Shown piece after piece: positions 1 through 64,000 of a DNA stretch of 64,000 nt. The stretch spans positions 372,001-436,000 of the forward strand of contig BPIE01000001.1 of the NCBI GenBank assembly GCA_026003935.1, in the 5' to 3' direction. This stretch comes from Tepidiforma sp. Its GTDB lineage: Bacteria; Chloroflexota; Dehalococcoidia; Tepidiformales; Tepidiformaceae. Each line of letters opens with the position of its first letter. The stretch's first letter is position 1. The translations under genes and the position numbers were made by a program. The notes under the pieces were generated by a model that was not told the DNA's origin, did no database searches, and was given only the letters and a program-made list of their open reading frames with translations.

Positions 1-300
1 CCGATTGAGGTTGGAATTGAGGCCGCCGCAGAGGCCGCGGTCCGGGGTGATATGGAGGAGGCCGACGTTGTTGCCCTCGCGGACCGTAAGCAGCGGGTGG
101 GCGGGCTTCTCCGGGTCGACGGTCGCGGCGGCGAGCCCCCCGATGACGGCCCGCAGCTTTTCGGAGTACGGCCGAGCCTGGAGCGCGCGGTCCTGGGCGC
201 GCCGCATCTTGGACGCCGCCACGAGCTGGAGTGCGTTGGTGATCTTGGCCGTGTTCTTGACGCTTTGGATGCGTCGCCGGAGCTGCCGAATGGTCGCCAT
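1..300 (-). CDS. atpG: ATP synthase gamma subunit, N-terminal part (cut by window edge)
   Basis: This is the N-terminal 100 residues of the central-stalk gamma subunit of F1, which rotates inside the alpha3beta3 head and couples proton flow to ATP synthesis. The reading frame starts at an ATG at position 300 on the minus strand and runs off the left edge. The translation opens [20 protein letters not shown] and contains the family's KMRRAQ segment and an RGLCGGLN motif near residue 95. It is the last visible gene of the atp operon, 57 nt after atpA. The beta and epsilon genes would be expected further left. The identification is firm; only the C-terminal two thirds are missing. Confidence 0.95.
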
Positions 301-357
301 GGGCTGCCTACGTCTCTTTCGTTCTCACGCCGTAATCACGCCGGAGGCGCGGGGGCC

Positions 358-1860
358 TTAGTACGGGATGGTCTCCTTGAATGTGCGAATCACCTTCGTG
401 ATGCGTTCCTGGAGCTCGGGCGTCATCACCGGGTTGGCCTGGATTTCATCCATGAGCGGCTTTTCGGTGGTGGCGAGGTACTTGCGAAGCTCGTTCTCGA
501 ACGAGCGAATCTTGGCGACCGGCACGTCGTCGAGCATGCCGCTGGTGAGCGCAAATATGACGACGACCTCCTCGGCGAGGCTGAGCGGCTGGAACTGGTC
601 CTGCTTGAGGATTTCGGTGGCGCGCTGGCCGCGTTCGAGCTGCCGCCGGGTTGCGGCGTCGAGGTCGCTCGTGCCGAACTGCGCGAAGGCAGCGAGCTCA
701 CGGTACTGGGACATCTCGGCCTTGAGGCCGCCGGAGACCGCCTTCATCGCCTTGGTTTGCGCAGCGGACCCCACGCGGCTGACGGAGAGGCCCGTGTTGA
801 TGGCGGGGCGGATACCGGCGTTGAAGAGGTCGGTCTCGAGGTAGATCTGACCGTCGGTGATAGAGATGACGTTCGTGGGAATGTAGGCGGAAACGTCGTT
901 CGCCTGGGTCTCGATAATCGGAAGGGCGCTGAGGGACCCGCCTTTCTCGAGGCGCGCGGCGCGCTCGAGGAGGCGGCTATGGAGGTAGAAAACGTCGCCA
1001 GGGTAGGCTTCGCGGCCGGGCGGGCGGCGGAGCAGGAGCGACATCTGGCGATAGGCCCAGGCGTGCTTGCTGAGGTCGTCGTAGACAATCAGGGCGTCGC
1101 GGCCGCTCTCCATGAACTCTTCGCCCATGGCGCACCCGGCGTAGGGCGCAAGGTATTGCAGCGCGGCGGATTCGGAGGCGTTGGCTGCCACCACGATGGT
1201 ATGTTCCATCGCGCCGTACTCCTCGAGCATGCCCACCACCTGCGCCACCTTGGCGGCCTTCTGACCGATGGCGACGTAGATGCAAATTAAGTCGCCGCCC
1301 TTCTGGTTGATGATGGTGTCGAGCGCGATGGCGGTCTTCCCGGTCGAGCGGTCGCCGATGATGAGCTCGCGTTGGCCGCGACCGATTGGGAACATGGCGT
1401 CGATGGCCTTGATGCCGGTCTGGACCGGCACCGACACGCTCTTACGGAGCGTGACGCCAGGGGCGATGCGCTCCACCGGGCGCGTCTTGCTGGTGCTAAT
1501 GGGGCCCTTGCCGTCGATGGGGTTCCCGAGCGGGTCGACGACGCGGCCGATGAGCTCATCGCCGACCGGAACCTCAATCACGCGCCCCGTGGCGCGGACC
1601 TCATCGCCTTCCTTGATGCCGAGGTAGTCGCCGAGGACGACGGCACTGACGGACTCTTCCTCGAGGTTGAGTGCGATGCCCATCGTCCCGTTGGCGAACT
1701 CGAGCAGCTCGGAGTACATCGCGCCGGAGAGGCCGTGGATGCGAACGACGCCGTCGCCGGCTTCGATCACGGTGCCCACGTCCGTGGCGGTGACTTTCGA
1801 GCCGAAGTGCTCAATCTGCTCGCGAAGGATGGACGCGATTTCTTCTGCGCGAACTGCCAT
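358..1860 (-). CDS. atpA: ATP synthase alpha subunit
   Basis: This is the 500-residue non-catalytic alpha subunit of F1, forming the hexameric head with beta at the cytoplasmic face of the membrane. The P-loop GDRSTGKTA lies at residues 169-177. The N-terminal beta-barrel segment (about 25-95) and the C-terminal helical segment are both full length. The start is ATG with the usual [12 protein letters not shown] helix that contacts delta. It lies 33 nt downstream of atpH and 57 nt upstream of atpG in the order H-A-G. Nothing is unusual in length or motifs. Confidence 0.98.
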
Positions 1861-1893
1861 ACGGCACTACCCCTTCCTTGATTCGACGCCCGG

Positions 1894-2427
1894 CTAGCGG
1901 GCACCCTCCAGCTCCCGGCGGAGGCGTTTGAGGCGCGTGCGGACGCTGCCGTCGACGAGACGGTCGCCGACGCGGACGATGGCACCGCCGATAATCGACG
2001 GCTCGACTTTCGTCGACGCCACGACGCGCCTTCCCAGCTGCTGCCCGAGCCGCGCCTCAATGGACGCGACTTGCTCGGATGAGAGCGGAACCGCTGTCGT
2101 CACCTCAGCGTGGGCGATTCCTTCGTAGTCATCGGCCAGCCGTGCGAAAGCGTCCGCGACCGCGCGCGCGTCCTGGGCCCGGCCCTTCTGAACGAGGAGC
2201 TTTGCGAGATTCATGACGAGCGGGGAGACATCGAGGACCCGCTCGAGCAGCCGAAACTTGTCGTCAACCGGGACCGCCGGGTCGGCGAACAAAGGCGCCA
2301 GCTGCGACTCGGAAAGTACCGAGGCTACGTCGTTGACCTCGTTGCGCCAGGCCGGGACCTCGCCGCGGTCGCGGGCGATTGCGAACGCTGCCTGGGCATA
2401 GCGCCGGGCTGCGGCGGTATCTGCCAT
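1894..2427 (-). CDS. atpH: ATP synthase delta subunit
   Basis: This is a 177-residue delta subunit (OSCP homologue), the peripheral-stalk cap that ties subunit b to the top of F1. The N-terminal helical bundle begins MADTAAARRYAQAAFAIA, typical of the family. The C-terminal region carries the conserved segment around SIIGGAIVRVGDRLVDGS that binds the b dimer. It begins 2 nt after the end of atpF and is followed by atpA, the canonical order. Length is normal. The family has no catalytic residues, so the identification rests on the two segments and on position. Confidence 0.96.
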   Translation of the reverse strand: MADTAAARRYAQAAFAIARDRGEVPAWRNEVNDVASVLSESQLAPLFADPAVPVDDKFRLLERVLDVSPLVMNLAKLLVQKGRAQDARAVADAFARLADDYEGIAHAEVTTAVPLSSEQVASIEARLGQQLGRRVVASTKVEPSIIGGAIVRVGDRLVDGSVRTRLKRLRRELEGAR

Positions 2428-2429
2428 TG

Positions 2430-2939
2430 CTAATTCCCGCTAAACCGAGACTCGGCCAGCGTCTCCTCGATGATCCGCTGGTGGGCCTGGGGGTCGAGCG
2501 ATTGGTTGATGACGCGTTCCGCTGCCGCTACGGTGATGGCGGCGAATTCGCGGCGCAGCTCGGCGATGGCGCGGTCCCGCTCGAGCTGAATCTCGCTGCG
2601 GGCCTTTTCGAGGGCGGCTTCGCGTTCCCGTGCGGCCTGTTCGCGCGCCTCGGTTTCGATGCGCGACGCGACGGCTTGGGCGTTGGCCACGATCTCCTGG
2701 CCTTCCTTGCGGGCAGCTTCGAGCTGGGCCTGGATGTTTGCCTGTGCCGATGCTGCCTCCTGCCGTGCGATTTCGGCGGCATTGAGCCCCTCGGCGATGC
2801 GCTGCTTGCGCTCGTCGAGCATCCGGAGGACCGGCTTGTAGAGCGTGAGCCGGAGGATGACGAGCAGGACAGCGAAGTTGACGAACTGCGCGACCAGCAG
2901 CGGTACGCTCACCCCAAGGGCGGAAAATGCGTCGCCCAC
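2430..2939 (-). CDS. atpF: ATP synthase subunit b
   Basis: This is a 169-residue stator subunit b. One hydrophobic segment (about residues 12-34) anchors it in the membrane. It is followed by a long charged, alanine-rich amphipathic coiled coil (about 40-150) that reaches up to delta and the F1 head. The motif LYKPVLRMLDERKQRIAEGL just after the membrane helix is typical of the family. There is a single b gene with no b' paralogue beside it, so a b2 homodimer is likely. It sits between atpE and atpH in the usual order. Confidence 0.96.
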   Translation of the reverse strand: MGDAFSALGVSVPLLVAQFVNFAVLLVILRLTLYKPVLRMLDERKQRIAEGLNAAEIARQEAASAQANIQAQLEAARKEGQEIVANAQAVASRIETEAREQAAREREAALEKARSEIQLERDRAIAELRREFAAITVAAAERVINQSLDPQAHQRIIEETLAESRFSGN

Positions 2940-2994
2940 GGCGCAACCCCTTTCCTCGAGACGGGCGGGAGCGCGGTGCTCCCGCTACGCTCGA

Positions 2995-3261
2995 CTAGAT
3001 GACGAACGCGATGATGAGCGCGGAGAGGAGCGCGTAAATGCCGATGGCTTCGGCGAATGCGACGCCGAGGATCATGTTCGTCTGGATGGCGGCGCGGGCC
3101 TCGGGGTTGCGGCCGAGGGCTTCCATCGCCTTACCCACGAGCATGCCGATGGCCATCGCGGGCGCGATGCTCCCGATCCCCATTGCGAGGGCGGCGCCAA
3201 TGGCCTTGGCCGCATCGGTCTCGAGAATGACGAGGAACGGGAGATAGCTGAGAAGGTCCAT
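2995..3261 (-). CDS. atpE: ATP synthase subunit c (proteolipid ring)
   Basis: This 88-residue protein has two transmembrane helices joined by the polar loop RNPE (residues 51-54). The ion-carrying carboxylate is Glu71, in the FAEAIG context. The glycine-rich first helix has no glutamine at the usual sodium-ligand position. A proton-driven ring therefore looks more likely than a sodium-driven one; this is an inference from known c-subunit signatures. It lies 63 nt after atpB and 55 nt before atpF. Confidence 0.97.
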   Translation of the reverse strand: MDLLSYLPFLVILETDAAKAIGAALAMGIGSIAPAMAIGMLVGKAMEALGRNPEARAAIQTNMILGVAFAEAIGIYALLSALIIAFVI

Positions 3262-3324
3262 GACTGATTTTCCTCCGTTGCACCCTTCCGCGGTGCTCTG
3301 TTCAGGATTGCCTGCGAACAGGCG

Positions 3325-4644
3325 CTAGTGCGCCTGGACTGCCCCCAGTTGCTGATGTCCTTCGGCGTGACCATCGCCGTGGTGATTGTCTTCGTGTTCA
3401 TGGTCGTCGCCGTGGTGCTCAACCGCACCGACTGCGAAGACGAGGACCAGGAGCGCGAACACGATCGCCTGGATGAGCCCAACGAAGAGCTCGAGACCGT
3501 AGATGCCGAGCGGCACGAGGAACGGTGCGAGGAACGTGAGAATCAGCAGGAGGACGCCGCCGGCGAAGATGTTGCCAAAGAGTCGGAAGGCGAAGCTGAT
3601 GATGCGGATGAACTCCGAAACCAGCTCCAGAATGCCAACGAATGTGAGAATTGGGTTCTTGAAGGGGCTGATGAAGAACTTGCCAAGGTAGCCGAAGCCG
3701 AGCGACTGGAAGCCCCAGAATTCGATAACGAGGAAGGCAAAGATTGCGAGCGCGAGCGTGTTGTTCAGGTCACTGAATGCGGGACGGAAGAACGGATAGA
3801 CGAGGGCGACCTTTTGGCCGGGGAAATCAAGCGCGGAAAAGGTCGTGCCGAGCGCGTGACTGGTGACCCCGGCGTGGGCATCACCTTCTTCGCCATGAGC
3901 TTCCGCGGCGATGAACTTTGGTGCGTCCGGGTCGGCCTGGAGCGCCTCGAAGGCAGCAGCAACATCTTCGGGGGCGGCGTGGCCTTCCCCGTGCGCTGCG
4001 TCGGCGTGCGGTTCGAAGTCGGTGAAGAACTCGGCGAGCGCGATGATGTAGCGGTCGACAGCGTCGGACGGGTCTTCGCCCGCGTGGATTTCGAACTTGA
4101 AGGTTTCGGCGCCGGTTCGGACGAGCCCGATGCCGCCGGCATCTTCCATCTTCCAGGCGAGGAAATGCTTGTCTTCGTCGAACGCCTTACCGGCCTCCGC
4201 TTTGACCTGCATTTCGTGGAAGATTTCGTGGCCGTAGTCCTTGGTAATCCCGATGGACTTGAAGATCGGGGTGAGACCGATCCAGTTCCCGACGAGGATG
4301 AAGAGGAAGAACGTTGCGACGACGGGGAAGAAGCGTCGCGCGTTCGTCTCGCCGGCAATCTCTTCAATCTGGTTGTAAAGGAATTCGATGATGGATTCGA
4401 TGAAGTTCTGCGCGCCGGAGGGAATGAGCTGAATCGAGCGGGTCATGAGGAAGGTGCCCACGATGAGGACGACCATCGTCAGCCAGGCCGCCATAAGCGT
4501 AGAGGTGATGGCGAGCGGCCCGACCTCCCACAGCACTTCGCCCGGGAGGACGATGTGCGGCTCCGGCCCGGCCGCGAGGAAAAAGCCGGAGAGGATGACA
4601 GCGAGGGCGATGACTGCGATGACGATAGTCTTCAAGCCGTTCAC
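3325..4644 (-). CDS. atpB: ATP synthase subunit a with large extracytoplasmic insert and His-rich tail
   Basis: This is subunit a of F0, which forms the two proton half-channels against the c-ring. The essential arginine is visible as Arg354 in AFRLFGN, and the ADLN-type motif appears as SDLNNTL near 291-297. At 439 residues it is far longer than the usual 230-310. About 155 extra residues (130-285), rich in Ala, Asp, Glu and His, separate the GLTP helix from the SDLN helix. In the standard topology this loop faces outside. The C-terminus (409-439) carries nine histidines in about 30 residues. The GTG start overlaps the upstream gene's TGA as GTGA. Confidence 0.95.
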   Translation of the reverse strand: MNGLKTIVIAVIALAVILSGFFLAAGPEPHIVLPGEVLWEVGPLAITSTLMAAWLTMVVLIVGTFLMTRSIQLIPSGAQNFIESIIEFLYNQIEEIAGETNARRFFPVVATFFLFILVGNWIGLTPIFKSIGITKDYGHEIFHEMQVKAEAGKAFDEDKHFLAWKMEDAGGIGLVRTGAETFKFEIHAGEDPSDAVDRYIIALAEFFTDFEPHADAAHGEGHAAPEDVAAAFEALQADPDAPKFIAAEAHGEEGDAHAGVTSHALGTTFSALDFPGQKVALVYPFFRPAFSDLNNTLALAIFAFLVIEFWGFQSLGFGYLGKFFISPFKNPILTFVGILELVSEFIRIISFAFRLFGNIFAGGVLLLILTFLAPFLVPLGIYGLELFVGLIQAIVFALLVLVFAVGAVEHHGDDHEHEDNHHGDGHAEGHQQLGAVQAH

Positions 4645-4886
4645 TCCGGTGGCTCGTCACCGAGCCCGTTCATCAGGGGCTGCAGCATGCGGTAACCGCC
4701 ATAGAGTGCGACGGCCAACCCGAATACTGCCCCGATGAGCGTGAATGTGGGCTCAAGCCCGGTTTTGCCATCGGCCCACCGGCCAATGACCACCCCGACG
4801 ATGAGCGCGGTGGCGAAGAACCACCCTGCGCCTAGCAGGCTCGCAGCCGGTACGAGCCACGCTTTCACGCGGCCATCGCGGGGCAC
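4641..4886 (-). CDS. AtpZ/AtpI-type ATP synthase accessory protein
   Basis: This is an 81-residue membrane protein with two predicted helices (about 9-33 and 45-68), the form of the AtpZ/AtpI family. Members are the first gene of many atp operons and help c-ring assembly or ion supply. The segment GVVIGRWADGKTGLEPTF matches the family's conserved G..xGxxxD..xG pattern between the helices. The GTG start at 4886 is supported by a GGAGG five nucleotides upstream. Its stop codon overlaps the atpB start (GTGA). It is the first gene after a good promoter, so it heads the operon. Confidence 0.85.
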   Translation of the reverse strand: MPRDGRVKAWLVPAASLLGAGWFFATALIVGVVIGRWADGKTGLEPTFTLIGAVFGLAVALYGGYRMLQPLMNGLGDEPPE

Positions 4887-4906
4887 CCGGCCTCCAGACC
4901 CCGCGC

Positions 4907-4936
4907 ATCATAGGATGATTGTGAAGCAATGCGCAA
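4907..4936 (-). promoter_or_regulatory. Promoter of the atp operon
   Basis: On the minus strand a TTGCGC box (4931-4936) and a TATGAT box (4907-4912) are separated by 18 nt. They lie about 20 nt upstream of the atpZ-like start codon. The spacing and -10 box are close to the sigma-70-type consensus. Confidence 0.65.
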
Positions 4937-4955
4937 GCGGACAGGGGAAGAAATC

Positions 4956-4976
4956 GGCCCGCGGTTCTCGCGGGCC
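4956..4976 (-). terminator. Terminator hairpin after the bifunctional-nuclease gene
   Basis: A perfect 8-bp stem GGCCCGCG/CGCGGGCC with a 5-nt loop begins 6 nt past the stop codon of the upstream minus-strand gene. A short T-containing tract follows on the minus strand. It separates that gene from the atp promoter. Confidence 0.6.
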
Positions 4977-4982
4977 TTCTCG

Positions 4983-5531
4983 TCAACGCTTGTCGAAGTC
5001 ATCGAGGTCCAATCCCTCGATGAACTCCTTGAAAACGCCGAGCTTCTCGAGCTCTTCGGGGTCGGCGGGCTTGGTCTCTTCGAGCGGGCTGGCCTCCGCT
5101 TTGGCAGGTTTGGTCTCGCCATCTTCGCCCTCTTCGAGGATGACCCCTGCTTTGTCGAGCACGGATTCCTCCGCGAAGATCGGCGCGTCGACGCGGACCG
5201 CGAGCGCAATGGCATCGGAAGGCCGGCTGTCGACTTCGAGCGTACGGCCGTTCACGTCGAGGACGATCCGGGCGTAGAAGGTGTCGTTTTCGAGATCGTT
5301 GACGACGATATACGCCACTCGGGCACCTAACTGCTCGATCATGTTCCGCAGCAGGTCGTGTGTGAGCGGGCGGGCGACGGACACATCCTGGAGGCGGACC
5401 GCGATGGCGTCGGCCTCGGCGGGTCCGATCCAGATAGGAAGGTAGCGGTCGGAGTCCTTCTCCCGAAGGATGACGACGCGCTGATAGTTCATCAGGCTCA
5501 GCCGGATGCTTTCGATGCTCAGCTCTCTCAC
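4983..5531 (-). CDS. Bifunctional nuclease family protein (BFN/DUF151)
   Basis: This is a 182-residue cytoplasmic protein. Residues 1-130 form the bifunctional-nuclease (DUF151) domain, with the characteristic segments LPIWIGPAEADAIA and VDSRPSDAIALAVR. Family members are found across many bacteria, and plant homologues have RNase and DNase activity; the physiological role in bacteria is unsettled. The C-terminal 50 residues are acidic and low-complexity (Glu, Lys, Pro, Ala) and end in DLDDFDKR. It lies between smc and the atp operon, 159 nt after smc, and has its own terminator. The family call is secure; the function is not. Confidence 0.85.
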   Translation of the reverse strand: MRELSIESIRLSLMNYQRVVILREKDSDRYLPIWIGPAEADAIAVRLQDVSVARPLTHDLLRNMIEQLGARVAYIVVNDLENDTFYARIVLDVNGRTLEVDSRPSDAIALAVRVDAPIFAEESVLDKAGVILEEGEDGETKPAKAEASPLEETKPADPEELEKLGVFKEFIEGLDLDDFDKR

Positions 5532-5690
5532 GTCGAGCCCTCCCGGGGGCCGACCATGCGGGGCTCCCCGATTCGATGATAGGTTCGGCCGGATCGGCGA
5601 GTCAATGAACCGGACAGCGGCCGAAGCCTGCGGCGAGTAACAGGAAACGGCAGCCCGGGAGGGGGCTTTCGGGAGCCGTGGCGGCCGGGT

Positions 5691-8600
5691 TCAGGATTGC
5701 GGAAGGTCGGCGAGGCGGAGGCTGAGCACCTTCGAGACGCCATCGCGGCCCATGGAAACCCCGTAGATGGCATCGGCGACTTCGATGGTGCGCCGATTGT
5801 GGGTGACGACGATGAACTGGGTCCGTTCGCTGAGCTTTTTGAGGGCGCCGGTGAAACGGCCGACGTTGGCCTCATCCAGGGCGGCGTCGACCTCGTCGAG
5901 GACGCAGAAGGGCGCAGGGTTTGCCGTGAGCAGGGCAAAGAGGAGCGCGACCGCGGTGAGCGACCGCTCGCCGCCGGAGAGAAGCGAGAGACTTTTGACC
6001 CGCTTCCCGGGGGGCTGTGCCTCGATTTCGATGCCGGATTCCGCCGGCCTGTCCGGGTCGGCGAGGGCGAGGCTGGCCTGTCCGCCGCCGAAGAAGGCCT
6101 GGAAGTACTCGCCGAAGGCCCTGTTGACCGTCTCGAAGGTGACGCTGAAACGGGTGCGTATCTCCTCGTTGAGCTCGGCGATGGCGGTCCGGAGCTGGTC
6201 GGCGGCGTCGGTGAGGTCAGCGAGCTGGGTGGTGAGGAACTCATGTCGTTCTTTGAGCTCGTGGTAGTCCTCGGGGGCTTCTTCGTTGATGGCGCCGAGG
6301 CGGCGAATCTGGCGGCGCAGCTCTTCGATTCGCTGGCGGGTGGCCTCGACGTCGATGGCAGAGCCGCCCTGGACGCGGGGCGCTTCGGGCTCGGGGGCGT
6401 GGGCGAGCCGGTCGTAATCGTCGAGGGAGACGATTTCGCCCGAAGGGAGCGGCGCGAGCCCTTCGCGCTCCATCTCGCTGCGGAGGGTTTCGAGGCGCTC
6501 ACGGGCGCGGGCAAGGTCGTTTTCGAGGTCGAGGCGGCGGCGGTCGATGGCGAGGAGGTGGTCCTGGGCCGCGGCGAACTCATCCTGGATGGCGCGTTCG
6601 TGGTTCTCGAGACGGTGGAGCTCGTCGCGATCGGGCGCGGCGTCTTCCGCGAAACGAGCCTGTTCTGCGCGGATGGCTTCGAGTTCGCGCGCGAGGCGTT
6701 CGAGCCGTTCATCGATGACGCCCGCTTCGAGCTCGAGGTTGCGAGCCTGGAGTTTCTTGGCCTGGAGCTGGCTATCGAGTCGCGCGAGGGCCTTCTCGTG
6801 CTGCTCGCGCATGGCGAGGAGCGAGCGGCGCTCACCCTCCGCGGCGGCGAGCCGTCCGGAGACTTCGCTGACAGCGGCAAGTGCGGCTTCGCGGCGGGCG
6901 GTGGCGAGGGCGAGGTCTTCTTCGAGAACAGCCAACTCCTCGCGGCGCTGGGCGGAGCGCTGCTGGAGCGCTTCCAGGGCGAGCCGCGCTTGCTCGGCCT
7001 GCTGCAGCCTGCCGGCGCGCTCGCGCTGGATGTCGGCACGTTTCGAGCGGAGGGCGTCGGCATCGCGGCGAATGCGATGGCGCCGTTCGCGCTCTCGCTC
7101 GAGGTCCTGGCGCGCTGCTTCCAGCGCCCTACGGAGCATTTCGTAGTTCGCCTCGGCCTCGTGGGAGCGCTTCGCGACCTGTTCAATGGCGAGGCGTGCC
7201 TGGGCGATGCGGTCTGCGGCGACTTCGGTCCGCTTGCGGAGCTCTTCGATGCGCGCCGGGAGCTCCTCCAGTTCTCGCTGGCGGATGAATTCACCTTCGT
7301 CGGCCCCGGTAGCCCCGCCGGCGATGACCCCTGTTGGTTCGATGTAGAGGCCGTCGACCGTGACGACCGAGCCCAGCGAGCGGCGAATCATCCGCAAGGC
7401 GGTCTGGACGTCTTCGACGATGATGACGCGGCCGAGGAGTGTGTCGACCAGGGGACGGACGCGCTGGTCGCAGCGGACGAGTTTTGCGGCCACGCCGACG
7501 ACGCCTCGCTCCTTCTGGAGGTTGAGGGGATAGACGTGGCGGACTGCGTCGAGGGGCAGGAATTGGGCTCGGCCCTGGCGGCGTCGCTGGAGAATGGCGA
7601 TAGCTTCGAGGGCGACGCGCTCGTTCTCGACGATGATGGCGTGGAGGCGGTGCTCCAGCGCGGCATTGATGGCGACTTCGAGCCCGGGCGGGACGCGGAG
7701 CTGGCGGGACAGGAGCCCGATGACGCCGGGGAGTTCCGGGGGCTCGCCGAGGCTGCCGGGTTCGACGCCGTCGATGAGCGCCTGCCCCATGATGAGGACC
7801 TGCCGGGTGCCTGCGGCGACGCCATCGTGCTCGGCCTGGACGCGCTTGAGCGCTTCGAGACGTCCTTCGAGGTGGTCGAGCTCGCGCAGCTCCTGGTTGC
7901 CGGCAGCCTCGTACTCGCGGACCTCCTCCTGAACCCGGAGGAGCTGTTCGCGGGCGGCGTCGGCCTCGTGCCTTGCTTCAATCAAACGGCGTTCGCCTTC
8001 TGCGACGGCGAGACGGGCCTCGGAGATACGGCGGCGGCTGCCGAGGAGCTCGACAATGATGGCCTTGCGCCGGGCGACGAGCTGCTCGAGTTCGCGGTCG
8101 AGGTCGGCGGCGCGGCGCTCGGCGGCTTCGATGTCGCCGCGGAAGGCCGTTGCGCGGCGGTCGTCGGCCTCGGCGCCATCACGGAGCTCCTGGACCTTAC
8201 TTCGGATGCGGGAGTATTCGCGTTCAGCTGCGTCGAGCTCTGCGCGGCAACGCTCCACTTCGGCCCGGATGGCTTCGGCCTGTCCGGCGACTTCGAGGTT
8301 TCGCCGGCCGTCGTCGACATCGCTGGAGGCGAGGGCAAGCCGCTCGGCTTCGAGGGACTCGATTTCGCGCTGGAGTTCTTCGCGGCGGGCCGCGGTCATG
8401 GCGCGGCGTTCGCGGTCGAGCGCGATGGCTTGTTCGGTCGTCGCGATGCGCTGCTCGATCTCGGCGCTGCGAGTGTCGCGGCGGGCGATAGCCTCGCGCC
8501 GCTTCCTGATCTCATCGGAGAGTGCGCGGAGCTGTTCGCGGAGCTGTTGGACGCGACGGGCGGCCGCTTCGTTTTCGGCGATGCCCTGGTCGAGGAGGGC

Positions 8601-9335
8601 CTGAACGCGAACGACGTTGTTTTGGGCCTCGGCCCAGAGGTGTCCGTAGTAGAGCCGAAGCAAGGCCGCAAGCTCGGCCGTGAGGCGGCGGTACTCGGCG
8701 GCGCGCTCGGCCTGCCTGCTGAGCTGGCTGAGTCGGGGCTCGATCTCCTGGATAACGAGCGCGACGCGTTCGATGTTGTCGCTGGTGGCGGCGAGGCGGT
8801 CCTGCGCCTCGCGAATCTTGAGGCGGAACCGTTTGACGTCGGCCGCCTCGTCGAGGAAGGTGCGGCGCTCATCGGGCGACATCGAGAGGACTTCGTCGAC
8901 GAGGCCCTGGCCCATGATGGAGTAGGAGTTTTGGCCGACTTCGCCCTTCATGAGGAGGTCGAGGATGTCGCGGAGCCGGACGCGGGAGTGATTGAGGAGG
9001 TATTCGCTTTCACCGTTTCGGTAGAGGCGGCGGGCGATTTCGACTTCTGCGAAATCGAGCGGGAGCCAGCGGCCGGTGTTGTCGAGCGTGAGTGCTACTT
9101 CGGCCATGCCGATGGCGGCGCGATTGCCAGCACCGGCAAAAATGACGTCTTCCTGCTTTTTGGTCCGAAGGAGACGAGCGCTCTGTTCGCCGAGGACCCA
9201 GCGGATGGCATCGGCGACGTTGCTTTTGCCGGAACCGTTGGGGCCGACGATGGCGGTGATACCGGGCCCGAAATCAAAGGTCGTGGTGTTGGCGAAGCTC
9301 TTGAAGCCGTGGATGGCGAGGCGTTTCAGGTACAC
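5691..9335 (-). CDS. smc: Chromosome segregation protein SMC
   Basis: This is a 1214-residue SMC ATPase that folds back at a hinge and, with ScpA/ScpB, compacts and separates sister chromosomes. The Walker A motif GPNGSGKSN is at 31-39. The ABC signature LSGGERS is at about 1119-1125, followed by the Walker B segment VLDEVDAALDE at about 1145. Two long Arg/Glu/Ala-rich coiled coils flank a hinge (about 500-680) with the expected glycine-rich GGATG segment. Length is typical. The ATG start lies inside the last codons of rnc (10-nt overlap), so the two are co-transcribed. The large open frame on the opposite strand is a codon-bias shadow. Confidence 0.98.
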   Translation of the reverse strand: MYLKRLAIHGFKSFANTTTFDFGPGITAIVGPNGSGKSNVADAIRWVLGEQSARLLRTKKQEDVIFAGAGNRAAIGMAEVALTLDNTGRWLPLDFAEVEIARRLYRNGESEYLLNHSRVRLRDILDLLMKGEVGQNSYSIMGQGLVDEVLSMSPDERRTFLDEAADVKRFRLKIREAQDRLAATSDNIERVALVIQEIEPRLSQLSRQAERAAEYRRLTAELAALLRLYYGHLWAEAQNNVVRVQALLDQGIAENEAAARRVQQLREQLRALSDEIRKRREAIARRDTRSAEIEQRIATTEQAIALDRERRAMTAARREELQREIESLEAERLALASSDVDDGRRNLEVAGQAEAIRAEVERCRAELDAAEREYSRIRSKVQELRDGAEADDRRATAFRGDIEAAERRAADLDRELEQLVARRKAIIVELLGSRRRISEARLAVAEGERRLIEARHEADAAREQLLRVQEEVREYEAAGNQELRELDHLEGRLEALKRVQAEHDGVAAGTRQVLIMGQALIDGVEPGSLGEPPELPGVIGLLSRQLRVPPGLEVAINAALEHRLHAIIVENERVALEAIAILQRRRQGRAQFLPLDAVRHVYPLNLQKERGVVGVAAKLVRCDQRVRPLVDTLLGRVIIVEDVQTALRMIRRSLGSVVTVDGLYIEPTGVIAGGATGADEGEFIRQRELEELPARIEELRKRTEVAADRIAQARLAIEQVAKRSHEAEANYEMLRRALEAARQDLERERERRHRIRRDADALRSKRADIQRERAGRLQQAEQARLALEALQQRSAQRREELAVLEEDLALATARREAALAAVSEVSGRLAAAEGERRSLLAMREQHEKALARLDSQLQAKKLQARNLELEAGVIDERLERLARELEAIRAEQARFAEDAAPDRDELHRLENHERAIQDEFAAAQDHLLAIDRRRLDLENDLARARERLETLRSEMEREGLAPLPSGEIVSLDDYDRLAHAPEPEAPRVQGGSAIDVEATRQRIEELRRQIRRLGAINEEAPEDYHELKERHEFLTTQLADLTDAADQLRTAIAELNEEIRTRFSVTFETVNRAFGEYFQAFFGGGQASLALADPDRPAESGIEIEAQPPGKRVKSLSLLSGGERSLTAVALLFALLTANPAPFCVLDEVDAALDEANVGRFTGALKKLSERTQFIVVTHNRRTIEVADAIYGVSMGRDGVSKVLSLRLADLPQS

Positions 9336-10057
9336 GCTGCGCCCTCCTCCCGGCGAAGCCCTTCGAGTGCGACCTGCGCGGCGCGCTGCTGGGCTTCGCG
9401 TTTACTGCGTCCTTCGCCGCGGCCGAGGGGCTGCCCGGCAACCTTGACCTCGACGACGAAGCGGCGGTGGGGCGCATCCGCCGCATCCGCCGCATCCGCA
9501 ACCGTCACATATTCGGGCGCTTCGTGCCAGCGGGCCTGGGCGAGATGCTGGAGTGAGCTTTTCGGGTCGGGACGGGCACCTTCGCGGATGGCGGACTCGA
9601 TTTCGTCCTTGAGGAGGCGGCGGATGAACCCCTGGGCCCGGCGAAGACCGCCATCGAGGTAGACGGCGGCGATGAGGGCCTCGAGTGCGCCGGCGAGGTT
9701 GCGGTCGCGGCTGCGTCCGCCCGCGGCTTCCTCGCCACGACCGAGGATGAGGTAGCGGCCCAGGTCGACCCGCGCGGCGGCACGGGCGAGGGTGCTGCCG
9801 CGAACGACTTCGGCGCGCACGCGCGTGAGCTCGCCTTCGCCCGCCTCAGGGAGACGCTCGAAGAGGTGCCGGGCGACGACGAGACCGAGGATGGCATCGC
9901 CAAGGAACTCAAGGCGTTCGTTGGACGCGCGCGCCGAGGGATTTTCGTTCAGGTAGGAGGAGTGGGTGAGGGCCTGCTGGAGGAGGTCCGGCCGGAGCGC
10001 GGGCAGCCGAAGGCGACGGAGCAGCTCAGAGCTCTCGGCTGGTTCGGGTCGTCCCAC
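9326..10057 (-). CDS. rnc: Ribonuclease III
   Basis: This is a double-strand-specific endoribonuclease that processes rRNA and structured mRNAs. The signature NERLEFLGDA is at residues 46-55, and the second catalytic acidic cluster lies in the GALEALIAAVYLDGG segment. A dsRNA-binding domain occupies about 160-240. I chose the GTG at 10057 (243 residues) over the longer open frame from 10153. It has a GGAGGGG just upstream, gives the normal family length, and a strong promoter covers the region before it. The dsRBD has a short Ala/Asp repeat (VADAADAADAP). It overlaps smc by 10 nt. Confidence 0.95.
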   Translation of the reverse strand: MGRPEPAESSELLRRLRLPALRPDLLQQALTHSSYLNENPSARASNERLEFLGDAILGLVVARHLFERLPEAGEGELTRVRAEVVRGSTLARAAARVDLGRYLILGRGEEAAGGRSRDRNLAGALEALIAAVYLDGGLRRAQGFIRRLLKDEIESAIREGARPDPKSSLQHLAQARWHEAPEYVTVADAADAADAPHRRFVVEVKVAGQPLGRGEGRSKREAQQRAAQVALEGLRREEGAACT

Positions 10058-10118
10058 TTCCCCTCCGGCCCGGCGGGGCTGCCGGGCGGCCGCTGCCGCG
10101 GCGGAAAATGCTAAAGCG

Positions 10119-10130
10119 CTATGATCATAG
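10119..10130. promoter_or_regulatory. Palindromic -10 region between divergent units
   Basis: CTATGATCATAG is a perfect 12-bp palindrome. It places a TATGAT box on each strand between rnc (minus) and the zinc-finger unit (plus). Only the minus-strand copy has a good -35 partner. Confidence 0.45.
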
Positions 10131-10153
10131 GGAGGTGGTTCACGGCGAGTCAA
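10124..10153 (-). promoter_or_regulatory. Promoter of rnc-smc
   Basis: TTGACT (10148-10153) and TATGAT (10124-10129) are separated by 18 nt on the minus strand, close to consensus. The -35 box contains the TTG that would start the longer rnc frame, which argues against that start. Confidence 0.7.
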
Positions 10154-10168
10154 GCCGTGCCGTATCCT
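10139..10168 (+). promoter_or_regulatory. Promoter of the zinc-finger unit
   Basis: TTCACG (10139-10144) and TATCCT (10163-10168) are separated by 18 nt. The -10 box ends 10 nt before the ATG at 10179, so the 5' leader would be only a few nucleotides long. Confidence 0.5.
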
Positions 10169-10178
10169 CGGGGATGCG

Positions 10179-10562
10179 ATGGAACAGGAGCAGGTCAGGG
10201 TTTGTCACGTCTGCGCCGGTGAGGTTGCGGCGCACATGGAAGCGTGGTGCAACTGGTGCGGGAACCTGTACCACCTGAACTCGCGCGCCGACCTCCCGGG
10301 GGAGGACTGCGGACAGGTATGGATCAATGAAGAGCATCTCGCGCTCGAGTTCGCGTGCAACGTGTGTCTTGCGCCGCCAGCCGAGCCGGGTACCCTGGAC
10401 GACGTGCTCGACCTTGTCGAGGCGGCGGCAGCGGTGGGCATGACCCCGGTGGCGCTCGAGGCGCTCGTGGAGGCGGGCCAGGTGCGTTACCGGCGGACCG
10501 CGGGCGGGGTCCTCCTGTTTCGGCGCGGCGACCTCCCGGGCGGGGTGGTGCAGCGTGGATGA
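10179..10562 (+). CDS. Zinc-finger protein with excisionase-like C-terminal domain
   Basis: This 127-residue protein is not a family I can name. Residues 9-63 contain eight potential zinc ligands in the order C9-C12, C24-C27, H32-C44, C60-C63. That is a C4-H-C3 arrangement like the cross-brace fold of RING or PHD fingers, but with an H-x11-C spacing. Residues 73-120 look like a MerR/excisionase-type winged helix (LVEAAAAVGMTPVALEALVE followed by a basic hairpin RYRRTAGGVLLFRR), so DNA binding is possible. The next gene overlaps its stop (ATGA) and encodes a second protein with the same ligand spacing. No enzymatic motif is seen. Confidence 0.75.
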   Translation: MEQEQVRVCHVCAGEVAAHMEAWCNWCGNLYHLNSRADLPGEDCGQVWINEEHLALEFACNVCLAPPAEPGTLDDVLDLVEAAAAVGMTPVALEALVEAGQVRYRRTAGGVLLFRRGDLPGGVVQRG

Positions 10563-10789
10563 GGGCGAGCGTTTGCTGCGAGTGCAGACTGCCGATTGGG
10601 GAAGCGAGCGCGCTGATTTGCGCGGATTGCGGCCAGCTGTTTCATTTCCCCGATGCCCGCAAGGGTGAGACCGGCAAGGAGTGCGGCGTGCACGTGATTG
10701 GCTTTCGCGACCTACTTGGGCGCGACGTTGTTCCGTTGTGCAGGCGATGTGACATGGCGTTTCGGCTGCGGTACGGGGTGCCTTCGTGA
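10559..10789 (+). CDS. Small zinc-finger protein, paralogue of the preceding gene
   Basis: This 76-residue protein has eight ligands C6-C9, C21-C24, H29-C42, C61-C64. They match the upstream protein position for position: C-x2-C-x11-C-x2-C-x4-H-x11/12-C-x15/18-C-x2-C. The shared CGxL(F/Y)H motif is visible in both. It lacks the C-terminal helix-turn-helix of its neighbour, so it is a bare zinc module. The ATG at 10559 overlaps the upstream stop (ATGA), and its own TGA overlaps the next start (GTGA). The three genes therefore form one translationally coupled unit. Function is unknown. Confidence 0.75.
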   Translation: MRASVCCECRLPIGEASALICADCGQLFHFPDARKGETGKECGVHVIGFRDLLGRDVVPLCRRCDMAFRLRYGVPS

Positions 10790-11106
10790 GCGGGGCATCG
10801 CGCCGGCGGCGTCGGTCAGGGGGTGGAGGAGGCGCTCAGCCCACCGCGGCGGGTGGTGCACCCCCGGCGCCGCGTCCCCTTCCGCTGCCGGAGTGGAAAT
10901 GGCGAACGTTCCCGGTGTTCTTCGCATTCGCGCTCGGGGGATTCATCGGGCTCTACATGGGTTTGCTCGCTTCGGTGAGTGACAGCGCGTTCCTGTTCGC
11001 GAGCGTGGTGTGGGCGGTCCTTCTCGGTGCGGCATTCTCGCGGCTGAGTACGAGGTGGATTCTCAGCAGGCGGTGGAACCGGGCTCAGCAGCGGCGCAAG
11101 GGCTGA
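10786..11106 (+). CDS. Small membrane protein with basic, Gly/Pro-rich N-terminus
   Basis: This 106-residue protein starts at a GTG overlapping the upstream stop. Residues 1-38 are basic and rich in Gly, Pro and Ala, and cytosolic by charge. Two hydrophobic segments (about 42-62 and 66-87) form a helical hairpin. The C-terminus is again strongly basic (RWILSRRWNRAQQRRKG), so both ends should be inside. I do not recognise a family. Tight coupling to two zinc-finger proteins suggests it may anchor or sense for them. A strong terminator follows. Confidence 0.7.
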   Translation: MSGASRRRRRSGGGGGAQPTAAGGAPPAPRPLPLPEWKWRTFPVFFAFALGGFIGLYMGLLASVSDSAFLFASVVWAVLLGAAFSRLSTRWILSRRWNRAQQRRKG

Positions 11107-11128
11107 CCTGGGCGCCCCAGTCGCCAGG

Positions 11129-11173
11129 TACAGCAGCAGGCCCCGGCCAGACTGGCCGGGGCCTGCTGCTGTA
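11129..11173. terminator. Strong bidirectional terminator hairpin
   Basis: A perfect 21-bp stem (arms at 11129-11149 and 11153-11173) has a 3-nt GAC loop and a GGCCCCGGCCA core. It separates the convergent membrane-protein gene and the chemoreceptor gene. Confidence 0.8.
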
Positions 11174-11202
11174 GGTGCGGGTGTTCGATGTTGTCTGAAT
11201 GG

Positions 11203-13638
11203 TCAGGCGCGGGCTTCCCGGAAGTGGGCAACGGAGGCGGTGAGTTCGTCGGCGAGGCGGCGCATCCTGGCGGCGGTGTCGGCGAGGTCGCTGCTTTGGG
11301 CAGCCAGCTGCTGGGTCGAGGCCGAGACCTCTTCGGCGGAAGCCGATGTCTGCTCGCTGGTGGCCGAGACCTGCAGGATGGCATCGTTGACCCGTGCCGC
11401 GCCCGCGCCCAGGCTGCCGGCGCCCTCGACGGTGCGGGTGGTGCGCTGGGCGATAGCCTCGGAAGCTTCGACGATACGTCGTGCGCCGCCGGCGAGGTCC
11501 TGCACGTCATGAGCGATGGCCTGCATGCTCTCAGCGGCTTCCCTGACGGCGGAGATGATGGCTTCGAGGGAGCGGCCGGCTTCGGACGTGATCGCTCGGC
11601 CTCTCTCGACGTCCTGGACACCGGCTGCCATGGCGCGAACCGCCTCCAAGGTGCCGGTCTGCACGCGGGCGATGAGCTCGGCGATCTCCTTCGTTGATTC
11701 GCTCGACCGCTCGGCGAGGGAGCGCACGTTTTCGGCCACCACGGCGAACCCGCGGCCCTGTTCGCCGGCCCTGGCGGCTTCGATGGCGGCATTCAGAGCG
11801 AGCAGATTGGTCTGGGCGGCGATTTCGTCGATGGTGCGGACGATGTCACCGATCTGCTGGCCGTATTCACCGAGCTGGTCGACGGTGCGGGAGGCGCGCT
11901 CGACGGCAGCGGCGATGGCCTCCATGGAGGCGACGGCCTGGCTGACAGCCTGGCGCCCCTGGTCGGCGGCTCCGCGGGAAGCTTCCGCCGCCTCTGCGAC
12001 TTCGCGGGAGACGGTGGCGACCTGTTCGATGCGCTCGCCGATGCGGGCTGCTTCCTGGCGCGAGCGCTCGACGGCTTCGAGGGACTCACTGGCGGCTTCT
12101 GCGACCTCGGAGGAGACGTCGGCGAGGCGCTGCACTTCGCCTGCGGAGTCCTGGGAGAGGCTTGACAGTGCGACAGCCGAGCGGGTGACGTCCTCCATGG
12201 CGTTGGAGATTTGCCCGGTGGCAGAAGCGAGCTGGGACGAGGCTTCCTGGAGGGCGTCGGCGGCCCCGAGGATGGTGCCGCTCTGTGCTTTGACAGAGGC
12301 GACGACGCGGCGGATTTCGCCGAACATCCGGGCGAGGGCGTTGCCAAGCTGGTCTTCGGAGCTCCTGGGCTGCACCTCGGCGGACAGGTCGCCTTCGGCA
12401 AACCGCTCAGCGGCAGCCGCCATCTCGGCGAAGTAGCCGCGCATGTCACGGAAGGAGGCGGCGACGGTGCCGATTTCGTCGGCGCTGTCGTCATCGACGG
12501 CAGCGGCGGCGAGGTTGCCGGTGGCTGCGACGCGCGCCGCTTCGGCGATTCGCCGGGCCCGCCGCCCAATGCTCCACGCGACCAGCGCTGTGAGGGCAGC
12601 CGCCACGACGGCAGAGAGGAGCACGATAACAACCGCGCTACGGACTGCGGCGACCGTCGCAGCGTTGGCCTCGGACGGGCTTTCGCGGGCGACGAGCGTC
12701 CAGCCGAGCTGTTCGCCGAGGCTGCCCGGGGCGGGGACAGCCTGGTAGCGCCAGGACTCGCCGCCCGGGTCAGTATAGGTGCCGCCGGCAGGCTGTCGAG
12801 AGGTTGCTGCCGCGGTGAGCGGGTCGGCGAGGGGCTGGCCGAAGAGGGAGCTGTCGGGGTGATAGATCACCTTTCCCTCGGCATCGAGCAGGAGCACGTT
12901 GCCGGTGTCACCGAAGGTGAACTGGGCAAGCCGCTGGAAGATGGCGGTGACGTCGATAGTGCTCCGCAGGACGCCGATCACCTGGTTGCCGTCCAAAATG
13001 GGGACGGCTACGTTCATGCCCCACTTGCCGGTGCTCTCGTCATAGGAGGCGGGCTGGACGGTCACCGCGCCCTTTCCGTCGGCGTACGCGGCTTTCCACC
13101 AGCCTTCATCTGCCTGGAAGTAGTCGGACGTGGGCGCGACCTGGGCGATGTTTCGGCCGTAGCGGTCGGTCGCGAACATTTCGATGTGCTGCGGGAACTG
13201 GGCCTGGAACTCCCGGATAGCGCGGGAGCCGGCGTTCTGGGAGAGGGTCTGGTAGAGCTGCTCGGCGCGCCCGCCGGCGCCGCCCTTTTGCCAGCTTATC
13301 CACTGGTCGTCGAGCGCCTTGATTTCCGATTCGGAAGCGGGGCGCTGGTTGCCCTCGCTTGCGAGGCCGGTGAACTGGGCAGCGAAGCCGAGCGCTGCGA
13401 CGCGGGAAGCCTCGCGCTCGATCTCGGCGAGCGCCTCGCGGACCGCGAGGTCGGCCTGACCGTTGAGGATGGTGCGGGTCGTTTCGCCGGTCTCGTTCGA
13501 AATGACCCTGGAGACGCCCACGATGACCGCTACGGACATCAGGGCCAGTGCGCCCACGGCGGCGAGCGCGAGCTTGAGGACGATAGACCTGTTTCTCCAG
13601 AACGCCACGACGCTACCTCGAGAGGTTCCTCGCTCCAT
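11203..13638 (-). CDS. Methyl-accepting chemotaxis protein with Cache-type sensor
   Basis: This is an 811-residue transmembrane chemoreceptor. The first membrane helix (about 22-44) and the second (about 330-356) bracket a large extracellular double-Cache-like sensor. A HAMP linker follows. The long signalling helix carries the hairpin-tip sequence [20 protein letters not shown], the most conserved part of the family, which contacts CheA and CheW. No che genes or ligand transporters lie nearby, so it is an orphan receptor and the ligand cannot be guessed. The annotated ATG has no clear ribosome site; a GTG about 13 codons in (MAFWRNRS...) is possible. The terminator hairpin at 11129 follows it. 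Confidence 0.95.
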
Positions 13639-13757
13639 CTAGAGATTCGCCCCGGCTGGCGGAAGCAGGCATCGGGGGATTCCCGCGGAGATGTTGTGAG
13701 CAGCCCGGGGAGGGGGACCGAAGCTCCCCCGTTGTTTCTGGCGGGTTAAGGGTGATG

Positions 13758-13772
13758 GTGTCAGGTTGACAC
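13758..13772. promoter_or_regulatory. Candidate NAD-regulator operator 1 upstream of nadA
   Basis: The palindrome GTGTCA-GGT-TGACAC contains a TGT-N7-ACA core. It overlaps the likely -35 box of nadA and lies 51 bp centre to centre from operator 2. Confidence 0.55.
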
Positions 13773-13794
13773 GAACTGACAGCTCGGGCAGAGT
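13766..13794 (+). promoter_or_regulatory. Promoter of nadA
   Basis: TTGACA (13766-13771) is followed after 17 nt by CAGAGT (13789-13794). The -35 box is perfect and the -10 box is weak. The -35 box is embedded in operator 1, consistent with repression. Confidence 0.5.
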
Positions 13795-13802
13795 GGAAGC
13801 AA

Positions 13803-13829
13803 GACTTAGTGTAGTCATGACACTAAGTC
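13803..13829. promoter_or_regulatory. Candidate NAD-regulator operator 2 upstream of nadA
   Basis: Two perfect 10-nt arms (GACTTAGTGT and ACACTAAGTC) are separated by AGTCATG, again giving a TGT-N7-ACA core. The site ends directly before the nadA ribosome-binding site. The GT-N7-AC core is the pattern described for NrtR regulators of NAD synthesis. Confidence 0.6.
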
Positions 13830-13842
13830 AGGAGGGATGACC

Positions 13843-15060
13843 ATGGCCGCGACGCTAACACCTGCGGGGAAGAGCTACGCAGAACTGCTGGTCCTGTATT
13901 CGGACCCGGACACGTGCCCGACGGACGCGCTGCAGCCGGTGCCGCTGGCAGAGGAGCCTGCGTTCGTGAGCTGGCAGCAGGATATTCCCCGGGCCTACCT
14001 TCAGATGGGCCCGGACGAGCTCGACCATCGGATTGCGGCCGCACGGGCGAAGCTCGGCTCGAAGCTCGTCATCCTGGGTCACCACTACCAGCGCGACGAG
14101 GTCATCAAGTACGCGGATTTCACGGGAGACAGCTTCAAGCTGGCCCGGCACGCTGCCGACCAAGAGGGCATCGAGTACGTCCTGTTCTGCGGTGTGCACT
14201 TCATGGCGGAGTCAGCGGACATCCTGACCCCGGAGAACGTGCGGGTCATTCTGCCGAACATGGCGGCGGGCTGTTCGATGGCCGACATGGCGGACCCCGA
14301 CGATGTGTACGCGGCGTGGGATGAGATCCACGAGGTGCTGGGGGACGAGGCTGGGGTCGTGCCGGTGACGTACATGAACAGTGCTGCGAGCCTGAAGGCG
14401 TTCACGGGGGAGCGCGGCGGGCTGGTGTGCACGTCGAGCAACGCGGACCGTGCGCTTCGCTGGGCCTTCGAGCGCGGCGAGCGGGTGCTGTTCTTCCCCG
14501 ACCAACACCTTGGGCGGAATACCGGCTATGCGATGGGTATCCCGCTTGACGAGATGGTGCTGTGGAACTGGCGCCTGCCCATGGGCGGGACGACGCCGGA
14601 GCAGCTGAAGAAGGCGCGGATCATCCTGTGGCAGGGCCATTGCAGCACCCATCAGCGGTTTACCGTTGAGCAAATTGAGCGAGCACGCCGGGAGCACCCG
14701 GGAGTGCACGTGATCGTGCACCCGGAGTGCCGGTGGGAGGTGGTCCAGGCGGCCGACAGCTACGGTTCGACCGAGAAGATTGCGCAAACCATCCGCGAGG
14801 CGCCCGCGGGCTCCACGTGGGCCGTTGGCACCGAGATCAACTTGGTGAACCGGCTCGCGAAACAGAACCCGGACAAGACCGTGTTCTGCCTCGACCCGGT
14901 GGTGTGCCCGTGCAGCACGATGTACCGGATTCACCCGGCGTACGTGGCATGGACGCTCGAGTCGCTCGTGCAGGGTCAGGTCGTGAACGAGGTGCGGGTC
15001 GACCGGGAGACCCGGAAGTGGTCGCTCGTGGCGCTCGAGCGGATGCTCGACCTGGGATAA
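13843..15060 (+). CDS. nadA: Quinolinate synthase
   Basis: NadA condenses iminoaspartate with dihydroxyacetone phosphate to quinolinate, the first pyridine precursor of NAD, using a [4Fe-4S] cluster. The three expected cluster cysteines are visible: one in LFCGVHFMAESADIL (about Cys116), one in VHPECRWEVV, and one in the VVCPCSTMYRI segment. The substrate motif GHHYQRDEV is near residue 80. I chose the ATG at 13843 (405 residues) because AGGAGG sits 7 nt before it; the ATG at 13837 is too close. No nadB or nadC is adjacent. Two palindromic operators precede it and a hairpin terminator follows. Confidence 0.97.
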   Translation: MAATLTPAGKSYAELLVLYSDPDTCPTDALQPVPLAEEPAFVSWQQDIPRAYLQMGPDELDHRIAAARAKLGSKLVILGHHYQRDEVIKYADFTGDSFKLARHAADQEGIEYVLFCGVHFMAESADILTPENVRVILPNMAAGCSMADMADPDDVYAAWDEIHEVLGDEAGVVPVTYMNSAASLKAFTGERGGLVCTSSNADRALRWAFERGERVLFFPDQHLGRNTGYAMGIPLDEMVLWNWRLPMGGTTPEQLKKARIILWQGHCSTHQRFTVEQIERARREHPGVHVIVHPECRWEVVQAADSYGSTEKIAQTIREAPAGSTWAVGTEINLVNRLAKQNPDKTVFCLDPVVCPCSTMYRIHPAYVAWTLESLVQGQVVNEVRVDRETRKWSLVALERMLDLG

Positions 15061-15076
15061 GGGACGGCGCAGACCG

Positions 15077-15114
15077 GGGGCTCAATTGGCGATGCCAAGA
15101 GCCCCGTACTTTTT
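15077..15114 (+). terminator. nadA terminator inside the 3' end of the converging gene
   Basis: The stem GGGGCTC/GAGCCCC encloses TTGGC/GCCAA around a GAT loop, with an AA bulge. It is followed by GTAC and five T residues. It lies in the last codons of the Lon-N gene on the other strand. Confidence 0.75.
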
Positions 15115-15741
15115 CCGACGGTGTTCGATGACGGCATCTTTGGTGCGGAGAATGAGGTCGTCGAGGACTTCCGCGAGGTATGAGACACGGTCTTCGGCGG
15201 GTTCCATCTCGAGGAGACGCTGTTTGACGTCTTCTCCGACCTGGAGCCACTGGCCGAGGAAGTTGACCAAGCGGTGTGGAGTCTCGGGGAGGTCGAGCCC
15301 GCGGGCCCACTGGTCGGTGAGGGAGAGCACGAGTCGGAAGTAGAGGGGAAACGTTGCCCGGACGGTTTCGAGGGCTGCCTTGAGCCGGGGCGTCAGGGGT
15401 CCGTCCGTATCATCGAGGGGGATGACATCGCCGCACGGGTAGGGGCGAGGCGGAAGCAGGGCATTGATGCGGAATCGCCAGGTGCCCAGTGCGGTGAGCA
15501 TGAAGCGGCCATCGGGTGTGGCTTCGCAGGATGCGATGCGGGCAGCGGTACCGACATCGTGGGGGATTGCTCCGGGGCCAACCTCGGGCCCTTCACGGAT
15601 GAGAACGACGCCGAATTCCCCCCCGCTTTCGAGCAGCTCGCGGACCATGACGCGGTACCGCTCCTCGAAGATGCGGAGCGGGAGGCGCATGCCCGGGAAG
15701 AGCACGGTGCGGAGCGGGAAGAGGGGGAGTTCCAGCGGCAC
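15082..15741 (-). CDS. Stand-alone Lon substrate-binding domain protein
   Basis: This 219-residue protein consists of the N-terminal LON domain only; it has no AAA+ or protease domain. The opening MPLELPLFPLRTVLFPGMRL and the following IFEERYRVMVRELLE are typical of the domain. Such small proteins are widespread and their role is not settled; they may bind unfolded proteins or act as adaptors. It is transcribed towards nadA, and its end contains the nadA terminator. It lies 30 nt after the RidA gene. A signal peptide is absent, so it should be cytoplasmic. Confidence 0.88.
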   Translation of the reverse strand: MPLELPLFPLRTVLFPGMRLPLRIFEERYRVMVRELLESGGEFGVVLIREGPEVGPGAIPHDVGTAARIASCEATPDGRFMLTALGTWRFRINALLPPRPYPCGDVIPLDDTDGPLTPRLKAALETVRATFPLYFRLVLSLTDQWARGLDLPETPHRLVNFLGQWLQVGEDVKQRLLEMEPAEDRVSYLAEVLDDLILRTKDAVIEHRRKKYGALGIAN

Positions 15742-15771
15742 GACCTCCGGCGGGCGGGTGAGCGGATTATG

Positions 15772-16236
15772 TCAGGAGTGCAGCTCGACGACCATTTCGA
15801 TTTCGACCGGCATGCCGAAGGGGAGGTCGTGCATGCCGACCGCGGAGCGAGCGTGACGGCCGCGTTCGCCGAAGATGTCGACCATGAGGTCGGAGGCACC
15901 GTTGATGACGGCGGGCATCTGGCCGAAGTCGGGGGTGCAGCGGACCATGCCGAGCAGCTTGACGATGCGGCCGACGCGGTCGAGCTCACCGATGGCGCCC
16001 TTCAGGGAGCCGAGCAGGGCGAGGGCCGTGAGGCGGGCCGCTTCGTAGCCCTGTTCGAGCGAGAGGTCGTCGCCAAGGCGGCCCCGAATGAGCAGCTCTC
16101 CCGCGGGGCCGGTGGGGCCGTGGCCGGACAGGAACACGAGGTTCCCGGCCCGGACGGCGGGCACGAAATTCGCCGGCGGCGCGAAGGGCGGGGGCAATGT
16201 GAGGCCGAGGCGAGCGAGCTGCTGTTCGGGTGTCAT
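15772..16236 (-). CDS. RidA/YjgF family protein
   Basis: This 154-residue protein belongs to the RidA superfamily, trimeric cytosolic proteins. The founding members hydrolyse reactive enamine/imine intermediates released by PLP enzymes. The key arginine is present as Arg130 in RHARSAVG, and the conserved Glu146 is in PVEIEMVVEL. The C-terminal pattern places it in the longer YjgF-like subgroup rather than among archetypal RidA proteins, so deaminase activity is not assured. Its start codon overlaps the stop of the DinB-like gene upstream (ATGA). Confidence 0.88.
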   Translation of the reverse strand: MTPEQQLARLGLTLPPPFAPPANFVPAVRAGNLVFLSGHGPTGPAGELLIRGRLGDDLSLEQGYEAARLTALALLGSLKGAIGELDRVGRIVKLLGMVRCTPDFGQMPAVINGASDLMVDIFGERGRHARSAVGMHDLPFGMPVEIEMVVELHS

Positions 16237-16706
16237 TGGCTGCGGGAAGCGAGCCAGGCTTCGAGCTCGTGCTGGTGCTCCTCGAAGTGACCGATGCCCG
16301 CTCCCTGTAGCAGCCGATTCCCGATGCGGGGGCGGCCGCTGGCAGGGTCGATCCCGTAAAGCTCTTCGGGAAGGGCTTCGGCAGCCGCGCGGTACTGGGC
16401 AAACGCACTATCCCAATCGTCGAGGGCGGCGCGCCCGGGGACCGCGGCTGCTGCGAAGCGCTCGTTCCAGGGCTCAGGGTCGGAGTAGTCGACGCCCGGG
16501 GGAGCGGGGCGCTCCCCGCGGGCGACGCGTTCGAAGGCGCCGGCCATTTCGCGGTACCAGCCGGCCATGTGGGCAAGGAGCTGGGACAGGTTCCACGTGC
16601 CCAGCCAGGTCTCGGAAAAAGCGTCGTCGCCGAGACCGGCGATAGCGGCGCGGAATCGATCGTGAGCAGCGTCGAGTGCGGCGAGTGCCTGGGCTTTGTC
16701 GGACAC
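16233..16706 (-). CDS. DinB-like / ClbS-type four-helix protein
   Basis: This 157-residue protein has the DinB-superfamily layout. A first helix (AALDAAHDRFRAAIAGL) is followed by WNLSQLLAHMAGWYREM, with the first metal-ligand histidine, and a C-terminal GHFEEHQHELEAW segment with clustered histidines. The family includes thiol-dependent S-transferases and the ClbS/DfsB group, and most members are uncharacterised. It is translationally coupled to the RidA gene by a 4-nt overlap. I see no feature that identifies the substrate. Confidence 0.75.
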   Translation of the reverse strand: MSDKAQALAALDAAHDRFRAAIAGLGDDAFSETWLGTWNLSQLLAHMAGWYREMAGAFERVARGERPAPPGVDYSDPEPWNERFAAAAVPGRAALDDWDSAFAQYRAAAEALPEELYGIDPASGRPRIGNRLLQGAGIGHFEEHQHELEAWLASRSQ

Positions 16707-16740
16707 GGAGTACCTCCCGCGGGACGATGGATTTTCGGCG

Positions 16741-18180
16741 TCAGGGGATGCCGGCGAGCGTCTTTGCGTATTCGAGCGCGCGGCGGCCGTCGTAGGCCCG
16801 GCTGATCATGAGCTTTTCGGCCTCGAGCGAGCCCTCGGCGTGGATGGCGAGGACCGCATGGTAGCCGCCGAAGTCGCCGGTAGTGAGGTCGGAGACCATG
16901 TTCATGGCGCGGGTGCGGATTTCGCCGTCGATGCCGGCGCGGCCCCCGAGGTATTTGCGGAGCAGGTCGCCAGTCTCGGGGTTCGCGAAGTCTTCCGCGC
17001 CGGGGCCGGTGACGAGCATGCCGCCCGCGATGTCCTGCACGTGCTGGAGTGCTTCGTGGTAGCCATGGGCGAAGTGATACTTGGCCATGTTGGTGGTGAG
17101 CGGGTCGGGGGCGTAGATGCCGTGGTCGTCGGGCCGGCCGCGGAGGGCAGCCATCTCGGTGAGGGCCCGGAGCGTTTCGGCGTAGCTGATAAGCCGGATG
17201 AGCTTGTCCCGCACGTGGGCAGCGCGGGAAATCCCATTGATGTCGGCCATGAGGAGAGCGGCGCCGACGAGGGCATCGACGAGCGGCAGCTTGTAGGAGA
17301 CGGCCGTGAAGCGGTGGTACTCGACGAACCCGAGCGCGAGCGGCCCGGCAAAGTCGTGCTCGCCAGCGAGGAAGACCCGCTCCCACGGCACGAACACGTC
17401 GTCGAAGATGGTGATCGTCTCCATCATCTTGCGGTCGGCTGAGAGCGGCGCATCGAATTCGTTCTTGGGCGAGCCGCCGTAGGGGCTCGCGATGAGCTTG
17501 AGTCCCGGCGTATCGACGGGGATGGCGAAGGCGACGGCGTAGTCGGCGTCGCCCTCCGTCATCGCGCGGGTAGGGAGGACGATGAGCTCGTTGACGTTCG
17601 TGGTGCAGCTGGTGTGGACCTTGGCGCCGCGCACGACGATGCCGTCGGGGCGCCGCTCCACGATGTGGGTGTAGTAGTCGGGGTGCGGCTGGTCACGGGG
17701 GCCTGCGCCGCGGTCGCCCTTGACGTCCGTCTGCGCGACGGAGACGGCGAGGTCGTTGTCCCGGCAGTGGCGGTAAAACGCTTCGACGCGGGCGAGGTAG
17801 CCGGTCTCGTACTTCTGGTCGACCTGGCGGGCGATGCGGTGGAGGGCGAAGAGCGCATCGGTGCCGATTTCCTTGACGAGGACGACGAGCGTCTTGCCGA
17901 GCGCGGTTGCGGCTTCGATGAGGCGGGACCGCTGCAGGAGGTCATCGGTGCTGGCGGGAATCTTGTAGTAGCGGCTGTAGGGCTGACCGTCTTCGCCGAC
18001 CACCACGGCCAGATTGCGGTACTGGGGGTCTTCGGCCATCTCGAAGTCGAGGCAGGCGTGATGGACAGCCTTTTTGATGACCGGGTGGGTCGTGACGTCG
18101 GGAACGCGTTCGCCGCGGTAGTAGACGGTGCGGTTGTCCTTGAGCGACTCGATGTATTGCTGCGGGGTGCGGAGTCCCAT
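16741..18180 (-). CDS. 4-hydroxyphenylacetate 3-hydroxylase (HpaB) family protein
   Basis: This 479-residue protein belongs to the HpaB/4-hydroxybutyryl-CoA dehydratase superfamily, acyl-CoA-dehydrogenase-like flavoproteins. The N-terminal MGLRTPQQYIESLKDNRTVY and the EYHRFTAVSYKLPL segment are typical. The cysteine ligands of the dehydratase [4Fe-4S] cluster (positions near 99, 103 and after the HR motif) are absent. A reduced-flavin monooxygenase is therefore more likely than a dehydratase. The substrate is unknown, and no reductase partner (HpaC) is adjacent. I rejected a longer start at 18363, which would translate through a terminator hairpin. Confidence 0.85.
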   Translation of the reverse strand: MGLRTPQQYIESLKDNRTVYYRGERVPDVTTHPVIKKAVHHACLDFEMAEDPQYRNLAVVVGEDGQPYSRYYKIPASTDDLLQRSRLIEAATALGKTLVVLVKEIGTDALFALHRIARQVDQKYETGYLARVEAFYRHCRDNDLAVSVAQTDVKGDRGAGPRDQPHPDYYTHIVERRPDGIVVRGAKVHTSCTTNVNELIVLPTRAMTEGDADYAVAFAIPVDTPGLKLIASPYGGSPKNEFDAPLSADRKMMETITIFDDVFVPWERVFLAGEHDFAGPLALGFVEYHRFTAVSYKLPLVDALVGAALLMADINGISRAAHVRDKLIRLISYAETLRALTEMAALRGRPDDHGIYAPDPLTTNMAKYHFAHGYHEALQHVQDIAGGMLVTGPGAEDFANPETGDLLRKYLGGRAGIDGEIRTRAMNMVSDLTTGDFGGYHAVLAIHAEGSLEAEKLMISRAYDGRRALEYAKTLAGIP

Positions 18181-18237
18181 GGTGAGGGAGCTGTCCTCCG
18201 ATATGGCGGTTTTCGGCGACGGAAGGCCGCCTGGGGC

Positions 18238-18243
18238 ATTGTA
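18238..18243 (-). promoter_or_regulatory. -10 box of the HpaB-like gene
   Basis: TACAAT lies on the minus strand 57 nt before the start codon and downstream of the terminator at 18274. The gene can thus be transcribed independently of the upstream micro-ORFs. The -35 box is poor. Confidence 0.45.
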
Positions 18244-18273
18244 CGCCGGGTTCGCCGGAAGGTCGGCGGCACC

Positions 18274-18303
18274 AAAGGGCCCCGCAGTACTGCGGGGCCC
18301 TTT
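18274..18303 (-). terminator. Terminator of the micro-ORF transcript
   Basis: A perfect 30-nt palindrome (15-nt arms, AAAGGGCCCCGCAGT core) ends in TTT on either strand. It separates the micro-ORF region from the HpaB-like gene. An upstream inverted repeat (18336-18345 with 18399-18408, ten perfect pairs) may form a second hairpin. Confidence 0.7.
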
Positions 18304-18435
18304 CGAGCTCGTTTGCCATCCCCCGCCCCCGTAACGCCGGGTCCGCTCCCGGTGCTGCCTCACGAGAGGCCCTGACCTTTCACCAAGCTGTGCTCTGCCG
18401 GACCCGGCCGGCGTTCGGGGCTGCGCCCGGCCCGC

Positions 18436-18498
18436 TCAGCGCGGGCCATATATCGGACGGTGCCACCTCCGGATTCGGGCGTGCCACCGGAGCTTCAT
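18436..18498 (-). CDS. Micro-ORF 2: basic 20-residue peptide
   Basis: This short ORF encodes MKLRWHARIRRWHRPIYGPR. It is preceded by CGGAGGTG four nucleotides before the ATG, a near-ideal ribosome site. The peptide is strongly basic (seven Arg, one Lys) and has two Trp. It shares the pattern R-x-H-A-R-(F/I)-x-x-W with micro-ORF 1 just upstream, which suggests duplication. A 7-bp hairpin (18429-18447) covers its stop codon. It could be a leader peptide, a secreted or membrane-active peptide, or part of a regulatory RNA. No annotated family is known to me. Confidence 0.5.
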   Translation of the reverse strand: MKLRWHARIRRWHRPIYGPR

Positions 18499-18532
18499 GG
18501 TTCACCTCCGGGAGTTGGATGCTTCCCGAACC

Positions 18533-18592
18533 TCAGCTCTGCACGACCCAGACTCCGAAGCGGGCGTGGAGCCGTTGCTTCGCGGCGTTCAT
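18533..18592 (-). CDS. Micro-ORF 1: 19-residue peptide with perfect Shine-Dalgarno
   Basis: This short ORF encodes MNAAKQRLHARFGVWVVQS. The sequence AAGGAGGTG, a full complement of the 16S anti-Shine-Dalgarno, sits 4 nt before the ATG. It lies 123 nt after htpX and 34 nt before micro-ORF 2 on the same strand, and both precede the terminator at 18274. The core RLHARFGVW aligns with RWHARIRRW of micro-ORF 2. I see no convincing separate promoter, so read-through from htpX is possible. Function is unknown. Confidence 0.5.
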   Translation of the reverse strand: MNAAKQRLHARFGVWVVQS

Positions 18593-18715
18593 CGGGCACC
18601 TCCTTCACGGGGGCCGGCGCCCTGTCGAGCGCTTCGTGATCAGTTTCGCCAACGCGGACGGGGACGAGCTCGGCCGATGGACCCATTTCGGGCGGGTCGA
18701 CAGGCGCGGACTGGT

Positions 18716-19642
18716 CTACATGCTGCGAAGCAGGCGGATGCGCTCTTCGATGGGCGGGTGGGTGTTGAAGAGGTTGTTGAGGAAGCTCTGGTGCTCCCGG
18801 AGCGGGTTGTAGATGTAGAGGTGTGCAGTCGCTTTGTTGGCAGCCTCGAGCGGTTCAGGGTCGGCGGCGATTTTTTCGAGGGCGCGGGCGAGCGCTTCCG
18901 GGTGGCGGCAAAGCAAGGCCCCGGAGGCATCGGCGAGAAACTCCCGCTGGCGGCTGATGGCGAATTTGAGCGCCTGGGCAACGATGGGTGCGAGGACGGC
19001 CGCAACGATGGCGAGCAAGACCAGAATGACGGCCCCACCGCCGCCCCGGTTCCGGCTGCCGCGGCGGCGGCCGGCGCCCCAGTAGGTCCAACGGAGGAAG
19101 AAATCGCTGAGAAGGACGACGACGCCGACGAGGACGGCGGCGATGGTCATCACGCGGATGTCGTAGTTCTGGATGTGGGAGAGCTCGTGGGCGAGGACGG
19201 CTTCGAGCTCGATTGGTTCGAGCTTCTGGAGCAGCCCGCGGGTGACAACGACGTGGGCATGCTGGGGGTCGCGGCCGGTGGCGAAGGCGTTAGGGGCGGT
19301 ATCTTCGAGGACCCAGGTGCGCGGCATCGGCAGGCCCGCACCGATGCAGAGGTTCTCCACGCGGCGGACGTACTCCCACTCCTGTTCTTTGGTGACTTCG
19401 TGGGCGCCGGAGATGGAGAGGATGACACTCGACGCCATGAAGTAGCTCATGACGGCGTACAGGATGATGGCAATGCCGGCGATGCCGATGAAACCGACCG
19501 GCAGGCCGAGGGCCAGGACGATGAGTGCAACGAGAGCCGTCACGACAGCGACGAAGGCGACCATCAGCACCCACGTCGTCCGGCGGTTGGCCGCGATGCG
19601 GTCGTAGATGAGAACCGAGCCCGGGACCGGGGCAGATGTCAT
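18716..19642 (-). CDS. htpX: M48-family membrane metalloprotease HtpX
   Basis: This 308-residue integral-membrane zinc protease participates in quality control of membrane proteins. The zinc motif HELSH is at 152-156, with the third ligand expected in the downstream FLADASGALLC segment. Membrane helices lie at about 24-46, 50-70, 160-185 and 205-225. The C-terminal THPPIEERIRLL is the family's typical ending. It follows lemA by 34 nt, a pairing seen in many bacteria. The region after it (18181-18715) holds no conventional gene but two micro-ORFs and a terminator. Confidence 0.95.
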   Translation of the reverse strand: MTSAPVPGSVLIYDRIAANRRTTWVLMVAFVAVVTALVALIVLALGLPVGFIGIAGIAIILYAVMSYFMASSVILSISGAHEVTKEQEWEYVRRVENLCIGAGLPMPRTWVLEDTAPNAFATGRDPQHAHVVVTRGLLQKLEPIELEAVLAHELSHIQNYDIRVMTIAAVLVGVVVLLSDFFLRWTYWGAGRRRGSRNRGGGGAVILVLLAIVAAVLAPIVAQALKFAISRQREFLADASGALLCRHPEALARALEKIAADPEPLEAANKATAHLYIYNPLREHQSFLNNLFNTHPPIEERIRLLRSM

Positions 19643-19676
19643 GGTGCCTGGGGGTTGGGAGCCGGGCGGAGCGGGC

Positions 19677-20246
19677 TCAGTTACTCACGAACGAGACGCG
19701 GACATCTTCGCGGGCGGCTTCCTCGGCTTCGTAGAACTCCGCGGGCTCGAAGTTGAACATGCCGGCGATGATGGAGCTGGGCACAGTTGCGATTTTTTCG
19801 TTGTAGACGCGGACGTTGGAGTTATAGAACTGCCGGGCGTACGCGATTTTGTCCTCGGTATCGGTGAGTTCACGCTGGAGCTCGAGGAAGTTCTGATTGG
19901 CCTTGAGGTCGGGGTAGGCTTCGGCGACGGCGAAGAGGGAGCGGAGTGCCGAGGTGAGCATGTTGTCGGCCTGGGCAGCCTGGCCGGGGGTCTGGGCGCG
20001 GTCGAGCATGGCCCGGGCGCGGGTGACGTTTTCGAGCGTTTCTTTCTCGTGCGCGGCGTAGCCCTTGACGGTCTCGACGAGGTTGGGGATCAGGCTGGAC
20101 CGCCGCTTGAGCTGGACATCGATGCCGGACCATGCCTCCTTGACGCGGATGCGGGCGCGGGCGAGGGAGTTGTAGAGGCCGATGACCCAGAAGACGAGCA
20201 GCAGGGCAATGACGATGACGACGATGAGCACGATGATGCCGGACAC
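19677..20246 (-). CDS. lemA: LemA family protein
   Basis: This 189-residue protein has one N-terminal membrane helix (about 3-25). It is followed by a cytoplasmic helical bundle with the conserved segments [20 protein letters not shown] and [14 protein letters not shown]. LemA proteins are widespread and their function is unclear; genetic linkage to HtpX suggests a role in membrane-protein quality control. The GTG start has GGGAG seven nucleotides upstream. Length and motifs are normal. It is the first gene of the lemA-htpX unit. Confidence 0.93.
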
Positions 20247-20290
20247 GGCGACGCTCCCAGGATTGCTGGGCGCATGCTACCACAGCGCGA

Positions 20291-20319
20291 GAGGGGTGCC
20301 CGCGGCGCGGGCACCCCTC
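20291..20319. terminator. Terminator after the CoA-transferase operon
   Basis: A 13-bp perfect stem (GAGGGGTGCCCGC with its complement) has a 3-nt loop. It lies 38 nt past the end of the minus-strand CoA-transferase gene and before lemA. Confidence 0.7.
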
Positions 20320-20356
20320 CTATTCTAATTGGAGACTCCGCATTAGCCGTGTGGTT

Positions 20357-21613
20357 TCAGACGAGGACGCCCTCCGCGAGGAGGTCGGCAACCTCGTCCA
20401 TCGAGAGACCGATGATCCGTTCGCAGACGTCCATGGTGTGCTCACCGAGGAGCGGCGCGGGGCCGGGTACGGAGCCGGGGGTGGCGCTGAGGCGGAAGGC
20501 CGGGCCGTCGTGGGCTTCGCGGCCCGCCTCGGGGTGCTCGACGTACTGGTAGTAGCCGCGGGCCTTCATGTGCGGGTCGCGGTCGAGCAGGTCCTGCGCG
20601 TTCTGGACGACGCCTGCGGGAACGCCTGCTGCCTGGAGCGCGGCCGCGACGTCCTCGGCCTTTCGGTCACGGACCCAAGAGCCGATGAGCGCTTCTAGCT
20701 CGTCTTCATTGGCTTTGCGGGCCTCGAAGGTCGCGAACTTGGGGTCGGCGGCGGCCTCCGGGTGGCCGAGCGCGGCGGCGGCAGCGGCCCATTCGCGGTC
20801 ATCGCGGCAGGCGATGACCACCCAGCGGTCGACGGAGCCGACGGATTCGGGGTCATCGGCGCAGCGGAAGGCGCCGTGAGGGCTGTAGTTCAGGCTGCGG
20901 TTGCCCGTGCGGGACGGATTGTCGCCGTTGACGAGATACTCGAGGACCGCAGTGCCGAGGGCATTCACGACCGACTCGAGCTGGGGAAGCTCAATCATCT
21001 GGCCCTTGCCGGTGCGGTTGCGGTAACGCAGTGCGGCGAGGATGGCCGTGATGGTGTGGCCGGGGTTGATGACGTAATCGGGGTAGTTGGTACCGACGCC
21101 GATGGGGGGGCGGTGGGGGAACCCGCTCATGTGGCTAATGCCGGTAACGGGCGTGAGGACGGCGCCGAAGCCGAGGAAATCTCGATGGGGCCCGCTAAGA
21201 CCCTGCATGGGGGCATAGGCCGCAATGATTCGGGGGTTGCGGGCGCTAATCTGTTCGTACCGCAAGTTCCATTTGTCGATGACGCGCGGGGTGAAGTTCG
21301 TCAGGAAGATGTCGCACTTTTCAATGAGGCGGTATGCGATTTCCTGGCCGCGCGGCACGTTGAGGTTGAGCTGGATGGAGAGTTTTCCGGTGTTGAAGTT
21401 GTTGAAGTAGCCGGAAACGTTGTAGCCGGTCTTGAAGGTGCCGTCCGGGTTCATTGCGAATGGGTGGACGCGGCGGAGGCCGTCGGGCTTCGTCTCGGAT
21501 TCGACGCGGATGACCTCAGCGCCGAACTGGGAGAGGGTGTTGCCGGCGATGGGGCCGGCTCCGTACCAGGAGAAATCGGCAACGCGGAGGCCTTCGAGCG
21601 GTTTCCTGGACAT
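20357..21613 (-). CDS. CaiB/BaiF family III CoA-transferase (first paralogue)
   Basis: This 418-residue protein belongs to the family III CoA-transferases, which move CoA between carboxylic acids through an aspartyl-CoA intermediate. The N-terminal PLEGLRVADFSWYGAGPIAG, the following FGAEVIRVES and the GEHTMDVCERIIGLS ending are typical. The likely nucleophilic Asp is in YPDYVINPGHT. AAGGAGG lies 5 nt before the ATG. It forms an operon with a second family III transferase and a nitronate monooxygenase-like gene. The two transferases may form a heteromer or act on related acids; the substrate cannot be read from sequence. Confidence 0.92.
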   Translation of the reverse strand: MSRKPLEGLRVADFSWYGAGPIAGNTLSQFGAEVIRVESETKPDGLRRVHPFAMNPDGTFKTGYNVSGYFNNFNTGKLSIQLNLNVPRGQEIAYRLIEKCDIFLTNFTPRVIDKWNLRYEQISARNPRIIAAYAPMQGLSGPHRDFLGFGAVLTPVTGISHMSGFPHRPPIGVGTNYPDYVINPGHTITAILAALRYRNRTGKGQMIELPQLESVVNALGTAVLEYLVNGDNPSRTGNRSLNYSPHGAFRCADDPESVGSVDRWVVIACRDDREWAAAAAALGHPEAAADPKFATFEARKANEDELEALIGSWVRDRKAEDVAAALQAAGVPAGVVQNAQDLLDRDPHMKARGYYQYVEHPEAGREAHDGPAFRLSATPGSVPGPAPLLGEHTMDVCERIIGLSMDEVADLLAEGVLV

Positions 21614-21623
21614 GGGAACCTCC

Positions 21624-22856
21624 TTAGACGAGAGCTGCGAGGATGCTCTCGGTGTGTTCGCCGAGGCGCGGCGGGCGGCCGATGACGGCGGGTGTTTCGG
21701 AGAGGCGGTACGGGGGCCCGGGGAACTCGACGGCGCCCCCGAGCGGCGACTCTATCCTGACGAACCAGTCGCGGGCGCGGAGCTGGGTGTTTTCAGCGAT
21801 GTCTTTGGGGGTGGAGACGATGCCGATGAGAAGCTGGCGGCGCTGGCCCTCTTCGTATGCTTCCCGGGCGCTCATGGAGGCGAAGAAGTCGAGGATGGTT
21901 TTTGTGATGACGGGGAGGTGCTGGAGGATTTCCCCAGCTGCATCGGGGTTGGACATGAGCTGGGTGAGCCACGCCATGTTGAGCTGGTTGACGATGCTGC
22001 AGTAGGGCTCGTCATCGAGGGGGCCCTGCATGCCCTTCTCGCGCATCCAGTCGACGAGCGCGGGCAGGTCTTTGCCGGCCGGGGCGAGGATGTAGAGGGA
22101 GACGTAGCCATCGGTGCATTTCGCGACGCCCGTGGCGGGAAGGGGGATGGGAAGCATGCCCAGTTCGCCGGTCCGGACGCGGTTGCGCTTCTGGAAGTCC
22201 CACGTCTGCATGGCGGTCTCCTGCGCCATCGAGAGGGCCTCCTGGGCGGAGACATCGACGAGCTGGCCTTCACCGGTGGCCTCAGCGTGGAGGAGCGCCA
22301 TGAGGGTACCCTGGGCCGCCTGGATGCTCGCGGAGATATCGGCCTGGCGGCCGTAGATCATGTTCGGGGGGTCGGCTGGCTCGCCGGCGAGCGTCATGAT
22401 GCCGCCCATCGCCTGGCCCACGATGTCGGAGTATGCCCAGCTGGCGTGTGGTCCGTCCTGGCCGAAGCCGGTGATAGAGGTGTAGACGAGGGAGGGTTTT
22501 CCAGGGCGAAGCTGCTCGTAGCCGAGGCCGCGAGCGGCGAGGTGGCCCACGGGGTTGTCTTCCAGAACGATGTCGGCGCTGAGGGCGAGCTTGCGGGCAA
22601 GCTCGCGGCCCTCCGGCGTTTCGAGGTCGAGGACGACTGACTTTTTCGAGGTGTTGTGGACCCAGAACGCGAGGCTGGCGTTGGGGTCGCCCTCATGTCC
22701 TTTGACGAACGGACGGGCGCGGCGGAGGCGGCCGCCGCCGGGAGGTTCGACCTTGATGACCTCGGCGCCGAGGTCGGCCAGGAGGCGGCCACAGTAGGCG
22801 CCGGTTTCGTCGGTGAATTCGACGACGCGGATTCCTTCGAGGGCGCGGTCGGGCAT
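21624..22856 (-). CDS. CaiB/BaiF family III CoA-transferase (second paralogue)
   Basis: This 410-residue protein belongs to the same family as the next gene downstream. It opens MPDRALEGIRVVEFTDETGA and contains FLADLGAEVIKVEPPGGG-like CoA-binding sequence. The predicted nucleophile is the Asp of YGRQADISASIQA. The C-terminal RLGEHTESILAAL is the family ending. It starts 3 nt after the stop of the upstream flavoprotein gene and ends 10 nt before the next transferase, so the three are one operon. Divergence between the two transferases suggests separate roles or subunits of one complex. Confidence 0.92.
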   Translation of the reverse strand: MPDRALEGIRVVEFTDETGAYCGRLLADLGAEVIKVEPPGGGRLRRARPFVKGHEGDPNASLAFWVHNTSKKSVVLDLETPEGRELARKLALSADIVLEDNPVGHLAARGLGYEQLRPGKPSLVYTSITGFGQDGPHASWAYSDIVGQAMGGIMTLAGEPADPPNMIYGRQADISASIQAAQGTLMALLHAEATGEGQLVDVSAQEALSMAQETAMQTWDFQKRNRVRTGELGMLPIPLPATGVAKCTDGYVSLYILAPAGKDLPALVDWMREKGMQGPLDDEPYCSIVNQLNMAWLTQLMSNPDAAGEILQHLPVITKTILDFFASMSAREAYEEGQRRQLLIGIVSTPKDIAENTQLRARDWFVRIESPLGGAVEFPGPPYRLSETPAVIGRPPRLGEHTESILAALV

Positions 22857-22859
22857 CGG

Positions 22860-24026
22860 TCAGGACTCCGGGATGGCGGTGACGCGTGCAGGGAGGTCGC
22901 GCGCGAGGATCTGCGCAGCCTGTGCAACCATGTCGTGCAGGATTTCAGCCGCGGGCCGGATGCGGTTGAGCATGCCGGAAACCTGTCCTGCGGCGTTCAT
23001 GAGGAGGTCCTCGCGGCCGGCCTGGCGGCATGAGTAGACGAGGTCCTGGACGAGGAGGCCCTGCAGGCCCATCGGGAGCGCCGGGATGCCGGCGGCCTCC
23101 CAGGCTTCGATGAGCGGGTTGGTGATGTTGCGCATGGTTTTGCCGCTGTAGAGGCGGGTGACGCGGGTGTCTTCGTCAGTGGCGGCGAGGATGCGCTGTT
23201 TTTGCAGGTCGGGCTGGTTGGCTTCCTCGGAGACGAGGAAGGCCGTGCCGCACCAGACACCGATGGCGCCGAGGGCCAGGGCAGCGACGATGCCGCGCCC
23301 GTCGGCGATGCCGCCGGCGGCGACGACCGGCGTCGGGGAAACAGCATCGACGACCTGCGGCACCAGGGCCATGGTGGCGACACGCCCGGTATGACCGCCG
23401 GCTTCGGTGCCCTGGGCCACGACGATGTCGACGCCGGCCGCTGCGACTCGCTTTGCGTTCTTCACGTTGCCGACGAGGGAGAGGACTTTGGTGCCGTTGG
23501 CCTTCAGCCGGTCGAGCCATGGCGCGGGGCTGCCGAGACCGCTAGCGAAGACGGGCACCTTCTCTTCGATGACGACTTCCATCTGTTCGTCGGACATGCC
23601 GCCCGTGCGGGGTCGCCGCGGTTCGGCTGCGGGCTCTCGGGGCATCTCCCTCCACGGCACACCGAGGTCCTCAAGCACTTTCTTGAGGCCCTCGCGGGCG
23701 GCTGCGGGGATCAGGTCGCGCGGGTCGCGGGGCATCTCAGCGGTGGCGGCACCGCCCATGTAGTTCGAGGGCAGGAGGAGGTCGACCCCAAAGGGCTTAT
23801 CGGTCATGGAGCGGACTTTGCGGATCTCCTCGCGAAGCCGTTCGGCGCTGAAGCCGGCCCCGCCGATGACGCCGAGGCCGCCGGCATTCGAGACGGCTGC
23901 AACGAGGGGGGCGGTCGCAACCGGTCCGGTGAGGCCGCCGGCGACGGGGCCCATGCCGGCGAGGATGACCGGGTATTCGATGCCCAGCAGATCACATAGC
24001 TCCGTGCGGAGCACGGGTCTTCCCAC
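22860..24026 (-). CDS. Nitronate monooxygenase / 2-nitropropane dioxygenase-like flavoprotein
   Basis: This is a 388-residue FMN-dependent TIM-barrel protein of the nitronate monooxygenase family, which also includes enoyl-ACP reductase FabK. GGLGVIGG, the AQGTEAGGHTG motif with the catalytic-type His, and PVVAAGGIADGRG are visible in order. The GTG at 24026 is preferred: GGAGG lies 5 nt before it and the protein then begins MGRPVLRTELCDLLGIEYP. The extra 240 codons of the open frame upstream have no homology-like features. It is first in an operon with two CoA-transferases, suggesting a role in acyl-CoA or nitro-acid metabolism. Confidence 0.88.
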   Translation of the reverse strand: MGRPVLRTELCDLLGIEYPVILAGMGPVAGGLTGPVATAPLVAAVSNAGGLGVIGGAGFSAERLREEIRKVRSMTDKPFGVDLLLPSNYMGGAATAEMPRDPRDLIPAAAREGLKKVLEDLGVPWREMPREPAAEPRRPRTGGMSDEQMEVVIEEKVPVFASGLGSPAPWLDRLKANGTKVLSLVGNVKNAKRVAAAGVDIVVAQGTEAGGHTGRVATMALVPQVVDAVSPTPVVAAGGIADGRGIVAALALGAIGVWCGTAFLVSEEANQPDLQKQRILAATDEDTRVTRLYSGKTMRNITNPLIEAWEAAGIPALPMGLQGLLVQDLVYSCRQAGREDLLMNAAGQVSGMLNRIRPAAEILHDMVAQAAQILARDLPARVTAIPES

Positions 24027-24128
24027 GGGACCCTCCAGGTAGGGGAGTTCGCGCGGAGTATACGGGACGGGAGGGGAAGCCGCAGGCACGGGTTGGACCC
24101 GGCCGCGCGGGCAAGCGAAACTGAGGTC

Positions 24129-24368
24129 ATGAACTCGCCTGTCACGCCGTGGGTCCTGGCTGGACGAATCTTCTCGATCATCGGGATGGCCTTCACGGCC
24201 GCGTGCGCCATTCTCTTTCTCATCGTTCCGCTCTGGTGGTGGGCACTCGGGTCGGCCGCGGCATTCGTCCCATTTTTCCTGCTGATCGTGGTGGTCGAGC
24301 GGTACCAGTCGAAGCACGGGCTGATTGGACCCGGCCCGATGCCATTGACGCATGAGGACCCCGAGTAG
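24129..24368 (+). CDS. Small two-helix membrane protein
   Basis: This 79-residue protein of unknown function has hydrophobic segments at about 9-31 and 35-57, then a polar tail ending MPLTHEDPE. The ATG at 24129 is the natural start because the 12 codons before it are polar and lack a ribosome site. It overlaps the following lipoprotein gene by 17 nt, so the two are likely expressed together. It runs divergently from the nitronate monooxygenase operon. I recognise no family. Confidence 0.6.
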   Translation: MNSPVTPWVLAGRIFSIIGMAFTAACAILFLIVPLWWWALGSAAAFVPFFLLIVVVERYQSKHGLIGPGPMPLTHEDPE

Positions 24369-24996
24369 ACTCGGACTGGCCGTGCTGGCGGCAGCGGCCC
24401 TCGCGGGCTGCCAGGGGACGCCACGATTCAACGGAGAACCGCTGAACCCCTTGCTCTGTGCTGCGGAAGACCTTTCGCAGCCGTTTCTCGAGCAGACGCG
24501 CGGCGATTTTACTGCGGCGGACCTGGGCGGGCTCTCACGCCGCCCGGAGGAGCGGAAGGCGGAGTACCGCGGTGCGGGGATGGAGGGCGGGAGGTTCGTG
24601 TTTTGGAAGCAGGCGCTGCCGCGGCCGCCGTTCGAGAGCCCGGTGAACGTGGTTTGCCAGGTGCTTTCGTTCGAAACGGCGGGGCAGGCTGCGGCCTGGG
24701 TGGATAGGCTGGAGGCTGACCCGGAGCGTATCCGCGACTCAGGCATGCTCTGGGCTCCGCTCGACGGGGCCGTCGCGGAAGAGCTCCCGGCTGAACGCGG
24801 CCGCCTGTTTCGCCTGGAGGGCTCAGAGGGCGATGCCCGCGTGGTGCTCTACGCCCTGCACGAAGCGCGCGGGAATCTCGTGCTGAGCGTCTTCGTGGGA
24901 GACCGAGATGGGCGCACGCTAGCCGCGACGGCGCTCGACATCGCGGCCGCGAGGGATGCACGGCTCGGAGTAGGTGCTACTTCGGGGTCTCCGTAA
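24352..24996 (+). CDS. Predicted lipoprotein
   Basis: This 214-residue exported protein has a clear lipoprotein signal peptide: a basic MRTPSR, a hydrophobic stretch and the lipobox LAGC with Cys20. The mature part has no motif I recognise. It is mixed alpha/beta in character, with two further cysteines, which could pair. It should sit on the outer face of the cytoplasmic membrane. It overlaps the upstream two-helix membrane protein gene by 17 nt, and its 3' end overlaps the convergent cyclophilin gene by 20 nt. Confidence 0.7.
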   Translation: MRTPSRLGLAVLAAAALAGCQGTPRFNGEPLNPLLCAAEDLSQPFLEQTRGDFTAADLGGLSRRPEERKAEYRGAGMEGGRFVFWKQALPRPPFESPVNVVCQVLSFETAGQAAAWVDRLEADPERIRDSGMLWAPLDGAVAEELPAERGRLFRLEGSEGDARVVLYALHEARGNLVLSVFVGDRDGRTLAATALDIAAARDARLGVGATSGSP

Positions 24997-25810
24997 TCTC
25001 GATGGTCGAGATGGTGACGGGCTCGATGGGCCGGTCGCCCTGGCCGACCTGAACTTTACCGATGGCCTCGACAACGTCCATGCCTGAGATGACTTCGCCG
25101 AACGGGTAAAACTTGTTCGCGCTGGGATTGTCGAAGTCGAGCGATGGGTTGTCTTTGAGGTTGATGAAGAACTGACTTCCGAATTGGGTTTGGCCGGAGA
25201 CCTTGGCCATGGCGATAGTGCCCTTTTTGTTCCGGAGCTCGTTCGGCTCATCCTGCGTCTGGTAGCCGGGGCCGCCCGTGCCGGTGCCGGTGGGGTCGCC
25301 ACCCTGGATGACGAAGTTGGAGACGACGCGATGGAAGGTCGTGTTGTCGAAATAGCCCTGCTTTGCGAGGAAAACGAAGCTGTTGACCGTGTTCGGGGCG
25401 GTATCTGCGAAGAGGCGGACCGTGAAGTCGCCTTTGCTGGTCTTGAAGGTGGCGGTGTACGTGTATTTTTCGGCGTCGATAACCTGTTCGGCCTTTTCGA
25501 ACTGCTTCGGCGCGGGAGTGGGGCTGCCGGTGGGCGAGGCATCGGCTGTGGCATCAGCGGTTGGGGTAGCGGTGGGCAGGGCGTCGGGGTTGCCCTGGCT
25601 GGTTCCGCCAGTGGTGAGGATAGCCGCGACAACCATGGCGACAGCGACCACGACGCCGACGAGCGCGAACCAGCGGACGTCGCCGAGGATGTTCATCGGG
25701 AATCCGGGCTTATAGATTTCCGAGGGGGAGGCGTGGCTCAGCTGGTACGTGCGGCGTCGCGAGGATTCCTGCCGCAGGTGGTGCAGCTCGCGTTTCTTGC
25801 GCTTGGGCAC
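24977..25810 (-). CDS. Membrane-anchored cyclophilin-type peptidyl-prolyl isomerase
   Basis: This is a 277-residue extracytoplasmic prolyl isomerase that helps secreted proteins fold. Residues 1-46 are cytosolic and basic, 47-66 form one membrane helix, and 68-100 are a Thr/Pro/Ser/Ala linker. A cyclophilin domain fills 110-277 with the motifs FHRVVSNFVIQGGDPTGTG and SQFFINL. The active-site Arg of FHRV is present. The GTG start has TGGAGT six nucleotides upstream. It is transcribed as a single gene, and its end overlaps the converging lipoprotein gene by 20 nt. Confidence 0.93.
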   Translation of the reverse strand: MPKRKKRELHHLRQESSRRRTYQLSHASPSEIYKPGFPMNILGDVRWFALVGVVVAVAMVVAAILTTGGTSQGNPDALPTATPTADATADASPTGSPTPAPKQFEKAEQVIDAEKYTYTATFKTSKGDFTVRLFADTAPNTVNSFVFLAKQGYFDNTTFHRVVSNFVIQGGDPTGTGTGGPGYQTQDEPNELRNKKGTIAMAKVSGQTQFGSQFFINLKDNPSLDFDNPSANKFYPFGEVISGMDVVEAIGKVQVGQGDRPIEPVTISTIEITETPK

Positions 25811-25917
25811 AGTGCGACTCCAGTAGACGGCTGCTGGGTGAATAGCCGGCTCCGGGCCAGTATACGAAGGGGTTGGATTGCGACCAAACCGCGGACAGGT
25901 GATGGGAAAGGGACCGT

Positions 25918-27465
25918 TCAGCTGCGGTAGCCGAGTCTTGCCAGTTCTTCCCGCGCGACCTCGCGGTCATCCCACGGCATGGCCTGGGAGCCGTACACGA
26001 TGGACTTCTCGTGGCCCTTCCCGGCAATGACCACGATGTCGCCGAAGCGAGCCATGCCAAGCGCTGTAGCGATGGCTTCGCGCCGGTCTTCGATTTCGAG
26101 GAAATCGGTGCCGCGCTGGCGCCCCGCGCTTTCGGCGTGGCGGCCGATCTCACGGACGATTTCGGAGGGGTCCTCGGAGCGGGGGTCTTCGTTGGTGAAG
26201 ATGGCGAAGTCCGCGCCCTCGGCGGCGGCACGGCCGACGCCGAAGCGGCGGCCCGGGTCGCGCTCGCCGGCGGCTCCGACGACGATGATGAGGCGCCCCT
26301 GGCAGACGTCACGGAGGACCTCGAGCACTTTGCGAACCGCATCCCCGGTGTGGGCGTAATCGACAATGACCTCGAACGGCTGGCCGGCCTGGATGCGCTC
26401 CATGCGGCCGGGGACGCCGGGGCACTCGCCAAGACCGCGAGCCACGGCCTGGAGGTCGGCGCCGACCGCGAGGGCGGCAGAGGCCGCTGCGAGGGCGTTC
26501 ATGACGTTGAACATCGCGGGCAGGCGGATGGTGCACTCGGCCATGCCCTGGGGAGCCACGATGCGGAAGGTGCTGCCATCGGGGCGGAGGATGATGTTGC
26601 GGGCCACGACGTCGGCATCGCGGGCTTCGAGGCCGAAGCGGGTCGGGGCGGCACCTGGGGCGTGATTGAGCATGTACTGTGCGCTCGGGTCGTCGGCGTT
26701 GACGACGGCGTGTTTGCCGATGCCCTTCTCGGCCGACTGCTCGAGGGCGGCGAACAGCCGAGCCTTGGCGTCGCGGTAGGCCTCAAACGTTTGATGAAAG
26801 TCGAGGTGGTCGCTGGTGATGTTGGTGAAGACGGCGATGTCGTACTCGACATGGTCGAGGCGGTGAAGGGCGAGGCCGTGGCTCGTGGACTCGACGATGG
26901 CGTAGTCGCAGTGGGCATCGGCCATCCGGCGGAGGAGGCGCTGGACTTCGGGAGCCTCGGGAGTTGTCATCCGGGCCGTGACGTGACCGGATTCCCCGGG
27001 GAGGTAGGTGTCGACGGTTCCGAGGCGACCGACTCGTGCACCGGCGGCCTCGAGGGCATAGGTGAGCAGGTGCGAGGTTGTCGTCTTGCCGTCGGTGCCG
27101 GTGATGCCGATGACGGCCAGTTCGCGCCCCGGGTGACCGTAGAACCAGGCCGAGGCCGCAGCGAGGGCAGGCCGGGCTGCCGGGACTTCGACGAGGGCGA
27201 GAGACTCAGGGAGCGGCGGCAGCTCGCGGTCCGCTTCGACGAGGGCAGCTGCGGCGCCGGCAGCGGCAACTTCGGCGAGGAAGCGGTGGCCGTCGACGGT
27301 GAAGCCGGGGATCGCAGCGAAGAGGCTGCCCGGGCCGACAAGGCGGGAGTCGTGATGGACGGCAGAAATCTCCGTCCCGGGGTCACCGCGAAGCAGACGG
27401 GCTCCGGGGAGCTCCTCGAGAAGGCCGCGGAGGGTGCGGGGGTTGGTTCGGGTTTCGAGCGTCAC
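25918..27465 (-). CDS. murE: UDP-N-acetylmuramoyl-tripeptide synthetase
   Basis: This is a 515-residue cytosolic ligase that adds the third amino acid to the peptidoglycan stem peptide. The ATP loop GITGTDGKTT is at 120-129. The segment FTNEDPRSEDP near residue 420 corresponds to the DNPR motif that selects meso-diaminopimelate; Asp-Pro-Arg is retained, so diaminopimelate is the likely substrate. The GTG at 27465 has no Shine-Dalgarno but a TACCAT box ends 7 nt before it, suggesting a leaderless message. No other mur gene is adjacent, which is unusual because murE normally sits in the dcw cluster. Confidence 0.95.
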   Translation of the reverse strand: MTLETRTNPRTLRGLLEELPGARLLRGDPGTEISAVHHDSRLVGPGSLFAAIPGFTVDGHRFLAEVAAAGAAAALVEADRELPPLPESLALVEVPAARPALAAASAWFYGHPGRELAVIGITGTDGKTTTSHLLTYALEAAGARVGRLGTVDTYLPGESGHVTARMTTPEAPEVQRLLRRMADAHCDYAIVESTSHGLALHRLDHVEYDIAVFTNITSDHLDFHQTFEAYRDAKARLFAALEQSAEKGIGKHAVVNADDPSAQYMLNHAPGAAPTRFGLEARDADVVARNIILRPDGSTFRIVAPQGMAECTIRLPAMFNVMNALAAASAALAVGADLQAVARGLGECPGVPGRMERIQAGQPFEVIVDYAHTGDAVRKVLEVLRDVCQGRLIIVVGAAGERDPGRRFGVGRAAAEGADFAIFTNEDPRSEDPSEIVREIGRHAESAGRQRGTDFLEIEDRREAIATALGMARFGDIVVIAGKGHEKSIVYGSQAMPWDDREVAREELARLGYRS

Positions 27466-27472
27466 GGGTTGG

Positions 27473-27478
27473 ATGGTA
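27473..27478 (-). promoter_or_regulatory. -10 box of murE (leaderless type)
   Basis: TACCAT ends 7 nt before the GTG start of murE. Transcription would begin at or beside the start codon. Confidence 0.5.
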
Positions 27479-27503
27479 GCCCGCCGGGGCCGCGGGTGTC
27501 GCG

Positions 27504-28070
27504 CTACTCGAGGGCGCGGAGAAGGTCGAGGAAGTTGCCGAGCATGCGGGCAGTGGCTCCCCAGATGAGGTCATCGCCGAATTGGTAGGCGTGGAAGACG
27601 TATTCGCGGCCGTTGATGATGCGCCGGTCAGGAACTTGGTTCCGGGGGTCGCGGAGGTGCGCGAGCGGGACCTCGAGGAGGTAGGCGACTTCATCGCTGC
27701 TGAACCGCCATGGGTAGGGGTAGCGGTCGAGCCAGCCGACGTACGGGGTGACGAGGAAGTTGGAGACGGTGACCATCTGGTCGAGCTCGCCGAGGACGTC
27801 GACGTGGTCGGGGTGGACGCCGATTTCCTCGTGGGTTTCGCGGAGGGCGGTGAACCGGGTGTCGGGGTCGCCGGGGTCCATGACGCCGCCTGGGAAGCTG
27901 ATTTGGCCCTTGTGGTCGCGGACGCGGTCGGTTCGCTTTTGGAAGATGATGTGGGGACCGGACGGGCGCTCGTGGAGGAGAAGGAGCACCCCGGCTGGCG
28001 GCAGCGGCGGGGCTGGTTCGTGGCGCGCCGGCTGGTACGCGGCGAGGATGCGGCGAACGTCTTCCCGCAT
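27504..28070 (-). CDS. CoA-pyrophosphatase-type Nudix hydrolase
   Basis: This is a 188-residue Nudix hydrolase. The segment RDHKGQISFPGG (51-62) is the extended motif of the NudL/Pcd group, which cleaves coenzyme A to 3',5'-ADP and phosphopantetheine. The Nudix box continues to RETHEEIG (77-84). The metal-binding glutamates of the box are present; the early Glu of the consensus is replaced by Asp (GGVMDPGD). It lies 5 nt after the DUF6285-like gene and 38 nt before murE. The substrate call is by subfamily motif only. Confidence 0.88.
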   Translation of the reverse strand: MREDVRRILAAYQPARHEPAPPLPPAGVLLLLHERPSGPHIIFQKRTDRVRDHKGQISFPGGVMDPGDPDTRFTALRETHEEIGVHPDHVDVLGELDQMVTVSNFLVTPYVGWLDRYPYPWRFSSDEVAYLLEVPLAHLRDPRNQVPDRRIINGREYVFHAYQFGDDLIWGATARMLGNFLDLLRALE

Positions 28071-28075
28071 GGCAG

Positions 28076-28519
28076 TCAGGGGCGCACGGAGAAGTGGCGG
28101 CCGCGGGTGGACTCGATGAGCTCGGCCCAGATGCGCTCTTCGAAGGCGCGGGCGGCTTCGCCGGGTGTGCGTTCGACGGCCGCGTGGAGCTCGATGAGGG
28201 CGGCGCGGAGGGTGTCGTTCTCGTGCTGGAGGTCGGCGATGCGCAGGGACGCGGCCGGCGGCGATGCAATGGCCTGTGTCACATCGGCCGGGACATGTTC
28301 GCCGAGGAGGTCCCGCCCCGCGGCGAGGAGCTCGCGCACGATGCGGTTTTCGGTGACGAGCCTGTCGGCGGCGCGGTCGAATTCTTCGGCGACCATCATG
28401 TTGAGCATGGCCGCGATGCCGACAAGCTGCTGCCCGAAGGGGGTAGGGATGGCGGGCAGGACCTCGCCGAGGAGGTTGGCTGCGACGCCCTGGAGAACGC
28501 GGGACGGAGTGGGGTTCAC
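28076..28519 (-). CDS. DUF6285-like helical protein next to a phosphotransferase
   Basis: This 147-residue, mostly helical protein has no catalytic motif. It begins at a GTG (28519) with GGAGG six nucleotides upstream, overlapping the stop of the phosphotransferase gene by 4 nt. Its form and its position beside an ACAD10/11-type phosphotransferase match the DUF6285 proteins, which recur in that context. I make this assignment from context and general resemblance, not from an alignment. A role as partner of the kinase is an inference. Confidence 0.65.
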   Translation of the reverse strand: MNPTPSRVLQGVAANLLGEVLPAIPTPFGQQLVGIAAMLNMMVAEEFDRAADRLVTENRIVRELLAAGRDLLGEHVPADVTQAIASPPAASLRIADLQHENDTLRAALIELHAAVERTPGEAARAFEERIWAELIESTRGRHFSVRP

Positions 28520-29535
28520 GGGAGCCTCCCCATGGTGCGGAGCAGGTATTGGTCCTGGGCGTTGATGAGCGAGTAAGCGACCAGCGGGAGAATGAGCTCG
28601 TTGGTGCGGCCTTCCTGGAAGGAGCGGGCGCCGGTGACCCAGATGCCCTGGCACTTTACGTGGCTGAACACTTCCCACCAGTGGAGCGCGGCGGGGTCGA
28701 CGCGGAGGCCGGAGTACCGCTCCCAATGCGCGATGGCGGTTTCGCGGTCGACGATGCCCCCGGGGCGCCCGTCCTTTGCCCAGTGCCACGATTGGTTGAA
28801 GGACCATGCGAGGTCTTCGAGAGGGTCGCCGAGGTGCGCCATTTCCCAGTCGACGATGCCGTAGATTCCCCCGTCCTCGCGGTAGAGGAAGTTGCCAACG
28901 CGGTAGTCGCCGTGGACCACGCTGATGCGCTGGGCGGGCGGCGGGGGGTTGGCGCGGAGCCAACGGATGGCCGCCTTCATGATGGGCTGGGGCTCCATCG
29001 CCTCCGTGTCGAGGACGCGTTCCCAGTGGTCGAGCTCGAGCTGCCAGGCGGACTCGGGCGTGGGGATGCGAGCCACTCGCTCGATAGGGGTACCGCGCCA
29101 GTCGAACGTGGCGATGGCGGCGAGGATGCGGTACATGTTCTCGGCGATGCGGGGCTGGACGGCGCTATATGGCGGCGCGATGATGCGGGCGGTCGCCCCT
29201 TCACAACCGAGGATACGGTCCATGATGAAGAACGGGCCGCCGAGGATGGAGGGGTCGTTTTCGAGCCAGCGCATGCGGGGGACGGGCACGTCGGTGCCCC
29301 AGAATGCCGAGTAGAAGGCGTACTCGGCCTCACGGTCGGTGTCGAGCAGGGATGCCGGGGGGTCTTTCCGCAGGACGAAGGGGGCGGCGTGATGCGCGCC
29401 GCCGGCGTCGGTCCATTCGGCATCGAACATCCAGGTCTCGCGTGAGGCGCCGCCCGGGATGCGGAGGAGATTGGTGACCCGGACTTCGGCCGCTTCGAGC
29501 CGGGGTGCGAGGTAACGTTCGAGTGCTTCGTTCAC
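28516..29535 (-). CDS. Phosphotransferase family protein (ACAD10/11-type kinase fold)
   Basis: This 339-residue protein has the aminoglycoside-phosphotransferase fold. The catalytic loop HGDYRVGNF is at 208-216 and the metal-binding DW motif IVDWEMAHLGDP at about 227-238. Related domains in acyl-CoA dehydrogenase family members 10 and 11 phosphorylate hydroxyacyl-CoAs. Given the CoA-related enzymes nearby, that activity is more plausible than antibiotic resistance. The GTG start has no obvious ribosome site. It lies 66 nt after hisB and may be read through from the his operon. Confidence 0.88.
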   Translation of the reverse strand: MNEALERYLAPRLEAAEVRVTNLLRIPGGASRETWMFDAEWTDAGGAHHAAPFVLRKDPPASLLDTDREAEYAFYSAFWGTDVPVPRMRWLENDPSILGGPFFIMDRILGCEGATARIIAPPYSAVQPRIAENMYRILAAIATFDWRGTPIERVARIPTPESAWQLELDHWERVLDTEAMEPQPIMKAAIRWLRANPPPPAQRISVVHGDYRVGNFLYREDGGIYGIVDWEMAHLGDPLEDLAWSFNQSWHWAKDGRPGGIVDRETAIAHWERYSGLRVDPAALHWWEVFSHVKCQGIWVTGARSFQEGRTNELILPLVAYSLINAQDQYLLRTMGRLP

Positions 29536-29601
29536 GGGGCGGGGGGAAGGTTACGTGCTGGGTGGGCAGTGTCAAGCGACGGGCTCTCCCGGCCCGCGGG
29601 G

Positions 29602-30219
29602 CTAGAGGGTGCCCTTGGTGCTCGGGATATCGCGGCCGCGGCGGGGGTCGAACCGGGTTGCTGCGTCGAGGGCGCGCGCCATTGCCTTGAAGGCCGCTTC
29701 GCACTTGTGGTGGTCGTTGGCACCGTAGAGGACCCGGAGATGGAGGTTGATCCTGGCGGCGAAGGCGAAGGACTCGAGGAAGTGGTCGAACAGGTCGGGC
29801 GGGAGGCCACCGAGCTCTCGGCCGAGCAGCTTGAGGTCGAGAACGGCGTAGGGCCGGCCGCTGAGGTCGACGACGGCGTGGGCGAGCGCCTCGTCGAGAG
29901 GCATGTAGGCCGACCCGGCGCGAACGAGGCCGGCCTTGTCGCCGACGGCTTTTGCGAGGGCTTCGCCGAGGCAGATGCCGACGTCCTCGACGGAGTGGTG
30001 CTGGTCGATCCAGAGGTCGCCTTCGCAGCGCAGGTCGAGGTCGAAGACACCGTGCTTCGCGATATGGGAGAGCATGTGGTCGAGGAATCCCACGCCGGTG
30101 CTGCAGGAGAATTTCCCGGAGCCGTCGAGGTTGAGGGTGACGTCGATGCTGGTCTCGGCGGTGCGGCGGGAGACGGTGGCGATGCGCGGCGCTGGGAGGT
30201 GCGATGTCGATTCGGTCAC
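29602..30219 (-). CDS. hisB: Imidazoleglycerol-phosphate dehydratase
   Basis: This 205-residue single-function HisB catalyses the sixth step of histidine synthesis with two manganese ions. The metal motifs FLDHMLSHIAKHG and DQHHSVEDVG, and a second DHH cluster (GANDHHKCEAAF) near the C-terminus, are all present. The GTG at 30219 overlaps the hisC stop (GTGA), so translation is coupled. There is no HisN phosphatase fusion, unlike the enterobacterial enzyme. It is the last his gene of this operon; hisA, hisF, hisH and hisI are not in the window. Confidence 0.97.
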   Translation of the reverse strand: MTESTSHLPAPRIATVSRRTAETSIDVTLNLDGSGKFSCSTGVGFLDHMLSHIAKHGVFDLDLRCEGDLWIDQHHSVEDVGICLGEALAKAVGDKAGLVRAGSAYMPLDEALAHAVVDLSGRPYAVLDLKLLGRELGGLPPDLFDHFLESFAFAARINLHLRVLYGANDHHKCEAAFKAMARALDAATRFDPRRGRDIPSTKGTL

Positions 30220-31295
30220 TGGGAGAGCTCCGTGAGGGCGTTGAGGAGGCGGTCGGTATCGGAGGGAAGGCCGGCACTGATGCGGATGCAGTTCCGGAGG
30301 TCGGGGCGGTCGTAGAAGCGGACGAGGATGCCGCGCGACCGGAGGGCGGCGGTCAGGTCCCGGGCGGAAAGGCCCCGGACTGCGGCGAGGACGAAATTCG
30401 CGACTGACGGGTAGGGTTCGATCCAGCCGAACCCCGCAAGGGACCGGGCGAGGCGGTCGCGCTCGGCGACGATGGCGGCGATATGCTCGGCGATCTCCGC
30501 GCGGTGCTCGATGGCAGCGATGGCGGCGGCCTCGGCCGCGGCATTGACGTTGTACGGCTGCTTGATGCGCATCATGTGGGCGGCCAGCTCGGACGTGGAG
30601 ATGCTGTATCCGACGCGCAGGCCCGCGAGCCCGGCCCACTTGCTGAAGGTGCGAAGAACGACGAGGTTGGGGTGGCTGGCGATGAGCGGGACAACCGTTT
30701 GCCCGCCGAATTCGATGTAGGCCTCGTCGACGACGACGATGGCATCGAGGGCAAGGAGGGCTTCGAGCTCGCTGAGGTTGAGCGGGTTGCCGGTGGGGTT
30801 GTTAGGGTGGGTCAGGAAGAGGAGGCGCGCGCCGGAATCCTGCACAGCGTGCCGAATTGCGACGACGTCAAGGTCGAAGTTTGGGCGCCGGGGCACTTCG
30901 ACTGGGCGTGCGCGCATGATGTTGGCGAGGAAGCGGTACATGCCGAAGGCGGGCGTTGGGATGACAACCGCGGGGGGTGCGACGAGGCGAATGATGATAT
31001 CGATGAGGTCGTCGGCGCCGGTGCCGGCGACCACCTGATCGGGTTCGACATTCGCGTAGGCGGCGATGGCCCGGCGGAGGCGGAGCTGGCCGGGGTCGGG
31101 GTAGATGTGCAGGGGAGCGCGCGCCGCTGCCTCGCGCACGGCGGGGTGCGGCCCGTAGGGATTTTCGTTGGCGTCGAGCTTGACGAGGAGTTCGACAGGC
31201 AGGCCGATCTCGGCCGCGAGGACGTCGTACGGTTTGACGGGCGTGTATTCCTCGAGGTCGTCGAGGTCGGGACGGAGCAGGCTGCGGAGAGGCAT
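30216..31295 (-). CDS. hisC: Histidinol-phosphate aminotransferase
   Basis: This 359-residue PLP enzyme of aminotransferase class II converts imidazole-acetol phosphate to histidinol phosphate. ANENPYG (42-48), HPNNPTG and the PLP lysine in RTFSKWAGLAGLRVGYS (Lys219) are present. The ATG at 31295 sits one nucleotide after the hisD stop. A start 11 codons earlier would overlap hisD by 32 nt and adds nothing conserved. Substrate specificity follows from operon context, since family members can also act on other aromatic 2-oxo acids. Confidence 0.95.
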   Translation of the reverse strand: MPLRSLLRPDLDDLEEYTPVKPYDVLAAEIGLPVELLVKLDANENPYGPHPAVREAAARAPLHIYPDPGQLRLRRAIAAYANVEPDQVVAGTGADDLIDIIIRLVAPPAVVIPTPAFGMYRFLANIMRARPVEVPRRPNFDLDVVAIRHAVQDSGARLLFLTHPNNPTGNPLNLSELEALLALDAIVVVDEAYIEFGGQTVVPLIASHPNLVVLRTFSKWAGLAGLRVGYSISTSELAAHMMRIKQPYNVNAAAEAAAIAAIEHRAEIAEHIAAIVAERDRLARSLAGFGWIEPYPSVANFVLAAVRGLSARDLTAALRSRGILVRFYDRPDLRNCIRISAGLPSDTDRLLNALTELSQ

Positions 31296-31296
31296 G

Positions 31297-32622
31297 TCAG
31301 CGGCCCTGGAGGCGGCGCTCGACGGCATGGGCGTGTCCGGTGAGGCCTTCGGCGCGGGCGATGATGGCTGCTGCGCGGTTGAGCTCTTCGGCTTCCTCGT
31401 CGGGGAGGTTGACGACGGCCATCTTTTTGAGGAAATCGTGGACGCCGAGGGGGCCGGACCAGCGCGCTGCTCCGCCGGTCGGCATGGTGTGGCTGGGGCC
31501 GGCGGTGTAGTCGCCGACCGCCTCTGGGGAGGCCTCGCCGAGAAACAGCCCGCCGCAGTTCCGGACCTTCATGGCGTAGGCGGTCGGGTTTTCGATGCAG
31601 AGGCAGAGGTGCTCGGGGGCGTAATCGTTGGCGAGCTGGATGGCGTGGTCGATGTCGTTGACGAGGATGCAGCCGCCGCGATTTTCGAGCGCGGCGCGGG
31701 CAATTTTTGCGCGCTCGAGGTTCCGGAGCTGGCGCTCGATGGCGGCGGCAACCTCTTCGGCGAGGTAGTGCGAAGGGGTGAGGAGGATGGGGCTCGCGAG
31801 GGGGTCGTGTTCGGCCTGGGCGATGAGGTCGGCAGCGACAAGCTCGGGATTGGCGCTCTCGTCGGCGATGATCATGGTTTCGGTGGGGCCGTAGATGCTG
31901 TCGATGCCAACGTCGCCAAAGACCTGCCGCTTGGCGATGGTCACGAAGAGGCCGCCGGGGCCGGCGATCTTGTCGACGCGGGGGATGGTTTCGGTGCCGT
32001 AGGCGAAAGCGGCGATGCCCTGGGCGCCTCCGGCCTTGAAGACCGCGTCGACGCCGGCGATGTCGGCGGCGACGAGCTTGACCGCGGGGACGGAGCCGTC
32101 GGGGAGGACGGGACTGGTGAGGTAGACCTCGTCGACGCCCGCGACGCGGGCCGGGATTGCGCACATGAGCACGGTGCTGGGGAGCGGAGCGCGGGTGCCG
32201 GGAACGTAGATGCCGGCGCGCTGGATGGGGCGCGTAATTTGCCCGAGACCCTGCTGCTGAAAGTCGATGGTAGCGCCGCGGAGCTGGGTTTCGTGGTAGC
32301 GCCGAATGCGCTCGGCGGCGAAGCGGAGGGCTTCGATAAGGTCAGCCGGGAGGGCGTCGTAGGCGGCGCGAATCTCGTCCTGCTGGACGCGGAGGTCGGG
32401 CGTGTGCGCCCCGTCGATAGCTGAGTTGTAGTAGCGGACAGCGTTGTCGCCGTCGTCGCGAACGTCGCGGATGATGCGGCGGACGACCTCGTCCGGAGTG
32501 AGCTCCTGCCCAAAGGTGCGGAAGGTGGTCTCCCGGATCTCCATGGGAAGCTCTTCGATTTCGAGGGGGCGGCGGGCAAGGAGCGTTCGGCGGCCCTCTT
32601 CAGCGTTGCGGATTATGCGCAT
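31297..32622 (-). CDS. hisD: Histidinol dehydrogenase
   Basis: This 441-residue zinc enzyme performs the last two oxidations to L-histidine with NAD. The signature region (GPTETMIIADESANPELVA) and the catalytic SHTMPTGGAARWSG segment with the conserved His are visible. The ending is RLQGR. It overlaps the end of the phospholipase-like gene upstream by 10 nt and is followed directly by hisC. Length is normal. Confidence 0.97.
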   Translation of the reverse strand: MRIIRNAEEGRRTLLARRPLEIEELPMEIRETTFRTFGQELTPDEVVRRIIRDVRDDGDNAVRYYNSAIDGAHTPDLRVQQDEIRAAYDALPADLIEALRFAAERIRRYHETQLRGATIDFQQQGLGQITRPIQRAGIYVPGTRAPLPSTVLMCAIPARVAGVDEVYLTSPVLPDGSVPAVKLVAADIAGVDAVFKAGGAQGIAAFAYGTETIPRVDKIAGPGGLFVTIAKRQVFGDVGIDSIYGPTETMIIADESANPELVAADLIAQAEHDPLASPILLTPSHYLAEEVAAAIERQLRNLERAKIARAALENRGGCILVNDIDHAIQLANDYAPEHLCLCIENPTAYAMKVRNCGGLFLGEASPEAVGDYTAGPSHTMPTGGAARWSGPLGVHDFLKKMAVVNLPDEEAEELNRAAAIIARAEGLTGHAHAVERRLQGR

Positions 32623-33371
32623 CCCAGGTACCTCTCGACGGCGGAGCGGGCCGATTCGGTCGCTCGCTGGAGGAACGCGTCGACCTCGGCGTCGGTGATG
32701 TGGGCGATTGTCTCATCGAGGAGTTCGGGGAGCGAGTCGAGGAAGCTGTCGAGGGTTTCGCCTGGTTCGAGCCCGGCGTAGCGGAGATGGTTGGCGATCA
32801 TGGCGCGTGCGCGGTCCCAGTCGAGGTTGCGGGCGGCTACGTCGATCGAAACCTGGCGCCAGCGTTCGAGGGTCGGCGCGTCGATGAAGCCGGTCTCGAT
32901 GTCTTCGACGGTGCACGCGAGAGCGTTGCAGATGGCCGCCTTGAGCTCGGGGTCGGAGCCGTAGCGCCGATCGAGGTCGAACTGGAGGAGGCGGTCCATG
33001 ACATTGGCACGCATGGCTCCCCCGAGGTGGTCGTGACGGAGGAAGTAGGGACGATAGACGCCGGTGATGTACTGCTCGTCGAGGACGAGGTGCGAGATGT
33101 AGCCGGCGGCCCATGCGCGGGTGGACGGATTGAGCTTCTCGGGCGCGGCGAGGCGGCCGTACGCGGACAGGAACGCGGCGACGGAGTCCTGGTGGTTGTG
33201 TTCGTTCAGGTCGAAGAAGTGGGTACTGTAGCGGTCCTGCCGGGTGATGACGCGGATATCGGGGGAGGTAGCACCGAGGAGGTAGGCGCCGGAGGTCGCG
33301 GGTATCTCGTCGCGGCCGAGGTCGAGCGCGACCTGGCGTGCGACCACCATGTGGAGGGTGATGGGGGGCAT
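32613..33371 (-). CDS. Zinc-dependent phospholipase C-like protein inside the his operon
   Basis: This 252-residue protein resembles the zinc-dependent phospholipase C/S1-P1 nuclease-like family (PF00882). It opens MPPITLHMVVARQVA with an early His, followed by GAYLLGATSPDIRV, a FFDLNEHNHQDS segment and GYISHLVLDEQY, which supply the expected His and Asp metal ligands. There is no signal peptide, so it is probably cytosolic. It sits between hisG and hisD and overlaps hisD by 10 nt, although nothing in the family relates to histidine synthesis. The substrate is unknown. Confidence 0.8.
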   Translation of the reverse strand: MPPITLHMVVARQVALDLGRDEIPATSGAYLLGATSPDIRVITRQDRYSTHFFDLNEHNHQDSVAAFLSAYGRLAAPEKLNPSTRAWAAGYISHLVLDEQYITGVYRPYFLRHDHLGGAMRANVMDRLLQFDLDRRYGSDPELKAAICNALACTVEDIETGFIDAPTLERWRQVSIDVAARNLDWDRARAMIANHLRYAGLEPGETLDSFLDSLPELLDETIAHITDAEVDAFLQRATESARSAVERYLGCA

Positions 33372-33416
33372 GGCTTCATAGTAGCGAACCGGGGAGCCGG
33401 GTTAACCGATTTACGG

Positions 33417-34259
33417 TCAGATGCGCGCGCTTTCGATGTTGGTGAGGAGGATGCCCCGGCAGCCGATGGTCGAGAGTTCGTCCATGATGCGGTGGGCCTC
33501 TTTGCGGCGGACCATAGCCTTCACGGAGTACCAGCCCTCGCGCTGCAGCTGGGTGATGGTGGGGGACTCGAGGCCGGGGGTGATTTCGCAGGCGCGCTGG
33601 AGGATGGTCCCGGGGCAGTCGTACTCGACCATCATGTAATCGAGAGCGACGAGGCGGCCTTCGATGCGGCTGCGAAGGACGCGGACGGGGCCGTGCTCGG
33701 CGCGGTCGGGATGGGCGTACAAAGCGGCGTTGGATACGAACAGCGGTTCGCCAACGATCCGCAGGCCTGCCTGCCGCAGGGTAGTGCCGGTGTCGACGAC
33801 GTCGACGACAGCCTCGGCGATGCCGAGGGCGACGGAGATTTCCACGGCGCCTTCGAGCTGGATGAGGCGGAGGTCCCGACCGCTGAAGTAGTTTCGGACA
33901 ATGTTTGGGAAGGAGGTCGCAATGCGGAGGTTTGCGATGTCGTCGAGGGAGGTGGCGGGGGAGGCTGCTGGCACGGCAGCGCAGAGCCGGGAGTCGCCGT
34001 AGTTGAGGTCGAGGAGGAGCTCGGGATGGTGGCCGCGCTCGGCTGCGAGGTCTTTGCCAGTGATTCCTGCATCGAGGATGCCGTTGGCAACGTAGACAGG
34101 AATGTCGCCGGGGCGAAGGAAGTAGAATTCGACGTCGTTTTCGGGGTCGAAGGAGGAGAGCTGGCTCCCGCTCTTGCCGACCCGGTAACCGCAGGAGGCG
34201 AGGAGGTCAAGCGTTGGCTGGAAGAGGACGCCTTTGTTTGGAAGAGCTACTTTGATCAC
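33417..34259 (-). CDS. hisG: ATP phosphoribosyltransferase (long form)
   Basis: This 280-residue HisG commits ATP and PRPP to histidine synthesis. It begins MIKVALPNKGVLFQPTLDLL, contains VYVANGILDAGITGKDL and the PRPP-loop region DVVDTGTTLRQAGL. It keeps the C-terminal regulatory domain (about 215-280) that binds histidine as feedback inhibitor. As a long-form enzyme it should not need HisZ. Its ATG overlaps the hisE stop (ATGA). Confidence 0.96.
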   Translation of the reverse strand: MIKVALPNKGVLFQPTLDLLASCGYRVGKSGSQLSSFDPENDVEFYFLRPGDIPVYVANGILDAGITGKDLAAERGHHPELLLDLNYGDSRLCAAVPAASPATSLDDIANLRIATSFPNIVRNYFSGRDLRLIQLEGAVEISVALGIAEAVVDVVDTGTTLRQAGLRIVGEPLFVSNAALYAHPDRAEHGPVRVLRSRIEGRLVALDYMMVEYDCPGTILQRACEITPGLESPTITQLQREGWYSVKAMVRRKEAHRIMDELSTIGCRGILLTNIESARI

Positions 34260-34516
34260 AGGGAGTCGTACACCTCATCGAGCGTGAGGTCGGCTGAGGC
34301 CATCATGCAGGCCACGTAGTAGAGCACTTGGGAGAGCTCCGCGGCGAGCGCTTCGCGGGATTCGAAGCGGGCGGCCATCCAGGCCTCTGCGGCTTCTTCG
34401 ACGAGCTTTTTCCCGATAGCGTGGGGGCCCTGTGCGAGGAGGGCAGCAGTGCCCGAGCCCTCGGGCATTTCGGCCTTGCGCTGGGCGGCGAGCGCGACCA
34501 TCTCTTCGAATGTCAC
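34256..34516 (-). CDS. hisE: Phosphoribosyl-ATP pyrophosphatase
   Basis: This 86-residue all-alpha NTP pyrophosphohydrolase of the MazG-like superfamily performs the second step of histidine synthesis. The metal-binding acidic pattern is visible in KKLVEEAAEAWMAA and the later SADLTLDEVYDSL. It is a separate protein, not fused to HisI, and hisI is not seen here. It follows birA by 31 nt and overlaps hisG by 4 nt. Confidence 0.94.
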   Translation of the reverse strand: MTFEEMVALAAQRKAEMPEGSGTAALLAQGPHAIGKKLVEEAAEAWMAARFESREALAAELSQVLYYVACMMASADLTLDEVYDSL

Positions 34517-34547
34517 GGGCTCACGATAGCCGAAGCGCCCGCACGGA

Positions 34548-35333
34548 TCATGTGGCGGCCGGGCGGACGGTTACGTCGGCCGCAGTCACGGTTTCGATGG
34601 TGCCCCCTTCACGGCGAACGACGAGGCCGCCAGTATCGTCGATGTCGATGGCGGTGGCGACGAATGGGTCACCGCCGACGGGGCTGACGAGGAGCTCGAC
34701 GCCGATGAAGCCATTGAGCTCGCGGAACCGGGCAACTGCTTCATCGAGGGGAGCGTCGAGCCAGTGTTCAAGCTCGTTGCAGAGGCGGGCGAGCAGCGCT
34801 TCACGGTCGACCTGGCGCCCCAGCACAGCGGCCAGGGAGGTCGCGATATCTCGGAGCTCGGGGTTGATCGAGGGGTCGAAGTTGACGTTGATGCCGATGC
34901 CGGGAAATGCGACGGGGCCGGCATCTCCGAATTCGGCGTCGATGAGCATGCCACAAGCCTTGCGCTGACCGACCCAGATGTCGTTGGGCCACTTGATGAC
35001 GGCTTCCGGAACGACCGAGCGGATGGCCGCGGCAACCGCGACCGGGACGCGGACGGGGAGGGTGCGGTGGATTTCAAGCTGACAGCGCAGGATGAAGGTG
35101 ACGTAGATGTTGGCCCCGGCAGGGCTGTAAAACGAACGGCCGCGGCGGCCCCGGCCTGCCGTTTGCTCTTCGGCGAGGACGGCTGTGCCGTGGATGGCGC
35201 CCTCGTCGGCTTCGCGACGCGCGACGTCCATGGTCGAGCGGACGACCGGGCGGTAGACGAGCGGCCGCCCCACGAGGCGGGTCCGCAGGAGGGATTGGAA
35301 GCGAGGGAAGTCGAACGGTGGCAGGGATGACAT
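34548..35333 (-). CDS. birA: Biotin--[acetyl-CoA carboxylase] ligase
   Basis: This 261-residue class I biotin protein ligase activates biotin as biotinyl-AMP and attaches it to carrier proteins. GRGRRGR (60-66) and KWPNDIW (about 114-120) are the biotinyl-AMP-binding motifs. A small C-terminal SH3-like domain follows. It has no N-terminal DNA-binding domain, so it is not a repressor. It is the first full gene of the birA-hisEG-plc-hisDCB operon. A terminator lies only 27 nt before its ATG, with no room for a separate promoter, so transcription must read through that hairpin. Confidence 0.93.
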   Translation of the reverse strand: MSSLPPFDFPRFQSLLRTRLVGRPLVYRPVVRSTMDVARREADEGAIHGTAVLAEEQTAGRGRRGRSFYSPAGANIYVTFILRCQLEIHRTLPVRVPVAVAAAIRSVVPEAVIKWPNDIWVGQRKACGMLIDAEFGDAGPVAFPGIGINVNFDPSINPELRDIATSLAAVLGRQVDREALLARLCNELEHWLDAPLDEAVARFRELNGFIGVELLVSPVGGDPFVATAIDIDDTGGLVVRREGGTIETVTAADVTVRPAAT

Positions 35334-35360
35334 CGGGCTGGCGCAGGATGAATCCACGTG

Positions 35361-35387
35361 AAAAGGGCCCCGGTAGTGCCGGGGCCC
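35361..35387 (-). terminator. Intrinsic terminator in the birA-his leader
   Basis: On the minus strand the 9-bp stem GGGCCCCGG/CCGGGGCCC with a 5-nt loop is followed directly by TTTT (35361-35364). It lies between the leader ORF and birA, the position of an attenuator. Confidence 0.8.
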
Positions 35388-35390
35388 TGG

Positions 35391-35484
35391 CGTAGCTAAG
35401 ACCGGAGTCTTAGGAGGTTCGGTGGTTCCTCCAAGAGGTCTAGGAGGAGGTCACCTCCAGCGCAAAGGTACGGTCGTAGCTACG
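35391..35484 (-). promoter_or_regulatory. Alternative RNA pairings in the birA-his leader
   Basis: Segments 35391-35403 and 35472-35484 are inverted repeats matching at 12 of 13 positions (CGTAGCTA plus GACC). The proximal one lies within the leader ORF just after its His codons and can also fold on itself (GTCGTAGCTACGAC, 35473-35486). The distal one can instead join the local hairpin CTAAGAC/GTCTTAG (35396-35413). Between them, repeated GGAGG and CCTCC blocks allow several exclusive hairpins. This is the layout of an attenuator, but I see no segment that directly competes with the terminator stem. Confidence 0.6.
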
Positions 35485-35499
35485 ACTATGATGGTCCAT
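35440..35499 (-). CDS. Leader peptide ORF before birA-his operon
   Basis: This 19-residue ORF, MDHHSRSYDRTFALEVTSS, is preceded by AAAGGAGGT seven nucleotides before its ATG. Codons 3 and 4 are tandem His (CAT CAT), the rarer His codon in this GC-rich genome. The downstream operon makes histidine. The RNA segment able to pair with the pre-terminator region follows immediately at codons 6-9. This fits a histidine-sensing leader peptide, though classic his leaders have more histidines. A free-standing small protein is the alternative. Confidence 0.55.
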   Translation of the reverse strand: MDHHSRSYDRTFALEVTSS

Positions 35500-35525
35500 G
35501 CGCATCACCTCCTTTCCTGGGGGGC

Positions 35526-35554
35526 AGCATGCGCCGGTCGGAGGAGGCTGTCAA
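35526..35554 (-). promoter_or_regulatory. Promoter of the birA-his leader
   Basis: A perfect TTGACA (35549-35554 on the minus strand) is followed after 17 nt by CATGCT (35526-35531, three of six consensus positions). Transcription would start about 20 nt before the leader ATG. Confidence 0.55.
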
Positions 35555-35651
35555 GAGGTTTGCGGTAACGGCGCTTCCGCGGAAGGCGGCCCCTGCTATC
35601 CTGAGATGCGTTGTGTAGAACGGCGGCGTCCTGGCCGGGAACGGTCAAATC

Positions 35652-35657
35652 TATGAT
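35652..35657 (+). promoter_or_regulatory. -10 box of rpsB operon
   Basis: TATGAT ends 5 nt before the first ATG of rpsB, implying a leaderless or nearly leaderless message. A second candidate (TATCCT, near 35596) lies further upstream. Confidence 0.45.
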
Positions 35658-35662
35658 GCCGC

Positions 35663-36529
35663 ATGATGGAGGCTCCCCTGGTTACCCCTGTGAGCATGAA
35701 GCAGCTGCTCGAAGCGGGCGTCCACTTCGGGCACCAGACCCGGCGCTGGAATCCCAAGATGCGCCAGTTCATCTTCACCGAGCGGAACGGGATTCACATC
35801 ATCGACCTTCAGCAGACGGTGACGCGCCTGGAGGCGGCGATGAATTTCGTTCGCGACGTCGTGGCATCGGGCGCGGATGTGCTCATCGTTGGCACAAAGA
35901 AGCAGGCACGCGAGACGGTCGAGACCGAGGCAAAGCGAGCGGGGCTTCCGTACGTGAACAACCGCTGGCTTGGGGGCACGCTGACGAACTTCCGCACGAT
36001 CCAGCAGCGGATTCGGCACCTTCGGGAGCTCGAGGCGGCCGTCGAGCGTGGCGATTTCGCCCGGCTGCCGAAGCGGGAGCAGCTCGAAATTCAGAACGAA
36101 ATCGAGCGGATGAACCGGTACTTCGGCGGCATCAAGAATATGGACCGGCTGCCGGGTGCGGTGTTCATCATCGACACGGTGAAGGAAGCGATCGCGGTGT
36201 CGGAATGCGTGCGGCTGGGCATCCCGATCGTGTCGCTGGTCGACACGAACTGCGACCCGGACCCGATTGCGTACCCGATCCCGAGCAATGACGACGCGAT
36301 CCGGGCGATCAAGCTCATTCTCGGCAAGATCGCGGACGCGGCGGTCGAGGGGCGGGCGATGCGGGAGTCGGGGGTGGCGCCGGGGACGCAGGTCGATGAG
36401 CTCACCAGCGCAGCAGGGGCGAGCGGGGCGTACACGGCATCGCCCGAGGACGAGCCGGCCGAGCAGGGCGGCACGCGGGTCACGGTCATTGGTATGAACA
36501 CGGCGCAATCCGCCCAGGTGCAGGAGTAA
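35663..36529 (+). CDS. rpsB: 30S ribosomal protein S2
   Basis: This is a 288-residue S2 protein of the small ribosomal subunit. It contains the typical [20 protein letters not shown] start region and [16 protein letters not shown], plus a C-terminal extension of about 35 polar residues. The start is uncertain. ATG at 35663 or 35666 gives eleven or ten residues before MKQLL. However, a GGAGG lies inside this stretch, six nucleotides before a CTG codon that would give an N-terminus closer to other S2 proteins. It heads the rpsB-tsf-pyrH-frr-uppS-cdsA operon. Confidence 0.97.
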
Positions 36530-36535
36530 ACGCAG

Positions 36536-37045
36536 GTGGCAGCAGTCACGACGGAGATGATCAAGGAGCTCCGGGAAGAAACCGGGGCGGGTGTCATGGA
36601 TGCGAAGCGCGCGCTCGAGGAAGCGGGCGGCGACAAAGCGAAGGCGAAGCAGATCCTCCGCGAGCGCGGCATCGCGGCAGCGGCCAAGCGGCAGGACCGC
36701 GAAACGAGCAACGGCGTTGTGGACTCGTACATTCACGCCGGCGGCCGCATCGGCGTGCTCGTCGAGGTGAACTGCGAGACCGACTTCGTGGCCAATACGG
36801 AGGAGTTTCGCCAGCTGGCGCGGAACATCGCGATGCAGGTGGCAGCGATGAATCCGCAGGTGGTATCGGCGGACGACCCTGAGCGGAGCAAGTACGAGGG
36901 ACCGGACGAAGAAGTGGTGTTGCTTGCGCAGCCGTTCATTCGGGATGCGAGCAAGACGATTAAGGACCTGGTGCAGGATGCCATCGCCCGGACGGGCGAG
37001 AACATCCGGGTGCGGCGGTTCGTTCGGTTCGAACTCGGGCGGTAA
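36536..37045 (+). CDS. tsf: Elongation factor Ts
   Basis: This is a 169-residue EF-Ts that reloads EF-Tu with GTP. The N-terminal UBA-like domain (about 1-50) has the motif ELREETGAGVMDAKRAL. The core contains VEVNCETDFVANTEEF, which inserts into EF-Tu. The protein is the short form with a single core subdomain, as in Thermus and some other lineages, rather than the 280-residue enterobacterial form. The GTG start has CAGGAG nine nucleotides upstream, within the end of rpsB. Confidence 0.96.
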   Translation: MAAVTTEMIKELREETGAGVMDAKRALEEAGGDKAKAKQILRERGIAAAAKRQDRETSNGVVDSYIHAGGRIGVLVEVNCETDFVANTEEFRQLARNIAMQVAAMNPQVVSADDPERSKYEGPDEEVVLLAQPFIRDASKTIKDLVQDAIARTGENIRVRRFVRFELGR

Positions 37046-37804
<759 letters not shown>

Positions 37805-37822
37805 TGATTGGAGGGGCGCAGT

Positions 37823-38386
37823 ATGGCGGATGTTGAGGAGATACTCCTCGAAGCAGACGAGAAGATGGACCACTCGGTGGAGGCGCTGCGGCGGGAGCTG
37901 AACGGTGTCCGGACGGGCCGGGCGCACCCGAGCCTGATCGAGACGCTGATGGTGGACTACTACGGAGCGCTCACCCCGCTGAAGCAGCTGGGGACCATCA
38001 ATGCGCCGGAGCCGCGGCTGCTCACGGTGACGGTGTGGGACCGTAGCGCCGTCTCAGCAATCCAGAAGGCAATCCAGTCGAGCGACCTTGGGCTCAATCC
38101 GGCGATCGATGGTCAAACGCTGCGGCTGCCGATCCCGCCGCTCACGGAGCAGCGCCGGAAGGAGCTGGTGAAACTGGTGCACCACAAGGCTGAGGATGCG
38201 CGGGTGGCGGTCCGCAACGTGCGACGGCATGCGCACGAAGAGCTCAGGAAGCTTGAGAAAGATGGCGGGATGTCGCAGGACGAACTGAAGCGAGCAGAAG
38301 ACGAGCTTCAGAAGCTGACCGACCGGCACATTGCGACGATCGACGCCGAGAGCAAAAAGAAAGAGGCCGAGCTCCTTGAAGTCTGA
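37823..38386 (+). CDS. frr: Ribosome recycling factor
   Basis: This is a 187-residue L-shaped factor that splits post-termination ribosomes with EF-G. The sequence runs from helix 1 (LLEADEKMDHSVEALRREL) through VRTGRAHPSL and LPIPPLTEQRRKELVK to the long C-terminal helices. The ATG at 37823 has GGAGGGG six nucleotides upstream and gives the family length; an in-frame TTG 5 codons earlier overlaps that site and is rejected. The 3' end overlaps the likely uppS start. Confidence 0.97.
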   Translation: MADVEEILLEADEKMDHSVEALRRELNGVRTGRAHPSLIETLMVDYYGALTPLKQLGTINAPEPRLLTVTVWDRSAVSAIQKAIQSSDLGLNPAIDGQTLRLPIPPLTEQRRKELVKLVHHKAEDARVAVRNVRRHAHEELRKLEKDGGMSQDELKRAEDELQKLTDRHIATIDAESKKKEAELLEV

Positions 38387-39182
38387 GCCCGCAAGGCTGG
38401 CAGCCGCCGGGAAGCGTGCGGACTATCTCGGAGATTTGATTTCCCCGATCACGGGCGGGCGCGTGCCCAGGCACGTCGCGATCATCATGGACGGAAACGG
38501 GCGGTGGGCGACGCAGCGCGGGCTGCCACGGGCAGCCGGCCACCGGGCCGGGACCGAGAACATCCGGCGGGTCATCGAGCGGTTTGCGGACCATGGGGTG
38601 CAGTACCTGACGCTGTACGCGTTCAGCACAGAGAACTGGAATCGGCCGCAACGGGAGGTCCGGGCCCTGATTCGGCTGCTGCGGTACTTCATCCGGAGGG
38701 AGCTGAACAATCTGCATCGGAACGGTATCCGGCTCCAGATGCTCGGGCACATCGAGACGCTCCCGGAGTGGCTGCAGCAGCAGGTGCGCGATGCGATCGA
38801 GCTGACCCGCGAGAACGACCGGATGGTCCTGAACATCTGCTTCAGCTACGGCGGGCGAGACGACATCGTGATGGCGGTGCGAGAGCTGATCGCGGACGGC
38901 GTGACGGCAGAGGAGGTGACGGAGGAGTTGATGGGGCGGTACCTGATGACGCGGGGGATGCCGGACCCGGACCTCGTGATCAGGACGGCGGGGGAGCAGC
39001 GGATTTCGAACTTCCTGCTCTGGCAATCCGCCTATGCGGAGCTGTACTTCACCGACACGTACTGGCCAGATTTCGGGCGCGAAGACACGGACATCGCCCT
39101 CGCGGAATACGGGCGCCGGAAACGGAAGTTCGGGGGCCTGCTCGAGGAGGACCTCCAGGCGTTCCGCGAGCCTTCTGCCTGA
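38376..39182 (+). CDS. uppS: Isoprenyl (undecaprenyl) diphosphate synthase
   Basis: This is a cis-prenyltransferase that makes the lipid carrier for cell-wall synthesis. The IIMDGNGRWA motif with the catalytic Asp is near residue 38, and GHRAGTENIRRV, the LTLYAFSTENW segment and the C-terminal PDLVIRTAGEQRISNFLLWQ region are conserved. I placed the start at a TTG (38376) that overlaps the end of frr. Other in-frame starts within about 20 codons are possible because the first 30 residues are not conserved. It is followed by cdsA, as expected for lipid-carrier and phospholipid supply. Confidence 0.93.
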   Translation: MKSEPARLAAAGKRADYLGDLISPITGGRVPRHVAIIMDGNGRWATQRGLPRAAGHRAGTENIRRVIERFADHGVQYLTLYAFSTENWNRPQREVRALIRLLRYFIRRELNNLHRNGIRLQMLGHIETLPEWLQQQVRDAIELTRENDRMVLNICFSYGGRDDIVMAVRELIADGVTAEEVTEELMGRYLMTRGMPDPDLVIRTAGEQRISNFLLWQSAYAELYFTDTYWPDFGREDTDIALAEYGRRKRKFGGLLEEDLQAFREPSA

Positions 39183-39207
39183 GCAGGCGGCAGGGTAGGC
39201 TCGCGGG

Positions 39208-40014
39208 GTGTCGAATCTCCAGCAGCGGGTCCTGACGGCGGCCATCGGGCTGCCGGTGCTTGTCTGGGTTGGCTGGGCAGGTGGGTGGGCATTCGCAGCA
39301 GCTGCCGCCGCGGTTTCTCTGCTGGCATCCATTGAGTTCGTCCACGGGTGGCTGATCCCGAGCAGGCCGATACGGGAGGCGCTGAACCACGTCCCGACGA
39401 TTGCAATTGCCCCGGCGACGGTTGCCGGAGCACACGTTGACGTGCGCTTTCTTTATGTCGGGGCAGGGTTTGCGGCGCTCTTTGCGGTGCTGGGCTACAC
39501 GCCAACGAACGTGTTTGGACCGCGGAAGCCGTTCCGGGTGTTTGCGTGGTGCACGGTGTATCTCGGGCTCCTCGCCTCGACGCTGGTGCTCGTGCGGGAC
39601 GCCCCGGACGGACGGGAGTGGTTCTTCATCGGCCTGCTGGCGACGTTCGCGACCGACACTGGCGCGTACGCGGTCGGGCGGGCGGTGGGGCGCCACCGGA
39701 TGGCGCCGAGGATCAGTCCCAAGAAGACGTGGGAGGGCGCCGTCGGCGGGTACGCCGCCGGGTTCGGTGCGGTAATGGGGCTGAATGCGTTGTTCAAGAC
39801 GGGCGTGGGCGCGGCGACCGCGGTGCACCTCGCCGTTGCGCTCCCGCTGGCGGCGATGGCCGGCGACCTGGCCGAGAGCTGGATGAAGCGTCGGATGGGG
39901 GTGAAGGACGCCAGCGGATTGCTGCCGGGCCACGGCGGATTCATGGACCGTCTCGATTCTGTGCTTTTCGTGTTCCCGCTGGTGTATGTCTTCCTGCAGG
40001 TCCGTGTGCTCTGA
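39208..40014 (+). CDS. cdsA: Phosphatidate cytidylyltransferase
   Basis: This 268-residue membrane enzyme makes CDP-diacylglycerol. About seven hydrophobic helices are visible. The C-terminal signature runs GDLAESWMKRRMGVKDASG and then LPGHGGFMDRLDS, with the metal-binding acidic residues in place. The GTG start lacks a Shine-Dalgarno; a TAGGCT box (39196-39201) ends 6 nt before it, so an additional leaderless transcript inside the operon is possible. It is the last gene of the rpsB operon. Confidence 0.94.
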   Translation: MSNLQQRVLTAAIGLPVLVWVGWAGGWAFAAAAAAVSLLASIEFVHGWLIPSRPIREALNHVPTIAIAPATVAGAHVDVRFLYVGAGFAALFAVLGYTPTNVFGPRKPFRVFAWCTVYLGLLASTLVLVRDAPDGREWFFIGLLATFATDTGAYAVGRAVGRHRMAPRISPKKTWEGAVGGYAAGFGAVMGLNALFKTGVGAATAVHLAVALPLAAMAGDLAESWMKRRMGVKDASGLLPGHGGFMDRLDSVLFVFPLVYVFLQVRVL

Positions 40015-40055
40015 TAGCCTGAATCGCGGGGCGGTATCCAAAGGGGGCTCTAAGG

Positions 40056-40910
40056 ATGACGGCAGAGGGCTTTAGCCACCACGAAGCGACGGTGAACGGC
40101 ATCCGGATGCACTACGTGGACGAGGGCGCCGGCGAGCCGGTCGTGTTCCTGCACGGATTCCCGGAGTCCTGGTATTCGTGGCGGCACCAGATCAGGGCGC
40201 TCCGCCATGGGTACCGGGTGATTGTGCCGGACCAGCGGGGATACAACCTGACCGAAGCGAAGGGACCGTACGATACGGAGACCCTCCAGGCGGACGTGCT
40301 CTGCCTGATGGACAGCCTGGGAATCGAGCGGGCCCATGTGGTGGGGCACGACTGGGGCGGGGCGATAGCGTGGCTCCTCGCGATGCATCACGGCGAGCGG
40401 CTGCTCAGCCTGACCGTTTGCAATCTGCCGCACCCGGCCATTTTTCGAAAGCACGTGCGCAGGCCCCGACAGGCGCTCCGGTCGTGGTACGTGCTGTTTT
40501 TCCAGCTCCCGTGGCTGCCGGAGCGTCTCCTGGCGGCGCAAGGATATCACCGGCTGGCCCGGATGATGATTCGTGAGTGCCGGCCGGGGACCTTCACGCG
40601 GGAGGACATCCGCGAATTCCTCGCGGGGTGGCGGCGGCAGGGGCTGGGCGGGGGCATCAACTGGTACCGGGCGGTGCTGCGGCATCCCCCCCGAATCCCG
40701 GACCCGGTCCCGCTGGTCACGGTGCCCACCCTGCTGATCTGGGGCGACAGGGACCGCTACCTGGGCCGCGAGCTGACTGAGGGGACGGACGCCTATGTGG
40801 CGAAGCTGCGCGTCGAGCATCTGCCCGAGGTGAGTCACTGGGTGCAGCAGGAGGCGCCGGAGGAGGTGAATCGCCTCTTGCAGGAACACCTGGCGGCCGT
40901 TCCGCGATGA
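40056..40910 (+). CDS. Epoxide hydrolase-like alpha/beta hydrolase
   Basis: This 284-residue alpha/beta hydrolase has an Asp nucleophile. The oxyanion motif HGFPES is at 33-38 and the nucleophile elbow GHDWGG at 97-102 (Asp99). The catalytic His is expected in EVSHWVQQEAP near residue 267. Asp nucleophiles are typical of epoxide hydrolases and haloalkane dehalogenases; HGFPES and the overall form favour an epoxide hydrolase. There is no signal peptide. The ATG of the next gene overlaps its stop. Confidence 0.9.
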   Translation: MTAEGFSHHEATVNGIRMHYVDEGAGEPVVFLHGFPESWYSWRHQIRALRHGYRVIVPDQRGYNLTEAKGPYDTETLQADVLCLMDSLGIERAHVVGHDWGGAIAWLLAMHHGERLLSLTVCNLPHPAIFRKHVRRPRQALRSWYVLFFQLPWLPERLLAAQGYHRLARMMIRECRPGTFTREDIREFLAGWRRQGLGGGINWYRAVLRHPPRIPDPVPLVTVPTLLIWGDRDRYLGRELTEGTDAYVAKLRVEHLPEVSHWVQQEAPEEVNRLLQEHLAAVPR

Positions 40911-41686
40911 CGTCAGCCCCCGAGCGTTCTCGGGCAACACTGGGCGAGATTGAGGAACAGCTCTTGGGGACGGGGGAGCCGCCGCTTCTGCTGCGGCGGC
41001 GAGTCGTTGCGGGGCTCGTGGTGCTGTTTTGCGCGGTGGTCGGCGCGTACTGGCTGACCAGCGAGTACTTTGGGCTGAGCTACACGCTGGAGGCGGAGCC
41101 ATTCCGGGAATGGGTGGACGGATTCGGACTGCTTGGGCCGGTGGTCTTCATCGGGGTGATGGCGCTGTCGGTCCTGTTCGCGCCGGTGCCGAATGCGCCG
41201 ATTTTCATCGCCGCGGGCCTCGCGTGGGGGCCGGTGCTGGGGACGCTCTATTGCATGGCGGGACTGGTGCTTGGCTCGGCGCTTGCGTTCTGGATAGCGC
41301 GGCGCTTCGGCAGGCGGCACCTCCCGCGGCTCATCGGCGCGCGGAACGCTGCCCGCGTGGATTCGCTCGTGCTGGACATGGGAGGCCGGGTAGTGTTCTG
41401 GTCGCGGATGATCCCGGCGGTGAATTTCGACTGGATAAGTTTCGTGGCCGGGATGACGGCGATACCGTTCCGGGTGTTCATCGTGTATTCGGCGCTGGGG
41501 ATGCTGTTCCCGACGGCGGTCGCCGTGGTGGCGGGGGATGGACTGGGGCGGGACTTTCGCATCACGCTCGCAGCAGGGGGCGCGTGGGTGGCAGTCATCG
41601 TCGCCAGCGCGGCGGTGTACTGGCGGCGGCGGGGGCGCAGCGGGGGAGGCGGTGCGAATTCGGGGGGTAGAGCAAGCAGCGATTGA
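40907..41686 (+). CDS. TVP38/TMEM64 (DedA-like) family membrane protein
   Basis: This 259-residue integral membrane protein of the DedA/VTT superfamily has about six helices. The hallmark segment FAPVPNAPIFIAAGLAWGP and the following GSALAFWIARRFGRR are clear. Members are involved in lipid scrambling or transport and membrane homeostasis. A cytosolic N-terminal tail of about 30 residues precedes the first helix, and the tail after the last helix is basic and glycine-rich. It is coupled to the hydrolase gene by an ATGA overlap. Confidence 0.88.
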   Translation: MTSAPERSRATLGEIEEQLLGTGEPPLLLRRRVVAGLVVLFCAVVGAYWLTSEYFGLSYTLEAEPFREWVDGFGLLGPVVFIGVMALSVLFAPVPNAPIFIAAGLAWGPVLGTLYCMAGLVLGSALAFWIARRFGRRHLPRLIGARNAARVDSLVLDMGGRVVFWSRMIPAVNFDWISFVAGMTAIPFRVFIVYSALGMLFPTAVAVVAGDGLGRDFRITLAAGGAWVAVIVASAAVYWRRRGRSGGGGANSGGRASSD

Positions 41687-41777
41687 GGGCTGCGGAGGGA
41701 GCGCCTCGGGGATTCGCCTATCACATCGGATAGAGGGCGGGGGTGAGAATTCCGCTGCACGCAACGAGGAGGCCCCC

Positions 41778-42293
41778 ATGGATGCAGCGCGAATTCCAGC
41801 GTATCTGAAGCCCGTCATCGCAAGTGGGGAGGGCCGGCAGACCGCAGGTTCGGGCCATCGGAGTGCGCGCCGGCTGCTTTCGCGGGTAGACCTGATGCAT
41901 CACCTCGACGCGGTCGCGGAGCTGGCGCCATCGGCACCGCTGTCGTTCCTGGTGGTCCGGGTGAGCGGGCTGGAGGAGCTGGAGGAGGCGCGAGGCGACG
42001 TCGGGGTGCGGTTCGTGTGCCGAGGCGTGGGGGACGCGCTGATTGAGTTCTGCCGCGGGACGGACATCGCCGGCGAACTGGGCCCCGGGGAGTTCGGCGT
42101 CATCCTGCAGGGCTCGGGGACGACGGCCGCGGCGGCGACCGCGGCGCGGCTGACGCACCACCTGAACCGTCTCGCCTTCTTGCCGGGGGTCTGCTCGGTG
42201 CTGGTTGGAGCGGCGACCGGGAAGGGGAGCCACGGGCGCCGCCTTGCCTGGGCGGCGATGGAAACGTTCGAGCCCGGCTGCTGCGGGGGCTGA
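41778..42293 (+). CDS. Degenerate GGDEF-like protein
   Basis: This 171-residue protein resembles a diguanylate cyclase domain but lacks its active site. DIAGELGPGEFGVILQG aligns with the usual D.hARLGGDEFavLL, giving GPGEF in place of GGDEF, and no inhibitory RxxD site is seen before it. The protein is probably a nucleotide sensor or structural partner rather than an enzyme, and has no sensory domain or membrane helix. The ATG at 41778 has GAGGAGG six nucleotides upstream. It ends 2 nt before a convergent gene. Confidence 0.65.
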   Translation: MDAARIPAYLKPVIASGEGRQTAGSGHRSARRLLSRVDLMHHLDAVAELAPSAPLSFLVVRVSGLEELEEARGDVGVRFVCRGVGDALIEFCRGTDIAGELGPGEFGVILQGSGTTAAAATAARLTHHLNRLAFLPGVCSVLVGAATGKGSHGRRLAWAAMETFEPGCCGG

Positions 42294-42295
42294 CC

Positions 42296-42886
42296 TCAGG
42301 CGAGCCGGGTCGCGATGGGGAGCGCCCAGTGTGTGAGGCGGGCGCGGGCCTGGAAGTTTTCGCGTGCGGCGGGTGCGGGCTGACGGGAACGCTCCCAGGA
42401 CGCGAGGTCCGCGTACCAGGTGATGAGCATCATGTGTGTCAGGCCGCCGGGGAGGTCGGAGCGGAGCAGCGCACGCGGCTCGGCCTGAAAGGCGGGGTCA
42501 TTTTCGAAGGTTTCCCACGCTTCGACCGACAGGCGGAGGAACTCCTCGACGCTGGCGGTCGCGATTTGGAATCGACGGAAGACATAGACGCCGGGCGTCT
42601 GTTGCGGCTCGGGCGCCAGCGGGCGCGCCGTGGCTGTGCCGACGTAGCGGTCGAGAGTTTCGGCGCCGGGGAGGCCGGGCCGCTCGGCGGCATCGGGCGC
42701 GGCCGCCACGGCGAACATTTCGTCGGTGCGCAGGCCAAGGAGTCCAGAGAACAGGCCCCAGGGGACCGCCCCTGAAGACCTGCAGGCTTCGCTCCATGCC
42801 GCGGCAAGACCGCGGAACGAGGCAGGCGACTGCGGCTGGCCGACGCGGGCACGCACGACGAGGTAGCGGAATGATGAGCCTGACAT
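42296..42886 (-). CDS. Hypothetical protein, possible dimeric alpha/beta-barrel (ABM/NIPSNAP-like)
   Basis: This 196-residue soluble protein appears to have two halves. Each has a VVRARVG or GVYVFRRFQI strand followed by a helix and a W-rich strand (THMMLITWYADLASWERS). That pattern is common in antibiotic-biosynthesis-monooxygenase and NIPSNAP-type barrels. I cannot identify active-site residues. It is transcribed away from the acetyltransferase promoter, 11 nt after that gene, and may be co-transcribed with it. The fold suggestion is tentative. Confidence 0.55.
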   Translation of the reverse strand: MSGSSFRYLVVRARVGQPQSPASFRGLAAAWSEACRSSGAVPWGLFSGLLGLRTDEMFAVAAAPDAAERPGLPGAETLDRYVGTATARPLAPEPQQTPGVYVFRRFQIATASVEEFLRLSVEAWETFENDPAFQAEPRALLRSDLPGGLTHMMLITWYADLASWERSRQPAPAARENFQARARLTHWALPIATRLA

Positions 42887-42897
42887 GAGCCGGGAGT

Positions 42898-43383
42898 CTA
42901 CGCGAGCGGAACGGAGAGGTCAGGCCCCTGGAGGTCGAGTACGACGGCGACTTCCTTGCAGTTGGTGAAGAACGGGCAGCGGACGCATTCGTTCCAGACT
43001 TTTTGGGGGAACTCCATGACGTTTGCGAGCCGGAAGCCCTGTTTTTCGAAGAAGCCGGGGCGGTAGGTGAGGGCGAAGACCCGCTGGAGTCCGAACTGGC
43101 GGGCGTCTTCGATACAGGCTGCAACGATGGCAGCCCCCACGCCGCGGCCCTGGGCAGACTCGGCGACGGCGAGTGAGCGAATTTCGGCGAGGTCGGGGCC
43201 CATGATGTGGAGGGAGCCGCAGCCGACGATTTCGCCCTCGAGTCGGGCGACCTTGAAGTCGCGGATGGCTTCGTAGATTTCTCCGATGGGGCGGTGCAGC
43301 ATGTCGCCGCGGTCGGCCCAGAAGGTAACGAGGGTATGGATGGCGGCTGCGTCGGCGAGCCGGGCTGGTTCGACGAGGATCAT
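42898..43383 (-). CDS. ArgA-like amino-acid N-acetyltransferase (GNAT)
   Basis: This 161-residue GNAT acetyltransferase resembles the short N-acetylglutamate synthases that start arginine synthesis. The acetyl-CoA loop is visible as ESAQGRGVGAAIV. The C-terminal FPQKVWNECVRCPFFTNCKE, with three cysteines, is the typical ending of that subgroup. The AEIRSLAVAE segment gives the substrate-side strand. No other arg gene is nearby, so the function is by family resemblance. A putative leaderless micro-ORF precedes it by about 50 nt. Confidence 0.85.
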   Translation of the reverse strand: MILVEPARLADAAAIHTLVTFWADRGDMLHRPIGEIYEAIRDFKVARLEGEIVGCGSLHIMGPDLAEIRSLAVAESAQGRGVGAAIVAACIEDARQFGLQRVFALTYRPGFFEKQGFRLANVMEFPQKVWNECVRCPFFTNCKEVAVVLDLQGPDLSVPLA

Positions 43384-43430
43384 GGAAACGAAGGCTCCTG
43401 CGGTTCGGGTGCGGGTTGCTGTGGTTTCGC

Positions 43431-43505
43431 TCAGGAACGCGGGCGGGCAGGGGCGACGTGCGTCGCGTCGCCCGTGGACACCTCGAACGGAAGGAGCATC
43501 GGCAT
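43431..43505 (-). CDS. Possible leaderless micro-ORF before the ArgA-like gene
   Basis: This 24-codon ORF (starts MPMLLPFEVSTGD, ends ARPRS) begins 6 nt after a TACACT box, the same geometry as other leaderless starts here. It contains a 7-bp hairpin GGGCGAC/GTCGCCC. Two Arg codons lie near its end. It may be a leader peptide for the acetyltransferase, or chance. Confidence 0.35.
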   Translation of the reverse strand: MPMLLPFEVSTGDATHVAPARPRS

Positions 43506-43511
43506 GGTGGC

Positions 43512-43540
43512 AGTGTACGGCACCCGGGCGAGATGGTCAG
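43512..43540 (-). promoter_or_regulatory. Promoter of the ArgA-like gene
   Basis: On the minus strand CTGACC (43535-43540) is followed after 17 nt by TACACT (43512-43517). The -10 box ends 6 nt before the micro-ORF ATG. Confidence 0.55.
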
Positions 43541-43616
43541 GAGCACCGGGGTGGAGCGGGGAGCGCAGGAGGGGGTAGATTGACCGGGGCCGGAAATGCC
43601 GGCTTGGAGGAGGTTC

Positions 43617-44531
43617 ATGCGGGTCGTCGTGATGGGGCAGGCTGCATTTGGCGAGGCGGTGTTTCGCCGGCTGGTCGACGATGGCTTCGAGGTCGTTGGC
43701 GTGAGCGCGCCTGCGTCCTCCGGCGGCCGGGAGGACCCGCTCTGGGCGGCCGCTGCGAGCGGCGGAACCCCGGTGGTGGAGACGCGGCTTCTGAAGACGG
43801 CGGAGGGGCGGGAGGAATGGGCGGCACTGAGGCCGGACTTGTGCGTGATGGCGTTCGTGACGGAGATCATCCCGCACGAGGTGCTGGAGCTGCCGCGACT
43901 GGGGACTATCCAGTACCACCCGAGCCTGCTGCCGCTGCATCGCGGCTCATCGGCTATCAACTGGGCGATCATCTTTGGTCGGACGGAGACCGGGCTGACC
44001 GTCTTCTGGCCGGACCGCGGCATCGACACCGGGCCGATCCTGCTGCAGCGTTCGTGTCCCATTGGGCCCGACGACACCGTAGGCTCGGTGTACTTCGAGC
44101 GGTTGTTCCCGATGGGGGTTGCTGCGATGGCGGAGGCGACTGCACTGGTGCGGGAGGGAAAGGCCCCGCGCATCGAGCAGGACCACGCGAAGGCGACGTA
44201 TGAGCCGCCGTGCCGTGACGAGCATGCAGCGATTCGGTGGTATGAGCCGGCAGAGCGGCTGTATGCGCTCATCCGGGGATGCAACCCGCAGCCGGGAGCG
44301 TGGACGACGTTCGAGGGCGGACGCCTGCGGGTGTTCGATTGCCGGCTGACGGGAGCGGAGGAGGCGGGAATGCCGGGCCGGGTGCTGCGCATCGATGACG
44401 AGGGTTTCGACGTGCGGCTGAACGGCGGCGTGCTGCGCGTGCTCCGGGTTCAGCCGGAAGGGGAGAAGAAGGTGAACGCGGGGGAGTGGGCGGCCCGGGC
44501 AGGTCTCAAGCCGGGGTACCGTTTCCGCTAA
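43617..44531 (+). CDS. Formyltransferase family protein (10-formyl-THF-utilising, FDH/Fmt-like)
   Basis: This 304-residue protein has the methionyl-tRNA formyltransferase fold. The catalytic region YHPSLLPLHRGSSAINWAI and GIDTGPILLQ carry the conserved His and Asp. The sequence resembles the hydrolase domain of 10-formyltetrahydrofolate dehydrogenase more than a housekeeping Fmt. The first catalytic position reads QYHP rather than the usual N-x-H of Fmt. A C-terminal OB-like domain (about 205-304) is present. GGAGGAGG lies just before the ATG at 43617. Its stop overlaps the converging S9 peptidase gene by 4 nt. Confidence 0.85.
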   Translation: MRVVVMGQAAFGEAVFRRLVDDGFEVVGVSAPASSGGREDPLWAAAASGGTPVVETRLLKTAEGREEWAALRPDLCVMAFVTEIIPHEVLELPRLGTIQYHPSLLPLHRGSSAINWAIIFGRTETGLTVFWPDRGIDTGPILLQRSCPIGPDDTVGSVYFERLFPMGVAAMAEATALVREGKAPRIEQDHAKATYEPPCRDEHAAIRWYEPAERLYALIRGCNPQPGAWTTFEGGRLRVFDCRLTGAEEAGMPGRVLRIDDEGFDVRLNGGVLRVLRVQPEGEKKVNAGEWAARAGLKPGYRFR

Positions 44532-46666
44532 GGACGCAGGTGCCGGAGCAGGAATTCAATGACCCGCTGCTCCTGATAGGCGAGGCCGTCGGGGTCGCGG
44601 GGCATGTGGCGCTCTTCGGGGAAGAGGAGCAGGTCGTAGGGTCTGCCCGCCCTCGTGAGTTCTACGATGAAACGGGCGGTATGGCGGAAGTGCACGTTTT
44701 CGTCGACCATGCCGTGAACAAGGAGCAGCGGGGCGCGGAGGCGGCTGGCGTGCGAGAGGGCGGAGCCTTCGCGGTAGCCTTCGGGATTCTCCTGCGGCGT
44801 CCCCATGTAGCGCTCGGTGTAGGCGGTGTCATAGCCGTCCCAGTCGGTCACGGGGGCGCCGGCCACGCCCACATGGAAGACCTCGGGGGCCTTGAGGAGG
44901 CACATGAGGGTCATGTAGCCGCCGTAACTCCAGCCGTAGATTCCGACCCGCGAGGTATCGATGCCGGGCAGCGTTGCGAGGTACTGCACGCCGGCGACCT
45001 GGTCTTCGACCTCAACGGTACCCATGCGGCGGTTGATGTGGGCTTCGAATGCGAGCCCGCGGCCGCTGCTACCGCGGTTGTCGAGCTTGAAGACGGCCAC
45101 CCCCTGCTGAGCGAGGTACTGTGCGCGCAGGTCGACGGTCATCGACCAGTCGTTGATAACGCGCTGGACGTGCGGGCCTCCATACACGGAAACCGCGAGC
45201 GGTACGGGCTCCTCGGCTGCCGGTGGGCGGTAGAGGGCACCGAAGAGGAGGGTGCCATCGGGGGCCCGGAGGGTGTGGAACTCGGGGACCACGAAACCGA
45301 GGCGGGCGGGTTCGATGGGCTCGGGCTCGTGGACGGTGCGCTCGCGGCCGTCGAGCAGGTTGCGGGCAATGATGCGCGGAGGAGAGGCGGTTGAGCTCCA
45401 GGTATCGATGAGCCACTCGCCGCCCGGTCCGAGCACGCCTGAGTGCCAGCCGGGTTCGCTGGTCAGGCGCTCGGGGGGGCCGCCATCGAGGGAAACGCGG
45501 TACAGGTGGCGCTCGATGGGTGAGGCTTCGGTGGCGGCGAAGTAGACGAGGCCGCGGGCTTCGTCGACGCCGAGGAGAGACGTGACCATCCATTCCCCGT
45601 GCGTGAGGCGGGCCAGGCGGGTACCGCCGGGCGAGCAGAGCTCGAGGTGGCGAAAGCCGGTGCGCTCGGTCGACCAGATGATTCGGCCGTCAGCGAGAAA
45701 GGTGGTCTCGCCTGCGAGGTTAATCCACGGCTCCTGGTGCTCCACGAGAAGTACTTCGGGTGTGCTGCTCCTGTCGTAGAGGAGCAGCCGCAGGGTCCGC
45801 TGGTCACGGGAGAGCAGCTGCACGGCAAGCGCACCATCGGGCCGCCAGCCGACGCGGGCGATGTAGATGTCCCTGTCGGGGCCGAGGTCGAGCCATTCGA
45901 CTGAGCCGGTGCTGATGTCGACGACCGCGAGGTCCAGGACGGCGTTCGGCTGCCCGGCGAAGGGGTAGCGGTGCCGTTCGATATCGATGGCGGATTTGCC
46001 CTGGTGGACGATGGAGTACTCGGGGATGTGCCGCGAATCTGCGCGGATGAACGCGATTTTGGTGCCGTCGGGGTTCCACCAGAATCCGCGGTCGCGGTCG
46101 AGCTCTTCCTGGGCGATGAATTCTGCGAGGCCGTTGGTGAGTCCGTCGGCGGCGTCGAAGGTGAGCTGCCGGAGCTGGCCCCCGGGCGACTGGAGGTCGA
46201 GCACGAAGAGGTTGCCGTCGCGGACGAATGCGAGGCGGTTGCCAGCCGGCGAAAGCCCGGGGTCGATGGCGCCTTCGGTGCCGGGGAGCTCGATGAGTTC
46301 GCCGAAGCTGCGGCTGAGCCAGAGGCGCCCACCCCCGGGGACGAGGAGGATAGGCTCGGCGGCGCGGGCGGCGAATTGGTAGCTCGTGACGCCGAGCTCG
46401 CGGAGACGGGCACGCTCGCGGCGGAGCTCCTCCTCGCGGGAGAGCTGGTGCTCGGCGGTCGAGGCGGGAGGGGGACCGGCGATGACCTTGCGCTCGCCGG
46501 ACTCGAGGTCGAGGGTCCAGAGGGAACGGACGAGGTTTCCCTCGGCGGAGAAGAGGAAGGTGACGGACGCACCGTCGGGGGTGAAGCCGAGACTGCCGGG
46601 GACATTCATCCCGGGGCGCGGGAAGCGGGCGAGGTCGGCGAAGGTGAGCGGAGCGGGTTGGGTCAT
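44528..46666 (-). CDS. S9 family (dipeptidyl-peptidase IV-like) serine peptidase
   Basis: This 712-residue prolyl-oligopeptidase-family enzyme has an N-terminal beta-propeller (about 1-430) and a C-terminal alpha/beta hydrolase domain. The catalytic triad is visible: Ser580 in GWSYGGY, Asp655 in GMVDENVHF, and His687 in EERHMP. There is no signal peptide, so it appears cytosolic. It follows and overlaps the Xaa-Pro aminopeptidase gene by 4 nt. The pair together would cleave proline-containing peptides from the N-terminus, which makes the operon functionally coherent. Confidence 0.94.
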
Positions 46667-48048
46667 TTCGCGAAGGCCGCTGCGCGGAGGGTTTCGACCG
46701 CCTCGGGTGCCGAGGGGAGGTCACGCGTGAGCACGTCCGGCGCCCCGTCGGTGATGAGCACGTCGTCCTCGATGCGAATGCCGCCGAAGTCGCGGAGGGC
46801 ATCAACACGGTCCCAATCGACGACGTCCCGGTAGGCATCCCGACGGCCGGGGTCATCGAGAATGGCGGGGATGAAGTAGATGCCCGGTTCGATGGTGACG
46901 ACGTACCCGGGCTGGAGCGGGAGGTCGGCGCGCAGCCACTTCAGCCCGAAGCGGTCGCTGGGGCTGCGGCCCCGCAGGCAGCCGCCGGCATCGTGGGTGG
47001 CGAGGCCGAGGAGGTGGCCGAGCCCGTGAGGGAAGAAGAGGGCGTGTGCGTCCCGTTCGACGAGGTCAGAGGGGTTGCCGCGGAGGATACCGAGGTCGAC
47101 GAGGCCAGCAGCGATCTGCTCACACGCGCGCAGGTGGAGGTCACGGTACTCGACGCCGGGGCGTGCGCCGGCGATGGCCCGCTGCTGCACCTCGTACACG
47201 AGCCGGTAGAGGTCGCGCTGGATGCCTTCGAAGGCAGGTCCGGCGGGGAACGTGCGGGTCACGTCGCTGGCGTAGCCATCGACCTCGGCGCCGGCATCAA
47301 TGAGAACGAGGTCGCCGGGGGCGAGCTCACGGCGGGTGGGTGTGAAGTGGAGGATGGCGCCGTTGGGCCCCGAGCCGACAATCGAGCCGTAGGCGGTGCG
47401 GTCGCCGCCATTGCGGAAAAATTCGGCTTCCAGCTCGATTTGGAGCTGGCGCTCAGTCATGCCGGGGCGTGCGGTACGGAGGGCGAGAAGGTGCCCGGCG
47501 AGGCTGGCTGCGGCGGCGCGGCGCATGGCTGTGAGCTCATCGGGGTCCTTGGCGCGGCGGGCCTCGGCGACGACCCAGGAGAGACGGGCCGAGAGCTCTT
47601 CGTCGACCGCGGATTCGAACCTCGCGAAGGGCGGCAGGAGGTACCCCGCCGGGGAGTCGACGAGGTCATGGTTGCCGAGGACGGCGAGCGGCTCGCCGCG
47701 CCGGGTCTCGAGCCAGGATGCCAGCTGCTCGAGCGGGCGCGGGCTGAGGGCGGCCCGGGCGGCGAGCCGGTCGAGGTCGGGGCCGTCTCCGGTCCAGATG
47801 CGGTCGTCAGGGGATGGAAGCCGAACGAAGAGCGTCCAGCCCTCGGTGGGGTCGAAGGCGAGGACGCTTGCGGGCTCAGCGACCCCGGCGAGGTAGCGGA
47901 ATTCGGGGTGGGCGTGGAATTCGTGGAATTGGTCGGTGCCGGCGATGGGCACGGGCAGCCCGCTGGCGACGAGTACGGCGCCACGGTCGATCGCCCACGC
48001 ACGGGCGACGCGTTCGCGACGGGCGACGACACGCGATGCGGATTCCAC
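46663..48048 (-). CDS. pepP: Xaa-Pro aminopeptidase (M24B)
   Basis: This 461-residue two-domain metallopeptidase removes N-terminal residues preceding proline. The creatinase-like N-domain spans about 1-175. The pita-bread catalytic domain has the metal ligands in LIDAGAEVDGYASDVTRTF, the HGLGHLLGLATHD segment, VTIEPGIYF and the late GGIRIEDDVLI. The GTG start has no Shine-Dalgarno but a TACACT box ends 7 nt upstream. It is first in the operon with the S9 peptidase. Confidence 0.93.
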   Translation of the reverse strand: MESASRVVARRERVARAWAIDRGAVLVASGLPVPIAGTDQFHEFHAHPEFRYLAGVAEPASVLAFDPTEGWTLFVRLPSPDDRIWTGDGPDLDRLAARAALSPRPLEQLASWLETRRGEPLAVLGNHDLVDSPAGYLLPPFARFESAVDEELSARLSWVVAEARRAKDPDELTAMRRAAAASLAGHLLALRTARPGMTERQLQIELEAEFFRNGGDRTAYGSIVGSGPNGAILHFTPTRRELAPGDLVLIDAGAEVDGYASDVTRTFPAGPAFEGIQRDLYRLVYEVQQRAIAGARPGVEYRDLHLRACEQIAAGLVDLGILRGNPSDLVERDAHALFFPHGLGHLLGLATHDAGGCLRGRSPSDRFGLKWLRADLPLQPGYVVTIEPGIYFIPAILDDPGRRDAYRDVVDWDRVDALRDFGGIRIEDDVLITDGAPDVLTRDLPSAPEAVETLRAAAFAK

Positions 48049-48055
48049 GCGGAGC

Positions 48056-48061
48056 AGTGTA
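48056..48061 (-). promoter_or_regulatory. -10 box of pepP (leaderless type)
   Basis: TACACT ends 7 nt before the GTG start of the aminopeptidase gene, within the gap after the WYL regulator. Confidence 0.5.
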
Positions 48062-48069
48062 CCGGCGGC

Positions 48070-49035
48070 TTAGGCGTAGCGCGCGGCGGTGGCTTTGACG
48101 AGGCTTGCGACCCGCTCGCGCAGTTCGTCAGGCGCCACGACGGCCGCTTCCGGGCCCCAGCTGAGCACCCACGGCGTGATCTCGAGCAGGCTCGGAAGGG
48201 AGACCTTGAGGCGGATGCCACCGTCTTCGAGCGACTCGAGCTCCTGCGAGACGTGCCAGTAGCTTTCACGAATTCGGGAGGCGACGGCCGGCGTGAAGTC
48301 GATAACGACGTCGTACCGGGATTCGCCGAGGACGACGCCGCCCCAGCTCTGCCGGAGGTCGTCGGCAAGCCGGTCGAGGTCAATCGGCTCGAACTCGTCG
48401 GGAAGGGTTTCAACGTCGAGGATGCGATCGACCTTGAAGACGCGGACTTCGCCGTGGGAGTGGGAGTAGCCCACGAGGTAGGTGCCGCTCTCGGTGTGGT
48501 CGAGGATGTAGGGGTCCACGCGGTAGCGGCGACCTTCCGGGGCGTGGGCGGAGCGGTACTCGATGAGGATGGAGCGGTTGGTAGCCCATGCTTCCGTGAT
48601 GCGGGCAAGGTTTTCGTGGGCCTCGCGGTCCAGCGGGAGCTGTCGATACTCGAGGACCGTACGCTGCATGTGCTCGGACATGCCTTTCGGGAGCGCCTCT
48701 GCAACCTTTTCGAGGGCCGTGAGGGCATCGGGGTCGTTCGCGTTGGCGGAGCGGAGCATGAGGCGCATCGCGAAGTAGACGGCGCGGCTCTCCTGGAGGG
48801 TCAGGCGGAAGGGACCGAACAGCGGTTTGTGGCCGTCCATGATGCGCCAGCGGCGATTCTCGAACACGAGGGGGAGGTTGAGCTCGGTTTCGAGGGCGGC
48901 GAGGTCACGCTGGATAGTCCGCTGGGAGTAGCCCGTCTCGCGGGCGAGCTCAATCGTCGACACACCGCCTGAACGCCGGGCGAGGATGTCGCGGATGCGG
49001 ATGAGGCGTGTTGAGCGGCGGGTTTGTTCGGTCAT
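48070..49035 (-). CDS. WYL-domain transcriptional regulator
   Basis: This 321-residue protein has an N-terminal DeoR-type winged helix (about 8-65, with VSTIELARETGYSQRTIQRDL) and a WYL domain (about 150-235, VDPYILDHTESGTYLVGYSH). A C-terminal WCX-like extension follows. WYL proteins bind small nucleic acids or nucleotides and often control DNA-damage or defence genes. No defence gene is adjacent. It diverges from the DUF3090 gene, and the 181-nt gap contains direct repeats that may be its operator. It ends 9 nt before the pepP -10 box. Confidence 0.9.
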   Translation of the reverse strand: MTEQTRRSTRLIRIRDILARRSGGVSTIELARETGYSQRTIQRDLAALETELNLPLVFENRRWRIMDGHKPLFGPFRLTLQESRAVYFAMRLMLRSANANDPDALTALEKVAEALPKGMSEHMQRTVLEYRQLPLDREAHENLARITEAWATNRSILIEYRSAHAPEGRRYRVDPYILDHTESGTYLVGYSHSHGEVRVFKVDRILDVETLPDEFEPIDLDRLADDLRQSWGGVVLGESRYDVVIDFTPAVASRIRESYWHVSQELESLEDGGIRLKVSLPSLLEITPWVLSWGPEAAVVAPDELRERVASLVKATAARYA

Positions 49036-49078
49036 GCTGGCGGCCTACCTCCCGGGGTCAACGTGGGAGCTGCACGAT

Positions 49079-49105
49079 ATGTCGGGATCACGACAAACTA
49101 TGTCG
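49079..49105. repeat. Direct and inverted TGTCG repeats between WYL gene and DUF3090 gene
   Basis: ATGTCG occurs at 49079-49084 and again at 49100-49105, exactly 21 bp apart. An inverted CGACA (49091-49095) lies between. Two-turn spacing on one DNA face suits a dimeric regulator. Confidence 0.4.
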
Positions 49106-49216
49106 CGAACGCAGCGGTTCCGTCGTTGTTTTGTGAATTTTCTGCACTGCGCGGGAGGGAGTGTAGGGCTTTCGTCCCGCGACGGGAGCGTCTTCCTGCC
49201 CTACGATCGAGGGCGG

Positions 49217-49735
49217 ATGGCGAGAACGCACGACCTCGGCCGACTGTTTTACATCTCTGCGGAGGCGATTGGCGAGCCGGGGCGCCGGCGATTTCGGCTG
49301 CGGGCAGTGAATGCGGCTGGGTTTGCGGCGTCGATGTGGCTGGAGAAGGAGCAGCTCAGCGCGCTCGGTGACGCCATCGAGACGGTGCTGGCGGATGAGG
49401 GATACGAGTACGTGCCGCTGCCGCCGGACGACGCTCCCGCAAGGCTGGCGGAGCCGCCGGAGGTGTACGACGTAGACATCCGGCTGGCCCAGCTGAGCAT
49501 GGGGGTGAATGCGGAGGAGCGCCACATCGTGCTCATCGCGGCAGATGGGCCGGCGGAGTCAGATGAAACGACGGGCCTGACGATGGAGTTCGATTACCGA
49601 AAGGGGTACGAACTGCGGCAGGAAATCGCAGCGGTCATTGCGGCGGGGCGGCCCCTTTGCCCGCTCTGCACGGCTCCGATGGACCCGGGCGGGCACATGT
49701 GCGTTCGGAGGAACGGGCACCACCGGCCTGATTAG
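49217..49735 (+). CDS. DUF3090 family protein
   Basis: This 172-residue protein begins at the ATG at 49217 (MARTHDLGRLFYISAEAIGE). It contains the conserved RRRFRLRAVNAAGFAASMWLEKEQ segment of DUF3090. The C-terminus has a small zinc-ribbon-like CPLCTAPMDPGGHMC. In Actinobacteria this family usually sits with a histidine phosphatase and an SCO1664-type kinase-like protein; neither is here. Function is unknown. A TACGAT box ends 9 nt before the start, so its leader may be very short. Confidence 0.88.
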   Translation: MARTHDLGRLFYISAEAIGEPGRRRFRLRAVNAAGFAASMWLEKEQLSALGDAIETVLADEGYEYVPLPPDDAPARLAEPPEVYDVDIRLAQLSMGVNAEERHIVLIAADGPAESDETTGLTMEFDYRKGYELRQEIAAVIAAGRPLCPLCTAPMDPGGHMCVRRNGHHRPD

Positions 49736-49767
49736 GGCGGCGGCTGTCTCCGGGTGGGGGAGGTTCG

Positions 49768-49773
49768 TATACT
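49768..49773 (+). promoter_or_regulatory. -10 box of glpK (leaderless type)
   Basis: TATACT, five of six positions matching consensus, ends 7 nt before the glpK ATG. Transcription would start at or next to the start codon. Confidence 0.55.
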
Positions 49774-49780
49774 CCCGTGC

Positions 49781-51277
49781 ATGACGCCCCCGTACATTCT
49801 CGCGATTGACCAGGGCACGACGAGTTCCCGGGCACTGGTGGTGGGTGCGGACGGGAGGATCGTCGGCGTCGGCCAGCAGCCGCTGACGCAACACTACCCG
49901 CGACCGGGGTGGGTGGAGCACGACCCGGAGGAGATTTGGACGACAACGCTGGATGCGGTCGGCGTTGCGCTGGCACAGGCGGGGCTAACGCTGCGCGACG
50001 TGGCATGCATCGGCGTCACGAATCAGCGTGAGACGGCGGTGGCCTGGGAGCGGGCCACGGGGGCGCCGGTGCACCGGGCCATCGTGTGGCAGGACCGGCG
50101 AACCGCAGGTATTTGCGAGGATATTCGTTCTGCGGGTGCTGAGGAGCAGGTGCGGCAGACGACGGGGCTGAGGCTCGACCCGTATTTCACGGCCACGAAA
50201 CTGACTTGGCTGTTTCGGCACAATCCGGAGCTCCACCGGAGGGCCCGGGAAGGTGAGATTTGCGCCGGGACCGTAGACGCCTGGCTCACCTGGAAGCTCA
50301 CGGGAGGGGCGAGTTTCGCGACGGACTTCACGAACGCCTCTCGCACCCTGCTCTTCAACGTCCGGAAGGGCCGCTGGGACGACACCCTGCTCGACCTGTT
50401 CGAGGTTCCGCGGGCGGCGCTGCCGGCGGCCCTACCGTCGCGGTCGCGGTTTGGGTTCACCAGCGAAGAGGTGTTCGGGTGCCGCGTGCCGATCGCCGGC
50501 ATCGCGGGCGACCAGCAGGCAGCCCTGTTCGGGCAGGGTGGGTTTGCACCGGGCCTGGCGAAGAACACGTATGGGACGGGGTGTTTCCTGCTCTCGCACG
50601 CGGGGAGCAGGGCCGCGGTGCCGGGCTCGGGCCTGCTGCTGAGCCTCGGGGCGGGAGCCGGCCAGCAGGGCCCGGAGTACGTGGTCGAGGGGTCGATCTT
50701 CGTTGCCGGCGCACTGGTCCAGTGGCTCCGCGACGAGCTGGGGCTGATTCGCGAATCTGCGGAAATCGAGCCGCTGGCGGCGAGCGTGCCCGACAGCAAT
50801 GGGGTCACCATCGTGCCGGCGTTCACGGGGCTTGGGGCCCCGGACTGGGACCCGCACGCCCGGGGTGCCATCCTCGGGCTCACGCGGGGCGTCACGCGGG
50901 CGCACCTGGCCCGGGCTGCGCTCGAGGCCATCGCACTCTCGAGCGCAGAACTGATCGAGGTGATGAATGCATCGCTGCCTGAGCCGGTCCGCGAGCTCCG
51001 GGTGGACGGCGGGGCTGCGGTGAACGACCTGCTCATGCAGTTGCAGGCAGACTTCGCGGGCATCCCGGTGCTTCGTCCGGAATCGACAGAAACGACGGCG
51101 CTCGGTGCCGCATACCTCGCTGGGCTGACGGCGGGCGTCTGGAGCAGCACGGACGAGGTGGCGGCGCTGTGGCGGCCGGAGCGCGTGTTTGAGCCGCGGC
51201 TCGGAAGCGCTGAGCGGCATCGCCGGCTGCGCGACTGGCGGCGCGCGGTGGAACGGACGCTCGGATGGGCGAATTGA
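49781..51277 (+). CDS. glpK: Glycerol kinase
   Basis: This 498-residue FGGY-family kinase phosphorylates glycerol to sn-glycerol 3-phosphate. The N-terminal ILAIDQGTTSSRALV phosphate loop, GVTNQRET and WQDRRT, the glycerol-contacting segment, and the C-terminal LRVDGGAAVNDLLMQLQAD are all present. The ATG at 49781 is preferred over one nine codons earlier, since the latter lies upstream of the -10 box. It overlaps glpD by 13 nt. No glycerol facilitator gene is adjacent. Confidence 0.96.
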   Translation: MTPPYILAIDQGTTSSRALVVGADGRIVGVGQQPLTQHYPRPGWVEHDPEEIWTTTLDAVGVALAQAGLTLRDVACIGVTNQRETAVAWERATGAPVHRAIVWQDRRTAGICEDIRSAGAEEQVRQTTGLRLDPYFTATKLTWLFRHNPELHRRAREGEICAGTVDAWLTWKLTGGASFATDFTNASRTLLFNVRKGRWDDTLLDLFEVPRAALPAALPSRSRFGFTSEEVFGCRVPIAGIAGDQQAALFGQGGFAPGLAKNTYGTGCFLLSHAGSRAAVPGSGLLLSLGAGAGQQGPEYVVEGSIFVAGALVQWLRDELGLIRESAEIEPLAASVPDSNGVTIVPAFTGLGAPDWDPHARGAILGLTRGVTRAHLARAALEAIALSSAELIEVMNASLPEPVRELRVDGGAAVNDLLMQLQADFAGIPVLRPESTETTALGAAYLAGLTAGVWSSTDEVAALWRPERVFEPRLGSAERHRRLRDWRRAVERTLGWAN

Positions 51278-52830
51278 CGCCGCGGGACCTTGCCTCCGGG
51301 CCGCCGCTGGACCTGGCCATCATCGGGGGCGGCATCAATGGGGCGGCCATCGCGCGTGCGGCAGCTGCCCAGGGTTTACGGACAGCGCTCTTCGAGGCGA
51401 GCGACTACGGTTTCGGAACGACGTGGCGGTCGACGAAGCTCATTCACGGAGGGTTGCGGTACCTCGAACACGGCGATGTGGGACTCGTGTTCGAATCGCT
51501 GCGGGAACGGGCGTGGCTGCTCGCGACACGCCCATACCTGGTTCGGCCGCAGCGCTTTCTCCTGCCGCTGCTGCCCTGGACGCGGCGGCCTGCCTGGCAG
51601 CTGCGGATGGGTCTGGCGACGTATGACCTGCTCGCGCTGTACCGGGGCGTGCCGAGGCACCGGCGCCTGGGACAGGCGGAGCTGCACGAGCTGGCACCAT
51701 TTCTGCCGGAGGAGGCCCGCGGCGGATTCGCGTTCTTCGACGCACGGGTGCTTTCGCCGGAGCGGCTAACGTGGGAGCTGGTGCGGGAGGCGCAGCAGCT
51801 CGGTGCTGCCGCGTTCAATCACACGCCGGTCACGGGGATAGCGACGGACGGGGAAGCGGTCACGGGAATTGAGGTAGACACGGGCGGCGAGCAAGTTCGC
51901 ATCGCTGCCCGCGCGGTGGTCAACGCGGCCGGGCCGTGGGTCGATGCCGTGAACCGGCTCGGCGACCTTTCACCGCCGGAACTTCTCGGCGTGACGCGCG
52001 GTTCACACATCGTCGTGGAGCTCGACGGGGACCCGGGGCACGACGCCATATTCAGCACCGCGAAGCGCGACGGGAGGGTGTTCTTTGCCGTTCCGCAGGA
52101 TGGCCTGCTGTTGATTGGGACGACCGACGAGCGGTACGAGGGGGACCCCGGGGCTGTCCAGCCGACACCCGAAGACATCGAGTACCTGCTCGACGAAGGG
52201 CAGCGGCTGCTGCCGGGGCTCGACATCTGCCGGGAGCGCATTCGGTATGCCTACGCGGGGCTCCGGCCGCTGCAGAAAGTTGCCGGGGGCCCGGAAGCGG
52301 CCATTACGCGACGACACGCGGTGATTGACCACGGGAAGCTTGGCGGCGCACGGGGGATGTACAGCGTGGTCGGGGGAAAGCTGAGCACGTTCCGGCCGCT
52401 GGCGCACGACGTCGTCGAGCTGGTGGCGGGGCAGCGGCCCCGTCCGTGGGTAGCTGCGCCGCCGGCGGAGTGGCGCGAGCGGCTGCTCGCGCTCGGGTTC
52501 GAGAAGCCGGTTCGGCGGCACCTGCGCCGATACGGGGGGCTTGCGGGGGAGGTCGCACAACTGGGACGGGAGCTGCTGTGTCCCCACGCCCCCGGTCTGG
52601 CGGGGGAGGTGGTGTTCTCGGCGAAATTCGAGCAGGCGCAGACGATTGGCGATGTACTGCTGCGGCGGACGGGCATCGGGTGGGCGAGCTGCCGCGGTCT
52701 GTGCTGCCACCGGCAGGCAGCCGACCTCATGGGCGATGTCCTCGGGTGGGATGCGTCCGAGCGGGCGCGGCAGGCGGCGGCATACGAAGCTGAAGTGGCG
52801 TATCATCTCCCGGTAGAGGGGACATCTTGA
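51265..52830 (+). CDS. glpD: Glycerol-3-phosphate dehydrogenase (FAD)
   Basis: This 521-residue peripheral-membrane flavoprotein oxidises glycerol 3-phosphate to dihydroxyacetone phosphate and feeds electrons to quinone. The FAD-binding motif LAIIGGGINGAAIARAAA is near residue 15-32, followed by STKLIHGGLRYLEHGD. The C-terminal helical domain (about 390-521) is present. It overlaps glpK by 13 nt, and its stop overlaps the start of the sirtuin gene (TTGA), forming a three-gene operon for glycerol use. Confidence 0.95.
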   Translation: MGELTPRDLASGPPLDLAIIGGGINGAAIARAAAAQGLRTALFEASDYGFGTTWRSTKLIHGGLRYLEHGDVGLVFESLRERAWLLATRPYLVRPQRFLLPLLPWTRRPAWQLRMGLATYDLLALYRGVPRHRRLGQAELHELAPFLPEEARGGFAFFDARVLSPERLTWELVREAQQLGAAAFNHTPVTGIATDGEAVTGIEVDTGGEQVRIAARAVVNAAGPWVDAVNRLGDLSPPELLGVTRGSHIVVELDGDPGHDAIFSTAKRDGRVFFAVPQDGLLLIGTTDERYEGDPGAVQPTPEDIEYLLDEGQRLLPGLDICRERIRYAYAGLRPLQKVAGGPEAAITRRHAVIDHGKLGGARGMYSVVGGKLSTFRPLAHDVVELVAGQRPRPWVAAPPAEWRERLLALGFEKPVRRHLRRYGGLAGEVAQLGRELLCPHAPGLAGEVVFSAKFEQAQTIGDVLLRRTGIGWASCRGLCCHRQAADLMGDVLGWDASERARQAAAYEAEVAYHLPVEGTS

Positions 52831-53624
52831 CGGCAATCCACCCAGCACTGACGGACCCCGCGGTCGAGGCTGGCCTGCGGCAGGCGGCAGCGCTCTTCCG
52901 CCGAAGTCACCACGCGGTTGCGCTGGTTGGTGCAGGGCTCTCTGCGGAGAGCGGAATCCCGACGTACCGCGGCGCGGGGGGTGTCTACGAGCGGTTTGGT
53001 GAGCCGACCATCGACGGCTGGGAGCTGTTTACGAGCGACCCCGCGGAGTGGTGGCGGCAGGCCATCGCCCACGAGTCGGCGGGGTCGCCGTTTTCGCAGG
53101 CGATCGACCGGGCCGCGCCGAATGCGGGGCACTATGCGATGGCCGAGCTGGAGCAGATGGGGCGGCTGGCACATGTGATTACCCAGAACATCGACAATCT
53201 GCATACCGTGGCGGGGTCGCGGCGGGTGACCGAGATTCACGGCAACCGGTACAAGGTGCGCTGCGTCGAGTGCGGCGCGCGGGAGCGGCTCGAAACCGTG
53301 AACCTCGACCGGCTTCCCCCCTCCTGCCCCTCATGCGGGGGGCTGTACAAGAACGATGTCGTCATGTTCGGCGAGCCCATCCCGCGGGATGCGCTGGAGG
53401 AGTGTTACCGGCAGACACTAGCCGCGGACCTGTTCATCACAGTGGGGACGAGCGCAGTCGTGTACCCGGCAGCAGATTTCCCGGTGCTCGCGAAGCGGCG
53501 CGGGGCTCCGCTGATTGAGGTGAACCCTGAGGAGACGGCGCTGACCGAGATTGCGGACGTCGTGGTCCGGGCCCCTGCAGGCGTGGCGCTGCCGGCTCTC
53601 GTGGACCTGCTGCTGGTTCCCTGA
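52827..53624 (+). CDS. Sir2-family NAD-dependent protein deacylase
   Basis: This 265-residue sirtuin removes acyl groups from lysines at the cost of NAD. VGAGLSAESGIPTYRG (34-49) and QNIDNLH (about 116-122) bind NAD. The catalytic His is in EIHGN, and four zinc cysteines are visible in CVEC and CPSC. I cannot confirm the Tyr/Arg pair typical of desuccinylases. Translation starts at a TTG overlapping the glpD stop. Coupling to glycerol metabolism suggests it may regulate GlpK or GlpD acylation, an inference from position only. Confidence 0.92.
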   Translation: MTAIHPALTDPAVEAGLRQAAALFRRSHHAVALVGAGLSAESGIPTYRGAGGVYERFGEPTIDGWELFTSDPAEWWRQAIAHESAGSPFSQAIDRAAPNAGHYAMAELEQMGRLAHVITQNIDNLHTVAGSRRVTEIHGNRYKVRCVECGARERLETVNLDRLPPSCPSCGGLYKNDVVMFGEPIPRDALEECYRQTLAADLFITVGTSAVVYPAADFPVLAKRRGAPLIEVNPEETALTEIADVVVRAPAGVALPALVDLLLVP

Positions 53625-53668
53625 CGGCTGACCCGGGCGCGCCTTGACCGTTCACCGGAAGGGGCACG

Positions 53669-53724
53669 ATGCTCGAAGGAGTCCCGTGCGCGGCCCGCAC
53701 GGTGGGCGGACGCACTCCGAGCAT
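53669..53724. other. Compact three-helix inverted-repeat element
   Basis: Nested arms ATGCTC/GAGCAT, GGAGT/ACTCC and CCGTGCG/CGCACGG (18 pairs in all) form a bulged long hairpin with a 5-nt loop. It lies in the 124-nt gap between the sirtuin and hydrolase genes. No T-run follows, so a structured leader RNA or an operator is more likely than a terminator. Confidence 0.45.
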
Positions 53725-53748
53725 TCCCGGTTCTGAAAGGTGATGTGC

Positions 53749-54675
53749 ATGACGGCGCCCGTGACCGACGAGCCCCGCTTCCTGACGTATCCGGGGGCGC
53801 GGCGACCAGACCGCCACCGCTGGGTGGATTCGTATGGCGTGCGTTTGCACGTCTGCGAATGGGGTGATGCTTCGGGGCCGCCGCTGTTCCTCGTCCATGG
53901 CGGCTCCGACTTTGCGGGTACTTTCGATGTTTTCGCGCCGCTGCTGGCCGATGCCGGCTGGAGGGTCATCTCGTGGGACCACCGGGGGCACGGCGACTCG
54001 GACCATGCGGCGCTGTATAGCTGGGATGCCGATGTCCGGGACGCGCTCTCGGTGCTCGATGCGACGACGCCAGACGCGGTGCCGGTGGTTGCGCACTCGA
54101 AGGGCGGAGGGATGATGCTGCAGCTCGCGGAGGCATTGCCGTACCGGCTCTCGAAGCTGGTGGTTATCGACGGGCTGCCGAGCCGGGACCCGGCGCCGGA
54201 CGTCTCGGACCACGAGCACCGACGGTTCACGCAGAAGACGCTGGCTGACTGGCTCGACCATCGGCGGGCGGCGCATATCAATCTCCGGAAGCCGGGGACG
54301 CTGGAGGAACTCGCGCGGCGACGGAAGCGGATGAACCCGCGTCTCCCGGATGATTGGCTGCGCTATCTTGTGACGATTGGGGCGCGCCGGGACCCGGACG
54401 GCTGGCGGTGGAAGCTCGACCCGGCCATCCGGTTCGGCGGCTTCGGGCCATGGAGCCCGGAGTGGTCGCTCCAGCGGCTCAAGGAGCTCCGGGTGCCGCT
54501 GCTGGGACTCACGGCGACGGTGGAGGAGGAGATGGGCTGGGGCACGAACCACCGGGCACTGCTCCCGTACCTGCCGCCGCGGGCGGAGATCATCCCGTTC
54601 GAGAACACTGGACACTTCATCCACATCGAGCACCCCCACCGGGTAGCCGAGCTGGTCCTGGAGTTCCTGCGATGA
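53749..54675 (+). CDS. Alpha/beta hydrolase
   Basis: This 308-residue alpha/beta hydrolase has a Ser nucleophile. The first motif is VHGGSDFAG, the nucleophile elbow is VAHSKGGG, and the catalytic His is in ENTGHFIHIEHP near the C-terminus. There is no signal peptide. The ATG at 53749 has AAAGG eight nucleotides upstream and is preferred over two ATG/GTG codons just before it. Its stop overlaps the start of a second hydrolase-like gene that lacks the triad. The substrate is unknown. Confidence 0.88.
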   Translation: MTAPVTDEPRFLTYPGARRPDRHRWVDSYGVRLHVCEWGDASGPPLFLVHGGSDFAGTFDVFAPLLADAGWRVISWDHRGHGDSDHAALYSWDADVRDALSVLDATTPDAVPVVAHSKGGGMMLQLAEALPYRLSKLVVIDGLPSRDPAPDVSDHEHRRFTQKTLADWLDHRRAAHINLRKPGTLEELARRRKRMNPRLPDDWLRYLVTIGARRDPDGWRWKLDPAIRFGGFGPWSPEWSLQRLKELRVPLLGLTATVEEEMGWGTNHRALLPYLPPRAEIIPFENTGHFIHIEHPHRVAELVLEFLR

Positions 54676-55319
54676 CGGTGTTTCTCCAGCACAACCGGGT
54701 ACGGCTCGCGCTGCACACGCTGCGGAGCGGAGACGGGCCGCGGCTGCTCCTGCTGCACGCGCTGGGCGACCGTTCGCCCGAGCGGCTGCCGGCTGAGTTC
54801 GAGCCGTGGCCGGGGGCCGTGTTTGCCCTCGACTTCACCGGCCACGGGTCATCGTCGGTGCCGGCGGGGGGCGGCTATACGGCCGAGGTGCTGATGGGGG
54901 ATGCGGACGTGGCGCTCGCAGCGATTGGCCCGGCCACGGTGGTCGGGCGGGGGCTGGGCGGCTACATTGCGCTGCTGCTGGCGGGGGCGCGCCCCGCTCA
55001 GGTGCGGGGCATCGCCGTGCTGGATGGCGCGGGGCTGGCTGGCGGAGGAGACACCCCCGGGCCGGCCGTCGTTCGCGGCGTGCCCGGCGCGCTCAGCGCG
55101 CCGGACCCGTTCGCACTGGTGGAACTGGGCTCCGACCTGCGGCCGCGCCCGTATGTGCGCAGGTTTGCCGAGCTGGCAGTGGAGGCGAGCAAGATGGCCG
55201 ACCCGATTGCGGTCTGCGCCAGGCAGCGGCCCGCGTGGCTGGAAGCGGTCCTGGAGGTGCCGGGCGTGGTGGAGGAGCCGCTCGAGGCTGCGCTCAGGCG
55301 ATTTGCTTTGGCGGGCTAG
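54672..55319 (+). CDS. Alpha/beta hydrolase-like protein lacking the catalytic triad
   Basis: This 215-residue protein is clearly built on the alpha/beta hydrolase pattern (LLLLHALGDRSPE, ALDFTGHGSSSVP). At the nucleophile elbow it reads VVGRGLGG, with Gly in place of Ser. No His is found near the C-terminus, and the cap region is shortened. It is probably not a hydrolase and may have become a binding or regulatory partner. Its ATG overlaps the stop of the intact hydrolase gene, so the two are made together. Confidence 0.75.
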   Translation: MTVFLQHNRVRLALHTLRSGDGPRLLLLHALGDRSPERLPAEFEPWPGAVFALDFTGHGSSSVPAGGGYTAEVLMGDADVALAAIGPATVVGRGLGGYIALLLAGARPAQVRGIAVLDGAGLAGGGDTPGPAVVRGVPGALSAPDPFALVELGSDLRPRPYVRRFAELAVEASKMADPIAVCARQRPAWLEAVLEVPGVVEEPLEAALRRFALAG

Positions 55320-55347
55320 TCAGCGAGGTTCGGGAGAGGCACAGAGA

Positions 55348-55370
55348 AGCCGGCGCTGGCGGCGCCGGCT
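55348..55370. terminator. Bidirectional terminator between hydrolase-like gene and rpmB
   Basis: A 9-bp perfect stem AGCCGGCGC/GCGCCGGCT with a 5-nt loop lies between converging genes. It is followed on the plus strand by TTGTG. Confidence 0.65.
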
Positions 55371-55396
55371 TTGTGCGTGGTTACCTTTCGGGACCG

Positions 55397-55609
55397 CTAG
55401 ACGGACTTGGTCATGGTCTTGAGGCAGCGCGTGCAGATGTTGACGCGCAGCGAGGCACCGCCGAAAAAGATGCGGTGTTTGTGGACGTTGGGGCGAAACG
55501 TCCGCGACTTCTTGGTGGCTTTTCGCTCCCAGCGGCCGCCGTGGGTATGGCGGATGTGCCGGCCGAACCGGGTGGTCTTGCCGCAGACGTCGCATGCTCC
55601 ACTGGCCAT
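55397..55609 (-). CDS. rpmB: 50S ribosomal protein L28
   Basis: This is a 70-residue ribosomal protein L28. It opens MASGACDVCGKTTRFG and carries CDVC and CTRC, which together can bind zinc, so this is the zinc-ribbon (C+) form. The central GGRWERKATKKSRTFRPNV is typical. It diverges from the FakA-like kinase gene, a neighbour pair seen in many Gram-positive and Chloroflexota genomes. The RNA-binding basic residues are intact. Confidence 0.97.
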   Translation of the reverse strand: MASGACDVCGKTTRFGRHIRHTHGGRWERKATKKSRTFRPNVHKHRIFFGGASLRVNICTRCLKTMTKSV

Positions 55610-55694
55610 GCGTGATGCTTCCTTCCGTGGCAGAATCGACTTCTCATGCTAGCACCAGGTTGCGATAGCGGCCAAACGCTGCCGGGGTCGGCGC

Positions 55695-57326
55695 GTGAGC
55701 GGTGACGTTCGCCCGACGGGGCGCGTGGACGCTGCAGGGCTGCGGGAGCTGTTCGAGGCAGGCGCGGCGGCCCTCGCGGCGGCGGCTGACGCGATCAATG
55801 CGATCAATGTCTATCCGGTTCCGGACGGGGATACTGGCTCGAACATGGCGGCGACGATGCGGGAAGCCGCTGCCGCGGCACGTGAAGTGCGCGCCGAACG
55901 GGCCAGCGAGGTGGCAGCCGCCGCGGCCCGCGGCGCGCTCTACGGTGCCCGCGGCAACTCCGGGGTGATTCTTTCGCAGGCGCTGCGAGGTTTCGCAGAC
56001 GCGCTCCGGGACTGCGGCGAGATCGACGCCGCACTGCTTGCTCAGGGACTGCGGGCTGCGGCAGGTGCGGCCTATGACGCGGTCAGCCGGCCGCAAGAGG
56101 GCACGATGCTCACGGTGCTCCGCGCGGCGGCAGAGGGGGCTGCGGCGGCCGCGGCCCGGCTGCCGGGGGAGGGACGGGGCGCCGTCTGCCTGCCCGTCCT
56201 GGAGCAGGCGCTCGCCGCAGCGGAACTCGCGGAGGCGCGGACACAGGAGATGTTGCCCTCGCTGCGTGAGGCGGGCGTGCCGGACGCCGGGGGCGAAGGC
56301 ATCTGCGTGCTCCTCGAAGGGATGGCTGCCCGCCTTCGCGGTGAGGATGTGGACCTTTCGCTCCTTGCGGAAGGGGGGCAGGCGCGGGAGTTCGCTGCGG
56401 CGCACGCGGAGGATGTGCGGGGCTATTGCACCGAGTTCGTGCTCGAGCCAGCCTTCGGAGAGGGCGTGGACATCGCGCGGCTGCGCGCCCTTGCGGAGCG
56501 TTTCGGTTCGAGCGTCGTGGTCGTCGGCGATGCACAGCTGGCGCGCGTCCACGTACACACGGAGGAGCCGGAGGCGCTGCTCAGGGCGGCGGGCGAGCTG
56601 GGGACCCCGGGGCGGGTCAAGGTGGATGACATGGGCGCGCAGCGTGCGCAGTTCGAGCGGGCTGGCAGCGGGGCGACCGCGTCGGTCGGGCTGCTGGCAC
56701 TGAGCCGGGGCGACGGTTTCGACCGGGTCTTCGAGAGCCTCGGCGCGCGGGTCCTCGACCTCGGCACCCGGGAAAAGCCGGCAGCCGGCGAGATTGCGGC
56801 CGCAGCAGAGGCGACCGGGGCGCCAGACGTAGTGGTGCTCCCGAACCACAAGAACGTGCTGCTCGCCGCCGAGCAGGCGGCACAGCTCGCACGGTGCACC
56901 CTCCACATCGTACCCACGACCACCCTCCCGCAGGGGGTCGCAGCGGCGCTGATGTTCGACCCCGCAGGCCGGGCGGCGGAACTCGTCAGCCGGATGGCCG
57001 AAGCCGCGAAGTCCGTTCGAACGGTCGAGGTGACGCGCGCAGCGGCGTCGCGGGCGGCGGATGGCGTCCGCGTGGAGGCGGGCCAGGCGATCGCGGTGGT
57101 TGATGGCCGGCTCAAAGCGGCCCGGGCGACGCTCGAGGACGCGCTGGTCGAAGGCCTTGCGGCGGCAGGGGCCGGCGCGGGCAAGCTCGTAACCGTTTAC
57201 GTGGGGGAAGGCGGGGAGGCCGGGCTTGCGGGTGATGCGGTACGCCAGCGGTTCCCCGGCGCAGAGGTGGAGGTCATCGACGGGGGGCAGCCGCTGTACC
57301 CGTACATCGCATCGGTGGAGTCATGA
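55695..57326 (+). CDS. DAK2-domain fatty-acid-kinase-like protein (FakA/YloV)
   Basis: This 543-residue protein of the FakA/YloV family phosphorylates fatty acids bound to a FakB (DegV) partner, feeding exogenous fatty acids into phospholipids. The Dak-L nucleotide motif NVYPVPDGDTGSN is at 38-50, with its conserved aspartates. The GARGNSGVILSQ segment follows and a middle and C-terminal domain complete the protein. The GTG start is at 55695. No FakB gene is visible in the window. The next gene's ATG overlaps its stop. Confidence 0.92.
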   Translation: MSGDVRPTGRVDAAGLRELFEAGAAALAAAADAINAINVYPVPDGDTGSNMAATMREAAAAAREVRAERASEVAAAAARGALYGARGNSGVILSQALRGFADALRDCGEIDAALLAQGLRAAAGAAYDAVSRPQEGTMLTVLRAAAEGAAAAAARLPGEGRGAVCLPVLEQALAAAELAEARTQEMLPSLREAGVPDAGGEGICVLLEGMAARLRGEDVDLSLLAEGGQAREFAAAHAEDVRGYCTEFVLEPAFGEGVDIARLRALAERFGSSVVVVGDAQLARVHVHTEEPEALLRAAGELGTPGRVKVDDMGAQRAQFERAGSGATASVGLLALSRGDGFDRVFESLGARVLDLGTREKPAAGEIAAAAEATGAPDVVVLPNHKNVLLAAEQAAQLARCTLHIVPTTTLPQGVAAALMFDPAGRAAELVSRMAEAAKSVRTVEVTRAAASRAADGVRVEAGQAIAVVDGRLKAARATLEDALVEGLAAAGAGAGKLVTVYVGEGGEAGLAGDAVRQRFPGAEVEVIDGGQPLYPYIASVES

Positions 57327-57691
57327 GGGGGCGGATCGCCGCCATCGCCGTTTGCCTGGCAGTCTTGGGGAGCGCCTGCAGCGGCGGAGCGGGTGCGCCG
57401 GAGGCGACGCCGACGAAACCGGGCGCGCTTCCGGCGAACCTGACGACGATCACCGTGACCGACTTCCGCTTTCAGCCGCGCAGCCTGCAGGTACCGGTCG
57501 GCACGCGGGTGACCTGGAGCTTCCGCGGGAAGGTGAGTCACCGGGTCATGGGCGCCTTCGCGGGCGAGGCGGTTGATTCCGGTGAACTGCGGAGCGGCAA
57601 CTTCGAGTTCGAGTTCATGGAGCCCGGCGTCTTCGCGTACACCTGCGGGGTGCACGGCGCGGCAATGTCCGGGCAGGTCATCGTCCGGTAG
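57323..57691 (+). CDS. Cupredoxin-domain lipoprotein
   Basis: This 122-residue exported blue-copper-like protein has a signal peptide that ends in the lipobox GSAC (Cys19). A Gly/Ala/Pro-rich linker precedes a plastocyanin-like domain (about 40-122). The copper ligands are His73, Cys108, His111 and Met115 in the SHRV and YTCGVHGAAMSG segments. It should sit on the outer membrane face and carry electrons or bind copper. It overlaps the FakA-like gene by 4 nt. No oxidase partner is adjacent. Confidence 0.9.
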   Translation: MRGRIAAIAVCLAVLGSACSGGAGAPEATPTKPGALPANLTTITVTDFRFQPRSLQVPVGTRVTWSFRGKVSHRVMGAFAGEAVDSGELRSGNFEFEFMEPGVFAYTCGVHGAAMSGQVIVR

Positions 57692-57748
57692 CGCGTCCCG
57701 GTACCGGTCGATTCTTTCATCCTTGTGATAGCAGTCGCCTGCGATCTG

Positions 57749-57757
57749 TGGTATACC
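57749..57757 (+). promoter_or_regulatory. Extended -10 promoter of the LuxR-type chimera
   Basis: TGG-TATACC forms an extended -10 element about 40 nt before the start. No good -35 box is seen. A GGAGGTG sits 4 nt before the ATG at 57798. Confidence 0.5.
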
Positions 57758-57797
57758 TTCCCCGGCACTCCGGGAGCGGAGCGGCCGGAGGTGAACG

Positions 57798-58778
57798 ATG
57801 CACCAGGCGCAACTCAGCCCGCGGGAGCGCGAAGTGGCCGGGCTCGTGGCCCGCGGCATGACCAACGCGGAAATCGCCCGCTCGCTCGGATTGAGCGCGT
57901 CCACCGTGAAGCACTACGTCGAGTCCGCCATGCGCAAGGCTGGCGTGACGAACCGTGTCTCGCTTGCCATTTGGCTGCGCGAGCAGGAGGGGGCCGGAGG
58001 ACCCCGGCCGATCGGCGGGGGCCAAAGAGCCGTATTGCGGGGAGAGCGGGCTTCACCCAATCTGTTGGCGGCAGTTGCAAGACTGACTTCACACGTGAAG
58101 GGAGACATGACTATGTCCTTGATAGAGACCTTCTCCCGCATCAAAGCAGGACGCCGCTGCCGGGAAGGTGCGGCCCTCCCGATTGCAGCTGCGGTGGCCG
58201 TAGGCCTTGCACTGTCGGGCATGCTTGCATCCGCAGATGCTCCTATAGACCAAACTTTCGGTATGTACAGCTATTCGCAAGGCTGTAATACTGCTATTGA
58301 TCCAGTATCAATCGTATTTACCAATGGCAATGGATTTCACGATCATGTCTTCCAACATGCTAAACGATCTGATCATGGCGGCTATGAAGAGCGCTCAGGA
58401 GGTCAGTATTTTTGGGACAACGGAGGTTGCACGACGAGCGATGACTCGGCGGCAAGTAATAACGGATATCTCAGAGACAGGTATCATTTTCGTTATGAGG
58501 TTGCACCAACAACCAATGGCGGGCAGGCGTATGCCGCTACTCCACATTTCGACGACTTCGACGCAAATTATGGCACACATTGCGTATGGTACTATGGATT
58601 CATCGACGGCAGATCTGATGTAATATACCGGTGGATAAGCGACGGAGGAGAGCACAATCCTCCGCACTGGTCATATTGGGGTAACGATTTAGCGATCGCA
58701 AAGTGCGGCGGTGCGCTTGCCGGAAATTGGGACGGATACGTCGCCTACATCAACATGGTGGGAAATGATGCATATTAA
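57798..58778 (+). CDS. LuxR-type HTH fused in frame to a secreted or extracytoplasmic domain of unknown function
   Basis: This 326-codon frame has three parts. Residues 6-63 are a complete LuxR/GerE helix-turn-helix (LSPREREVAGLVARGMTNAE...). Residues 106-146 form a basic then hydrophobic segment with a signal-peptidase-like ASA-DA end. Residues 147-326 are a polar, Asn/Gly/Tyr-rich domain with four cysteines that I do not recognise. An internal ATG (58113) has AAGGGAG eight nucleotides before it, so the secreted part may also be made alone. The DNA from about 58240 is distinctly AT-rich. Read whole, it resembles a ToxR/CadC-style one-component membrane regulator; read as two products, a regulator and a secreted protein. 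Confidence 0.65.
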   Translation: MHQAQLSPREREVAGLVARGMTNAEIARSLGLSASTVKHYVESAMRKAGVTNRVSLAIWLREQEGAGGPRPIGGGQRAVLRGERASPNLLAAVARLTSHVKGDMTMSLIETFSRIKAGRRCREGAALPIAAAVAVGLALSGMLASADAPIDQTFGMYSYSQGCNTAIDPVSIVFTNGNGFHDHVFQHAKRSDHGGYEERSGGQYFWDNGGCTTSDDSAASNNGYLRDRYHFRYEVAPTTNGGQAYAATPHFDDFDANYGTHCVWYYGFIDGRSDVIYRWISDGGEHNPPHWSYWGNDLAIAKCGGALAGNWDGYVAYINMVGNDAY

Positions 58779-58790
58779 TGGACACTTATA
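58240..58790. other. AT-rich patch inside the GC-rich window
   Basis: Base composition falls sharply here: 58261-58320 has 22 G or C in 60, and 58321-58380 has 27, against roughly two thirds elsewhere. The patch coincides with the secreted domain of the LuxR-type chimera and ends at the next gene. No repeats or insertion-sequence ends were seen at its borders. Confidence 0.75.
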
Positions 58791-59457
58791 TCTGAAATTC
58801 GTACGACCTGTTTCGGTATTCATCTTGATCGGGTTGCTGGCAGCAGGGGGTTTCGCAGCCTCGATCGTGTGGGCGGGTCAGGGCGAAAAGCCTGCTCCCG
58901 GGAGGACCTACCGGGTGGCCGACCCGGCGAATTCCCACCCGGGGGTCCTCGATCGCGGGGCGGTGGAGGTCGCACGCACATGGGACAAGGCAAGAGTCCT
59001 CTGGCTGGGAGAGCAGTTCCAGGGGCTCAACCTCACGAAGGCTCAGACCGTCGAGTATGTCCTCCGCGCTGAGATGACCGGGGAGAAGGAGGACCGACTC
59101 GCCAGCTCGCTGTACCTCATCTACGGCGAGTGCACCCCGCTTGACACCGGAGATGGGCCGAGCTGCGTTCCTCCGCTCCAGGTGATCGTGCGCACCCCGA
59201 ACGCCATACCTCAACCCGAGGCGATCCAGCGACAGGCTGGGTTCTCAACTCCTTACCGCGTGCGGGGCGTGCCGGCGATGGACCTCCAAACAGCTACGAC
59301 GCTTTGGATGCCCGATGGAACAACGGTCACCGTCCATGCCGATCCGGACGTGCGGGTCGCAGCCGTGCAGGCACTCATGTCAGCTAACCACGCCGCGCTG
59401 GGGATGGGCGAGGTGAAATCTGGCGACGACCTGGCCAGCTTAGGCAGACCCCGCTGA
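58765..59457 (+). CDS. Single-pass membrane protein of unknown function
   Basis: This 230-residue protein has an N-terminal membrane anchor (about 15-36) and a soluble extracytoplasmic part. The ATG at 58765 overlaps the end of the upstream frame by 14 nt and has GGTGGGA close before it. Two cysteines (GECTPL and PSCVPP) could pair. The region around TLWMPDGTTVTVHADPD looks like a beta-sandwich, but no family is recognised. Composition returns to GC-rich. The overlap couples it to the secreted domain, so the two may work together. Confidence 0.6.
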   Translation: MMHINGHLYLKFVRPVSVFILIGLLAAGGFAASIVWAGQGEKPAPGRTYRVADPANSHPGVLDRGAVEVARTWDKARVLWLGEQFQGLNLTKAQTVEYVLRAEMTGEKEDRLASSLYLIYGECTPLDTGDGPSCVPPLQVIVRTPNAIPQPEAIQRQAGFSTPYRVRGVPAMDLQTATTLWMPDGTTVTVHADPDVRVAAVQALMSANHAALGMGEVKSGDDLASLGRPR

Positions 59458-59467
59458 AGACGGAGCT

Positions 59468-59496
59468 GGGGCCGCATCATTTTGTTGAGCGGCCCC
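59468..59496 (+). terminator. Hairpin after the unknown membrane protein
   Basis: The 8-bp stem GGGGCCGC/GCGGCCCC has a 13-nt T-rich loop and starts 11 nt after the stop codon. No T-run follows. Confidence 0.5.
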
Positions 59497-59512
59497 GCCT
59501 CGCGCGTTGGGC

Positions 59513-59890
59513 ATGAATCGCAGCCATTCTCTCTCAGCTCTGTTCTCAGCTCTGCTCGGAGTCCTGGTTCAGGGAATCTGGCTGCTGCCGTGGCCCCTGC
59601 CGGATGGGCAACTCCAGAGCGCCGCGAGCTTAGCCGGACCGGCGGTGCTCTTCTTCGTCGGCGTCTTCACGGTCTGGAAGTGGCGTCGGTGTGGCTCGCT
59701 GGCGCCCTTTCTTGGCGGTAGCCTCGGTACGATGCTGCTCTGGGCCATCGTGTTGGTCCGGAACGACGCCGACGAAGTCGGCGTGCCGGGAGCGATGATG
59801 GAGGGCGTGGTTGTCGGCGCGCTGTACGCCTCTCTCGGCGGCGCGCCGTTCCTGATTACTGCACGTTTGCGATCAAGGGCTCGATCCTGA
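59513..59890 (+). CDS. Four-helix membrane protein of unknown function
   Basis: This 125-residue integral membrane protein has hydrophobic segments at about 6-28, 38-58, 67-86 and 97-118. The ATG at 59513 is preferred to an in-frame TTG two codons earlier. It has no recognisable motif; the loop VRNDADEVGVPGA between helices 3 and 4 is acidic. It follows the single-pass protein by 55 nt and converges on the sulfite-oxidase-like gene. Confidence 0.55.
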   Translation: MNRSHSLSALFSALLGVLVQGIWLLPWPLPDGQLQSAASLAGPAVLFFVGVFTVWKWRRCGSLAPFLGGSLGTMLLWAIVLVRNDADEVGVPGAMMEGVVVGALYASLGGAPFLITARLRSRARS

Positions 59891-59903
59891 CTGCCGCCGG
59901 CAA

Positions 59904-60497
59904 CTACGCGTAGCGCTGCTCTTTCCAGGGGTCGCCGTGGTTATGGTAACCGTAGGTCTCCCAGAAGCCGGGGCGGTCGCGGTCGAGGAACTGGATTCCG
60001 CCGACCCACTTGGCGCTCTTCCAGAAGTAGAGGTGGGGGACGACGAGGCGCATGGGCCAGCCGTGCTCCTTGGTGAGGGGCTGGCCGTTATGGGAATGGG
60101 CGAAGAGGACGCCTTCGCGGAGGAGGTCGTCCAGCGGGAGGTTGGTGGTGTAGCCGCCGTAGCAGTGAATCATGGCGTACTTTGCCTCGGGCTTGAGGCG
60201 AATGGCGTCGTAGAGGGCTCGGAAGGGGACGCCTTCCCAGGTGTTGTCGAATTTGCTCCAGGTTGTGACGCAGTGGATGTCGCTGGTGTCGGTCACCTGA
60301 CCGAGGGCGTTGAATTCGTCCCAGGTGAAGGAGCGCTCCTCTTCGACGAGTCCCCAGACGTGAAACCGCCAGGATTCGAGGTCGATGCGGGGGATGCTGC
60401 CGTAGTGGAGGACGGGCCAACCGGTGGTGAGGTGCTGCCCGGGCGGGAGGCGAAGTTTGCCATCGGGGCGGAGTTCTTTCGATGCCGGGGTCGACAT
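59904..60497 (-). CDS. Sulfite-oxidase-like molybdopterin protein (MsrP/YedY-like)
   Basis: This 197-residue molybdopterin-binding protein of the sulfite oxidase fold has the molybdenum-ligand cysteine at Cys76 in HCVTTWSKFDNTW. The SHNGQPLTKEHGWPMRLVVPHLYFWKSAKW segment region is typical. It is short: only the catalytic domain is present, without dimerisation domain, haem domain or Tat signal, so it is probably cytosolic. No membrane partner (MsrQ) is adjacent. The start at 60497 (MSTPASKEL) has AAGGAC upstream. The substrate is unknown. Confidence 0.88.
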   Translation of the reverse strand: MSTPASKELRPDGKLRLPPGQHLTTGWPVLHYGSIPRIDLESWRFHVWGLVEEERSFTWDEFNALGQVTDTSDIHCVTTWSKFDNTWEGVPFRALYDAIRLKPEAKYAMIHCYGGYTTNLPLDDLLREGVLFAHSHNGQPLTKEHGWPMRLVVPHLYFWKSAKWVGGIQFLDRDRPGFWETYGYHNHGDPWKEQRYA

Positions 60498-60595
60498 GGG
60501 TGCGTCCTTGTCTTCGAATGAGGGGTCGCATCGAGCGTAGCCGGTTGAATTGCGCGCGGGCAAGGCAGATTTCCGACGTGAAGCGGGGATGCGGG

Positions 60596-60601
60596 TACAC
60601 T
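60596..60601 (+). promoter_or_regulatory. -10 box of lspA (leaderless type)
   Basis: TACACT ends 6 nt before the lspA ATG. The -35 region is weak. Confidence 0.5.
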
Positions 60602-60607
60602 GGTGGG

Positions 60608-61153
60608 ATGGAAGAGGTACACGCGCGGAGTGGAACCGGCCCGCGGCTGGCTGCAGCCCGGCGCGACGGGTGGTTCCTCATCGTCGCGGCGGCTGTTCTC
60701 GTGCTGGACCAGCTCACGAAGTGGTTCGTTCGGGTGAACCTCGACCGCGGGGAGGTGGTTGAGGTACTGCCGTTTTTTCGTCTCGTTCATGTGACGAACA
60801 CAGGGGCGGCGTTCGGCATGCTGCAGGGGGCCGGGCCGCTGCTGGTGGTCGCCAGCGTGGCGGGCCTCGCCGCGATCGTGGTGTACCTGTTCAACCCGGG
60901 CTTCGCGCACCCGGTGGTTCGGCTGGGGCTGGCGCTGATGCTTGGCGGCGCGGTCGGGAACCTGATTGACCGGGTGACTGAAGGCCGGGTGGTCGATTTC
61001 CTCAAGGTGCCGAATTGGCCCGCGTTCAACGTGGCGGATTCGGCAATCAGCATTGGGGTGGTGATTCTGCTGTGGAGCATGCTGTTCCAGGCGCCGGACG
61101 AGGACGAACCGTCGAGTTCGTCGCAAGAGCAGGCGGACGGCTCGACGCGGTAG
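60608..61153 (+). CDS. lspA: Lipoprotein signal peptidase
   Basis: This 181-residue membrane aspartyl protease cleaves prolipoprotein signal peptides. The catalytic aspartates are Asp121 (GNLIDR) and Asp144 (FNVADS). NTGAAFGM and four membrane helices are present. The ATG at 60608 lies 6 nt after a TACACT box. The C-terminal 20 residues are acidic and serine-rich and overlap the start of the pseudouridine synthase gene. Its expected clients here include the lipoprotein at 24.4 kb and the cupredoxin at 57.3 kb. Confidence 0.95.
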   Translation: MEEVHARSGTGPRLAAARRDGWFLIVAAAVLVLDQLTKWFVRVNLDRGEVVEVLPFFRLVHVTNTGAAFGMLQGAGPLLVVASVAGLAAIVVYLFNPGFAHPVVRLGLALMLGGAVGNLIDRVTEGRVVDFLKVPNWPAFNVADSAISIGVVILLWSMLFQAPDEDEPSSSSQEQADGSTR

Positions 61154-62049
61154 CAGCCGCTGCGCTGGACGGCGTCTCGCGGGCGCGGGTGCAGCGGCTG
61201 GTCGAGCGCGGGCTGGTGGCTGTGAACGGGGCTGCGGCCCGCAAGTCCACGACCGTCGCGCCGGGCGACCGCGTGAGCGTGACGCTCGCGGAGACGGAGC
61301 ATGCAGCCGGGGCGGCAGGGTTCGAACTCCCGGTGCTGTACGAAGACGAGTACCTTGCAGCCATCGACAAGCCGGCGGGGCTGGCCGTACACGGGGCGCC
61401 CGGTGACGCTGGGCCGTCGGTAGCCGGCTGGTGGCTGGTGCGGCTGGGCGATTCGGCGCGGGAATTCGATGCGGAGCGGCCGGGTATCGTTCACCGGCTG
61501 GACAAGGACACGAGCGGCATCATGCTGCTGGCGAAAACGCCTGCGGCGCAGGCCGCCCTGAGCAGGGCGTTCGAAGAGCGCCGCGTAAAGAAGACGTACG
61601 TGGCGGTGGTGGACGGGGTGCCGGCCCAGCCGCGGGCCGTCATCGAAGCGCCTATCGACCGGGACCCCCGGGACCGGACGCGGATGGCGGTGACGGCGCG
61701 GGGCCGGCCGGCACGGACGGAATACGCGGTGGTGGCCAGCGACGGGCGACGGAGTGTGCTCGAGGTGCGGCCGGAAACCGGGAGGACACACCAGATCCGG
61801 GTGCACCTCGCGGCTATTGGTACGCCGGTGTCACACGATGCCGTGTATGGGACCGGGGCAGGCCGGGGACGGCAGCTGCTGCACGCCCTGATGCTCCGTG
61901 TGCCCCACCCGGCGGGCGGTGTGCTGCGGGCCGGGGCGCCGGCAGCGGCGGACATCATCGAAGCGATTCGCGCCATCGGGGGGGAGGCGGTAGCCTCTGG
62001 CTACGCGGCCGTGGCGCCGCCGACCATCGAGCGAGGCGAGGCTTCGTGA
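61072..62049 (+). CDS. RluA/RluD-family pseudouridine synthase
   Basis: This protein of about 325 residues isomerises uridine in rRNA. An N-terminal S4 RNA-binding domain (about 15-80) is followed by the catalytic domain with GIVHRLDKDTSGIML, where the Asp is the nucleophile. The later ETGRTHQIRVHLA is also conserved. I put the start at a GTG (61072) that overlaps lspA by 82 nt, because the S4 domain begins soon after; the exact start is uncertain. Its TGA overlaps the gltX GTG. The lspA-rluD pair is common in bacteria. Confidence 0.9.
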   Translation: MEHAVPGAGRGRTVEFVARAGGRLDAVAAAALDGVSRARVQRLVERGLVAVNGAAARKSTTVAPGDRVSVTLAETEHAAGAAGFELPVLYEDEYLAAIDKPAGLAVHGAPGDAGPSVAGWWLVRLGDSAREFDAERPGIVHRLDKDTSGIMLLAKTPAAQAALSRAFEERRVKKTYVAVVDGVPAQPRAVIEAPIDRDPRDRTRMAVTARGRPARTEYAVVASDGRRSVLEVRPETGRTHQIRVHLAAIGTPVSHDAVYGTGAGRGRQLLHALMLRVPHPAGGVLRAGAPAAADIIEAIRAIGGEAVASGYAAVAPPTIERGEAS

Positions 62050-63518
62050 CCGACCGACCAGTTCGCACCCGCTACGCGCCGAGTCCCACGGGGAACCCGC
62101 ACGTTGGGAACATCCGCTCGGCGCTGTTCAGCTGGGCCTTTGCCCGGGCGCGCGACGGGCAGTTCTTGCTGCGCATCGAGGATACCGACCGGAACAGGTA
62201 CGTCGAGGGCGCTGTGGAGGCGATTCTCGAGAGTTTGCGCTGGCTGGGCATCGACTGGGACGAGGGCCCTGATGTCGGCGGGCCGAAGGGGCCGTACTTC
62301 CAGTCGCAGCGGCTGCCGCTCTACCGGGAGGCCGCCGAGCGGCTGATCGAGGCGGGCCGGGCGTACCGGTGTTTTTGTACGCCGGAGCGGCTGGACGCGC
62401 TCCGGGCTTCACAGGCTGCGGCGAAGCAGCCGCCTGGCTACGACAGGCGCTGCCGGGGCATCCTGCCGGAAGAGGCCGCGGCGCGGGCGAAGGACGAGCC
62501 GTTCGTGGTCCGGTTTGCGATGGTGCTGGAGGGCAGCACCGTGCTGGAGGACGTGATTCGCGGGCAGGTCGTGTTCGAGAACGCGCTGCAGGACGACTTC
62601 GTGGTCCTCAAGTCGGATGGGTACCCGACGTACCATCTTGCCGTTGTGGTCGACGACACCGCGATGGAGGTGAGCCATTGCATTCGCGGTGACGAGTGGA
62701 TTTCGAGCGCGCCGAAGCACATCCAGCTGTACGAGGCGCTGGGCTGGCAACAGCCGACATGGGCGCACCTGCCGCTGATTCTCGGGCCAGACCACAAGAA
62801 GCTGAGCAAGCGTTCGGGTGATACCGCGCTCCTCGATTACCGGGACCGGGGCTACCTGCCGGAGGCGATGGTAAACTTCCTCGCGTTTCTCGGGTGGTCG
62901 CTGGACGACCATACGACGATTCTCGGAGTCGAGGATCTGAAGCGGCACTTCGACCTTTCCCGGGTGGTACCGAACCCGGCGGTGTTCGACATCGAACGGC
63001 TCAATTTCCTGAACGGCCACTACATCCGGGCGATGGACGGCGAGCGGTGGGTGCAGCTCGTGGCGGAGTGGGCGGACCGGGGCCTGCCGGCCAGCGTTCC
63101 GCGGCCGCTGGATGAACGGGTCATCCGGGCCGCAGCGCCGCTGCTGCGGGAACGGGTGACGGTGCTGGGGGAGGTCGCCGGGCTGGTGGAGTTCCTTTTC
63201 ACGTACGACGCCCCAGCGTACGACACTGCGCTGCTTGTGGAACGCATCGGTGATGCGGCGGTGGCCGTGCGGGTGCTCGACGAGGCGCTGGTTCGCCTCG
63301 ACGCCATTCCCGAAGGAGAGTGGTCGACGCCTGCGGTGGAGGCGGCACTGCGGGGGCTGGAGGAGCCGCTGGGGATGAAGCTGCGCAAGTTCATCCCCGT
63401 TCTGTACGTGGCGGTCATGGGCAGGCCGACGGGTATTCCGCTGTTCGATTCGATCGGCATCCTTGGCCGCGAGCGGACGCTGGCGCGGCTCCGCGCTGCA
63501 CGCGCGAGATTGGGGTAG
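62046..63518 (+). CDS. gltX: Glutamyl-tRNA synthetase
   Basis: This 490-residue class I synthetase charges tRNA-Glu and, in organisms without GlnRS, also tRNA-Gln. The start GTG overlaps the upstream TGA. The first ATP motif appears as SPTGNPHVGNIRSAL and the KMSKS motif as KKLSKRSG. The anticodon-binding helical domain (about 330-490) is present. A tRNA-Gln(CUG) gene lies 50 nt downstream, which fits a non-discriminating enzyme followed by GatCAB amidation, though this cannot be proved from sequence alone. Confidence 0.96.
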   Translation: MTDRPVRTRYAPSPTGNPHVGNIRSALFSWAFARARDGQFLLRIEDTDRNRYVEGAVEAILESLRWLGIDWDEGPDVGGPKGPYFQSQRLPLYREAAERLIEAGRAYRCFCTPERLDALRASQAAAKQPPGYDRRCRGILPEEAAARAKDEPFVVRFAMVLEGSTVLEDVIRGQVVFENALQDDFVVLKSDGYPTYHLAVVVDDTAMEVSHCIRGDEWISSAPKHIQLYEALGWQQPTWAHLPLILGPDHKKLSKRSGDTALLDYRDRGYLPEAMVNFLAFLGWSLDDHTTILGVEDLKRHFDLSRVVPNPAVFDIERLNFLNGHYIRAMDGERWVQLVAEWADRGLPASVPRPLDERVIRAAAPLLRERVTVLGEVAGLVEFLFTYDAPAYDTALLVERIGDAAVAVRVLDEALVRLDAIPEGEWSTPAVEAALRGLEEPLGMKLRKFIPVLYVAVMGRPTGIPLFDSIGILGRERTLARLRAARARLG

Positions 63519-63568
63519 CGGGAAAACTTGGCGCAGGGCGCGAGGGATTGGTAAGCTGGACGGCGCGC

Positions 63569-63642
63569 TGGGGATTCGTCTAAGGGTAGGACAGCAGACT
63601 CTGGATCTGTATGTGGGGGTTCGAATCCTCCATCCCCAGCCA
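63569..63642 (+). tRNA. tRNA-Gln (anticodon CTG), CCA encoded
   Basis: The acceptor arms TGGGGAT and ATCCCCA pair fully. The anticodon arm GCAGA/TCTGT holds the 7-nt loop CTCTGGA with anticodon CTG at its centre, reading CAG. The T-loop is TTCGAAT. The discriminator base G is followed by genomic CCA. The D-arm is short but normal. It lies just after gltX and before a terminator. Confidence 0.97.
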
Positions 63643-63688
63643 ACTTCCCCCTGACGCGCGACGCCTGGCCCGGCCAGTTACGGCAGCC

Positions 63689-63716
63689 AAGGCCCCGGTT
63701 TGCACCGGGGCCTTTT
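63689..63716 (+). terminator. Terminator after tRNA-Gln
   Basis: The 11-bp stem AAGGCCCCGGT/ACCGGGGCCTT with a TTGC loop runs into TTTT. It ends the gltX/tRNA transcript. Confidence 0.8.
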
Positions 63717-63743
63717 GGTGTCCGGGTCCTGCTGACCGGGTAT

Positions 63744-64000
63744 TCAGGCGTCGCGCCAGGCGGGGTCGCGCTTTTCGAACCACGCCTGCCTGGCCTCGCG
63801 CGCGTCCTGCGTTTGGCTGGCGAGGATCTGGTTGCGATTTTCGAGTTTGAGGGCGGTTGGGAGGGTGATGCCGTTGACCGTTTCGTTGAGCACCTGCTTG
63901 GTGAGCCGGAGCCCGAGGGGGCTGGCCTTGCGGATGATGCCTTCAGCGATATCGATGGCGGTCGGGAGGAGGTCTTCGAGGTCGACGATTCGGGTGATCA
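63744..64000 (-). CDS. Enoyl-CoA hydratase/isomerase family protein, C-terminal part
   Basis: The minus-strand frame entering from the right edge encodes about 84 C-terminal residues of a crotonase. It reads ...IAEGIIRKASPLGLRLTKQV, then LENRNQILASQTQDAREARQAW and ends FEKRDPAWRDA. The pattern of A..LGL.LTK and the E.R.Q...S.D..E....F.EKR ending is that of the trimer-forming C-terminal helices. The active-site glutamates lie outside the window, so hydratase and isomerase roles cannot be told apart. Confidence 0.85.
   Translation of the reverse strand, partial: ITRIVDLEDLLPTAIDIAEGIIRKASPLGLRLTKQVLNETVNGITLPTALKLENRNQILASQTQDAREARQAWFEKRDPAWRDA

Follow-up and report, generated by a model that had tools for sequence, protein, structure and literature searches.

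The locus upstream of birA

The window, that is the whole stretch of 64,000 nucleotides of Tepidiforma sp. DNA analysed here, carries on its minus strand a compact unit made up of a promoter, a short ORF and an intrinsic terminator, directly upstream of birA and divergent to rpsB on the plus strand (Table 1). The genes downstream run in the order birA, hisE, hisG, a zinc-dependent phospholipase C-like gene, hisD and an aminotransferase gene (Pfam), the last of which is taken as hisC. The phospholipase C-like gene, at 32613-33371 on the minus strand, lies between hisG and hisD within the his run.

A first-pass annotation of this DNA had read the unit as a histidine-responsive attenuator controlling a birA-his operon by transcriptional read-through, and its description of the parts is largely borne out. 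The promoter has a perfect TTGACA, though its -10 element is weak; codons 3-4 of the 19-residue ORF are CAT CAT; segment A can pair with segment D at 12 of 13 positions, with a local hairpin as the alternative for D. The distance of 27 nt between the terminator and birA holds for an ATG at 35333, GTG at 35357 being the alternative start, and birA is without an SD. None of 200 dinucleotide shuffles folds as well as a 176-nt stretch that spans the leader (z -3.5). The consensus scan of the window reported neither the TTGACA promoter nor the terminator at 35388-35361, and a search of the window against Rfam at gathering scores returned tRNA only, leaving the element without a match, which counts against a classical his leader (presumably RF00514).

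Table 1 Parts of the unit in the window and the gene linked to it
Feature	Position	Strand	Remarks
-35 element TTGACA	35549..35554	-	TTGAC in 22/30 aligned class leaders
-10 element CATGCT, weak, 17-nt spacer	35526..35531	-	TANNNT in most relatives
SD1 AAGGAGGTGATG	35503..35514	-	GGAGG 8 nt 5' of start codon; near-invariant among collected copies
Short ORF, 19 codons, MDHHSRSYDRTFALEVTSS and stop	35440..35499	-	ORFs of 11-26 codons in the 84 representatives
AGT CGT AGC, ORF codons 5-7	35479..35487	-	
Segment A, pairing partner of D	35472..35484	-	duplex comparisons across leaders
GCGCTGG, includes part of P1', the stretch within the ORF that is complementary to the start-codon region	35457..35463	-	
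SD2 GGAGG	35454..35458	-	8 nt before last sense codon
CCTCC, able to pair with SD2 or SD1	35446..35450	-	
Local hairpin of D, AAGAC-TCCG-GTCTT	35398..35411	-	
Segment D, 3' partner of A	35391..35403	-	pairing opens RBS in silico
Intrinsic terminator hairpin and T-run	35361..35388	-	
birA (BPL_LplA_LipB and BPL_C)	34548..35357	-	linked gene, not a required part

Range among genomes

The unit precedes birA-hisE-hisG in five genomes of the same genus and three of a sister genus. A first sequence model, built from nine leaders (the window, the same genus and the sister genus), finds it in 36 of 38 genomes of the family, and a broader model built from 30 leaders in 37 of 38. The broader model matches 135 of 393 genomes of the class at E <=1e-3, all but one of these (134) with a single match, and 112 of 301 genomes of the phylum at E <=0.01; in both sets matches that were not read rest on model scores, and some with E >1e-3 are likely due to chance. 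Read from its matches were 40 loci, 39 of which proved to be leaders, and then 20 weaker loci, of which 16 were kept. Scanning named genomes for a pattern yielded 56 stretches, most of them Chloroflexota by title; ten were added to the data set, 11 were ordinary or unrelated genes (L133, L140, L144, L148, L152, L156, L162, L164, L167, L176 and L178) and the others largely duplicate genomes already in the set. Dropped as well were a false match (L074), a locus without a leader (L116), an ambiguous one (L187), two ordinary genes (L185 and L189) and a locus that was cut off (L199).

The 114 leaders kept, which include two from a single genome (L082 and L083), were reduced by k-mer clustering to 84 representatives, and the 70 of these with a confident terminator within 110 nt were used in the terminator-dependent tests. 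Alignments hold 30 of 49 leaders (A4) and 74 of the 84 representatives (A5). In the former the -10 element is of the TANNNT type, its A and final T being present in 30 of 30 class leaders.

Nearly all copies come from Chloroflexota, and at least one from Sysuimicrobiota, namely that of Candidatus Segetimicrobium (L172); two loci labelled Bacillota (L131 and L132) have the same ORF type. The presence of the unit in Armatimonadetes is doubtful: the single locus with this label (L160) has no supported switch, and its own D raises the energy needed to open its RBS. The unit seems to be absent from one family of small genomes in the window's class (f14), where eight of the nine listed genomes are without a match and the ninth (G174) has one weak match (E 0.006).

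In a permissive Rfam search of 12 short loci outside the window all five matches fell below the gathering scores of their families. Three of them overlap 3' parts of the element, to SorY in L184 (E 0.0059, 29.9 bits against a gathering score of 111 bits), sX6 in L190 and Acido-1 in L197, and are taken as chance hairpin matches because no two of them share a family. No description of the element was found by searching open-access PMC full text, passages of PMC9413887 and PMC2864571 among it.

The short ORF and its peptide

Relatives retain the short ORF, its long pairing with the 3' segment and the terminator, but not the His codons or the his genes. The start, stop and frame of the ORF are kept among the copies, and its indels within the family are multiples of three. 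The His codons themselves are lost within the family, where peptides begin MDYHSRSY.., MDDHSRSY.. or MDIPSRSY...; tandem His occurs in one of the 84 representatives, that of Tepidiforma, and 23 of the 84 peptides have no His at all, three of them (L051, L066 and L068) from the window's own family. The supposed target fares no better, since hisE/hisG follow within about 1.5 kb in 9 of 49 leaders, all from the window genus and one sister genus, while the other genera of the family have no his genes within this distance and, with the exception of L052, do have birA. The resemblance to a histidine attenuator in one genus arises because two variable codons there happen to be CAT CAT. The ORF, the alternative pairing and the terminator of the window, along with these two codons, are what such a regulator would show, and histidine-responsive control of a birA-his operon is nevertheless hardly credible given the lost codons and genes and the lack of an antiterminator in the folds of 70 leaders.

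The retention of start, stop and frame would also fit a gene for a functional micropeptide under tight translational control, including one like a type I toxin, as would the conservation of MD.HSRS and of a C-terminal EVTSS within the window family and an RBS control that resembles that of small toxin mRNAs. Between families, however, the peptides differ widely, and they are polar (Ser 18%, Arg 10.5%, Asp 8%), unlike type I toxins, which are hydrophobic peptides. The use of Ser codons further argues for a constraint on the RNA or the codons: AGT encodes 100 of the 143 Ser residues in codons 2-8 of the 84 representatives, as against 3 of 149 later in the ORF, with a similar trend for Arg as CGT (45/73 early, 9/93 later). 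A gene for a functional micropeptide is therefore improbable, and the early AGT/CGT bias could possibly reflect a linear RNA motif or a ramp of slow codons. The early codons of the ORF are also rich in NAY; a reading of this in terms of queuosine was considered and dropped.

A proposed switch at the ribosome-binding site

Within its own ORF the RBS, here the interval from SD1 to the start codon, has a complementary segment. Averaged over the 84 representatives the duplex reaches -20.3 kcal/mol against -14.9 kcal/mol for shuffled ORFs, and in 51 of the 84 it beats at least 57 of 60 shuffles, while 33 of the 84 fail; in L110, L171 and L183 the complementarity amounts to 14-16 base pairs. The variable half of this pairing covaries, with -13.1 for cognate and -10.5 for non-cognate combinations (0/5000 permutations), although within the window's family alone the covariation of the start region is weak (z -2.5, 48/5000 permutations).

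Segment A of the ORF pairs in turn with D, downstream of the stop codon. In all 5000 permutations the cognate A:D duplexes were stronger than the non-cognate ones, both for 45 leaders distinct among 49, the first set so analysed, and for 84, so that the 12-of-13 pairing noticed in the window goes beyond chance. With D taken as the 60 nt after the stop the mean is -37.6 kcal/mol against -29.4 kcal/mol non-cognate (84 leaders, 0/5000), a D that may include bases of the terminator because its length is fixed. When D is cut at the terminator the value is -37.5 against -24.3 kcal/mol for the leader's own D shuffled, and at least 57 of 60 shuffles are beaten in 63 of 70 leaders; these duplexes, computed only up to the terminator, say nothing on competition with it.

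The two pairings overlap, as on average 0.53 of the anti-RBS positions are shared with the D pairing, and at least half of them in 39 of 70 leaders. Folding, which here is thermodynamic and leaves out kinetics and proteins, gives the consequence for initiation. For a transcript that ends at the stop codon the RBS opens at a cost of 11.1 kcal/mol; the cost is 6.0 with the leader's own D, 5.97 once the terminator is included, and 10.5 with the D of another leader (70 leaders; own against foreign, Wilcoxon p 3e-12). In 52 of 70 leaders their own D cuts the cost by 2 kcal/mol or more, and in two (L080 and L160) it makes the cost higher, whereas a foreign D achieves such a cut on average in 19 of 70; in the window copy the cost falls from 12.7 to 6.7 kcal/mol. 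A sharp example is provided by L184 and L188, in which the RBS GGUGAUGCCC faces GGGCAUCACC or GGGCAUCGCC in the ORF and GGUGAUCCC or GCGAUGCCC in D. Going by these folds, D would open the RBS in the cell as well. Just 5' of the terminator GGCAAC or CTAGCAAC recurs across several lineages, in L078, L087, L090, L105, L111, L117, L194 and L195.

Anti-RBS segments such as CAUCACCUC in L092 and GCAUCACCUCC in L183 raise the question of a target elsewhere, since they are complementary to the common SD GGAGGUGAUG. The element could be a trans-acting RNA or a ribosome decoy, its anti-RBS or SD1 acting on other mRNAs or on free 30S subunits and the ORF serving to tune it, and its autonomy, its mostly single copy (one match in 134 of 135 genomes) and its strong terminator are in keeping with this. 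Yet the anti-RBS covaries with its own RBS and its own D, as expected for pairing in cis, which makes an action in trans rather unlikely, if still worth weighing.

SD2, the stop codon and the terminator

A second SD lies within the ORF. The best internal SD has a mean of -11.2 kcal/mol against -6.8 kcal/mol for shuffles and beats at least 38 of 40 shuffles in 55 of 84 representatives. The distance between its 3' end and the stop codon is 9 nt in 48 of 84 and within 5-10 nt in 76, over ORFs of very different length (11-26 codons). In the window the spacing from GGAGG to the start codon equals that from GGAGG to the last codon, both being 8 nt, and the start spacing is 8 nt in 59 of 84. A ribosome footprint placed on the stop codon makes the RBS costlier to open by 2 kcal/mol or more in 31 of 70 leaders and less costly in one. 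It may be surmised from these folds and spacings that a terminating ribosome docks at SD2 and that the RNA carries ribosomes one at a time.

In the folds the terminator takes no part in these alternatives. Its 5' arm pairs with its own 3' arm at a mean of 0.97 whether the leader is modelled without a ribosome, with one at the start or with one at the stop (70 leaders), the lowest single value being 0.75 in L197, and a search of the same folds for competition with its stem found none under any of the three ribosome states. The first-pass remark that no segment competes with the terminator stem therefore applies throughout, the hairpin forming whatever else pairs. Because it is formed in every modelled ribosome state, attenuation is unsupported, a histidine response especially, and intact units whose next gene is convergent tell against attenuation as well. 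What survives of the proposed leader regulator is the translated-looking ORF, the mutually exclusive pairings and their covariation in relatives, but not histidine, the his operon or attenuation. The distance from stop to terminator ranges from 10 to 93 nt, while that from SD2 to stop is near-fixed.

A frameshift fusion of the ORF to birA, for which the frame is open in the window and a few other leaders, was considered and rejected because the frame relation takes the values 0, 1 and 2 among 46 birA-linked leaders.

Neighbouring genes and autonomy

Neighbouring genes were read over about 1.5 kb downstream per locus (three of the 49 leaders had less than 0.7 kb to read). Of 68 copies within the class 63 are followed by birA, 46 of 49 in a first set and 17 of 19 in a second (L116 excluded); of four further class copies L135 has birA, while L128, L145 (428 nt readable) and L169 lack it. 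Beyond the class, 6 of 20 loci are followed by birA, as are two (L194 and L200) of 16 short stretches. Upstream, rpsB is found in 23 of 36 family leaders and in none of the 13 other class leaders read. Since neither rpsB nor the his genes have stayed in place alongside it, plain synteny does not account for the persistence of birA in the class.

Intact copies without birA are L052, L073, L078, L105 and L110, along with 14 of the 20 loci from other classes, and the exceptions within the class retain promoter, ORF, pairing and terminator. L052, the only such case among the other genera of the family, lies upstream of an alpha-amylase gene, and L073 and L078 are convergent to an abhydrolase gene and a GltD-like gene; the GltD-like neighbour recurs at L128 and L169, and L157 is a second reading of the L078 contig. 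Convergent methyltransferase genes and smpB are also among the neighbours. In another branch of the phylum the unit stands directly 5' of smpB, as identified by Pfam in L103 and from the N-terminus in L093, L097 and L100.

The unit is considered autonomous because intact copies also precede smpB, amylase or convergent genes. An autonomous small RNA gene has its own promoter and terminator, kept independently of its neighbours, and this is what the copies display; in three Chloroflexus- and Herpetosiphon-like loci (L181, L182 and L190) there is no promoter at the aligned spacing, which makes an own promoter less certain there. Comparison of the copies shows the unit, its range and autonomy, the covariation of RBS, anti-RBS and D, and the placement of SD2. 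On the same comparative footing the linkage to birA appears to be old and kept in the class, and not needed for the unit to persist, while the fact that birA is retained where rpsB and his are not argues for some link in cis and counts against full independence.

The unit could accordingly be a cis regulator of birA, in which translation of the ORF or another signal alters read-through of the terminator and copies without birA have been re-used or have a second role. In its favour is the position of birA directly 3' in the class leaders and in some loci beyond it, often within about 50 nt of the T-run (in L094 the ATG of birA touches it); in 9 of 41 an SD-like site precedes a birA start that is in frame. 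Against this stand a terminator that forms in every modelled ribosome state, a stop-to-terminator distance that varies unlike the SD2-to-stop spacing, and the intact copies with a convergent next gene. Furthermore, a -10 element placed for a leaderless birA mRNA occurs in 10 of 41 leaders, where 1.6 are expected from shuffles, which suggests leaderless birA mRNAs in these ten. Control of birA as the function of the element is therefore unlikely, with an effect in cis possible in some lineages. The TANNNT boxes concerned lie 4-9 nt before the in-frame birA start, for example in L049, L058, L069, L106 and L107.

A micro-mRNA that may regulate its own translation

The element is probably best described as an autonomous micro-mRNA gene with its own promoter and terminator, an ORF of 11-26 codons and a self-regulated RBS, a reading that we hold with some reserve and that is built on comparison and folding. 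As part of it, and with the same reserve, the peptide sequence would be mostly a by-product of constraints on the RNA. As the RNA emerges, the RBS would close once the complementary segment of the ORF is out, and synthesis of D just before termination would reopen it. A ribosome could then load at the very strong SD1 and open the stem during translation. Upon reaching the stop codon, with SD2 at an initiation-like spacing, its anti-SD would dock and hold it there. The parked ribosome would block D and the RBS would tend to close behind it, so that each RNA would carry roughly one ribosome.

What such a gene might deliver can be guessed to be a readout or buffer of ribosome status. A bolder version, which is speculative and on balance not expected to hold, would see in it a new class of micro-mRNA, of ancient origin and shared by Chloroflexota with a neighbouring phylum, that parks ribosomes: the near-perfect SD1 loads one ribosome, SD2 at its initiation spacing holds it at the stop codon and the three-part switch excludes a second, the whole acting as a buffer or sensor of free ribosomes.

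Several known systems share parts of this design. Amino-acid operon attenuators such as the his and trp leaders likewise have a short leader ORF, mutually exclusive stems and an intrinsic terminator just 3', but the element has no kept run of control codons and no antiterminator, its terminator is uncontested and it exists without a target operon. In the translational attenuators of erm and cat an SD is sequestered and a ribosome on the ORF changes the pairing; the element also combines a sequestered SD with an ORF, but the RBS that it sequesters is that of the ORF itself, and an SD-like site before birA downstream is found in only 9 of 41. The hok-type mRNAs of type I toxins are small and structured, with the 5' RBS and the 3' end in alternative long-range pairings, whereas the 3' segment of the element would open the RBS instead of closing it and the peptides are polar and rich in Ser, Arg and Asp. 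The peTrpL/trp attenuator of Sinorhizobium (PMC7298713) is similar in that its transcript resembles a leader and has a short ORF, the product of which reportedly acts in trans, but there the unit is part of a transcription attenuator, and the element has no fixed target gene.

That a small gene, mostly single copy, is kept across much of one phylum and occurs in at least a second suggests a cellular role so far unseen; Rfam does not recognise it, and the open-access PMC searches returned no report of it. The symmetry of SD1 to the start and SD2 to the last codon, the anti-RBS within the same RNA and the covarying D offer predictions on how an mRNA may meter its own ribosomes. The comparison with relatives also corrects a lead that was plausible from one genome.

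Two minor observations concern individual genomes. Many of those without a close HisG contain open frames of 470-960 residues with one or two weak HisG-like matches (L028-L031 and others). In G180 two identical copies of the leader and the start of birA (L082 and L083) lie about 1.3 Mb apart, perhaps through duplication or an effect of assembly, and L149 and L165 on CP070630.1 represent the identical two-copy case.
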